In this document: piece after piece, positions 1-30,838 of the stretch
Layout: each line of letters begins with the position of its first letter
Position numbering within the stretch: position 1 is the first letter of the stretch
IMG/VR virus record: IMGVR_UViG_3300042402_001357
Span: 1-30,838 of that record
From: a virus
Strand: one strand, 5' to 3'
DNA length: 30,838 nt
The notes under the pieces: model-generated
The model's input: the letters and a program-made list of their open reading frames with translations, nothing else
Databases searched by the model: none
Told to the model about the DNA's origin: nothing
Program-made: the position numbers and the translations under genes

Positions 1-246
1 TGCTGCTGTGGCAACCCTAGACAGAAACCGCATCTCTGCAAATGCTTCTGCTTTTTCTATAGCGTCGGAAAATGCGGGATCTAGCCTCATCCACTCGTGC
101 AATGTATCCCTGTGAATGCCAGCCAGCGCAGCAGATCTTTGGCGTGAAGCCCCAGCACGAAGCGACTGCAACAGAGCCTCTACGCGCTGTTCAGTCTTCT
201 TGGTTGGTCTCCCCGCCTCTGAAGGAACCATGATCTCATCGCTCAT
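1..246 (-). CDS. terminase small subunit-like HTH protein (partial, N-terminal 82 residues)
   Basis: Reading runs off the left edge, so only the first 82 residues are present. They begin MSDEIMVPSEAGRPTKKTEQ, followed by a helix-turn-helix-like stretch (AGASRQRSAALAGIHRDTLHEWM, about residues 31-53) and DPAFSDAIEKAEAFAEMRFL. This order (GRP..K, an 'AALAGI...T...W' HTH, then an 'F..AI.KAEA.AE' helix) is what I know from phage terminase small subunits, which bind the packaging site and hand DNA to the large subunit. The ATG at 244-246 follows a weak ribosome site (GAGTGGTGAT). It could instead be another phage HTH regulator. If it is TerS, TerL should lie just outside the left edge. Confidence 0.6.
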   Translation of the reverse strand, partial: MSDEIMVPSEAGRPTKKTEQRVEALLQSLRAGASRQRSAALAGIHRDTLHEWMRLDPAFSDAIEKAEAFAEMRFLSRVATAA

Positions 247-369
247 ATCACCACTCTACACCCTAAACCTGAGTTTTGTTACAAATATGACCCTGTATGC
301 GCCACGGAGACAAGCGTTTGTAGCATTGACAATACCTAGACACCAGCCCGCGCAGCGCAAATCAGTTTT

Positions 370-552
370 TTATTTTTGGCGAACTTCCTTGCGGTAGAAG
401 GCAAGCGTCTGCCCATCTAGAAACCAGTCTCGCCCGTGCTTCTTGCCTTTAATGCGCCCCTTGTGCAACTGCACCCGAAGCGTGATTGGGCTGATGCCAA
501 GCAACTCTGCTGCCTGACGAAGCGTGTACTCCTTTGCCGTGCTGTCTTTCAA
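370..552 (-). CDS. excisionase/MerR-like small DNA-binding protein
   Basis: A 60-residue protein with the motif YTLRQAAELLGISPITLRVQLHKGRIKGKKHGRDWFLD. This is the winged helix-turn-helix of excisionase (Xis)/MerR-like proteins: a recognition helix after 'AAELLGIS' and a basic wing 'KGKKHGRDW'. It should bind DNA. With no integrase in view it is more likely a small regulator than a recombination factor. The start is TTG at 550-552, overlapping the upstream stop as TTGA, with GAAAGGA as ribosome site; no ATG or GTG is available in frame. Last gene of the P1 operon. Confidence 0.75.
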   Translation of the reverse strand: MKDSTAKEYTLRQAAELLGISPITLRVQLHKGRIKGKKHGRDWFLDGQTLAFYRKEVRQK

Positions 553-1250
553 TTGACTAGTCCTTTCTCACCTGTGCCTGTTGGGGCATCCTCGCCCTTT
601 TTCCTTTTGTGTAACTCTGTAATCTTTGAGAGCGTCCGCATGATTTTTGCGGCGGTCTCTTCAGTTACGCCTTTGCTGACCATGCCGTTTTGGAGATCTT
701 CCTCAAAAGTTGGCGAGACATATGCCGTAAGGAACATCTGGTCAAATTCCTCATCACCGATATAACGGCTGCCGACCAGCGAGAGCAGCGAAGCAATGGC
801 AATGTCAGTGCGGCGTTCGGAGAGCGCATACGGATCTCTGTCCTCTGTGCCGTCTACGCCCATAATGACCACGCGCCCTGCAACTGGGGCAATCGTAATC
901 GGATTAATTCCCTGCTGCACGCCGACTGCTGCCCTGCGAATGATGGTTGCAAAAGAGTTCAAGTGTGCAGCGGTTTTCTTGCCTGACACGATCTTGCCGT
1001 GGTCTGGCGCGTCCACATCAATCCAGAAGCCAACAGAGAATGAGCCAGTTTTCTCGTCTTCCAGCACCATAGAGCCGATTGCTTCTGCCTTGAGAACACG
1101 CGGATAGCGCATGTCATCTTCCGCAAGCAACTGACAAATCTGCTCGTCAAGATCGTCGTCGTTGAGTTCGTGGCGCTCAAAGTCAAACGAAGTGACCTCC
1201 GAAAAAGTCAACACTGGCTTAATGACGATGGCGTACCGCTTTTTGCTCAC
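549..1250 (-). CDS. hypothetical protein, 233 aa
   Basis: I do not recognise a family. The protein starts MSKKRYAIVIKP, has an acidic patch (ELNDDDLDEQ), a beta-rich middle (IGSMVLEDEKTGSFSVGFWIDVDAP), a segment ending GINPITIAPVAGRVVIMGVDG, and a charged, probably disordered tail (HKRKKGEDAPTGTGEKG). It looks soluble with no membrane segment. The start is GTG at 1248-1250, overlapping the upstream stop as GTGA, with GGGAGGTG as ribosome site. It is translationally coupled within the P1 operon between a membrane peptide and the excisionase-like protein. Confidence 0.8.
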   Translation of the reverse strand: MSKKRYAIVIKPVLTFSEVTSFDFERHELNDDDLDEQICQLLAEDDMRYPRVLKAEAIGSMVLEDEKTGSFSVGFWIDVDAPDHGKIVSGKKTAAHLNSFATIIRRAAVGVQQGINPITIAPVAGRVVIMGVDGTEDRDPYALSERRTDIAIASLLSLVGSRYIGDEEFDQMFLTAYVSPTFEEDLQNGMVSKGVTEETAAKIMRTLSKITELHKRKKGEDAPTGTGEKGLVN

Positions 1251-1396
1251 TTTGCACCTCCCGTAGAGCCAACCAGCAAAATCAAATACACCGCAAGCAC
1301 AATGGACAACATCCCTAGCGCGTCTCCCACAAATTCCCTCCTATTATATTTCCAGTCGTAATGCAATTCAGCAAAAAAATCTCTAATTTCGTCCAT
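1247..1396 (-). CDS. small single-pass membrane protein, 49 aa
   Basis: The protein has an amphipathic, charged N-terminus (MDEIRDFFAELHYDWKYNRREF) and one membrane segment (about residues 28-43, ALGMLSIVLAVYLILLV), ending GSTGGAK. The ATG at 1394-1396 lies one base after the upstream TGA and behind GGGGGTGA. A longer reading up to 1540 is open but would overlap the well-supported upstream gene and lacks a ribosome site. Function is unknown; small membrane proteins in early phage operons often alter the host envelope or exclude other phages, but nothing here shows that. Confidence 0.65.
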   Translation of the reverse strand: MDEIRDFFAELHYDWKYNRREFVGDALGMLSIVLAVYLILLVGSTGGAK

Positions 1397-1397
1397 G

Positions 1398-1718
1398 TCA
1401 CCCCCACGCCTTTTCGTCAAGGACGAGATCATTAATCTTTGCTGCAATGTCAATGACTTGTAGGCAATACAAGCCTTCGTCGCCGCCAATTGCCATGCCT
1501 CTCGTTGCCATTGGGATCTGGTCAACATAAACATCGCCAAATTCCCACGAGCCGTAGGTGTGTGGCGACTTTACGGCGCACATCCAGCGTGCGTACTCAT
1601 TTTTCTTTTCTGCGTCGCGGTTCTGGTATCGCTTTAGCACGCGCCACTCCCAGTTCCCAGACCTAAAGATTGCATACGGATTCTCAACATCCCGCGTCTT
1701 GTTTTGTAGATTCTTCAC
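1398..1718 (-). CDS. hypothetical protein, 106 aa
   Basis: Starting at GTG 1716-1718, the protein reads MKNLQNKTRDVENPYAIFRS, then an aromatic-rich core (GNWEWRVLKRYQ, EYARWMCAVKSPHTYGSWEFGDVYVDQI) and an acidic end. GTG is preceded by AAGGAGGAATCACA, an excellent ribosome site, and overlaps the upstream TGA as GTGA, which decides this start over the longer open frame to 1859. The Trp/Tyr-rich core resembles small phage proteins of the 'PYA.F...DWEWRVLK.Y' kind, whose function I do not know. Confidence 0.8.
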   Translation of the reverse strand: MKNLQNKTRDVENPYAIFRSGNWEWRVLKRYQNRDAEKKNEYARWMCAVKSPHTYGSWEFGDVYVDQIPMATRGMAIGGDEGLYCLQVIDIAAKINDLVLDEKAWG

Positions 1719-1918
1719 TGTGATTCCTCCTTGTTTTTGATTTGATTGGAGACTGCGTTCCAGTCTGTCGTTCCCGTCGTCGGGTCTTTCGGCGCGCTTC
1801 CGACACAAGTTGGGCAGATGATGAATGCCCCGTTGTTGTGCTTTCCGCACTTTCCGCAAATTGGTGGCTCGCTGGTTTCGTTGAGTTCCTGAATCGCCAG
1901 ATCTTTGAACACACCCAT
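1715..1918 (-). CDS. zinc-ribbon-like small protein, 67 aa
   Basis: First gene after promoter P1. Two Cys pairs, CGKC near residues 21-24 and CPTC near 35-38 (ICGKCGKHNNGAFIICPTC), form a likely four-Cys zinc ribbon; the C-terminus is polar and Lys-rich. The ATG at 1916-1918 follows GAGGAGGAAAACCG, a near-perfect ribosome site. Much longer open reading upstream (to 2185) is rejected because it crosses promoter P1 and the end of the phosphoesterase gene. Nucleic-acid or protein binding is likely, but no partner can be named. Confidence 0.8.
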   Translation of the reverse strand: MGVFKDLAIQELNETSEPPICGKCGKHNNGAFIICPTCVGSAPKDPTTGTTDWNAVSNQIKNKEESQ

Positions 1919-1934
1919 CGGTTTTCCTCCTCTT

Positions 1935-1951
1935 GCGGAGACAGCCCCCGC
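1935..1951 (-). promoter_or_regulatory. P1 leader hairpin
   Basis: On the minus strand GCGGGG pairs with CTCCGC around the loop GCTGT (6 bp, one G-T wobble). It starts about 5 bases after the predicted P1 transcript start and lies upstream of the ribosome site. Same position as the other early leader hairpins but with a different loop. Confidence 0.55.
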
Positions 1952-1961
1952 TTCCACAACA

Positions 1962-1990
1962 ATCATAAACCCTAGCGTTCCTGCCGTCAA
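1962..1990 (-). promoter_or_regulatory. promoter P1 (sigma70-type)
   Basis: Minus strand: -35 TTGACG at 1985-1990, a 17-base spacer, -10 TATGAT at 1962-1967. The spacer ends AACGCTAGGGTT, shared with P2-P4. The TGA inside the -35 box is also the stop codon of the upstream phosphoesterase gene. It drives the operon from 1918 to about 370. Confidence 0.85.
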
Positions 1991-2835
1991 GCCCCTATTT
2001 CCAGCCGTTCCGCCAAGGACGACGGCAAGCCCGCGAGCAGAATATCCTGCTGCGCTCCCTTGATGTCGTACTCCACGCGGTGAATCTGGCGTGTAACAAT
2101 TCCATCTGGGTTGACTTGAAGCGAAAGCCATGCGGCTCGCTTGTCGTGATCCCGTGGCTGACCTGCGCTGCCCGCGTTCATCCATGCCCCTGCTGCTGGC
2201 ACTTCCAGCATATTTGGCTTGAGCGCCGCCGTCGTGTACGGCGAATACATCCAGCCAAGACTGAGCCTGTCTGCAATATCGTCTTCGCTCATGCCCTCCG
2301 TTGGGATTGGAGCGACAACAGAATGACGACGATAGATTTCTGCGGCTTGGTGCGTGTGACCGTACAAGCCAAAATCTGCGTCAAACTCTTCTAGCGCCTT
2401 GAACGCATCGCCCGCAACATGTGCTGACATGTATTCCCACATTGGCGCTCGTGGGCTGCCGTGAACGAGAAGCGCATGCTCGCTGCCGATTGCCATGCGA
2501 GCCATCGGGCGCAAGCGATACAAAAACTCCTGCGTCTTCTGGTTGATGTTGTCTTTCGTCCACAAAATTGCAGCGCGTGCATCGTCGTTGAAAGCGAGCG
2601 CCTTGCCCCAAGTATTGAGCGCCTCTTCGTCATGGTTGCCCAAGATTCCGCGAGCGTTAACCTTTTGGAGCATGTCGCAGACCTCATTTGGTCGTGCGCC
2701 ATAGCCGACAAGATCGCCCGTGTGCCAGATTTGCTCTGGATTAAACTTGGCGATGTCGTCTAGGACTGCGCCCAGCCCCTGAATATTGCCGTGAACATCG
2801 CTGATCACTGCAACTTTATTGATTTGTTCAGTCAT
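1987..2835 (-). CDS. calcineurin-like metallophosphoesterase (YfcE/ApaH-type)
   Basis: A 282-residue two-metal phosphoesterase with all family motifs: D13-x-H15 (ISDVHGNIQG), G-D41 (HTGDLVGYG), G-N67-H68-D69 (LGNHDE), H125 (LLVHGSPRAP) and G-H160-T-H162 (LYGHTHQ). Such enzymes hydrolyse phosphodiesters, phosphoproteins or dinucleotides; the substrate cannot be told from sequence. Length and the 'GDLVGYGARPNEV' motif fit the stand-alone cytosolic type (DUF2436/YfcE-like), distinct from the second phosphoesterase at 12296-13363. ATG at 2833-2835 behind GGGGGA, overlapping the upstream gene by 8 bases. Last gene of the P2 operon. Confidence 0.9.
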   Translation of the reverse strand: MTEQINKVAVISDVHGNIQGLGAVLDDIAKFNPEQIWHTGDLVGYGARPNEVCDMLQKVNARGILGNHDEEALNTWGKALAFNDDARAAILWTKDNINQKTQEFLYRLRPMARMAIGSEHALLVHGSPRAPMWEYMSAHVAGDAFKALEEFDADFGLYGHTHQAAEIYRRHSVVAPIPTEGMSEDDIADRLSLGWMYSPYTTAALKPNMLEVPAAGAWMNAGSAGQPRDHDKRAAWLSLQVNPDGIVTRQIHRVEYDIKGAQQDILLAGLPSSLAERLEIGA

Positions 2836-3070
2836 TTAGTTCCCCCAATCGTTCCCAATTGATTTCTCCGTCGCGGCTAATTACTCCGTCTACGATCATC
2901 TGGTGAGCCGCTCGCCCGTATGATCCTTGCAGCCTCCACACCGTTCCTGATTTAATCAGGTAGGCAAACATCTGCACCGTCTCCTCTGTTGAGAGATTCC
3001 CAGTCTCGTAGCGGACGATGGCATCTACCATGTCAATTCCGCCAGTCGTTGCTCCAATTTCTGTCTTCAT
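2828..3070 (-). CDS. small phage protein with LQGSYGR motif, 80 aa
   Basis: The core reads AIVRYETGNLSTEETVQMFAYLIKSG, then VWRLQGSYGRAAHQMIVDGVISRDG. This pattern ('YE.G.L..EE....F..L...G..W.LQGSYGR.A..LI..G.I') is familiar from many small phage proteins of unknown function that occur in early regions. ATG at 3068-3070 overlaps the upstream stop as ATGA and has GGAGGA 11 bases before it. An internal ATG (MVDAIV) would also give the whole motif. Confidence 0.8.
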   Translation of the reverse strand: MKTEIGATTGGIDMVDAIVRYETGNLSTEETVQMFAYLIKSGTVWRLQGSYGRAAHQMIVDGVISRDGEINWERLGELND

Positions 3071-3351
3071 CGCTTCTTGTCCTCCGCAAATCCATCAAAC
3101 CATTCGCCGTATTTTTGTCGTAGGCGCTTTTCCGCTTTCCCTGTTGCTGTCTTGCTGCTCGTCTCTGGGTCTCTGCACCAAGCCCGCGCTTCCTCTAAGT
3201 TAAGCCCGCGCTTCATGATCCTATTCGGATACCCCTCAAAAAACATTCGCACAATTTTGTACTTCATCTGGTTTGCTTCAACCTTGCATTCCGTTGAGCA
3301 AAAATTGTCGTCTCTGTCCATCGCAACTTTTCCGCAAAGTAGACATTCCAT
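3067..3351 (-). CDS. zinc-binding small phage protein, 94 aa
   Basis: The N-terminus has a Cys arrangement (MECLLCGK... FCSTECKVE: C3, C6, C18, C22) typical of a small zinc knuckle, followed by a basic segment and the phrase MKRGLNLEEARAWCRDPETSSKT. I know that phrase ('RGL.L.EA...C.DPETSS.T') from small proteins of many phages of actinobacteria and cyanobacteria; its function is not established. The end is strongly charged. The ATG at 3349-3351 overlaps the preceding stop as TAATG. Confidence 0.8.
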   Translation of the reverse strand: MECLLCGKVAMDRDDNFCSTECKVEANQMKYKIVRMFFEGYPNRIMKRGLNLEEARAWCRDPETSSKTATGKAEKRLRQKYGEWFDGFAEDKKR

Positions 3352-3590
3352 TAGTTGACCTCCTTCTTGAAGACAATATTTCCCGCAAGGATTTCCCAGT
3401 CAATCTTTCCCGCACCTAGCAGAACCGACTGTGGATCAAGGTTGTAACTGTGAGCCACAAACTGAGCCATTCCTTCGTCTTGCCCGCAACTGCTGCACAC
3501 CTTGCTGGTGTTGTCGTAGCGGGAGAGCGCACCCTTGGATGCGTCAAACGGATTGCTGCACCCGTTGCACTCCTGAATTGCTGTTGTCAT
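3351..3590 (-). CDS. zinc-ribbon phage protein (ALSR.DN...CSSCG family), 79 aa
   Basis: First gene of the P2 operon. Two Cys pairs, CNGC at residues 8-11 and CSSC at 32-35, flank GALSRYDNTSKV, then GQDEGM. The pattern 'C..C....ALSR.DN.T..CS.CG..E' is a common phage zinc ribbon of unknown function. The C-terminal half (FVAHSYNLDPQSVLLGAGKIDWE) may fold separately. ATG at 3588-3590 follows AAAGGAGGAAAG, an ideal ribosome site, which in turn follows the P2 leader hairpin. Confidence 0.85.
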   Translation of the reverse strand: MTTAIQECNGCSNPFDASKGALSRYDNTSKVCSSCGQDEGMAQFVAHSYNLDPQSVLLGAGKIDWEILAGNIVFKKEVN

Positions 3591-3608
3591 CTTTCCTCCT
3601 TTATCTTG

Positions 3609-3626
3609 CTGGGTTTCCTCTCCCAG
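3609..3626 (-). promoter_or_regulatory. P2 leader hairpin, loop AGAGGAAA
   Basis: Minus strand: CTGGG, loop AGAGGAAA, CCCAG. It begins about 6 bases after the predicted P2 start. The loop matches those at P4 and P5, while the outer stem pairs differ but remain complementary. The loop resembles a Shine-Dalgarno sequence; the true one is farther downstream. Confidence 0.75.
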
Positions 3627-3637
3627 TCGCTGATGCG

Positions 3638-3666
3638 AGTATAAACGATAGCGTTCCCTGTGTCAA
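3638..3666 (-). promoter_or_regulatory. promoter P2 (sigma70-type)
   Basis: Minus strand: consensus -35 TTGACA at 3661-3666, 17-base spacer, -10 TATACT at 3638-3643. The spacer contains AACGCTATCGTT, an AACG/CGTT inverted repeat related to the P1, P3 and P4 spacers. The TGA in the -35 is the stop codon of the upstream gene. Confidence 0.9.
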
Positions 3667-3884
3667 ACCCACCCTTCGGGGCTGGCAGCGTGAGCGTAGT
3701 CCGTGACTAGGCTGTCAATCTGCTTCAGCGCCTCTGGCGAAAGCAGCGCCTTGCAGTCAAGGCACGCACAATTCCATGCGTTGTAACACTGCTCGCAGAG
3801 CCGCCCGATCTTTTGCTGCATTGTCTCCGCCCCGTCTGTGCCGCATGCGTCGCAGGGGATTGAGAACATTCCTTCCTCAGCCAT
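3663..3884 (-). CDS. Cys-rich zinc-finger-like protein, 73 aa
   Basis: Eight Cys in 73 residues, in pairs: CDAC (11-14), CEQC (30-33), then C-A-C and C (NCACLDCKALL). This would hold one or two zinc ions. The N-terminus (MAEEGMFSIPCDACGTDG) and C-terminus (DYAHAASPEGWV) are unremarkable. ATG at 3882-3884 follows GGGGAG and overlaps the upstream gene by 8 bases. Last gene of the P3 operon; its stop codon lies in the -35 box of P2. No function can be assigned beyond metal binding. Confidence 0.8.
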   Translation of the reverse strand: MAEEGMFSIPCDACGTDGAETMQQKIGRLCEQCYNAWNCACLDCKALLSPEALKQIDSLVTDYAHAASPEGWV

Positions 3885-4299
3885 AAATCAACTCCCCAAA
3901 GATCGCGTACTGGATGATGACTTCACCGCCAGTAGCGTCCATGTCAATTTCTCCGTCGCGTGCGTGATACAAGTGCGGGTGCTTGGCAAATGCCAGCGCA
4001 AACCCGCGTTCAATATCAGCCTTGCGGATTGAGAACCAATCGTTGACCTCTCGTGTCGGCTCCCCGTTGTCCTCATCCTCCTTGACCTGCACATACACAT
4101 AATCGTCAGGCAACTCTTTGAGTTTTTCTGCCTTGTACGATCCGTGCGGCGTGTCGTAAGACTTTTCTGGATCTGGCTCGTACCACTCCGTCCACTTGTA
4201 ATTCTGGCACTCGCCCCAGTAATTGATTCCGCCTTCAATTGCGCAGTGCAAAATGTCGGCAATATCTTTCTGCTCTAGTTGTACCTGTAGAATCTTCAC
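3877..4299 (-). CDS. conserved phage hypothetical protein, 140 aa
   Basis: The N-terminus (QKDIADILHCAIEGGINYWG) and C-terminus (ATGGEVIIQYAIFGELIYG) match a pattern I know from many phage hypothetical proteins ('I...L..ALEGG..YW' and 'D..DVIVQYALFGEVVYG'). The middle is polar with many acidic residues. Soluble; function unknown. The GTG start at 4297-4299 overlaps the upstream TGA (GTGA) behind GGAGGAAGCAAA. It is coupled between two Cys-rich proteins in the P3 operon. Confidence 0.8.
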   Translation of the reverse strand: MKILQVQLEQKDIADILHCAIEGGINYWGECQNYKWTEWYEPDPEKSYDTPHGSYKAEKLKELPDDYVYVQVKEDEDNGEPTREVNDWFSIRKADIERGFALAFAKHPHLYHARDGEIDMDATGGEVIIQYAIFGELIYG

Positions 4300-4910
4300 T
4301 TTGCTTCCTCCCTAATCTTTACATCCATTCCGCCAAGCGGATGGGTTTTTACTGGAGCCGTACCTGCGTACTGCTCATAAAATGCGTGCCAGACTTCCTC
4401 GTCTGACTTTCGCACCCAGATGCTGCACCCTGCGGCAAACACATTGCTGGTCGGATCTGCGACAAGCGCCACCTCAAATGGCAGCGTTCCTTCCTTGTGC
4501 ATCTCCTGCAACTCTCCGCCAAGGCTGACGATTTGCGTCTGCTCTCCCCAGAGGAAGAGACCGTCAGCAGCCTCAAACCACTCGTCGCCAAGGGTTGTCA
4601 CTGCGTGACCGCGCCATCCATCAGTCTGAATCCACTTGCGGGTAATCCCAGCGATCTCTTCCTTTTTGAGATCCTCGTAATACTCGCCATCCAGAATCCA
4701 ATTGGCTGACACCTTCACTGCCGCTGGCTTCTCGCCATTGCGGAAATAGGTGATGGTGCTGGAGTGTTCAATGTCGGACTCAAAGCAGCCCCAGCAGAAT
4801 TCGCCATTGGCGATGTCTGACCAGCGACCTCCATCCCCGTCATTGTCAATGTCTGATTCGCAGCCCACGCACTTCGTGATTGGCGAATCTACCGTTCCTA
4901 CTTCTTCCAT
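4296..4910 (-). CDS. hypothetical protein with N-terminal four-Cys motif, 204 aa
   Basis: First gene after P3. C14-x-x-C17 (KCVGCESD) and C39-x-x-C42 (FCWGCFESD) suggest an N-terminal zinc ribbon. The rest (about 50-204) is a Trp-rich alpha/beta region (SANWILDGEYYEDLKKEEI, KWIQTDGWRGHAVTTLGDEWFEAADGLFLW) with the later phrase ALVADPTSNVFAAGCSIWVRK. I do not recognise the large domain. ATG at 4908-4910 follows GAGGAGGAGGAAAC, among the strongest ribosome sites in the window, so high expression is expected. Confidence 0.8.
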   Translation of the reverse strand: MEEVGTVDSPITKCVGCESDIDNDGDGGRWSDIANGEFCWGCFESDIEHSSTITYFRNGEKPAAVKVSANWILDGEYYEDLKKEEIAGITRKWIQTDGWRGHAVTTLGDEWFEAADGLFLWGEQTQIVSLGGELQEMHKEGTLPFEVALVADPTSNVFAAGCSIWVRKSDEEVWHAFYEQYAGTAPVKTHPLGGMDVKIREEAK

Positions 4911-4928
4911 GTTTCCTCCTCCTCTATA

Positions 4929-4942
4929 CGGTTCCTCAACCG
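4929..4942 (-). promoter_or_regulatory. P3 leader hairpin
   Basis: Minus strand: CGGTT, loop GAGG, AACCG. It starts about 4 bases after the predicted P3 start. It keeps GAGGAA and a CGG/CCG base, so it looks like a reduced form of the P2/P4/P5 element. Confidence 0.6.
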
Positions 4943-4951
4943 ATTGATTGC

Positions 4952-4980
4952 ATCTTAAACTCTAGCGTTGCAGATGTCAA
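4952..4980 (-). promoter_or_regulatory. promoter P3 (sigma70-type)
   Basis: Minus strand: -35 TTGACA at 4975-4980, 17-base spacer ending AACGCTAGAGTT, -10 TAAGAT at 4952-4957. The TGA inside the -35 is the stop codon of the upstream 130-aa gene. Confidence 0.85.
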
Positions 4981-5369
4981 TAGTCGTCATCATCCCCATT
5001 GAAGAGCCGATTCGCCGCAGCGTAATCGCCAACTGCTTCAAGATCCTTAATGGTCTGAAGTTTATGAGCGATCAGTTCCTGCTCGCCAATTCGGTTCAGC
5101 GCCGTGGCGTACTGGTAGCCTTGCGGAAATTTCTCCAGCACCTTGTCAACTGCCGCCCAGCGTGCAGCGCCCGCCTTGCATGAGCCGCAGGGGTATCCAT
5201 CGCCGCACGCTTCGTGGTGCATGCAGTCATATGGGAAGCAGCATTCCTGCCGATCCTGCTGACTCTGGACATGATCCATAAGGATGTCCGCTTCGGCTTC
5301 CGTGAGTTGCTTCCAGTTCTCAGTGAGTTCTGGGGTCTTGACGATTTCTCGTGCTTCGCTTGTCTGCAT
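4977..5369 (-). CDS. hypothetical protein with Cys cluster, 130 aa
   Basis: Reads MQTSEAREIVKTPELTENWK, then a helix, a Cys/His-rich centre (ECCFPYDCMHHEACGDGYPCGSC, about residues 42-64) that could bind two metal ions, then helical stretches (AARWAAVDKVLEKF, HKLQTIKDLEAVGDYAAANRLF) and a poly-Asp end. ATG at 5367-5369 has GGAGGAAAC directly before it, which decides this start over the open frame to 5462. A phage protein with this Cys centre is not one I can name; a structural zinc site is likely. Confidence 0.8.
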   Translation of the reverse strand: MQTSEAREIVKTPELTENWKQLTEAEADILMDHVQSQQDRQECCFPYDCMHHEACGDGYPCGSCKAGAARWAAVDKVLEKFPQGYQYATALNRIGEQELIAHKLQTIKDLEAVGDYAAANRLFNGDDDDY

Positions 5370-5380
5370 GTTTCCTCCGA

Positions 5381-5512
5381 TTACTTGACTAGGTTGGCAA
5401 GGCGCAAAATCGCCGCCACCTTGTTGACATAATTCCTGTCGCTCAATTGACCCGTGATCCACTGCTTGTGCAGTTCACCGATCTGGAAAGCGATCTCCTC
5501 CATCGTTAGCAT
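5381..5512 (-). CDS. small protein, 43 aa
   Basis: Reads MLTMEEIAFQIGELHKQWIT, then GQLSDRNYVNKVAAILRLANLVK. It is helical and soluble, with no known motif. The ATG at 5510-5512 sits behind GAGGAGGAAACGCA and is the first start after P4 and its leader hairpin; the stop TAA (5381-5383) is followed at once by the GGAGGAAAC of the next gene. Context and ribosome site make it real despite its size. A second in-frame ATG lies three codons on. Confidence 0.75.
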   Translation of the reverse strand: MLTMEEIAFQIGELHKQWITGQLSDRNYVNKVAAILRLANLVK

Positions 5513-5531
5513 TGCGTTTCCTCCTCTATGT

Positions 5532-5549
5532 CGGGCTTCCTCTCCCGAT
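5532..5549 (-). promoter_or_regulatory. P4 leader hairpin, loop AGAGGAAG
   Basis: Minus strand: TCGGG, loop AGAGGAAG, CCCGA. It begins about 3 bases after the predicted P4 start. The stem differs from P2 and P5 with matching changes on both sides; the loop is the same apart from its last base. Confidence 0.75.
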
Positions 5550-5557
5550 CGCTGCCA

Positions 5558-5586
5558 TCATAAACCCCAGCGTTGGCTGTGTCAAG
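5558..5586 (-). promoter_or_regulatory. promoter P4 (sigma70-type)
   Basis: Minus strand: -35 TTGACA at 5581-5586, 17-base spacer ending AACGCTGGGGTT, -10 TATGAT at 5558-5563. It lies 3 bases beyond the stop of the metallopeptidase gene and drives the 43-aa and 130-aa genes. Confidence 0.9.
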
Positions 5587-5588
5587 AC

Positions 5589-6359
5589 TTATTTTTCGGG
5601 AAGTGTTACATCCTCTTCCTGAACCTTGATCCTCATTCGGCGGGCGGCAGCCTTGGCTCCGTTGGGCTTGTAGAGGATCTCATCCTCAACCAGCCCGATC
5701 TGCTCGCTTGCGTCCAGCCACCGCTTGCCCAGTTTGAATAGGATCTTGTAGAAATCCTTGTCGTGGTTGCTGTTCCAAGCCAGACCGTGAGCGATCTCGT
5801 GGAGCAGAATCCTGCGCCCAGTTCCGCCCTTGCTGGGAACTGAGATGTGGCGCTTCGCCCAGCAGACTCCCCCATCTGTTTTGCGGAACTTGATGCTGGT
5901 CGGGTGGTAGCCTGTCGTCCTGAAGATCCCCCTGACAACCTTGCCGACCCATTGCAGATGCTCGCTGGAGACATGACCGCCGACCCAAGTTGTTGCGTCG
6001 CCTTTGACAAGGAAGATGCTTTGTCGGTGCTGGTCGCAAACCCGCTTGCCGTACCGCAGCCGCTTGCCAGCGGCGCGTTTGCAGCGCGCTTGCAGCAGTC
6101 TCCATTGGCAGCGGGGGGCAATTGGCATAAGTCGCATCTTATCCGCTCGCCGTTTCCGTTGTCGCATTACCTTTCGGAACTTTTTGAGTTGATTATTGTG
6201 GATGGCACACAGCGCCAGTTTTTGATCTGAATAGTCTGGGTATCCATAGATGCTGACCGTCTGGGTGAACTTGGTCAATCGCTTGCAGCCGTTCTCCCCG
6301 TTGTGCAGCAGCCAGAACTGCGGGAGGGGGTGCGCCCCTCCCTGACAAGGGGCGGTCAC
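5589..6359 (-). CDS. zinc metallopeptidase with HExxH motif (SprT-like)
   Basis: A 256-residue protein counted from GTG 6357-6359, which overlaps the preceding stop as GTGA with AGAGGGGG upstream. The N-terminal half has two Cys/His units (NGCKRLTKF...LALCAIHNNQLKKF and RCQWRLLQARCKR...RYGKRVCDQHRQ), each like a small zinc finger. The C-terminal half has ILLHEIAHGLAWNSNHDKDF, giving H187-E188-x-x-H191 and a third ligand probably H199, as in SprT/WLM-like peptidases. SprT-like enzymes often act on DNA-associated proteins; that role is inferred. The C-terminus is basic. A CG-rich hairpin (6322-6342) lies just inside the start. Confidence 0.8.
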   Translation of the reverse strand: MTAPCQGGAHPLPQFWLLHNGENGCKRLTKFTQTVSIYGYPDYSDQKLALCAIHNNQLKKFRKVMRQRKRRADKMRLMPIAPRCQWRLLQARCKRAAGKRLRYGKRVCDQHRQSIFLVKGDATTWVGGHVSSEHLQWVGKVVRGIFRTTGYHPTSIKFRKTDGGVCWAKRHISVPSKGGTGRRILLHEIAHGLAWNSNHDKDFYKILFKLGKRWLDASEQIGLVEDEILYKPNGAKAAARRMRIKVQEEDVTLPEK

Positions 6360-6493
6360 TTGCGCCCCCTCTTCTTGCGTGGCTTGTAGCACTTGGGGCA
6401 GTGGGCAATTAGCCCGCCCGCCTCGTTGCGCTCAACGATTAGGTGTCCGTGGCGCTTGCCGCCGATTGGACACAGATTCCAGAAGTTGAACAT
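6356..6493 (-). CDS. small basic Cys protein, 45 aa
   Basis: Reads MFNFWNLCPIGGKRHGHLIV, then ERNEAGGLIAHCPKCYKPRK and a basic end KRGRK. C8 with C32-x-x-C35 and nearby His residues could bind zinc. The ATG at 6491-6493 follows AAAAAGGAGGAACCAG, and the gene is the first after P5 and its hairpin. It overlaps the metallopeptidase start by 4 bases (GTGA), so the two are coupled and may act together. Confidence 0.75.
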   Translation of the reverse strand: MFNFWNLCPIGGKRHGHLIVERNEAGGLIAHCPKCYKPRKKRGRK

Positions 6494-6512
6494 CTGGTTC
6501 CTCCTTTTTCTG

Positions 6513-6530
6513 GCGGGTTTCCTCTCCCGC
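6513..6530 (-). promoter_or_regulatory. P5 leader hairpin, loop AGAGGAAA
   Basis: Minus strand: GCGGG, loop AGAGGAAA, CCCGC. It begins about 5 bases after the predicted P5 start. The loop is identical to that of P2, with a different but fully paired stem. Confidence 0.75.
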
Positions 6531-6540
6531 GTCTGACATA

Positions 6541-6569
6541 AGTATAAAGCATGTCAAGCCACTTGTCAA
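6541..6569 (-). promoter_or_regulatory. promoter P5 (sigma70-type)
   Basis: Minus strand: -35 TTGACA at 6564-6569, 17-base spacer, -10 TATACT at 6541-6546. Unlike P1-P4 the spacer lacks AACGCTA. It lies just downstream of a terminator, so it restarts transcription for the metallopeptidase operon. Confidence 0.9.
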
Positions 6570-6607
6570 GTCGTGCGTAAACTGCTAAGATGGTCGGCAA
6601 AATAAAT

Positions 6608-6662
6608 CCCCCCCACGGGGCGACCGTGAGGGGGTGAAGCCTGTGGGGGAGGAACGCCCACA
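6608..6662 (-). terminator. tandem hairpins with rho-independent terminator
   Basis: On the minus strand a first stem (TGTGGG/CCCACA, 6642-6647 with 6657-6662) is followed by a GC-rich stem (CCCCC, one extra T, CACGG paired with CCGTGGGGG, 6609-6634) and then ATTTATTTTG. Strong stem plus T-rich tail, placed between the regulator gene and P5, makes a terminator for the replication operon likely. Confidence 0.75.
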
Positions 6663-6678
6663 AGCAAAGACAATGCCG

Positions 6679-7326
6679 TCAGGAGGGCTTGGATGCCCCC
6701 TTCTGTTCGGCTGATAGGGAGTGTAGCCCATCTCTTGTGAGTTGTGCGTGTTTCTCTTTGTTGGCTGGAATTGCAAAATACGCTTTGCTTCTGGCGGATG
6801 CGCTGGCTCGCGCTTCGTCGGTTTTCTGCGCTGTGTTGTGGCGCTCCGCAACAATTAGTCCGCCCTTGATCATTGGGGTAAACGGTCTGAGCGAACAGGC
6901 TGGAACTCTGCACACGCCATCGTCTACGCACTCCCTGCAAAACGCGGTGATTGCTGCTTGCATGGAATTAACCTGCGCGTCTGGCTTTTTCTTTTTCCCG
7001 ATTTTGCGCGACAGTCGGGCGCAATCGTAGGAGCAGTACGAGCGGCGAAGGTTGCTGGCGACAAAAGTCTTCTTGCAGTACGGATTGAGGCACATTCTAG
7101 TGCGCGCCTTTACCGTCAAGGATAGAAGTTTTGGCTCGTCGCACATCAGCGAAAGCAGCGAAGCATTTTCTGGGCTGGGCATGACTGACCCAAGTAGCCA
7201 GAAATTAATTGTGGTGCGGGTAACTTTTAGTTGGCGCTCTAGTCGCCGCTTGGTAATGCCCCGCTTCCGCATGCTTTCGGAGAGCAGCGCGCCGAACTGC
7301 GTTTGGTGGTGATTGGGTGCTGTCAT
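6679..7326 (-). CDS. HTH (XRE-like) and zinc-finger regulator, 215 aa
   Basis: The N-terminus (LLSESMRKRGITKRRLERQLKVTRTTINFWLLG, about residues 14-46) fits an XRE/Cro-type helix-turn-helix. A middle segment has CLNPYCKKTF and YCSYDCARLSRKIGKKKK (about 79-112), a zinc-finger-like unit with a basic follow-on, and a further Cys group FCRECVDDGVCRVPACSLRPF (about 129-149). The tail is Ala/Lys-rich. It probably binds DNA and is a candidate to regulate the repeated early promoters. ATG at 7324-7326 overlaps the upstream stop as ATGA. Last gene before the terminator at 6608-6662. Confidence 0.75.
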   Translation of the reverse strand: MTAPNHHQTQFGALLSESMRKRGITKRRLERQLKVTRTTINFWLLGSVMPSPENASLLSLMCDEPKLLSLTVKARTRMCLNPYCKKTFVASNLRRSYCSYDCARLSRKIGKKKKPDAQVNSMQAAITAFCRECVDDGVCRVPACSLRPFTPMIKGGLIVAERHNTAQKTDEARASASARSKAYFAIPANKEKHAQLTRDGLHSLSAEQKGASKPS

Positions 7327-7784
7327 TTCCCAAGTGTCGGTCTGATTTCCCTGATGGATACCTCAATTACGCCCCTGCCCATTGAAGCCAACTGGATGAA
7401 AGCGGCGGGGCTTAAATCAATGGCTCGTCGGCTGGTATCTGCCCATTTCTTTGCTTTCAGCGCACGCCATGCTCCGTGGCAATAATCGCGCACAAGCACA
7501 GTGACGCATTTTGTTGTGCCAACCCTGCACACCTCAACCCAGTACGGCAAGTCGTAATAGTCAAAACTGCCCACCGCTGCGTACATGACTTTTTCCCCTT
7601 TGCTGTACGGATTACAAGAATTCTTGTAGCCACCGTAGCAGAACTTTTTGCCTTGCGGGTGGGTGCTTCCGTACCAAGTAGCCGTGCCTCTCGTTGGGAT
7701 TCCGTGCTGGGTAAGGGGCGGAGCGTCTGGCGGCGGCACGATAACGCCTGTCACGATGGACAGCGCAAGCAGGGCGGAGATCAA
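7323..7784 (-). CDS. exported RlpA-like double-psi beta-barrel protein
   Basis: The N-terminus MISALLALSIVTGVIVPPPD is a signal peptide or membrane anchor. The rest matches the RlpA/expansin-type double-psi barrel: GTATWYGSTHPQG, MYAAVGSFDYYDLPYWVEV, CVTVLVRDYCHGA, then AIDLSPAAFIQLASMGRGVIEVSI, with four Cys that could form disulfides. Members of the family bind or cut peptidoglycan glycan strands. Start is TTG at 7782-7784 (TTGA overlap, GGGTGAG upstream). Its place next to RusA in the replication operon, away from the lysis genes, is unusual. Confidence 0.8.
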   Translation of the reverse strand: MISALLALSIVTGVIVPPPDAPPLTQHGIPTRGTATWYGSTHPQGKKFCYGGYKNSCNPYSKGEKVMYAAVGSFDYYDLPYWVEVCRVGTTKCVTVLVRDYCHGAWRALKAKKWADTSRRAIDLSPAAFIQLASMGRGVIEVSIREIRPTLGK

Positions 7785-8179
7785 AACTCACCCAAGTAAA
7801 TCGTTGCGCCCTCTGGGTGGTCTTCGTCCGCGTACATTTTGTGAGCCACTAGGGTTAACACCTGTGCATCGTCGTTCCAAACATGGGCGCTTGTCAAGGC
7901 ATCAAGCACCGACCGCACCATTTTGTCTAGGTCTGGCTTTACCGTGGGCTTTTCCCGCTTGACTGATTTTGGCTTGTGCAGATAAAACTCAATAACGACG
8001 GCGATTGCCCCCAGCATCGGCGGCTTGCCGCCCCACTGATGTCGCGCCTCCCACTCAACCAGCGCCCGCCAAGGCTTTAGGTTTTTGTTGGCGCTCGTGA
8101 TAATTGGCTTGCCGTTGACAATAAAAGCACGCGATGAGCCTTGCGGCTCAGGCTTACCAAGAACTTTGATCTGGGGCAT
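7781..8179 (-). CDS. rusA: RusA-like Holliday junction resolvase
   Basis: The 132-residue length is typical. It begins with the RusA fold entry (IKVLGKPEPQGSSRAF), and has the acidic catalytic set KPDLDKMVRSVLDAL...VWNDDAQV, with D83, D85, D93 and D103/D104 in the expected order. RusA dimers cut four-way junctions, helping phage recombination and debranching of DNA before packaging. ATG at 8177-8179 overlaps the upstream gene by 26 bases and has only a weak ribosome site, so translation probably depends on its neighbour. Confidence 0.9.
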   Translation of the reverse strand: MPQIKVLGKPEPQGSSRAFIVNGKPIITSANKNLKPWRALVEWEARHQWGGKPPMLGAIAVVIEFYLHKPKSVKREKPTVKPDLDKMVRSVLDALTSAHVWNDDAQVLTLVAHKMYADEDHPEGATIYLGEF

Positions 8180-8540
8180 AAGTCTCTGTCGTTCCTGAGA
8201 TGTGGCGAATCCACTTCTGCCTGTACAAATCTATAATTTCTAGTTGGTCACCGTGAAACGAGACTGGCGCTGGTCGGATTGTCCTTGCCTTGCGCTGTGT
8301 CTTGACCAGCCAGCCGCGATTAATCAGCACCAGAACCCTGCGTTGCGCCGCAGAGACAGTGATCTGCATTGCCTCTGCGATGTCGCGCACGCTGGGGCTG
8401 CTGCCAAAAAACATTCGGTACGCACTGATGTAGGCAAAAGTGTTTTCGTACCGAAACTGCTCGTCCGCTCCAAGATCAATCATTGCCTCAACCCCCTTTG
8501 GAGTCATCATTGTTGGCAGGTGACCGTCAATGATGTTCAT
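8154..8540 (-). CDS. winged-helix DNA-binding protein (LexA/MarR-like domain)
   Basis: After a short N-terminus, residues about 30-90 read FAYISAYRMFFGSSPSVRDIAEAMQITVSAAQRRVLVLINRGWLVKTQRKARTIRP: a helix, the recognition helix after 'SVRDIAEAMQIT', and a wing ending in 'R.IRP'. This is the LexA-type N-terminal winged helix without the protease half. The tail (YRQKWIRHISGTTETYAPDQ) is polar. It may regulate or help load replication proteins. ATG at 8538-8540 overlaps the upstream stop as ATGA. Confidence 0.75.
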   Translation of the reverse strand: MNIIDGHLPTMMTPKGVEAMIDLGADEQFRYENTFAYISAYRMFFGSSPSVRDIAEAMQITVSAAQRRVLVLINRGWLVKTQRKARTIRPAPVSFHGDQLEIIDLYRQKWIRHISGTTETYAPDQSSW

Positions 8541-8881
8541 AGCGAATCGGGGAATGCCCGTACCAATTCTGTTTTTACGGGGTAAATGTCAAAGATGTTT
8601 TCTTCCCCGCTCTGCAAACGCTTTGTCATCATTGCTGGCACTCCGCGATAGTGAACATCTTCCATCTCATTGATTGTCCAGCGATACAAATTGCCAAACT
8701 CGTCTTCAACAATAAACTTGCCGCCAATTGCGTTTTGCTCGCCACTGATTACTCGGACTGCCAACCTATGTGGTTGGCGCGGGTCAAATCTTCCATCTTC
8801 CGTAAACTTACCGTGATCGCAGCAATTTCCTTCACTGCAACCAACGCACGCGCACCACTCACAAACCTTAGTGTCGGTCAT
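8537..8881 (-). CDS. hypothetical protein with N-terminal Cys cluster, 114 aa
   Basis: The first 22 residues contain C7, C10, C12, C15, C20, C21 (VCEWCACVGCSEGNCCDHGKF), a possible zinc or iron site. It continues with HRLAVRVISGEQNAIGGKFIVEDEFGNLYRWTINEME, a beta-rich stretch resembling a small barrel, and ends in an acidic helix. I do not recognise the family. ATG at 8879-8881 overlaps the upstream stop as ATGA. Confidence 0.75.
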   Translation of the reverse strand: MTDTKVCEWCACVGCSEGNCCDHGKFTEDGRFDPRQPHRLAVRVISGEQNAIGGKFIVEDEFGNLYRWTINEMEDVHYRGVPAMMTKRLQSGEENIFDIYPVKTELVRAFPDSL

Positions 8882-9384
8882 GACTGCAACCTCCGTAATA
8901 CGCTCTGGACGCTCTCTGAAGAGCGATAACTCCCCTTGGTTTCTGGCTTTATAACCATGGATGTTTGTCCGTCTGTCTGTCCGTCTGTTCGTTTGTCTGT
9001 AGCCACGCTTGAGTCACTCTTATCGGTGACGATTGCGTGACGCTTTCGTGACGCTGGGGTGATTGCATTCATTGGCGGCTGGTATTCATCCCAATTTGAG
9101 ACAACCCAGCCCCCAGCCATGCCTTGAGAGACAACGCCAAGAGCCTTGAAGCCGTCGGCAATCACATCAATCTCGTTCTGGGCAACATTGATGGCTGGTG
9201 AAGAGATCGCAACCCGCAAATCCATGTCGTCACCAATTACACCGTCATTCTGGCAAGCGCGAGCCAAGAGACTGAACCATGCGACTACGCCGTTCGCCCC
9301 AAACTCCATGCCAATCCTGCGGATTTTGGTGTTGCTATCCCAATCGCGGTCAACCCGCATCCATTGCCTACTTGCTCTACTCAC
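8878..9384 (-). CDS. phage replication-organiser-like winged-helix protein
   Basis: Residues about 5-95 (RQWMRVDRDWDSNTKIRRIGMEFGANGVVAWFSLLARACQNDGVIGDDMDLRVAISSPAI) resemble the N-terminal winged helix of phage replisome organisers and DnaD-like proteins (Lin1244/Lin1753 type: 'W..V......D.KI..L....G..G...W..L...A...DG'). The C-terminal third is low complexity (TDKRTDGQTDGQT) and encoded by a four-base repeat. GTG at 9382-9384 overlaps the upstream TGA (GTGA) behind GGAGGAAGAT, which decides it over TTG at 9396. A role in starting replication fits the SSB, nuclease and ATPase nearby. Confidence 0.7.
   Translation of the reverse strand: MSRASRQWMRVDRDWDSNTKIRRIGMEFGANGVVAWFSLLARACQNDGVIGDDMDLRVAISSPAINVAQNEIDVIADGFKALGVVSQGMAGGWVVSNWDEYQPPMNAITPASRKRHAIVTDKSDSSVATDKRTDGQTDGQTSMVIKPETKGSYRSSESVQSVLRRLQS
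8964..9000 (-). repeat. imperfect tetranucleotide repeat inside the replication-organiser-like gene
   Basis: On the plus strand about nine consecutive units of GTYY/GTYT (TGTCCGTCTGTCTGTCCGTC and on) are seen. It encodes the TDKRTDGQTDGQT linker. Because the unit is four bases, a gain or loss of one unit would shift the reading frame. Confidence 0.8.
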
Positions 9385-9752
9385 ATCTTCCTCCAAATCG
9401 CTTGCTTCTTTTTACATGTGTGGCAGCCGCCAACCCGCAGATTTTCGGCTACCGTTCCCATCCCAATCTGCCCTTCGTGAACAGATTTGCAGCCCTGACA
9501 CTGCCACATTTCCTTTGGCGGTGCTGGCTGCGCCCCATCCAAGAGGCGATACTGCCACAAGGCGTGGTCTGGTCGCGGGTCGGGGCGCGACTCAATGTGA
9601 TGCCCCGACTTCCGCAACTCCTCAATCCGCGCTGAGTAACGCGAGCCGCCTACCTCCCAAGAGAGAAGCGCAGAGCCGTAGACCCATTGACCACCCGCAT
9701 CACGCAAAAGGTCAAGAATCTTTTCGGCTCTGGTTTTCTTCTCCTCACTCAA
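9381..9752 (-). CDS. winged-helix plus zinc-ribbon protein, 123 aa
   Basis: Residues about 6-70 (TRAEKILDLLRDAGGQWVYGSALLSWEVGGSRYSARIEELRKSGHHIESR) match the small winged helix seen in phage proteins that follow SSB or replication genes ('ILDLLR..GG.WV.G..L.......YSARI.ELR..GH.I'). The C-terminal part has WQCQGCKS and GCHTCKKK, a four-Cys zinc ribbon. Start TTG at 9750-9752 overlaps the SSB stop as TTGA; no real ribosome site is seen, so coupling to ssb is expected. Confidence 0.75.
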   Translation of the reverse strand: MSEEKKTRAEKILDLLRDAGGQWVYGSALLSWEVGGSRYSARIEELRKSGHHIESRPDPRPDHALWQYRLLDGAQPAPPKEMWQCQGCKSVHEGQIGMGTVAENLRVGGCHTCKKKQAIWRKM

Positions 9753-10135
9753 AACGGAAGGGTTGACAGGTCGGCTTCCTCATCGCGACCGCCCTGTTGC
9801 GCCTGATCTTTCTTTCCAGAAGCGACGACAACATCAGTCGCTACGACCTGAATCTTGTGGCGAAGGTTTCCGTTCTTGTCTGTGTAGGTCTGTGGCTCTG
9901 GCTTGCCCGTGACCAGCACCTTGCTGCCCTTCTGAGCAAACTTCTCCAAAGCCTCAGCAGTCTTGCCGAAGCAGACCACCTCATACCAAACCGCTTCGGA
10001 CTGCATGCCCTCATCGGTTTTTACTTGGCGATTGATTGCCACCGAAAGGCGGGCAAACTTTGCGCCCGAAGCCGAAACCTTTACCTCTGGGTCTCGCCCC
10101 AGATTTCCCATGATCGTGATGTGTGCGAAATCCAT
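9749..10135 (-). CDS. ssb: single-stranded DNA-binding protein
   Basis: The OB-fold is plain: MDFAHITIMGNLGRDPEVKV at the start, then AKFARLSVAINRQVK, AVWYEVVCFGKTAEALEKFAQKGSKVLVTGKPEPQTY and LRHKIQVVATDVVVAS (to about residue 105). A Gln/Asp-rich linker leads to the acidic tip DLSTLPF, the partner-binding end of bacterial SSB. It coats single-stranded DNA during replication and recombination and would work with the adjacent Sak4-like ATPase. ATG at 10133-10135 overlaps the upstream stop (TGATG). Confidence 0.95.
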   Translation of the reverse strand: MDFAHITIMGNLGRDPEVKVSASGAKFARLSVAINRQVKTDEGMQSEAVWYEVVCFGKTAEALEKFAQKGSKVLVTGKPEPQTYTDKNGNLRHKIQVVATDVVVASGKKDQAQQGGRDEEADLSTLPF

Positions 10136-11073
10136 CAGATTTTCCTCTCTGCGCCCTTAGCGAGCGCCCACTTCAACACTTCCTCAGCCTTTTGCTTTGG
10201 AATGTTATAGAACGAATCCCAACCACGAGACTGGAGCAACATGTCCTCGTCTACGCCAATCGCAGCAAGTGCGATTCGGATGTCGTTGGAAAGCGCCTCT
10301 CCAGCCAACTCCTCTTCCGCATCAAGAGCCGCCGCAACCGCCTCGTCCATCTGGACGCGCTTTACGCCGCCCTTAACGCCAAGCGCCTTGGCAAAGACAG
10401 ACTCAAAGGTCGGGTCAACAATCTCTGACTTAATGTCATTTGATCCTGTCCGATCCTTGATCACCGTCATCTTGCGCGTGCCAGCGTCAACAAACATCCG
10501 CAAAACGGTGTCAAAGAAGTACGGCGTACCCTTTTCCGCATCTGGCTTGCTGCCGATACGCACCATCTGGTCTCCGCGCTTCTCTGTTTCGTCCTTCTCT
10601 CGCGCAATTACAATCGTGTGGATCGGCAAATTGATGATTGCCGTCAGCAGCGACTTGTACTGGCGCTTGATACGACCCCAGTCCAGCATCTCAAGGTCTG
10701 TCTCCTCAACAATGCCTGTGCCGCGCCCCTTGGCAGCGTTTGCCGCAGCGCGCTTGATCTGGGCAGAATCTTGCAGCGTCTCCCAAATCACCGTCAGCGG
10801 GTCAATGACCAGCGTTCCGTATGCCTCTGGGTTTGCGGCGACAAACTCAACCGCAGCCTTGACATCCTTGTAGGTCTTGGTCGGCAGGACATCAAACTCC
10901 TGCAAACCGTCACGCCCAGCGTAATGCGCTGTGCCACCTTCGGTGTCAATCACTGCGATCTTCCCCTTGCCCGAAAGCGCAAAGAAAGTCTTGCCAACTC
11001 CTGAAGCGCCGTACACCAGCACCTTCATCTTCGGCTCAACATTCTGCGCCTTCTTGAATGGATTTCCTGCCAT
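10135..11073 (-). CDS. Sak4-like RecA-type ATPase (single-strand annealing/recombination)
   Basis: Residues 20-30 hold the Walker A motif VYGASGVGKT and residues about 86-93 the Walker B TLVIDPLT, with the N-terminal FKKAQNVEPKMKVLVYG entry typical of phage AAA proteins of the Sak4 (RecA core) group. IVIAREKDE and VLRMFV fit the later strands, and the helical C-terminus (DIRIALAAIGVDEDMLL) may carry a partner site. Sak4 proteins usually sit next to SSB and promote annealing. Here the nuclease is immediately upstream and SSB immediately downstream, the standard module. Confidence 0.88.
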   Translation of the reverse strand: MAGNPFKKAQNVEPKMKVLVYGASGVGKTFFALSGKGKIAVIDTEGGTAHYAGRDGLQEFDVLPTKTYKDVKAAVEFVAANPEAYGTLVIDPLTVIWETLQDSAQIKRAAANAAKGRGTGIVEETDLEMLDWGRIKRQYKSLLTAIINLPIHTIVIAREKDETEKRGDQMVRIGSKPDAEKGTPYFFDTVLRMFVDAGTRKMTVIKDRTGSNDIKSEIVDPTFESVFAKALGVKGGVKRVQMDEAVAAALDAEEELAGEALSNDIRIALAAIGVDEDMLLQSRGWDSFYNIPKQKAEEVLKWALAKGAERKI

Positions 11074-11082
11074 GTTGCCTCC

Positions 11083-11880
11083 TTACTCTTGAATGCCGCG
11101 CCAAGCAGGGCATTCACTCTTGAAAGCGCAGCCATTGCATGCAAACTGCGCGTTAAACCCCTGAGTCAAGTGCATGTCCAACTCCTTGGCAACCTGACGC
11201 GACTTCTCGCGCTTTGCTGCCTCAATCCTAAACGACTCCACCGCCAGCGTTAGCCGTCGGCTGCGTTGCTTGTCATACCAAGGCTTCTTCGCCTTTGGGT
11301 TCCACTCCAACACATCCTTCGGTGGGTTCGCATAGATCAGACCGTCAAGCCCGACCATTGGCGGAAGAGACCCGTAGACCTCATAAAGCCCCCAAGCGTA
11401 GTAGGTCAACTGGAAGTCCTTGTCGGCGCGGCGCTCTTCCAAGCGTCGCTCGCTGGTCTTCAAGTCAATCACTGACCCGTCGGACAAAATGATGTCTGGG
11501 TGCGCGTGATAAGTCACGCCTTCAAATTCCCAGTGCAATTCCACCTGCGTGCCAAACACTTCTGGCATCGTCGGCTGCACCTCTTCTTGCCAGCATTGAA
11601 CCAGTGCGTTGGCTTTTTCCTTCATTGCATCAAGCGACCAAACCCGCTCTGCGGATGGATCTTCCTCATGCACTGCGGATTCCACTTCCCGCTCAGTTTC
11701 GGCTGGTTGCCCAGCGATCAATTTGCAGACCGCCGCGTCAACCGCCTTGCCGACCATTGCTGCCTCCCCCATTTGCGGGCGCTTACCCGTGAGGGCGGCA
11801 GCGTTGGACTTCCACTGGCATTCATCCCAAAGTTTGTCGCCCGAATACGAGCGATGACTTGGATCAAAGCAGCGAGACAT
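11083..11880 (-). CDS. Cas4/RecB-like PD-(D/E)XK exonuclease with Fe-S cysteines
   Basis: The nuclease motif is clear: E114 (TQVELHW), H-P-D129 (YHAHPDIIL), then D139-L-K141 (GSVIDLKTS), and Q157-x-x-Y160 (DFQLTYYAWGL). Four cysteines, C21 near the N-terminus (DECQW) and C248, C251, C257 at the end (ACNGCAFKSEC), fit the 4Fe-4S cluster of Cas4/AddB-type enzymes. It would resect DNA ends for recombination with the Sak4-like ATPase and SSB that follow. ATG at 11878-11880 overlaps the upstream stop (TAATG). Confidence 0.9.
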   Translation of the reverse strand: MSRCFDPSHRSYSGDKLWDECQWKSNAAALTGKRPQMGEAAMVGKAVDAAVCKLIAGQPAETEREVESAVHEEDPSAERVWSLDAMKEKANALVQCWQEEVQPTMPEVFGTQVELHWEFEGVTYHAHPDIILSDGSVIDLKTSERRLEERRADKDFQLTYYAWGLYEVYGSLPPMVGLDGLIYANPPKDVLEWNPKAKKPWYDKQRSRRLTLAVESFRIEAAKREKSRQVAKELDMHLTQGFNAQFACNGCAFKSECPAWRGIQE

Positions 11881-12173
11881 TAGACTTCCTCTCGCAACGC
11901 GACGATCACCTCATAAGTGCCATCGGCGTTTGGTACGCAACGAGACTTCACCGTTACGCCAAGGTTCCTAAATGCCTGAAGCAGAGTTGCGCGCTTTCGC
12001 CACGACACTGCTTTGCTTTCTGCTGCAAGCCGAATCGCCTGACCGCTACGGAGCGCCACAAGTGCCGCCTCATAATCAATCAACGCCGTCGTCTTGTTTG
12101 AGCGCCAACTAATGTCGCCCAAGTTACTGATAGCCGTGAAGTCTTCCTGCACGGGCTTGAGTGCGAACGCCAT
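11880..12173 (-). CDS. hypothetical protein, 97 aa, first gene of the replication operon
   Basis: Reads MAFALKPVQEDFTAISNLGD, then ISWRSNKTTALIDYEAALVALRSGQAIRL and VSWRKRATLLQAFRNLGVTVKSRCVPNADGTYEVIVALREEV. It looks like a small alpha/beta DNA-associated protein: a helix with RKRATLLQAF and a C-terminal beta pair. Similar small proteins appear before nuclease genes in other phages, but I cannot name the family. ATG at 12171-12173 follows GAGGGGAAC and the P6 leader. Confidence 0.75.
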   Translation of the reverse strand: MAFALKPVQEDFTAISNLGDISWRSNKTTALIDYEAALVALRSGQAIRLAAESKAVSWRKRATLLQAFRNLGVTVKSRCVPNADGTYEVIVALREEV

Positions 12174-12193
12174 GTTCCCCTCTTTTCCCCTAT

Positions 12194-12244
12194 CACGCTG
12201 TTGCGTGCGAGCCTTCCTCTAAGATTGCCGTGGCTCTATGGCAA
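12194..12244 (-). promoter_or_regulatory. P6 leader with several hairpins
   Basis: Three possible stems on the minus strand: TTGCC/GGCAA (12225-12229 with 12240-12244), GAGCC/GGCTC (12209-12213 with 12232-12236) whose loop holds AGAGGAA, and CACGC/GCGTG (12194-12207). The first two cannot form together. AGAGGAA repeats the loop of the P2, P4 and P5 leaders. Confidence 0.5.
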
Positions 12245-12251
12245 TGCAGGG

Positions 12252-12280
12252 AGTATAAAGGTTCTGTTCGCCTAAGTCAA
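12252..12280 (-). promoter_or_regulatory. promoter P6 (sigma70-type)
   Basis: Minus strand: -35 TTGACT at 12275-12280, 17-base spacer, -10 TATACT at 12252-12257. It lies between the second phosphoesterase and the replication operon (12173 to 6679). The spacer lacks AACGCTA. Confidence 0.85.
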
Positions 12281-12295
12281 CACCTGTTCTTCTGC

Positions 12296-13363
12296 TTACC
12301 CTACCTGTGGCAATACGGGATTGTCGGTGTCAAGATAAACTACATACTCCGCTGTCACTCCATGCTTGGGGTGGACAAAACGCAGCCCTTGGCTTGGTCG
12401 CCCGACCGCTGCCAGTGCCTCCTGCGCGAAGGTGTTGTGGCTCTCTGGGCTGCCGTTGCAGCGCGCAGTCACGCGGTTGAGCGTCACGCGGGTTGGCTGA
12501 TGCCAGTGACCAAAGTCGGTGTCGTGGAAGACCTCTGGGATGGCTCCCAGCGCCCAGCCGCCAACCTTCTTCATCAAGCCGTACCAAGGGAAGCCCGACC
12601 CGCCGCGCAGGTTGTAGCCGTGGAACAGCAGCACCCTGTAGTTTGGGAACACTTCGGCAACGGTGTACCAATGCGACTCGCCCGAACCATCAGGAATGTT
12701 GAATGACACGCGCTTCTCATCCTTCAGCAGCAACTGCGTGATTCTGTACGCCATGCGGTCTGCGTTGCTTTCTGGGTTCATGCTCTGGCGAACTGCTCCG
12801 CCGATTGCGCCGTGATTGCCGATGACCATGTGAACAGTAATTTTGCCGCTAAAGTTTGCAAGCATCTTTCGGATGAAATTGGTCAGGATGCGCGGAGCAT
12901 CTAGCACCGTCTGCTGGTACAGCGAACTGTCCAACTGCCACTGCTGGCTAGGAAAGATCAACTCCCCCTCAACGATGTCACCAAGGACAAAAATTTGCAG
13001 GTCGTTAACTGGGTGATCTGCTCGCTGAATCTCTGTGAGTTTAATTACCTTGTCTGCGTAAATATCAATACGCTCTTCGCAGATCTGCGAGTTGTACCCT
13101 GCGGTCAACTTGCCTAACTGGAAGTCGCCAAGCACCGCGATGGCAGTTTCTGCCTGCTTGTTGCGCTTGTCCGCTTTCGGCGCTTGCACTGGCGGAATAA
13201 TCATTGCGCTTGCCGCTGACTTTGCGGCGCGGAAAATCGCTTCGGTGTAATCGTCACGATCACGCTTAAGCGAATCGTATTTCTTGAGCGCAGCGTTTAA
13301 CTGCGTTCGCAACTCGCCCTCAATTTGGGCGCGCTGAATTTCTTCTTCTACTGACACGAGCAT
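12296..13363 (-). CDS. phage metallophosphoesterase with N-terminal coiled coil
   Basis: Residues 1-50 form a charged helix (EEEIQRAQIEGELRTQLNAALKK...), probably coiled coil. The phosphoesterase motifs follow: GD80-F-Q82 (usual D-x-H, here with Gln), GD129-I-V-E132, GN183-H184-G, H248 (LLFHGYN) and GH286-W-H288. Spacing fits phage enzymes related to SbcD/Mre11, which would act on DNA, but the substrate is unproven. No SbcC-like partner is present. ATG at 13361-13363 follows AAAGGGGA and overlaps the upstream gene by 16 bases. Confidence 0.85.
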   Translation of the reverse strand: MLVSVEEEIQRAQIEGELRTQLNAALKKYDSLKRDRDDYTEAIFRAAKSAASAMIIPPVQAPKADKRNKQAETAIAVLGDFQLGKLTAGYNSQICEERIDIYADKVIKLTEIQRADHPVNDLQIFVLGDIVEGELIFPSQQWQLDSSLYQQTVLDAPRILTNFIRKMLANFSGKITVHMVIGNHGAIGGAVRQSMNPESNADRMAYRITQLLLKDEKRVSFNIPDGSGESHWYTVAEVFPNYRVLLFHGYNLRGGSGFPWYGLMKKVGGWALGAIPEVFHDTDFGHWHQPTRVTLNRVTARCNGSPESHNTFAQEALAAVGRPSQGLRFVHPKHGVTAEYVVYLDTDNPVLPQVG

Positions 13364-13584
13364 TCCCCTTTCCTGTGCCGCGCCACAGATGAAGCGGCAA
13401 GTTTTTCGCCAAGAGCAACTGCAACGCCCTTGGCAATTGCAGATGATTCAATGACGGGATTTGCCAGCGCAGCCTTTAGGTCGGCTGCGTCTGCTCCGCT
13501 AATCGCGGTCAACACGCGGCGAACGCCGCAAATTGATTTGCTCACCGCTGGGCGAGCAGCATTAATTGCGTCTAGTAACGCCAT
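13348..13584 (-). CDS. small HTH-like phage protein, 78 aa
   Basis: The sequence (ICGVRRVLTAISGADAADLKAALANPVIESSAIAKGVAVALGEKLAASSVARHRKGECSC) follows a pattern I know from small phage proteins: a helical N-terminus, 'DA..L..AL.NP.I..SAIA..L', then 'S...V.RHR.G.C.C'. The last part resembles a helix-turn-helix with a basic recognition helix (SSVARHRKG) and a C-terminal Cys pair. It is likely to bind DNA; its exact job is unknown. ATG at 13582-13584 behind GGGGGAACTA. Confidence 0.75.
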   Translation of the reverse strand: MALLDAINAARPAVSKSICGVRRVLTAISGADAADLKAALANPVIESSAIAKGVAVALGEKLAASSVARHRKGECSCQ

Positions 13585-13607
13585 CCCCTAGTTCCCCCTT
13601 TTTTGCT

Positions 13608-13823
13608 TTACTTCTTGGCTCCGACTCCATATTCGCCGCCAGCCTGTAGATACCGTAGCAGAACCTGAATACCTGCTGCAATACCTGCCGCAGACAATGC
13701 CTTAAGTGCCTCAGTGTCAAGGCTCCAGATGTCAATTCCCATCCCTAGCCAAAGAGCAAGGGTGGTTGAGAGTGCGGTGCGCAGTACATCCTGCAAGGCT
13801 GCTGTAATTTGCTTGGTGTTCAT
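13608..13823 (-). CDS. putative holin, 71 aa
   Basis: Two hydrophobic helices, about residues 18-33 (LSTTLALWLGMGIDIW) and 41-58 (ALSAAGIAAGIQVLLRYL), separated by a short acidic turn, with a charged start and a short Lys end. This matches small two-helix holins, which form the membrane lesion that lets endolysin reach the wall. It lies two genes from the endolysin. ATG at 13821-13823 behind AAAGGAACATT. Assignment rests on topology and position, not on motif identity. Confidence 0.65.
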   Translation of the reverse strand: MNTKQITAALQDVLRTALSTTLALWLGMGIDIWSLDTEALKALSAAGIAAGIQVLLRYLQAGGEYGVGAKK

Positions 13824-13841
13824 AATGTTCCTTTCGTTTTT

Positions 13842-13892
13842 TTAATAGCCTTTTGGCTTTGGCTTTGGCTTTGGCATAGGTCGCTTACCCAT
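13842..13892 (-). CDS. possible 16-aa Lys-Pro peptide
   Basis: A very short frame reading MGKRPMPKPKPKPKGY, starting at ATG 13890-13892 behind AGAAAGG and ending just before the holin ribosome site. The CCAAAG hexamer is repeated four times. It fills the only gap between endolysin and holin. It may be a real cationic peptide, a leader that sets holin timing, or a chance frame. Confidence 0.35.
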   Translation of the reverse strand: MGKRPMPKPKPKPKGY

Positions 13893-13907
13893 TTTGTCCA
13901 GCCTTTC

Positions 13908-14720
13908 TTACTTCTTACGCAATTTTGCTTGCAATTCAGAAACCCGCTTCCAGAGAGCGCGCTGCGCTGCCCCCCACGGCGTTCGCTTGATTTCTGTCAG
14001 CGTTGAAGCCAATTCTGCCTTAACTGCCTGTGTTTGTGCGGTTTTGACCACAATCGGGGCTGTCTTTATAGGCGCTACGGGCTTGCTCGCCGCTACGGGC
14101 TTCTGAGGCGGCTTTACGGGCGTTTTGGCGGCTGGTTTTGCGGCGTACACCGCAATCCAGATCGGGGTCTTCTTGATCAGGGTTTTAGAGTGCGCAATGC
14201 CGTGCGCCTCCTTCTCCGAAATGCCCTTGCCGTAGACCTCTTTGCCCTTGCCGCTCATCGTCGGGTCGGCGTACTCCCACTCGCCACCGTCGCACGCCAA
14301 AACACACCAGTGACCATAGGGCGGCTTGCCCTTTGCGCGCTTTTTCTGCCACTCCGACCACACGCGCTCAGGGATACCCAGCGGGGCTTCTACATTTGTG
14401 ACAATTGCCGCGCCAGCAATAGCGGCGCGCTTTGCGGCATCCCAAGTAGTTACCCACTGGGCATACCCGCCCAACTGCTTGACTGTGCCAATGAGTTCCT
14501 TGGCGCTAGTGCCGTTTCCTGCCCCGTCAACATCGTTGCGACCTGCGCGCTTTCCTGCATCCCAAGATTGCTGCGGGGTCACCGTGATTGCGCCCTTGCT
14601 TGCATACTGCAACGCCATTCCTGCGCTAGTTACGCCGCAATCGTCCATCCAGTTGTCGGTCGTCGTTTTAGTGGATTTGCCCTCAATGAGCGTCGTTTGC
14701 GTTACTACTTTGATTGGCAT
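13908..14720 (-). CDS. endolysin, C39-like cysteine peptidase
   Basis: The catalytic domain (about 1-175) has C28 in DDCGVTSAGMALQY, H137 in YGHWCVLACDGG and D152 in YADPT, the Cys-His-Asp order of papain-like C39 peptidases. It should cleave peptide cross-links in peptidoglycan. A Pro/Lys/Ala-rich linker (about 175-215) leads to a basic helical end (IKRTPWGAAQRALWKRVSELQAKL) that could hold the wall or DNA. No signal peptide, so release needs the holin. ATG at 14718-14720 behind AGGGAAAG. Confidence 0.8.
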   Translation of the reverse strand: MPIKVVTQTTLIEGKSTKTTTDNWMDDCGVTSAGMALQYASKGAITVTPQQSWDAGKRAGRNDVDGAGNGTSAKELIGTVKQLGGYAQWVTTWDAAKRAAIAGAAIVTNVEAPLGIPERVWSEWQKKRAKGKPPYGHWCVLACDGGEWEYADPTMSGKGKEVYGKGISEKEAHGIAHSKTLIKKTPIWIAVYAAKPAAKTPVKPPQKPVAASKPVAPIKTAPIVVKTAQTQAVKAELASTLTEIKRTPWGAAQRALWKRVSELQAKLRKK

Positions 14721-14726
14721 TCGTTG

Positions 14727-14912
14727 CTACTTTCCCTGCCCGTTCATGTACGCCAAGAATCCGCCAAGTCCGCTGATCCCAAGCAGGGCAATAACAAATT
14801 TTGCAAGGCGATACGCGCCACGAGTTTCCGCCATCTCCACCTTGATGTCGGCTAAATCCCTCTCAATGCGCTCTAGGCGCTTGAGAATTTCGGTGCTGTC
14901 TTTTGTTGTCAT
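14727..14912 (-). CDS. XhlA-like membrane protein (holin partner), 61 aa
   Basis: An amphipathic, charged helix (STEILKRLERIERDLADIKVEMAETRGAYRLAKF) of coiled-coil character precedes one membrane segment (about residues 38-55, FVIALLGISGLGGFLAYM). This layout is that of XhlA/haemolysin-type proteins, which accompany holins. It is placed immediately before the endolysin. ATG at 14910-14912 overlaps the upstream stop (ATGA). Confidence 0.75.
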   Translation of the reverse strand: MTTKDSTEILKRLERIERDLADIKVEMAETRGAYRLAKFVIALLGISGLGGFLAYMNGQGK

Positions 14913-15154
14913 TTGTCAATTGTAACAGAAGGCAATGGTGCATCCTGAATTTCGTATTGACCAACTCCCATTCTTCGGACAATCTTTCCAAGCGACAGAT
15001 CGTCAATTGGGCATTGATCTCGTGAAGTCAGCACCTCAAAAAACATGTCGTTTCCCGTGCTGTAGCCGTCAAGTGCAGCAATTGGAAGTCCAATAATTGA
15101 TTCAACAATTCCATCTGAAGAGTAAATTGCCAATTCAACAGTTTCAGTGGTCAT
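14909..15154 (-). CDS. hypothetical protein following the tail fibre, 81 aa
   Basis: Reads MTTETVELAIYSSDGIVESI, then IGLPIAALDGYSTGNDMFFEVLTSRDQ and GKIVRRMGVGQYEIQDAPLP. It looks like a small beta-rich soluble protein. Its place right after the tail tip/fibre gene suggests a tail accessory protein or fibre chaperone, but no motif proves this. ATG at 15152-15154 has GGGATTGGATAAG upstream. Confidence 0.7.
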   Translation of the reverse strand: MTTETVELAIYSSDGIVESIIGLPIAALDGYSTGNDMFFEVLTSRDQCPIDDLSLGKIVRRMGVGQYEIQDAPLPSVTIDK

Positions 15155-15157
15155 AAC

Positions 15158-18100
15158 TTATCCAATCCCCACCATGACCATGGCTTGCCGCGACGAAGTG
15201 GTCGCCGCAGTACCTGCATTATAAATGCGGATAGTTGCTGAAGTTGCAGTCCTAGACCAGACAGTCGCCACCAAGTTCGCGCTTGTTGATGCCGAATGAT
15301 ACACGGAGGCAATAACTACTGTCGGCGTAGACCCAGTAGATGTATAGGTTACGGTGTGATCTTGGAACCCGTTAGCCGCAATGCTTGTTGTGCTTGCGGT
15401 AGAAACTGCGGTTCGCACATAGGATGGCAGGTTTGAGCCGTTGATGGCTCCAGTCGCAGTAATGTTTGTTGTTGCCGTAATTGCCCCAGTAACGGCTACG
15501 GTGTCGTTAAATGTGAAGTTGCTACCGCTCCAGCCCATGAATGAACTTCCTTGCGCTGGGTAGAATCCGTTAGCAACAAGTGCTGTGTAGGCGCTGCCGT
15601 CAGAGTTGTAAACGCCTACAGAAGTGTTGCCAGCAGTCGCGCTGAACGGTCGGATAGATCCGCCGCTACCGTTTTTAAAGATAATTCCGCCCTGCGTGCT
15701 TGAGGTGCTAAGACCAAGTTGAAAATCTCCGCTGGTAGCAACCGTACTTGTTCCGTCTGGGGAATAAAGATTTCCACCGCCCTTGTATCTTGGGGAGTTA
15801 GTTCCACCAGCAGATGTAAGAAATCCGATTTCTCCGTCAGCAAGTGTTGCGGTAGATCCCTTGCCAAGTTTTGTGAGGCTTGATCCAAGCGCAAGGCTTC
15901 CTGTTCCAATTGCACCTGCCTTTGTGTCGTTTTGGTACACGAACAATCCAGATGGAGCCACAACAGAAAGGCGTTTTCCGCCAGTTGCAGTTCCGCCAGT
16001 AATTGCGCCGATTGCCAAGTAATAATTGATAACAAAAGAGTTTGTTGCTGTAGAAATAATTTGCGCTGGCAAATCTTGAGTAATGGCGTTAAGCGTTGCT
16101 GCTCCAGCGCCAGTCGCTCCCGTAAACCAAACAAACTGACCAGCCGCAAATGGGTGGGCTGTTGCGTTAATTGTGCAGTTAGCGTTGGCTGCTGCGCCAG
16201 CAGATGTAATTCCAGTGACTGATTTTGTCAGGCTATTTGATGTATCGGCAACAACTCGGAATTGCGCGCTGGTAATGTTGTCGCTTGGGCGAGCATAAAT
16301 AAATCCGCTCACTTCGTTGCCCGCCGAATTTGATGTTGATGTTGTTGATCCAATCGTTAAATCTTTTGCGGTAACTGATCCAGTGTTGCTCACCGTAAAG
16401 TTTGTTGAGGTGATTGCATTTGCGTCAAACAAAGCGTCAATGGTTAGCGAGCCAGTTTGAATGTTGCTGGCGTTGATGTTGTCTACGGTAATAACGCTGG
16501 CATCAATTGTTCCCGCAAAAATTGCGTCGGCGGTAAGGATTCCGTGCTGGAACTGCCCGATGTCTGTTGCGTCGGCAAGAATTGTTGCGGCGGTGGCGGC
16601 TGACCACGAAGAAACACCGTCGCTGCGGTACAGCGTCGGCTTGGCAATATGCGGATCTCCGCCATCTGGCTTGAGCATGACTAGCGTTCCTTCTGGGAAC
16701 TCTTCTGCATACACAGTAAGATCTGGCAGGTTTTGAGCAACAGTTAGCGTGCTGTTCTTTTTAATAATGGAGATTGGCGTGTTGGCGGCTGGCATGGAGG
16801 AAGGAGCCTCAACTGCTGCCGCAACGCCAGTCACCTGTGGGTCGCTAAGAAGCCGACCAGATGCAACGAACTCGCTCTTCTGCAAGTTGTGTTCAAACGC
16901 TGTTGACCCTAGGCGCGGCTTTCCTGTGCCAATAAGCGCGGAGCCAACAGTTGCGAGTGCCGAAGCAAGGTTTCCTTTTTGCGAGCCAAACTGAATCTCG
17001 TAGACAATTTCGCCGTTGCCGAACGGCAGAATTGAAAGCCCCTCAATGCGGTTAATGGTAATTTGCCGTGCCGCTGGCATGCGCGATAGTTCAAAGATTT
17101 GGTAGGTTCCTGCCACTGGAACGGTGTAGCCAAGCCTGTCCGAAGAAATTGTGTAGGTTCCTTCGCGCACTGGCATCGCGGATTCAGAAAAGATTGCATC
17201 GGCTGCCCGATCCGCAGCCCCGCTGGAGGTTACAGAAGAGTCGTCAGTGAACGAGCCGTACACCCTGCCGAAATATGCAAGCGATGGGGCATACTCGCGA
17301 TACCAAGTTGTGTAGTTCTTGCTCCCCTTTTTGGTTTCCCCGCCCTTGATTGCTACCGCGTTAATAATGGCGCTTGCGTCAAGCGACTCTTCGTAGTTCA
17401 TTGGGGCAAATGTAGTTGTGTTGTCTGGGTTGTCACTGATGCCAAACGATGCAGTTTCTGCAATCAGTTGCAGGTTGTCGTAGTACACGCTTCCGCCTGT
17501 TGTTGCGGAGTGTGAAAGTCGGATTTCAACATGTGTAGCCGTCGCTGGGGCTGTCACAACTTTCTCTACGCGAACCCACGAACCAACAGTTGTGGTTGAA
17601 ATGGTCGTTGTCGGAGACAGGTTTGCGCCACCAGAAGATGCGCGGAAGTTTATATAAATTCTTGCCCTATCGTTTAAAAGGTTTTTGATTGCTCCAGAAA
17701 AATAGTATCGCTTGCCCGCAGTAATGCCGCTAATTTCCTGCCACGCAGACTCACTGCTGCTGTCAATTTTCATTCCATAGTCTGCTTCGGAGCCGCTAAT
17801 TGTTGCGCCAGACCCGTCGGTGTTTTGCCCAGCAATGCGTTCTCTTGTTGGGGTTCCTACATAAGTCCAACTTGTTGCTGTTGTTGCTGTGCCGACTGGA
17901 AGTTGAAACTCCCAGTTTGCAATCATGTTGATGTCTTTACCAACGCGGGAAATGTTTAGGTCTCCGTTTGTATCCACCCAGAACTGCATTTTTGAGGAGT
18001 AGTAAACCTTGCAGAAAGTCTCCAACGCTTCGCGAAGGGTTTTCCCCCCATACCATTGTGTCAATGTAATGGCTGTTCCAGATTGATAAATTTTGGATGC

Positions 18101-18532
18101 GTTGTAGTTGATTGGGGAGGCTCCCTCAGAGGCAGTGCTGTTTGAAAGCAGCCACTGAATTTCTGCACCTTTTGTGCGTGATCCAGTTCTGTTTGCGTCC
18201 TTGTTGCGGTACGCCTTCTGATCCAGAAGCGCGTTGGCGCTTTGGCAGTCCACAGTGAGAAGGTTTGCAGCGCCATCAAATGCCCAATCAATGTTCCCGA
18301 CATAGCCGCGCCAAACTGTTGTTGCCACAGGTGCGCTTGGGGAAATAGTCACCGTCGCTGTGACAATTACAAGAGATCCAGCCTTGACATCAATCGTCTT
18401 TGTCTCGTCTCGCAAGTCAAATGAACAAGTGGTGATGGTGTCTCGCGAGCCGACCTCCGCAGTGAAGGTCTCCATCAAGATTTTGCTGGTTAGGTCAACC
18501 CCGCCGACCGTAACCGACATTACTGCTGCCAT
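15158..18532 (-). CDS. tail tip/fibre protein with inserted carbohydrate-binding-like domain
   Basis: At 1124 residues this is the largest gene. Residues 1-200 (VTVGGVDLTSKILMETFTAEV, TLREALETFCKVYYSSKMQFWVDTNGDLNI) resemble phage tail hub/baseplate proteins. Residues about 202-358 (NWEFQLP...WQEISGITAGKRYYFSGAIK...SWVRVEKVVTAPATATHVEIRLSH...VYYDNLQLI) fit a CBM4/9-like jelly roll. The hub continues to about 545, then fibre-like repeats (VITVDNINASNIQTGSLTID) and a Thr/Ser-rich C-terminus (TVTYTSTGSTPTVVIASVYH) that may bind receptor. ATG (18530-18532) directly abuts the tape measure stop. It probably decides host attachment. Confidence 0.8.
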   Translation of the reverse strand: MAAVMSVTVGGVDLTSKILMETFTAEVGSRDTITTCSFDLRDETKTIDVKAGSLVIVTATVTISPSAPVATTVWRGYVGNIDWAFDGAANLLTVDCQSANALLDQKAYRNKDANRTGSRTKGAEIQWLLSNSTASEGASPINYNASKIYQSGTAITLTQWYGGKTLREALETFCKVYYSSKMQFWVDTNGDLNISRVGKDINMIANWEFQLPVGTATTATSWTYVGTPTRERIAGQNTDGSGATISGSEADYGMKIDSSSESAWQEISGITAGKRYYFSGAIKNLLNDRARIYINFRASSGGANLSPTTTISTTTVGSWVRVEKVVTAPATATHVEIRLSHSATTGGSVYYDNLQLIAETASFGISDNPDNTTTFAPMNYEESLDASAIINAVAIKGGETKKGSKNYTTWYREYAPSLAYFGRVYGSFTDDSSVTSSGAADRAADAIFSESAMPVREGTYTISSDRLGYTVPVAGTYQIFELSRMPAARQITINRIEGLSILPFGNGEIVYEIQFGSQKGNLASALATVGSALIGTGKPRLGSTAFEHNLQKSEFVASGRLLSDPQVTGVAAAVEAPSSMPAANTPISIIKKNSTLTVAQNLPDLTVYAEEFPEGTLVMLKPDGGDPHIAKPTLYRSDGVSSWSAATAATILADATDIGQFQHGILTADAIFAGTIDASVITVDNINASNIQTGSLTIDALFDANAITSTNFTVSNTGSVTAKDLTIGSTTSTSNSAGNEVSGFIYARPSDNITSAQFRVVADTSNSLTKSVTGITSAGAAANANCTINATAHPFAAGQFVWFTGATGAGAATLNAITQDLPAQIISTATNSFVINYYLAIGAITGGTATGGKRLSVVAPSGLFVYQNDTKAGAIGTGSLALGSSLTKLGKGSTATLADGEIGFLTSAGGTNSPRYKGGGNLYSPDGTSTVATSGDFQLGLSTSSTQGGIIFKNGSGGSIRPFSATAGNTSVGVYNSDGSAYTALVANGFYPAQGSSFMGWSGSNFTFNDTVAVTGAITATTNITATGAINGSNLPSYVRTAVSTASTTSIAANGFQDHTVTYTSTGSTPTVVIASVYHSASTSANLVATVWSRTATSATIRIYNAGTAATTSSRQAMVMVGIG

Positions 18533-20998
18533 TTATGAAACCGTTGGCGTTGAAGAGCCGTTCCTGAGACCGCCGCGTAGCCGCACTTGCGTGCTAAGGC
18601 GCTCTGACAGCCGCCGAATGTCTTCGTCTTTCCTGATGCTTTGTGGCTGGAAGTTGTTATTAATGACTACGGAGCCTGACTGCCCGCCGCCCATCAAGCC
18701 GCCCGCGCTTGGCGCTGCATCAAATGCTGGTCGCGTAGCGGAAACAGCCATTGCTGCGCTCTGTCGCAAAGCAACGCCAGCGCGTCGCATACCGTCACCA
18801 AAGGCGTTGATGGTTCGCTCGCCCCAAGAGTCAATATTGTGCAGCGGAGAGTGTTGCGTTGGCGGAGACTTTGCCTCAACAACAGGCACGAGACCGCGAA
18901 TTACGCCATCAAGAGTTGTTCTTGCGTAATCGCCGCCCAACAGCATGCCATCAGCGTAGGAGTTCATTGTGCGCTCTCCGTAGCGGAAGAAATTCATTTC
19001 TGTTTGCAGTTGTAGAGCCTCAGCAGCCTCTTGCTGCGCGGCGTACATCTCGTTCATTGCATTCTCTGCAACAAGCGTGTATGCAGCACCGTATTCCATC
19101 TCGCCCTCAACAGCAGTGTTAAGCACGCCGTTCTCAAGCGCAAAGAGTCGCTCTTCGGCAGTTCGCTTTGCAGCAATAGCGGCGGCAACAATTTCCTGAT
19201 TGCTGCTTGCAAGAGCGTCAGCCAATTCCTTGCCGTTAAGGAACGCTTTAATGTCTTTCTTTTCTTTTGCTGGATCAACAGCGTTTTTAATTGCGTCTGC
19301 CAAAAAATCTCGTGCGGCTGTTACGGACTCACGACCGTCACGCAGCGATTTTGCGACACCGCTCATGATTCCGCTTGTCGCCATAAGCGTTTGAACTTTT
19401 GCGCTTTCTGCGCCTTCTGGAAGCGCAGCGAAGTAATCCTTTGCGGTCTCTTCCATGGCTGGGAACGCTTTGTCAATAATCGCTCGCGCACCCTCAACAG
19501 TCGCCCTAACTGTCTTTTCTCCCTCTTTTCCAATGTCGCCAACCGCTTTTGCGGCAGTCTTTACTGTGTCCTTAATCGCCCCAGACATATCTTCTGTTTC
19601 TTGCGGCAGTTCTACGCCAAGGAAGTCAAGGAACCAACCAACGGCATCAATCACTGGCTTAATAAAGCCCATGATTCCCTCAAAGATTCCCTTGAAAATG
19701 CTGCCCACAATGTCAATGATCGTTCCAAGGATGTTGAACTGCTCGTTAAGGTCAACAATAAATTTAATAATTCCGCCAATCACACCAGCAACAAATCCAA
19801 TAATGCTTCCAAGGATTGCCCACCAAGTTGGCAGTGGCGAGTCGGCAATAAACAGCAGGACATTTACTGCCAATTCCTGTAGGAACCCGACAAATGCCCC
19901 GATTCCTTGAGAGACTGCATCAACAGCCGTAGAGACAACCCCAAAGTTGTCTTCTAGCAGCATCAAGACCCCGCCGACTGCAACGCCTATTGCGATAAAT
20001 GGTGCTGCCGCAGCAACCGCCAGTACGAGTGGAGAAACAAACGCCCACGCAGCCGCAGCAGCCGCGCCAAATCCGCCAGCAGCAACAATTAGCGCAACCG
20101 TAACGCCAATCAAAATCGCTGGCATTTGCGTGCCTAGAATCTTAATGAGCGGAACAAGCACTTCCATGAAACTGACACCCAACTGCGTTAGCGTCAGGAA
20201 TACTGGCACAAGCGCCTCACCAGCATCACGCTGCAAGTCAGCCATTGCCGCCGATGCGATTCGTTGCTGGTTTGCCAAGCCGCCTTGCGTTCGCGCAAAG
20301 TCTCCCACCGTCAGGTCAAGTTGTTCTGTCATGACCTTGAATCGCGCCATTACCTTGTCCTGCGCGCTGATTTCTGATTTAGTGTCGGCAAGCCCCATCT
20401 CAAGTGCTTTTTCCGCGACGATCAATTCGTTTAACTGCACGCCGACTGTACGCATTGGCAAGTATTCGCCAACGAGACCAGAACGCAATTTGGCAAGCGC
20501 CTCGTCCATCTCAATGTTGTTGAACGACGAGATGTCAGAAGCAAGTTGCAAGGTTGCCAGCGACATGTTTGCCGATTCCTCTTCGGTCAACTTCATGGCG
20601 CGGAACAGGTTTGCGTACTCTGAACCCATCTTCAGCACTTGGTTGGCTGAAAGACCCATTGTTTCTGCGCCAATCTCAGCCGCGTCAAGAAGGACATGTG
20701 CATGCTCGCCAAGCACTGTGTTGGTTTTGGTCAGAGATTCTTGCCAGTCGCGGCTGGCGTTGACCATTGGCGTAATCATTGCCGTGGCTGTCTGGATTGC
20801 CCACGCAACAGACTGGAGGTTTTGCAGCGCAAAGAATGCCTTTTGCGCCATGCCCATTTGAGCGCCCGCAAGGGCGTTGACTGGGGCAACCGCAGCGCCA
20901 GTGGACTTGGCAAGGTTAGTAACTGCGCCCTGTACCCGACCCAATTCCTTGGACGCTAAGTCACGCGCTGTTACATCAATGCCAATCTGTTCACGCAT
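18533..20998 (-). CDS. tape measure protein
   Basis: At 821 residues, this would set a tail of about 120 nm at roughly 0.15 nm per residue. The N-terminal third (LGEHAHVLLDAAEIGAETMGLSANQVLKMG, LASDISSFNNIEMDEALAKLRSGLVGEYLPMRTVG) is the PhageMin_Tail region. Several strongly hydrophobic segments lie at about 285-355 and 395-450, which in the family may enter the host membrane. The end contains NNFQPQSIRKDEDIRRLSERL. It sits between the frameshifted chaperones and the tail tip, the standard place. Confidence 0.93.
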   Translation of the reverse strand: MREQIGIDVTARDLASKELGRVQGAVTNLAKSTGAAVAPVNALAGAQMGMAQKAFFALQNLQSVAWAIQTATAMITPMVNASRDWQESLTKTNTVLGEHAHVLLDAAEIGAETMGLSANQVLKMGSEYANLFRAMKLTEEESANMSLATLQLASDISSFNNIEMDEALAKLRSGLVGEYLPMRTVGVQLNELIVAEKALEMGLADTKSEISAQDKVMARFKVMTEQLDLTVGDFARTQGGLANQQRIASAAMADLQRDAGEALVPVFLTLTQLGVSFMEVLVPLIKILGTQMPAILIGVTVALIVAAGGFGAAAAAAWAFVSPLVLAVAAAAPFIAIGVAVGGVLMLLEDNFGVVSTAVDAVSQGIGAFVGFLQELAVNVLLFIADSPLPTWWAILGSIIGFVAGVIGGIIKFIVDLNEQFNILGTIIDIVGSIFKGIFEGIMGFIKPVIDAVGWFLDFLGVELPQETEDMSGAIKDTVKTAAKAVGDIGKEGEKTVRATVEGARAIIDKAFPAMEETAKDYFAALPEGAESAKVQTLMATSGIMSGVAKSLRDGRESVTAARDFLADAIKNAVDPAKEKKDIKAFLNGKELADALASSNQEIVAAAIAAKRTAEERLFALENGVLNTAVEGEMEYGAAYTLVAENAMNEMYAAQQEAAEALQLQTEMNFFRYGERTMNSYADGMLLGGDYARTTLDGVIRGLVPVVEAKSPPTQHSPLHNIDSWGERTINAFGDGMRRAGVALRQSAAMAVSATRPAFDAAPSAGGLMGGGQSGSVVINNNFQPQSIRKDEDIRRLSERLSTQVRLRGGLRNGSSTPTVS

Positions 20999-21001
20999 TG
21001 A

Positions 21002-21669
21002 CTACCGACCAGCCTTTCTCGCCGCTTCGTTTTCGGCTTTTCTTTTTGCCGAAAGGTACGCGAGCGCACGCTCTACGAACCAGTGCGGCGCTTCGCTGAC
21101 ATCATCATACGACCAGCCGAACTCTTCGCATAGTAAAACATCTGAGAACCACTGAGGCTGATTAGAAGTCTTTCCGTTGAACAGTGCCGCCAAATCGCGG
21201 CTTAGGCTTCCCCCAGCGTTTCACCCTTTTTGCCCTTTTTACCGTCAGCATCTGGGTTTACTTCTGAGAGCAACTTTGGCGACTCCTTGCCAATCTCGCC
21301 CATCAAGAACTGGTACACAGGGTTTGGAATCCCGTCCAGCAACTCTTCGCCGCCCTGCGGAGACCATGGAACAAGGTTGCCAACTTCGTCAAAGACACGC
21401 CAGTCAACGATCCCGCCGATAATTCGCGCCTTCAGCGCGGCAGCGGTATTCCATTCCATTTCGCCAAGTGAGCCGCCCTTGTCAATGCGAGCATTGCTTC
21501 CTGCGGCGATCATTCCCTGAACGACACCGTGCGGCAGGACTCCCCAGAAGGTGATGCTTTCACCCTCAGCGAGCCACTCTTCTGGCTTTACTGTTTCTGG
21601 CTTGTCCGCCATCGTAATTGTCCTTGTGTCCGCCGAACGACGAACAGCAAGATTCCTAAACGATCCCAT
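21002..21669 (-). CDS. tail assembly chaperone, long form by -1 frameshift (G-T product)
   Basis: The short frame at 21202-21669 and the frame at 21002-21193 overlap only through a -1 shift. At the slip site GGGGGAA (21208-21214) reading continues as GSLSRDLAALFNGKT and on to SEAPHWFVERALAYLSAKRK. The -1 frame is open from a TGA just upstream of the slip to 21002, with no good separate start (only TTG at 21191-21193, no ribosome site). The fused protein would coat tape measure during tail assembly, as in lambda gpGT. Conserved position directly before the tape measure supports it. Confidence 0.8.
21202..21669 (-). CDS. tail assembly chaperone, short form (G-type)
   Basis: A 155-residue soluble protein: RTITMADKPETVKPEEWLAE, ITFWGVLPHGVVQGMIAA, then LKARIIGGIVDWRVFDEVGNLVPW and a Lys/Gly-rich end (DGKKGKKGETLGEA) at the frameshift site. 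ATG at 21667-21669 follows AAAGGGGAGTTCT. It is the normal, more abundant product. The 'I...I.DW...DE.G..VP' phrase is common in chaperones of siphophages of actinobacteria. Confidence 0.85.
   Translation of the reverse strand: MGSFRNLAVRRSADTRTITMADKPETVKPEEWLAEGESITFWGVLPHGVVQGMIAAGSNARIDKGGSLGEMEWNTAAALKARIIGGIVDWRVFDEVGNLVPWSPQGGEELLDGIPNPVYQFLMGEIGKESPKLLSEVNPDADGKKGKKGETLGEA
21208..21214 (-). other. programmed -1 frameshift slip site GGGGGAA
   Basis: Minus strand CTG-GGG-GAA-GCC-TAA in the 0 frame. The -1 frame is open only between a TGA about 12 bases upstream and the 0-frame TAA (21202-21204), so this G run is the only usable slip site. It is not a strict X-XXY-YYZ heptamer, since the second tRNA would re-pair imperfectly. 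Confidence 0.65.
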
Positions 21670-21696
21670 AGAACTCCCCTTTCCCTAACGACTAGC

Positions 21697-21718
21697 CCCC
21701 AGCCCACATAGGCTGGGG
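21697..21718 (-). terminator. hairpin between major tail protein and chaperone genes
   Basis: CCCCAGCC (21697-21704) pairs perfectly with GGCTGGGG (21711-21718) around a 6-base loop. On the minus strand no T run follows it, so it is more likely an mRNA stabiliser or weak attenuator. On the plus strand TTTTTT comes nine bases later, which could stop opposing transcription. Confidence 0.5.
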
Positions 21719-21733
21719 TGCTGGTCTTTTTTA

Positions 21734-22693
21734 TTACGACGCTGTGGTGAAGTTTGTCGCGGTGTAAAGCGTGACAACTGCCAACGAAGCGTCTGAAGAA
21801 TTGTAAAGAGCCTTGCCCTTTACCGTGATCTCTGGAAGATCCGAACCCGTGTCAATCTCCGCGTCCTCAATAAACGCAGTGCCAATCTTCAGTCGCAGGG
21901 TTGGAGCGGCGGCTGGCGTACCAATCGTCGTGCCATCCGTAAGCGTGAAGAGGATTTCCAGCGAATCCGTTGCTGCGGTGCGGTACTTGTCGTACTCGCC
22001 AACGCTGGCAAAGTCGCAGGTAAGGTCAAACTCAACCATGCGCGCACCCGTTGAGAAGGTATTTGGGTCAACCGAATTGTTTACCGTGAACAGAGGCTTT
22101 CGGTTTCGCGTGAAGTTGATTGAACCCTTCTTCAACTTTGCATACGAACCAAGAGCAACGCCGTTGAATGCAACCTGACCCTTCCAAGCAACAAACGGAT
22201 TGATTGTTGAGTTGGTAAATGTTGGGGCTGAACCAAGCGCGCTGCGCGTCAAGCCAAAGCCGTTGACATTGTAGGTAAGCGTGCCTTCAGCCTCAAAGGT
22301 GAAGCCCATCTTGTCTACAACTGCGTCTTTAATCTGGTACGCCTCTGTTGCGCGTCGTGGCTGCGTCGTCTCTAGCGTTAAAGCATTTGGAGCATCTGCG
22401 AACTTGAACACCGAACTAAAGGCGCTACCAGCGGCGGTGTTGGTTGGCGTTCCCATTGCGTTAGAAAGCCAGTAGCCAACTGTGTCGTGGTAGACCGCGC
22501 TGTCGCCAACCGTCCACTCTTCGTAAGAAACGCCATCGCGCTTCGTAAAGTGGATGTCTTGACCGCTGCGAACTTCCTCAATGGCAACATTTGCCTTGAC
22601 AAGTTTGGATGAGAAATCTGCCGCTACCGTAGCGAGCGTAGCCGCTGCCGTGCCAACGGCAGACTGGCGACCAACTTTTACTCCAATGCTCAC
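21734..22693 (-). CDS. major tail tube protein
   Basis: A 319-residue beta-rich protein: MSIGVKVGRQSAVGTAAATL, VRSGQDIHFTKRDGVSYEEW, KMGFTFEAEGTLTYNVNGF, GSINFTRNRKPLFTVNN, and an Ig-like end (SDLPEITVKGKALYNSSDASLAVVTLYTATNF). The 'DGTTIGTPAAAPTLRLKIGTAFI' strand pattern fits tail tube proteins. It sits between connector genes and tail chaperones, as tail tube genes do. GTG at 22691-22693 overlaps the upstream stop (GTGA) behind GAAGGAAGGTG. A hairpin follows the gene. Confidence 0.85.
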   Translation of the reverse strand: MSIGVKVGRQSAVGTAAATLATVAADFSSKLVKANVAIEEVRSGQDIHFTKRDGVSYEEWTVGDSAVYHDTVGYWLSNAMGTPTNTAAGSAFSSVFKFADAPNALTLETTQPRRATEAYQIKDAVVDKMGFTFEAEGTLTYNVNGFGLTRSALGSAPTFTNSTINPFVAWKGQVAFNGVALGSYAKLKKGSINFTRNRKPLFTVNNSVDPNTFSTGARMVEFDLTCDFASVGEYDKYRTAATDSLEILFTLTDGTTIGTPAAAPTLRLKIGTAFIEDAEIDTGSDLPEITVKGKALYNSSDASLAVVTLYTATNFTTAS

Positions 22694-22881
22694 TTGACAC
22701 CTTCCTTCGCTGTATCAGCGACGACTGGAGCAGCCTTAAACGGCTTCTCCTCTTCATAAAGACCAGTTGCGATCAGCGCATCCGCTTCTCGCTCAGTCAC
22801 AACAATAACACCAGCGGCGGGGTAGCCGACCACAAAGTCGCCCTTGCCAATATAACGAACGCTCTTTACTGCTTCAGACAT
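22690..22881 (-). CDS. small head-tail region protein, 63 aa
   Basis: Reads MSEAVKSVRYIGKGDFVVGY, then PAAGVIVVTEREADALIATGLYEEEK. The phrase 'YIG.GDFV.GYPA..V.V...EA..LI.TGLYE' resembles small proteins found between the neck and tail tube genes of many phages. It is likely to be a structural or assembly factor. ATG at 22879-22881 follows TTAGGAGTAAAC; it is coupled to the tail tube gene by a GTGA overlap. Confidence 0.75.
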   Translation of the reverse strand: MSEAVKSVRYIGKGDFVVGYPAAGVIVVTEREADALIATGLYEEEKPFKAAPVVADTAKEGVK

Positions 22882-22889
22882 GTTTACTC

Positions 22890-23378
22890 CTAAGTTGTGG
22901 TCAGGGATTCAACAACCTTTACGACGACCCTGATCTCGGCATAATGGCACATAATGTCGCCAATCATGACGGGCGACGCATCGTTTGGCAGATCAATAGT
23001 AATCGGGTCGTGATCAAGCGCCGTTCCGCCCAGCGAGCGGGCGCTGTCAATTGCAGTTGCCGCCGATTCAAGCAGGTCTCTAAAGGTTCCATCGCTGGAC
23101 GGGTGCGCCCAAGACATGTGGAATCGGATGATGTAGTTAATCCTTCGGATGGTTTTGACCGACCCGATCCCGATTGATTCGTACCTGCGATCTTCGCCTT
23201 CGTACTGGATTGTCCACGCTCGTACTTGTCGCTGCCCCCCAATAACCACCGTCAGCGTCGTTACAAACTGCGCCCAGTCATTCTTTGGAAACGGCTGGTA
23301 GTCGTAAACAACGCCAGAGTTAGTAACGCTTTCAATCGCTGTCTTTAGCGCGGAAGCCTGATTTGCAATAACGCCCAT
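22890..23378 (-). CDS. tail terminator-like (neck) protein, 162 aa
   Basis: Reads MGVIANQASALKTAIESVTN, VYDYQPFPKNDWAQFVTTLTVVIGGQ, ending DASPVMIGDIMCHYAEIRVVVKVVESL. An N-terminal helix followed by a long beta sheet with ALKTAIES...VYDYQP is the layout of tail terminator/completion proteins (gpU-like) that close the tail at the neck. Position between HK97 gp10-like and the tail tube gene agrees. ATG at 23376-23378 behind GGAAGGGGTAATC. Confidence 0.7.
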   Translation of the reverse strand: MGVIANQASALKTAIESVTNSGVVYDYQPFPKNDWAQFVTTLTVVIGGQRQVRAWTIQYEGEDRRYESIGIGSVKTIRRINYIIRFHMSWAHPSSDGTFRDLLESAATAIDSARSLGGTALDHDPITIDLPNDASPVMIGDIMCHYAEIRVVVKVVESLTTT

Positions 23379-23380
23379 GA

Positions 23381-23950
23381 TTACCCCTTCCTTGAAACTG
23401 TAGCCATTTGGTTCATTTCTGGGTTTCGCAGCACTCGCGACGCGGCAGCCTTCATGTGCGTCTCCGCCATGGTTTGATGCTGCATCACTGTTTTCTTATT
23501 GTACATTTGCGCTCTTGTGCCGTTCTGGGCAATCTTTCGCCCGACAAGGTAGGCAACGCTGTTGATCTCTTTTGCGCCCCTGACCCGCAAAACCCTGCGA
23601 ACCCAAGTACGCATTGCCTCAACTGGCGGAAACTTACCTGCACCGCGCCCGTACTCAACAAATTGTGCGTAGAGCGAAGCGCCACCAGTCGCGCCCATCG
23701 TTGAAGTCACTTCCCAAGTCGTGCGACCGTGAGTGTTGACAAAATTGAACCTAGGCGGCGTGAACAGCGTTGAGTTTCGCAGCAAAGCAGTTGATCCGAC
23801 TGGCGTGTTGCGTACAAGTTTTGGGTAAAGATAGACAACCCCAGCCTTGGCTGCTTCGTACTGTGCCGCTTGGATTAGTTGCGGGGTGTACTTCTTCCGA
23901 AAGCCAGTGATGTCGCGAAAAACAATCTGGATGCGACCAGCAAAACTCAT
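23381..23950 (-). CDS. HK97 gp10-like neck protein
   Basis: The 189-residue sequence has the family features: an N-terminal helix (TPQLIQAAQYEAAKAGVVYLYPKLVRNTPVGSTALLRNS), where a 'TPV.TG.LR.S'-like phrase is typical, then YAQFVEYGRGAGKFPP and VAYLVGRKIAQNGTRAQMYNKKTVM. This is the HK97-gp10/minor tail-completion family, which joins head and tail. ATG at 23948-23950 overlaps the upstream stop (ATGA). The C-terminus is basic. Confidence 0.82.
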   Translation of the reverse strand: MSFAGRIQIVFRDITGFRKKYTPQLIQAAQYEAAKAGVVYLYPKLVRNTPVGSTALLRNSTLFTPPRFNFVNTHGRTTWEVTSTMGATGGASLYAQFVEYGRGAGKFPPVEAMRTWVRRVLRVRGAKEINSVAYLVGRKIAQNGTRAQMYNKKTVMQHQTMAETHMKAAASRVLRNPEMNQMATVSRKG

Positions 23951-24675
23951 CGGGTCATTTTTCGGTGGAATAGGTAGTCGCGGCTTGGGTCTGGCTGCGA
24001 ATCCCAGTTAATCCAGTTAGATGCGTGCGGCTTCTCGCCCTCAGCAATGCCCAAGCCATCGCGGTATCGCTTCATGTACATATCGGCAATGTCCGCCCAT
24101 TCCTTGCTCTTGCTTCCGTAGTCTGTGGTGTCTGCGCCAAGGATCGGCTCGTGCGCTCGTGCGTACTTGTTGCCAATATCTCCCGCGCACATAGAAACAA
24201 CCAGATCCACAACCGCAAAATGGTCGTGATCAAGAACGGTTGTGCTTGCGGCAGTCGCGGAATAAGTTCTGTGCGTTGTATATGACAGGCGAAGGATGTC
24301 GCCAGATGTCGGCGCAACTCGCGTCCAGCGAAGCCGTAGCGCAGAAGCGTTTCCAGCGCCCTGAACAATTAGGTAGTCGCGGTCGTCAACCCACTGTGGC
24401 GGAATGTGATCAATTGGCGACTCAAGATGCACGATGCTGCTAAAGCCATCGGTGAAGTCGTTTGGCAGATTAAGGTAAATCGTGCCGTCAGCCGTGAGTG
24501 AAGTGATTTTCTCCATCGGGCGGTCGTGCGAATATCGGTAAGTTGCCTTGGTGATGTTCTCTGTGATCTCTGAGTCCGAAAGGAGCCGCGCATCTGCCGT
24601 AGCAGTCGTATCACGCAGGACTGCCTTGGCAGAAGCCAAAACATTTGCCGTTGAATACGATCCCATGTGCGCCAT
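23947..24675 (-). CDS. head-tail adaptor (connector) protein, 242 aa
   Basis: Residues 10-55 (NVLASAKAVLRDTTATADARLLSDSEITENITKATYRYSHDRP) form the helix pair seen in phage head-tail adaptors ('R.....D......S...I...I..A....S...P'), followed by a beta-rich centre (LTADGTIYLNLPNDFTDGFSSIVHLESP) and a C-terminal helix (KSKEWADIADMYMKRYRDGLGI). It would dock under the portal. ATG at 24673-24675 has AAAGGAGAAAAT upstream. First gene after the capsid gene and its two hairpins. Confidence 0.75.
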   Translation of the reverse strand: MAHMGSYSTANVLASAKAVLRDTTATADARLLSDSEITENITKATYRYSHDRPMEKITSLTADGTIYLNLPNDFTDGFSSIVHLESPIDHIPPQWVDDRDYLIVQGAGNASALRLRWTRVAPTSGDILRLSYTTHRTYSATAASTTVLDHDHFAVVDLVVSMCAGDIGNKYARAHEPILGADTTDYGSKSKEWADIADMYMKRYRDGLGIAEGEKPHASNWINWDSQPDPSRDYLFHRKMTR

Positions 24676-24695
24676 ATTTTCTCCTTTGGACTTCA

Positions 24696-24731
24696 GGCGA
24701 CGACAACGCTAGGGGTATCGTTGCCGCCGCC
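24696..24731 (-). promoter_or_regulatory. 16-bp leader hairpin upstream of the adaptor gene
   Basis: On the minus strand, positions 24731-24716 pair with 24711-24696 around loop CCCC. There are 13 Watson-Crick pairs, two G-U wobbles and one A-G mismatch. It sits about 12 bases before the adaptor ribosome site. Confidence 0.75.
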
Positions 24732-24740
24732 CGAAGATGA

Positions 24741-24773
24741 ATGAGGGAGTCGGGTCTCGCCCGACTCCCTCAT
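24741..24773 (-). terminator. perfect 14-bp hairpin after the capsid gene
   Basis: ATGAGGGAGTCGGG (24741-24754) pairs exactly with CCCGACTCCCTCAT (24760-24773) around a 5-base loop, 24 bases past the capsid stop. The minus strand afterwards reads TCATCTTC, not a T run, so it may end only part of the transcripts or protect the capsid mRNA 3' end. Confidence 0.7.
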
Positions 24774-24797
24774 AGTTTACCCCTAACTCGTGCCTAA

Positions 24798-26933
24798 TTA
24801 GGCGACGATGTTGCCCTGAAGACCACGGTAATCAAGGACTGCACCACCATAAATGTGGCGAACCTTGTAAGTGATCTTGTCGTTGCTGAACATTGAGCCG
24901 TTCGTTGGCTCGTCCTGCACGAACAGTTCAGGCTCTTCGCGTCCGTTGAGGAAGCCGATCTCAATTGTCGGAACATCCATTGGGGAAGCGGAGAGGAACC
25001 AGTTGTTTGTGTCTGTCCAGTACGGAACGCTGACTACCTCAAGCCCGTAGGTTCGGGTGTAGTTTGCGTCCGACGGAGCAGCAACGCCAGCGCCCGAAGG
25101 CAGGACGATGCTGTTCAAGACAGTGAACACATCATGCTCAAGGTCAACTGGAACAATCAGGTAGCGTGGCGTAATGCCAAGGCGCTTGCTGTTGCTCATG
25201 TCGGCTTGCTTCAGCATCTGAAGGCGAGCATTCTTGAGAGCCGTGGCGCTGAACGCCGTCGTTCCAAGGTTGCTGTGTCCAGCGACGAAGAGGGCAGTGC
25301 CGTCATAAATGTTGGCATTGTCCTTGTAGAAGTCAAACACAAACTCGTGAAGTGTCTGAGCGGCAGCCCGTCCAAGTCGGCGCGGAATGTCGCGGATTGC
25401 GCCAAGGTCGTCGTTCACGATCATTTCCATCGTGATGACCTCAGTGCCACCCTTCTTGCTTGGCGCGTAGGTTGCCTCTTCGTCCGTTGGGCTGGTGAGA
25501 GCGCCGTAGGCGCTGCCCTCAGTCACCGTGGAGAGGTTGTTATACCCACCGAAGCGCACGCGGCGCTGCGTTCGCATGTCGTTAACCGAACCAACGGTTA
25601 CCAACTTGCGCCACTGGTCAAGGTTTGGCTGGTTGTAGAAGTCCAACAGGCGGCGGGTGATGGAGTCACCAAGGATCTCTGCAAATGACGAGGACGAAAG
25701 TGCCTCTGTCAAGCGCGAGCCTTCCTGAATCTTGCCCGTGAAGGAGCGGTCGCCCGAAAGGTCAACATAGAGACCCTTGATGGACTGGTTGCTCTTGCCC
25801 GCAAGGATGTTATACACCCCTTCGGTCACGCGCTCCTGCTCGGACTTGACATCGGTCGCAACAGCGCCAGCGTCAACAACGGCAGGTGTGGTTAGGTCAG
25901 CAACATAGTCGGCTTCCGACTTAATCGCTGCATCAATCTGCTGCTCGTCAAGCACCTTGCCCTCAGTCGTCTCCCGAACGCGCTTCTTTGCGCTGTCTGG
26001 AAGGGTGACACCAGCAAGGCGAGCCTCAACGAGAGCCTTCGTCAAAATCGCGCCGACCTTTTCGGTCACGACCTCAACAGTAGGGGTCTCCGTCTGGTTC
26101 TCCACTGTTCCGTTCTCCTTCTGCGCTTTGAGCGCATCAACTGCCTCTGCGAGCAACTGCTCGTAGAGATCTAGTCGCACCCGCTTGAGTTCTTCAGGCA
26201 GGACGACACCTTCAGCGATAAAGCGAATTGCTTCATCCCTGTTCATAGTAACCCAATCAACTTGTGGCATTGCTTCAGCACTTGCTACCAAGCGCATAGG
26301 CATACCACCCGCAGCAGGGTTGACAACGACATCAACACTTTCAATCGTGTTGATCTTCGTTACATCAATGTATTGCTGGCGCGCTTCTCGCACTACGGAT
26401 GTTTCACCGTCACCAACAATAGAGAAGCCCACAAGGTCTGGCTTTCCGCGCTTGATAGCGTCCGCCATCATTGATCGGAGCCATGGGGCTGCTTCTGAAA
26501 TGTGGAAATTGGCAGCAACGCCAGAAACTCGCTGATTCTTCTTGGTTGGATGCGGAGCATCCTGAACCCAGCGAGCGCCTGTGTACCAGCCGACGAGCGA
26601 CTTTACGCCGCGCTCTTCTGGGTTGTGGTCAACGCCCTTACCAGCAAAGGCACGCGCCCCCTCAAAAAGCGGAACTGATTCCCGCAGAACTGCTTCTGAA
26701 TACCGCCGTCGGTTTTTGCTCATGCCAGCCTGAATCAACAAAACATCAATGACGCTTCCCGTTGGCTCAACTGATTCCATGATGAGACCTTCGGCTTCGT
26801 CGCCGTTTGGAATCTCAATCTCCGCTTCCTCTGGGGCGGCGGGAGCAACTTCCGTGGTCTCTGGGGCGATTTCTACAGTCTCTGGTGCTGGCTCGCCCTC
26901 AACGGCGACCGTCAACTCTTCAATTTCTGGCAT
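24798..26933 (-). CDS. prohead protease-scaffold-major capsid fusion protein
   Basis: A single 711-residue frame. Residues 1-50 are acidic and Pro-rich. Residues about 60-215 form a prohead protease: MSKNRRRYSEAVLRESVPLF, GVDHNPEER (H103), PDLVGFSIVGDG (S171), VDVVVNPAAGG. Residues about 225-370 are helical and acidic, as in scaffolds. Residues about 400-711 are the capsid (Mu gpT/HK97-type): LDQWRKLVTVGSVNDMRTQRR, EFVFDFYKDN, FVAGHSNLGTTAFSATALKNARLQMLKQ, TPRYLIVPVDLEHDVF. The protease would free the capsid protein during maturation. ATG at 26931-26933. Confidence 0.88.
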   Translation of the reverse strand: MPEIEELTVAVEGEPAPETVEIAPETTEVAPAAPEEAEIEIPNGDEAEGLIMESVEPTGSVIDVLLIQAGMSKNRRRYSEAVLRESVPLFEGARAFAGKGVDHNPEERGVKSLVGWYTGARWVQDAPHPTKKNQRVSGVAANFHISEAAPWLRSMMADAIKRGKPDLVGFSIVGDGETSVVREARQQYIDVTKINTIESVDVVVNPAAGGMPMRLVASAEAMPQVDWVTMNRDEAIRFIAEGVVLPEELKRVRLDLYEQLLAEAVDALKAQKENGTVENQTETPTVEVVTEKVGAILTKALVEARLAGVTLPDSAKKRVRETTEGKVLDEQQIDAAIKSEADYVADLTTPAVVDAGAVATDVKSEQERVTEGVYNILAGKSNQSIKGLYVDLSGDRSFTGKIQEGSRLTEALSSSSFAEILGDSITRRLLDFYNQPNLDQWRKLVTVGSVNDMRTQRRVRFGGYNNLSTVTEGSAYGALTSPTDEEATYAPSKKGGTEVITMEMIVNDDLGAIRDIPRRLGRAAAQTLHEFVFDFYKDNANIYDGTALFVAGHSNLGTTAFSATALKNARLQMLKQADMSNSKRLGITPRYLIVPVDLEHDVFTVLNSIVLPSGAGVAAPSDANYTRTYGLEVVSVPYWTDTNNWFLSASPMDVPTIEIGFLNGREEPELFVQDEPTNGSMFSNDKITYKVRHIYGGAVLDYRGLQGNIVA

Positions 26934-26937
26934 TCAT

Positions 26938-29691
26938 TCAGTCCTTTTCTTCAGTCTCGGACTCTTTGATAGCAGCCCTGATGTTTAGTTTACATCCACC
27001 CTGCGGTCTAATTACGCCCTCAACGATCTCGCAACCATTTGGGCTGACCCAGAACGCGCAGTTAGAACACATGCGACCTTCGTAGGCGTAAGGCGATTCA
27101 GTGACATAATTTGCCCCGTCAGTTCCCTTTTGCGTCCACTTCCCGTGCCGCTTGGCGATGGTCTCGTAAGCGTCGTACAAAGCGTTTGCATGCGGAGGCA
27201 GCACCATGTTTGCTTCAGCCAATTTGATGTCGTCATCGCCCATTGGGATTTCTTCCCCGACAAAATCGGCTGCGCTTGCTGGGTAAATACTCTGAAGAGC
27301 GGCGCTTTTTTCGGATGGCTCTGCTGGAATGTCAATGACCTCATCTTCTGGGGTTTCAGCAACCTCTGCAACGATGTCATCCCAATACTGCGATGCCTGT
27401 GGGTTCCTTCGCAGCACATCGGAATTCTGCTTTTCGCAACCGCAAAGCACCTCAACCCACATGGAAATAAGATCTGGGTAATCAACTGGCGCAAGTGCTG
27501 TTCCAATTGACTCCTCGTCTACCGCTTCGGTAATAGCCTCGTCAAGAGCCTGAAGCCGCTCCTCATTGGTCAAAATTCTCCTGTCGCCCTCTGGCGTAAC
27601 CTGCCCTCGTTTAATGACGCGATCCTTAACCCCCCTGCCTTCTGGGGTTTCTACAAATTGTCCAGTTTTTGCATCCCAAGTTGCAGCGACTACATATTTG
27701 AAAAGCGGCTGGTCTGGCTGACCAGTCTCCCTGTAAACACCTTGCTTTCCCGTTTTGGGGTCAATAACGGGTACGCGCTCAATGACAACCAACCTATCCC
27801 AAGCGGGCGGCTTGCGATTAATACCCTGAACAATTGCGGCGTTGGATTTCACATGTCCATCAGTGATCACCGCGTCTGGAACACTTCTCTTTAGCGGAAC
27901 CTTTGTTCCGTCTGTTGTTTTAATCTCAACTTCTTTTTTGTTCCTTGTCCTCACTGTGCCGCGAATACCGTCGGTTGGCGATGTGCCGATTCTTGTGGTG
28001 ATAAACACGCCAACGGTTTCGTGACCAGATCCCTGTGCGCCGTCGTAGATTCCTTTTCGCTTTCCATCAGACCCGTCGCCAGTGCCATCAAAAATAATGT
28101 CCGATTTCCTCGCAAGCCCCACCTCTAGGGCGCGCTGCGCGACGACGCTAGACTCCTCATGCACTCTTGCTGCGGCTGTTACTTTTGTCCTTTTGCCAGT
28201 AGTGTCTGTGACAATTCGGTCGGCGCGAGCCTCTCCATCTGCCCCCCAAATGCCATGTTTTGCGTGGTCAGAGTTAATCGTGGCTGCTGTTCCCGTCGGG
28301 CGCAGTGTTGTTGTGCCGTCTTCGTTTTGCTTTAATGCTGGCTGGGGAATGCGAATCCCAGCATCATCAAGCGCCCGCCGCATCTGCACGCCGTCTGGGT
28401 CTGTTTCGTCTGCAAGTTTCTTAAGAACTGTTGTTTTTCCAGATCCGCCACCGCCGCCCATGATGACAAGCGTTGGCTTTCCGTCTTCGCGGACAACGCC
28501 GCGATCCTTGACCAGTTCTGGCGTAAGAGTTTGCTGCGATACCAATTTGGTATGAAGCAGTTCTCGCGGCGCAGTAAGTTGACCGTCTGCGGTCGTGTGC
28601 ATGCTTAATGTGCCTTTTGGCTCCGTGGTCTTTAGCGAAGCAACAGAAGATGCCTTTGCTGCTGGCAAAGAGCCTAGTTCAAGCGTTTGAATTTGCCCAG
28701 CGGTGCTTGGCGAAGTGGGAGTGCTTGGCTCAGTAGAGACAATATCAATCCGCTTTGCCTGAAAAAGCGTTGGGTCTTGATATTCCTTGGGGTCGCTTGC
28801 GCCGCCACCACCGCCGCTGCTACCCGTGCTGCCAAATCGCCCCCTGCGATCTCGCGGCTGCCCAGCGGCATACTCCAGCAGAATCTTGTCAACGACTGAC
28901 TCCGCAGCCTCGCGAACCTTGTTGGTCATTTTTGGCGCTACGGCTTGAGCGCCTTGTCCAGTTCCTCCAACTGGGGGTCGCGTGGGCGCGGCTGAAGACT
29001 GGCTGCGATCTGCTCCCAGAGCGCCTCCGCTACCTTTCGTCGTTCCTCTGCCGTCATTTCCTTGAGGTTCTCTGGAACCTTGAGGATTACGGGCTTCTCC
29101 GATTCGTCCATCACCACCTGTAGGAATCTCCTTAAATGTTCTCAGATTAAAAATACTGATCTGGTTGCGATCTCGTCCTGCCCTTAGCGCAACGCTTCTT
29201 GCGTTGGCTGGAAATACTTCCGTCACATCTAAGAATACACGACCAGTCTTAACTTCGTGCCAAATCCCTAAGTGCATTTGCGGCTTCTCAAAAGCCGCCG
29301 CGTTCTTTTGCAGGAAGTTGTCAACCATGACAACCCCCTTGCCCCTGTCAAAGAAGTCTGACGCTTGATGGATTTCCCCAGCCACGCCCGTTGCAACTGC
29401 GTAGCCGCTCTTGGGCTGCTGCCCTGTCAAAATTACTGCGTCGTCGCCAATTTCGTTAATTGTTACGCCCGCTGGGATGGTTGCTCCACCAACCGCCCCT
29501 GTCTGGGCAACTGCCGCCGCAGGGTCAACCACACCCCCACCGCCGCCACCGCCGCCAGTGCCTGAAAATCTGCCCTTGCGATCCCTTGGTTGCCCAGCCG
29601 CATACTCCAGCAACGCCGCCTCAGCCACCAGCGCCGTAGCGCCGACAGAAACGACAATTGCCTCTAGGTCTTCAACAAACTTTTCTTCCAT
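26938..29691 (-). CDS. multidomain head-associated protein with zeta-toxin-type kinase
   Basis: 917 residues. In order: a helix (1-28); tag EYAAGQPRDRKGRF and a Gly run (29-53); a domain with FEKPQMHLGIWHEVKTGRVFLDVTEVF and RNQISIFNLRTFKEIPTGG (about 55-195), familiar from phage head-region proteins; a low-complexity linker; a second tag (273-297); a zeta-toxin-like kinase with Walker A GGGGGSGKTT (412-421), INSDHAKHGI, H511-EESS and IIFDGTGDG (D535); an acidic stretch; and a Cys cluster (C875, C878, C887, C900) like HiPIP-type ends of MuF proteins. Zeta kinases phosphorylate UDP-N-acetylglucosamine; here the target is not known. ATG (29689-29691) overlaps the upstream stop. Confidence 0.78.
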   Translation of the reverse strand: MEEKFVEDLEAIVVSVGATALVAEAALLEYAAGQPRDRKGRFSGTGGGGGGGGVVDPAAAVAQTGAVGGATIPAGVTINEIGDDAVILTGQQPKSGYAVATGVAGEIHQASDFFDRGKGVVMVDNFLQKNAAAFEKPQMHLGIWHEVKTGRVFLDVTEVFPANARSVALRAGRDRNQISIFNLRTFKEIPTGGDGRIGEARNPQGSREPQGNDGRGTTKGSGGALGADRSQSSAAPTRPPVGGTGQGAQAVAPKMTNKVREAAESVVDKILLEYAAGQPRDRRGRFGSTGSSGGGGGASDPKEYQDPTLFQAKRIDIVSTEPSTPTSPSTAGQIQTLELGSLPAAKASSVASLKTTEPKGTLSMHTTADGQLTAPRELLHTKLVSQQTLTPELVKDRGVVREDGKPTLVIMGGGGGSGKTTVLKKLADETDPDGVQMRRALDDAGIRIPQPALKQNEDGTTTLRPTGTAATINSDHAKHGIWGADGEARADRIVTDTTGKRTKVTAAARVHEESSVVAQRALEVGLARKSDIIFDGTGDGSDGKRKGIYDGAQGSGHETVGVFITTRIGTSPTDGIRGTVRTRNKKEVEIKTTDGTKVPLKRSVPDAVITDGHVKSNAAIVQGINRKPPAWDRLVVIERVPVIDPKTGKQGVYRETGQPDQPLFKYVVAATWDAKTGQFVETPEGRGVKDRVIKRGQVTPEGDRRILTNEERLQALDEAITEAVDEESIGTALAPVDYPDLISMWVEVLCGCEKQNSDVLRRNPQASQYWDDIVAEVAETPEDEVIDIPAEPSEKSAALQSIYPASAADFVGEEIPMGDDDIKLAEANMVLPPHANALYDAYETIAKRHGKWTQKGTDGANYVTESPYAYEGRMCSNCAFWVSPNGCEIVEGVIRPQGGCKLNIRAAIKESETEEKD
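28801..28875 (-). repeat. GQPRDRxGRF-Gly tag, copy 3 (mid-protein)
   Basis: Encodes residues 273-297 of the 917-aa protein: EYAAGQPRDRRGRF, then GSTGSSGGGGG. It directly precedes the kinase part. The DNA is similar to copies 1 and 2 but has Ser codons within the Gly run. Confidence 0.9.
29533..29607 (-). repeat. GQPRDRxGRF-Gly tag, copy 2 (N-terminal)
   Basis: Encodes residues 29-53 of the 917-aa protein: EYAAGQPRDRKGRF, SGT, then eight Gly. Directly precedes the RNQ-motif domain. Confidence 0.9.
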
Positions 29692-30527
29692 TAGTCTGGG
29701 ATCACCGTCAACTGAACCAAAACGCTGCCCTCCCTGTCTCCGCGAGTAATTTTATTGACCTTAAATCGCGTGTTTGGTGGCAAAAGCACTTCGCTCTCCC
29801 TGTTTTGACGAAGCCAAGTTCCTCGTGGGAAATTAGCGCGGGTGTGTTCAAAGTTTAGCGCCCTGCTTCCTTTTGGAATCGTAATTGAAACCATGACGCT
29901 GGTAGAGAAGTTTAGCGCAACCATTGGGTTTGTCGTTGTTGCTGTAAACTTTGGAATGACGATCTCTCCGCCCACGCCAGCCCGCGTTGCGGCAGTAATA
30001 AGCGCAGATTCCCCGCGCTGAAGTTTCACGCCGCGCACAACTTCCATGTCTTCTGTTGTCCTTGACCTTGAGGCTAGGTCGGTAAGCACCTTGGCATGCG
30101 TTCGGTCGGCGGGGGTGATCCTGTGTACGCCCTTATTTGGGTCGGTAATGATTGTTTTGCCTGTTACCGCGCCCTGAATTGCCTTGTAGCCAGTGCTGCT
30201 GTTCCACACCGAAAGCGCAAGCGTCTCTTCTGGCGTTGTAGCAATTTCTTTGCCCGTTACCCTAATCGGGGTGTCGTCGTAAGGATTTTGCGTGCCTGTA
30301 ACCCAGCCATTTTTAGTGTGTTCTGACTTTGACTCTAAAGTCTTTGCTTGGTCAATGGCTTCGCGGGCAAGCAAGTCTGCTGGGCTTTCGGGCGTAAGCG
30401 CGCCCCCGCCGCCACCACCGCCGCCAGTACCAGAGAACCGCCCCCTTCGGTCTCTGGGCTGACCTGACGCATATTCTACAAGCGCGTCATGAGCAACTGA
30501 GGCGAGATCACCGTCAATCGCCCCCAT
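29691..30527 (-). CDS. ADP-ribosyltransferase-like head-region protein
   Basis: 278 residues. Residues 18-42 carry the tag EYASGQPRDRRGRF and a Gly run. The rest fits an R-S-E type ADP-ribosyltransferase (VIP2/MuF-associated): R165 in MEVVRGVKL, FTATTTNPMVAL (194-205, the 'STS' strand), then RESEVLLPPNTRFKV with E244-x-E246. Such enzymes transfer ADP-ribose from NAD to proteins or nucleic acids. Its place upstream of the capsid gene and its tag suggest a protein carried in the head. ATG at 30525-30527 has a poor ribosome site, so expression may be low or coupled. Confidence 0.78.
   Translation of the reverse strand: MGAIDGDLASVAHDALVEYASGQPRDRRGRFSGTGGGGGGGGALTPESPADLLAREAIDQAKTLESKSEHTKNGWVTGTQNPYDDTPIRVTGKEIATTPEETLALSVWNSSTGYKAIQGAVTGKTIITDPNKGVHRITPADRTHAKVLTDLASRSRTTEDMEVVRGVKLQRGESALITAATRAGVGGEIVIPKFTATTTNPMVALNFSTSVMVSITIPKGSRALNFEHTRANFPRGTWLRQNRESEVLLPPNTRFKVNKITRGDREGSVLVQLTVIPD
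30402..30476 (-). repeat. GQPRDRxGRF-Gly tag, copy 1
   Basis: Encodes residues 18-42 of the ADP-ribosyltransferase-like protein: EYASGQPRDRRGRF, SGT, then eight Gly. Almost the same as copy 2 in protein sequence. Confidence 0.9.
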
Positions 30528-30531
30528 TTGC

Positions 30532-30708
30532 TTAAAGAACGATCTTGCGTCCGTGCGAAGTTACAACGATGCGCGTGTCGCCATCCTTGCGCTCCGCAAG
30601 AACGACTTCGCCTTCAGCCAGAACAAGTTCAGCCTTCTTGGACTGCTCCTTCACTGGCGCTACCTGTGGCTCCTGTGCCTCCGTCGGCACTACCTTGTCC
30701 TTGGACAT
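30532..30708 (-). CDS. small acidic head-region protein, 58 aa
   Basis: Reads MSKDKVVPTEAQEPQVAPVK, then EQSKKAELVLAEGEVVLAERKDGDTRIVVTSHGRKIVL. The first half is disordered and the second a likely small beta sheet. ATG at 30706-30708 follows AAGGAGAACCGAA. Function unknown; it lies between the upstream head gene and the ADP-ribosyltransferase-like gene. Longer reading to 30804 is rejected because the ribosome site fits this ATG. Confidence 0.75.
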   Translation of the reverse strand: MSKDKVVPTEAQEPQVAPVKEQSKKAELVLAEGEVVLAERKDGDTRIVVTSHGRKIVL

Positions 30709-30838
30709 TTCGGTTCTCCTTTTCTTTTTGCCTTCTATTTTCCCAATCTGGGTAGACGAGATCAACCACCTCCATAGTGGAGAGCGGCTTACCGTCCAGC
30801 ACAATAATAGCCCCTCTTCGGTTGCGAAGGTAGAACGA
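30629..30838 (-). CDS. C-terminal end of an unidentified upstream gene (partial)
   Basis: One minus frame is open from the right edge to TGA at 30629-30631, giving 69 residues: SFYLRNRRGAIIVLDGKPLS, TMEVVDLVYPDWENRRQKEK, then a Gly/Ala/Ser-rich end. The first part looks like a normal protein. It would overlap the next gene by 80 bases, which is long for this genome, and the tail may be a by-product of overlap. By position it might be the portal protein or another head protein, but no motif shows this. Confidence 0.5.
   Translation of the reverse strand, partial: SFYLRNRRGAIIVLDGKPLSTMEVVDLVYPDWENRRQKEKENRNVQGQGSADGGTGATGSASEGAVQEG

Follow-up and report, generated by a model that had tools for sequence, protein, structure and literature searches.

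How does a phage choose the proteins that it carries inside its head? To our knowledge this is understood in detail for few systems, and the locus described here raises the question directly: in a freshwater-type phage, two overlapping minus-strand genes for probable host-modifying enzymes, adjoining the capsid gene, carry three in-frame copies of one short peptide, the tag E-Y-A-x-GQPRDRxGRF plus a Gly run, with a different module behind each copy. In the window, by which we mean the whole 30,838-nucleotide stretch analysed, we give an even chance to the reading that this cassette consists of three effector modules loaded into the phage's own head via the tag. If the peptide is common to effectors, portal/MuF fusions and scaffold-position proteins of unrelated phages, then the choice of head proteins becomes directly testable, and, should the reading be true, the tag would suffice to recognise effectors in phage genomes, even effectors that lack a known domain.

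Layout of the tagged cassette

The features of the locus are these:

29691..30527, minus strand: putative tagged ADP-ribosyltransferase (ART) gene, 278 aa, with R165, F-T-A-T-T and E244-S-E246
30402..30476, minus strand: tag 1, residues 18-42 of the ART protein, EYASGQPRDRRGRFSGT plus Gly8
26938..29691, minus strand: gene of the two-tag protein, 917 aa (tag, RNQ domain, tag, zeta-type kinase, four-Cys tail)
29533..29607, minus strand: tag 2, residues 29-53 of the 917-aa protein, EYAAGQPRDRKGRFSGT plus Gly8
29107..29529, minus strand: RNQ domain, about residues 55-195 of the 917-aa protein, from homology and a weak model with fold search
28801..28875, minus strand: tag 3, residues 273-297 of the 917-aa protein, EYAAGQPRDRRGRFGSTGSSGGGGG
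27772..28554, minus strand: predicted zeta-toxin-type kinase region, about residues 380-640, with P-loop GGGGGSGKT, HEES and DGTGDG
26977..27084, minus strand: four-Cys motif (C875, C878, C887, C900) with weak resemblance to high-potential iron-sulfur proteins
24798..26933, minus strand: major capsid protein gene, 711 aa, capsid domain at residues 411-705, no tag

The tag stands in frame at residue 22 in the 278-aa protein and at residues 33 and 277 in the 917-aa protein, which confirms a preliminary description of three copies, each ahead of a different module, in two adjacent genes by the capsid gene. The repeated unit also takes in the 8-12 residues before the tag, a stretch that looks helix-like by eye and ends in L-x-E-Y. 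The stop of the ART gene and the start of the 917-aa gene share one base (TAATG), and a gap of 4 bases separates the end of the latter from the capsid gene. Because the cassette genes overlap or abut, there is no space for an antitoxin gene, and, as had been claimed, none lies within the layout of the two effector genes and the capsid gene; specifically, no epsilon-type antitoxin gene paired with the zeta-type kinase was found in the cassette, nor any small immunity ORF directly downstream of it, where the capsid gene comes next. Pfam searches did not find a MuF domain (PF04233) in either the 278-aa or the 917-aa protein. The MuF domain of this lineage belongs to a separate upstream gene of 2281 aa (seen in locus L005), and the tag was found neither in that giant MuF protein nor in the capsid protein, which counts against loading into the head.

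The three modules and their rearrangement

Judged from its sequence, the 278-aa protein has the features of an R-S-E ART: a first-strand Arg, an S/T-x-S/T motif and E-x-E. R165 and E244-x-E246 are exactly where the preliminary description had placed them. Both Glu residues fall in invariant columns in 7/7 aligned tagged proteins, the alignment of L079 being doubtful there, and in a cleaner ART alignment (A8) the Arg and both Glu are kept in 4/4, with F-x-x-T also conserved. A profile of four sequences, two of which (L039, L081) are strong ARTs on their own, matches ARTs of the R-S-E type with solved structures (E 6e-10). The profile search that had been proposed for these domains places the window's ART slightly under the Pfam cut-off (22.4 bits vs 23.4, E 8.5e-5) and its L145 relative above it (24.9 bits). 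Against named phages, tblastn returned nothing at E 0.01 for the window's ART and only matches at E 0.6 or worse for the relative in L133/L145.

Similarly, the 917-aa protein is predicted to carry a Zeta_toxin kinase domain, in agreement with the P-loop kinase named earlier: PF06414 scores 46.8 bits (cut-off 22.3), although the best single stretch covers only 45 of 199 model positions. The full-length structure model has a mean pLDDT of 34, too low for any kinase-fold reading. As for the RNQ domain, the RNQ..IF motif of the preliminary description recurs as R-[ND]-Q-I-S-I-F in 4/4 homologues. In Synechococcus phage S-CBP42, part of the internal virion protein is akin to this domain (E 2e-5). 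That protein has no tag, and hypothetical proteins of Rhodococcus phages match the domain (E 0.03-0.06) and outscore other cyanophages; both points count against loading into the head. A weak model of the domain (mean pLDDT 55) gave three matches at E <=0.001 in a viral fold search. One is a close homologue, with 92% identity, that is annotated as a zeta toxin domain containing protein; the other two are a phage protein of 269 aa (46%) and a viral protein of 130 aa (20%). No function emerged from this search. A search of PDB sequences with the RNQ profile found only ATP synthases (best E 0.25), which we regard as chance matches.

Relatives of the cassette carry the same modules in other arrangements. 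In L145, ART, RNQ and zeta occur as three separate tagged genes (301, 271 and 668 codons), whereas in the window RNQ and zeta are fused; other relatives have RNQ-zeta only, or zeta only. Tag 3, internal in the window, stands close to the N-terminal end in L010, L011-L014 and L145, and internal copies are explained by gene fusion. Each of the three modules begins with a tag in the loci compared, and these relatives show the tag to be the boundary of a module unit. In L008, L010 and L014, homology to the window changes at a tag: in L008, DNA from upstream of the ART gene, together with that gene's first codons, meets the RNQ gene there, and in L010 and L014 homology starts at tag 3. The first tag of L144 and the window's ART tag share 94% identity over 84 bases, as against 76% for the RNQ-zeta gene. 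Such junctions would suit a tag that is mainly a DNA-level joint, offering repeated homology for the swap, loss or fusion of modules and having no role in localisation. We think this improbable, as module swapping can be a consequence, and the codons themselves point elsewhere: over 66 pairs of tag copies from the window's lineage, the mean codon differences are 6.7 synonymous vs 1.6 nonsynonymous, of 14 codons. Because these differences are mostly synonymous, a DNA-only origin of the repeats was rejected, and because GQPRDxxGRF also recurs with other flanks in other phages, we conclude that the tag is selected at the level of the peptide.

The tag in other viruses and its possible roles

A DNA pattern for GQPRDxxGRF finds at least 119 stretches in viral contigs against 6 for the reversed peptide in the same collection, so the recurrence of the tag is not chance. 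At least 94 distinct tag proteins are represented. Six of them were not counted in either class, namely L073, L088, L092 and three relatives of the window protein; among the matches listed, 51 were assigned to class 1 and 37 to class 2 by eye, from flanks and length. The class-2 set includes four proteins of the window's lineage and four (L018, L031, L042, L097) that resemble GC-rich DNA read in the wrong frame; the denominators still count these four. At least four Gly follow within 12 residues in 13/38 class-2 tags and 1/51 class-1 tags among the matches listed; since the Gly run is present behind only part of the tags, it is accessory to them.

The tag separates portal or MuF domains from the effectors behind them, opens free ART genes and lies near the N-terminus of scaffold-position proteins; that scaffold-position proteins carry it too gives the tag a wider distribution than the preliminary description held. 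Among the 37 class-2 proteins listed, one PHROG portal family matches 8, one head-morphogenesis family 5 and one minor-head family 5, tallies that count overlapping families, not proteins, so that a single protein may enter several; the corresponding Pfam counts are ART 5 (2 of the window's lineage), MuF 4 and portal 3+1. PRDxxGRF elements had been said to occur beside MuF or portal proteins with toxin domains, and single proteins of this build do exist. L072 has MuF at 127-248, the tag at 264 and ART at 327-498; in two others the effector match is below the Pfam cut-off, namely L056 (MuF 76-183, tag 199, PBECR2-like 222-299) and L049 (portal 56-394, tag 535, PI3/4K-like 668-713). Class-1 genes sit between the portal and major head protein genes, the scaffold position, with the tag near the N-terminus; 3/4 class-1 proteins tested match the named scaffolding protein of Pam5 at 30-35%, and that of L033 gave no tblastn match.

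Recurrence in head-building proteins of unrelated phages suggests that the tag might serve as an address by which proteins are loaded into the head. Several findings count against this. The Pam5 scaffold has no tag and its Pan3 counterpart a diverged one, and the tag is therefore dispensable for some scaffolds; class-1 and class-2 tags differ in their flanks, and the two could be convergent; the tag also occurs in small or odd ORFs without a link to heads (e.g. L028, L042, L091) and in a 216-aa family (L027, L040, L094, L108) without a known head role. The Y-type tag occurs in 21 stretches of viral contigs, 10 from the window's own lineage, and in one stretch among the genomes of 84,980 species, which is not a comparison of rates because the two collections differ in size; the lone cellular match, which falls in a kinase-like ORF away from any head context, was judged to be chance. 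Two matches (E 4-7) from a tblastn of the tag alone against named phages were disregarded.

The position of the tag between a head domain and an effector in several proteins would also fit a processing or hinge element, that is, a site for a maturation protease with the Gly run as hinge, by which effectors are cut from head parts or an N-terminal propeptide is stripped, some other signal securing entry into the head. L-x-E-Y precedes the tag in 12/12 copies of the lineage, although E-Y was part of the search pattern and only the L is thereby tested, and the T4 protease cleaves behind the Glu of short motifs, ITE and LTE among them (PMC5694885, in the part available). PHROG families named for head maturation protease match 8/37 of the class-2 proteins listed (phrog_595) as well as the capsid protein, whose N-terminal part may be a candidate maturation protease. 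However, the PHROG matches cover the MuF region in single proteins, or the capsid domain, as they do in the window's capsid protein, in which searches did not reveal a protease domain; L-x-E is not conserved in other tag families; and no protease family is among the best 25 of 40 families for 72 class-1 tag-gene neighbours (39 downstream, 33 upstream, of 89 listed, 42 and 47, after five from the window's own lineage and twelve others, mostly short, were dropped). We therefore consider processing unlikely.

Alternatively, the effectors may be late products that work within the cell that makes them, e.g. to counter competing phages or late responses of the host, the tag being a leader without a packaging role and the location by head genes merely reflecting an expressed late region. 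The cassette lies amid head genes and has no immunity gene, as this would have it, but the tag is also within MuF/portal fusions and scaffold-position proteins, which build or sit in the head. Moreover, in Microcystis phage Mae-JY22, which its capsid makes the nearest named relative (38% over 93%), a 305-codon protein, MuF-like by eye, lies between the upstream genes and the capsid gene, with no tagged module there, so the tagged insert is accessory. Action in the producing cell is accordingly quite unlikely.

If the modules are instead loaded into the head, we envisage that a short, helix-like segment opens each of them, that GQPRDxxGRF comes next, backed here by a Gly run, and that the tag would bind an inner procapsid partner (the inner face of the capsid, the portal/MuF ring or the core) during head building, much as the T4 capsid targeting sequence works. 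The modules would then leave with the DNA and enter the next host, where the ART might modify one or more host proteins, the zeta-type kinase might phosphorylate a nucleotide-sugar-like substrate, and the RNQ domain might act as part of the cyanophage internal virion protein does. Packaging, binding partner, ejection and substrates are here what we infer. In a broader form, GQPRDxxGRF would be a general head-loading peptide of tailed phages, shared by scaffold-position proteins, portal/MuF fusions and free effectors, the enzyme behind it being cargo; this is possible, though we hold it with some doubt.

Comparison with known systems

In phage T4, according to the available parts of PMC3012670 and PMC5694885, the internal proteins are diverse and the capsid targeting sequence (CTS) is their sole common element; these proteins and Alt are diverse effectors, an ADP-ribosyltransferase included, with a short N-terminal sequence in common and a head-assembly context. 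The window is analogous in having a short element common to diverse proteins, at or near the N-terminus. In contrast to the CTS, gene fusion has placed one window tag inside its protein, the window tags are backed by a Gly run, and packaging and cleavage of the window proteins are putative.

MuF polymorphic toxins, as the available part of PMC5576092 describes them, are head-linked phage effector modules, as proposed for the window, and elsewhere GQPRDxxGRF links MuF to ART or nuclease-like domains. Unlike these toxins, the window proteins lack a MuF domain and are not followed by an immunity gene, the MuF gene being separate and upstream. MuF-zeta and MuF-ART fusions have already been reported (PMC5512222; PMC9503650, in the parts available); the available text of PMC5512222 and PMC5576092 has no word starting with GRF, and the literature searched did not yield a description of the tag. 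With zeta toxins (PF06414) the 917-aa protein appears to have the P-loop kinase core in common, whereas the window's kinase is tagged, has no antitoxin gene in its cassette and bears a long extension with the four-Cys motif. Finally, polyvalent proteins and head-packaged ARTs, as far as the accessible sources describe them, are multidomain, effector-rich and adjoin head genes. The window cassette is likewise, with RNQ and zeta modules joined in one polypeptide of putative virion presence, but its modules have a short common peptide where those proteins have a MuF or portal domain.

A tagged cassette beside the capsid gene

Two overlapping genes in this 30,838-base virus record encode three in-frame copies of the element E-Y-A-[AS]-GQPRDR[RK]GRF followed by a Gly-rich run (the 'tag'; tags 1 to 3), at residue 22 of a 278-aa protein and residues 33 and 277 of a 917-aa protein. 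Each copy is preceded by a stretch that, by eye, looks helical and ends in L-x-E-Y.

29691-30527, minus strand: tagged ADP-ribosyltransferase (ART) gene, 278 aa, the first of the two genes ahead of the capsid gene
26938-29691, minus strand: two-tag gene, 917 aa, overlapping the 278-aa gene as TAATG
26977-27084, minus strand: four-Cys motif C-x2-C-x8-C-x12-C, in the 917-aa protein at about residues 870-905

On the minus strand, the capsid gene begins 4 bases beyond the 917-aa gene, and the nearest named match of its product is from a Microcystis phage (38% identity).

Judged by its signature residues (R165, F-T-A-T-T and E244-S-E246), the 278-aa protein is a predicted R-S-E type ADP-ribosyltransferase. 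The Pfam model ADPrib_exo_Tox scores it slightly under the 23.4-bit cut-off (22.4 bits) and a relative, L145, over it (24.9 bits), and a profile built from four ARTs finds ART proteins of solved structure at E 6e-10. The stretch of the 917-aa protein between its two tags holds an unnamed module with an R-[ND]-Q-I-S-I-F motif (the RNQ domain), which resembles a segment of an internal virion protein from Synechococcus phage S-CBP42 (34% identity, E 2e-5); hypothetical proteins from Rhodococcus and Arthrobacter phages match it less well (E 0.03-0.3), and internal virion proteins from Syn5, SS120-1 and P60 least (E 0.6-5). Structure models of the RNQ domain (mean pLDDT 55) and of the whole 917-aa protein (mean pLDDT 34) were of too low confidence for a fold assignment. 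The last tag precedes a zeta-type kinase (Zeta_toxin, 46.8 bits against a cut-off of 22.3), whose P-loop, GGGGG[SA]GK[TS]T, is found in the window and all five relatives compared; HEES, DGTGDG and the four C-terminal Cys are invariant in these six sequences. The four-Cys end bears a weak likeness to high-potential iron-sulfur proteins (E 0.1 against PDB sequences) and to the Iro iron oxidase model (E 0.002, score far under the model's cut-off).

A 41.7-kb contig (L005/L143), identical to the window across the cassette genes, reveals the gene upstream of the cassette and outside the window, which has a counterpart in L145; the two proteins fall in the range of about 2000-2300 aa.

L005:601-7446: giant MuF protein, 2281 aa, MuF domain at 258-320
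L145:1558-7551: MuF counterpart, with a portal gene upstream

This giant MuF protein, with a weak, below-cut-off PI3/4-kinase-like match near its C-terminus, is probably a polyvalent head protein.

The tag as a unit boundary

Relatives of the window carry four forms of the cassette: an ART gene with an RNQ-zeta gene (window, L004, L005); RNQ-zeta without the ART gene (L007/L144, L008); zeta only, with a single tag (L010, L011, L014, and, by tag count only, L012 and L013); and ART, RNQ and zeta as three separate tagged genes (L145). The unit of the cassette is the tag: in DNA comparison, the switch in homology falls on it. In L008, the DNA up to the tag corresponds to the region upstream of the window's ART gene and to the start of that gene (84.5%), and from there onward to the RNQ-zeta gene; in L010 and L014, homology to the window starts at tag 3. 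The first tag of L144 is 94% identical to the window's ART tag over 84 bases, while the RNQ-zeta gene of L144 matches that of the window at 76%. Pairwise, the window's three 14-codon tag cores differ by 6, 10 and 9 synonymous and 1, 2 and 1 nonsynonymous codons (lineage-wide means 6.7 and 1.6, 66 pairs); because these differences are mostly synonymous, the tag is not merely recently copied DNA.

The first 664 bases of L008 form a chimeric start in which ART upstream DNA and first codons are joined at the tag to RNQ-zeta, an apparent module deletion. In L010, L011 and L014, other accessory genes occupy the position just ahead of the tagged kinase gene, by eye collagen-like or fibre-like, thioredoxin-like, and small Cys-rich.

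The tag in other phages

In viral contigs, a degenerate DNA pattern for GQPRDxxGRF had at least 119 matching stretches, and the reversed peptide pattern 6; the tag counts, drawn from a single collection, are minimum values. Among the matches listed, all 119 loci read in frame, giving 94 proteins after near-duplicate removal, which fall by eye, on flanks and length, into two classes: class 1, whose genes lie at the scaffold position, and class 2, which holds portal, MuF and effector proteins. The listed class 2 comprises 37 proteins, four from the window's lineage, with Y or F no more than three residues before the tag in 23 of 38 tags. Within single proteins of this class the tag lies between head domain and effector.

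Order of parts in class-2 proteins
L072: MuF-tag-ART
L056: MuF-tag-PBECR2-like (PBECR2 match below the Pfam cut-off)
L049: portal-tag-PI3/4-kinase-like (kinase match below cut-off)
L023: MuF-tag-no named domain
L037, L070, L090: portal-tag-no named domain

Tagged ARTs also occur as free proteins, in L039 and in L081, where two tagged genes lie side by side and Pfam matches one of them. Domain order varies, the tag preceding the portal domain in L132 and the MuF domain in L079. The L079 protein (L079:3636-5363) has the tag at its start, a related second element, HDERGRFCETGGGG, mid-protein and the MuF domain at its end; the second element hints at a wider HDxxGRF tag family. A head-morphogenesis-type protein (L085:6336-9632) has an intein-like (HINT) insertion before the tag, slightly under the Pfam cut-off. 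The Y-type tag was found in 21 stretches of viral contigs, 10 from the window's lineage, and once among the genomes of 84,980 species, where it lies in a kinase-like ORF outside any head context.

Class 1, with 51 proteins among the matches listed, has its tag at a median 0.14 of protein length and mostly reads GQPRDExGRFAxK, its flanks being acidic and rich in Pro and Ala. PHROGs gave these listed proteins no function except for one 'head scaffolding protein' match. Among 72 neighbour proteins of the listed class-1 genes, 18 match one portal family and 18 one major head protein family, with additional portal and head families at lower counts. Three of four class-1 proteins tried resemble the protein named as scaffold in Pseudanabaena phage Pam5 (30-35%), the fourth, from L033, giving no match to it; the Pam5 scaffold itself has no tag, and that of the Pan3 protein has diverged.

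A proposed head-loading tag and known head-linked effectors

The likeliest mechanism, proposed here from the association of tag with head, is that the helix-GQPRDxxGRF element serves to load the head: it would carry each module into the procapsid, and the modules would then leave the head together with the DNA. Candidate partners of the element are the inner face of the capsid, the portal/MuF ring and a core. The L-x-E before the tag would fit proteolytic removal in the window's lineage, though not across tags in general.

MuF-ART and MuF-zeta effectors linked to the head have been described before, as has the concept of head-packaged ARTs (PMC5512222, PMC9503650, PMC5576092), and the DarA-Hdf pairs on the inner head surface of phage P1 are a further head-interior case (PMC12810830). 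In the text of open-access papers, the sole match to literal forms of the motif was a paper on a Cutibacterium DNase, and the titles and abstract openings listed for targeting and cargo peptides make no mention of a GQPRDxxGRF tag. Relative to the known head-linked effectors, then, what is possibly new is a general GQPRDxxGRF tag.
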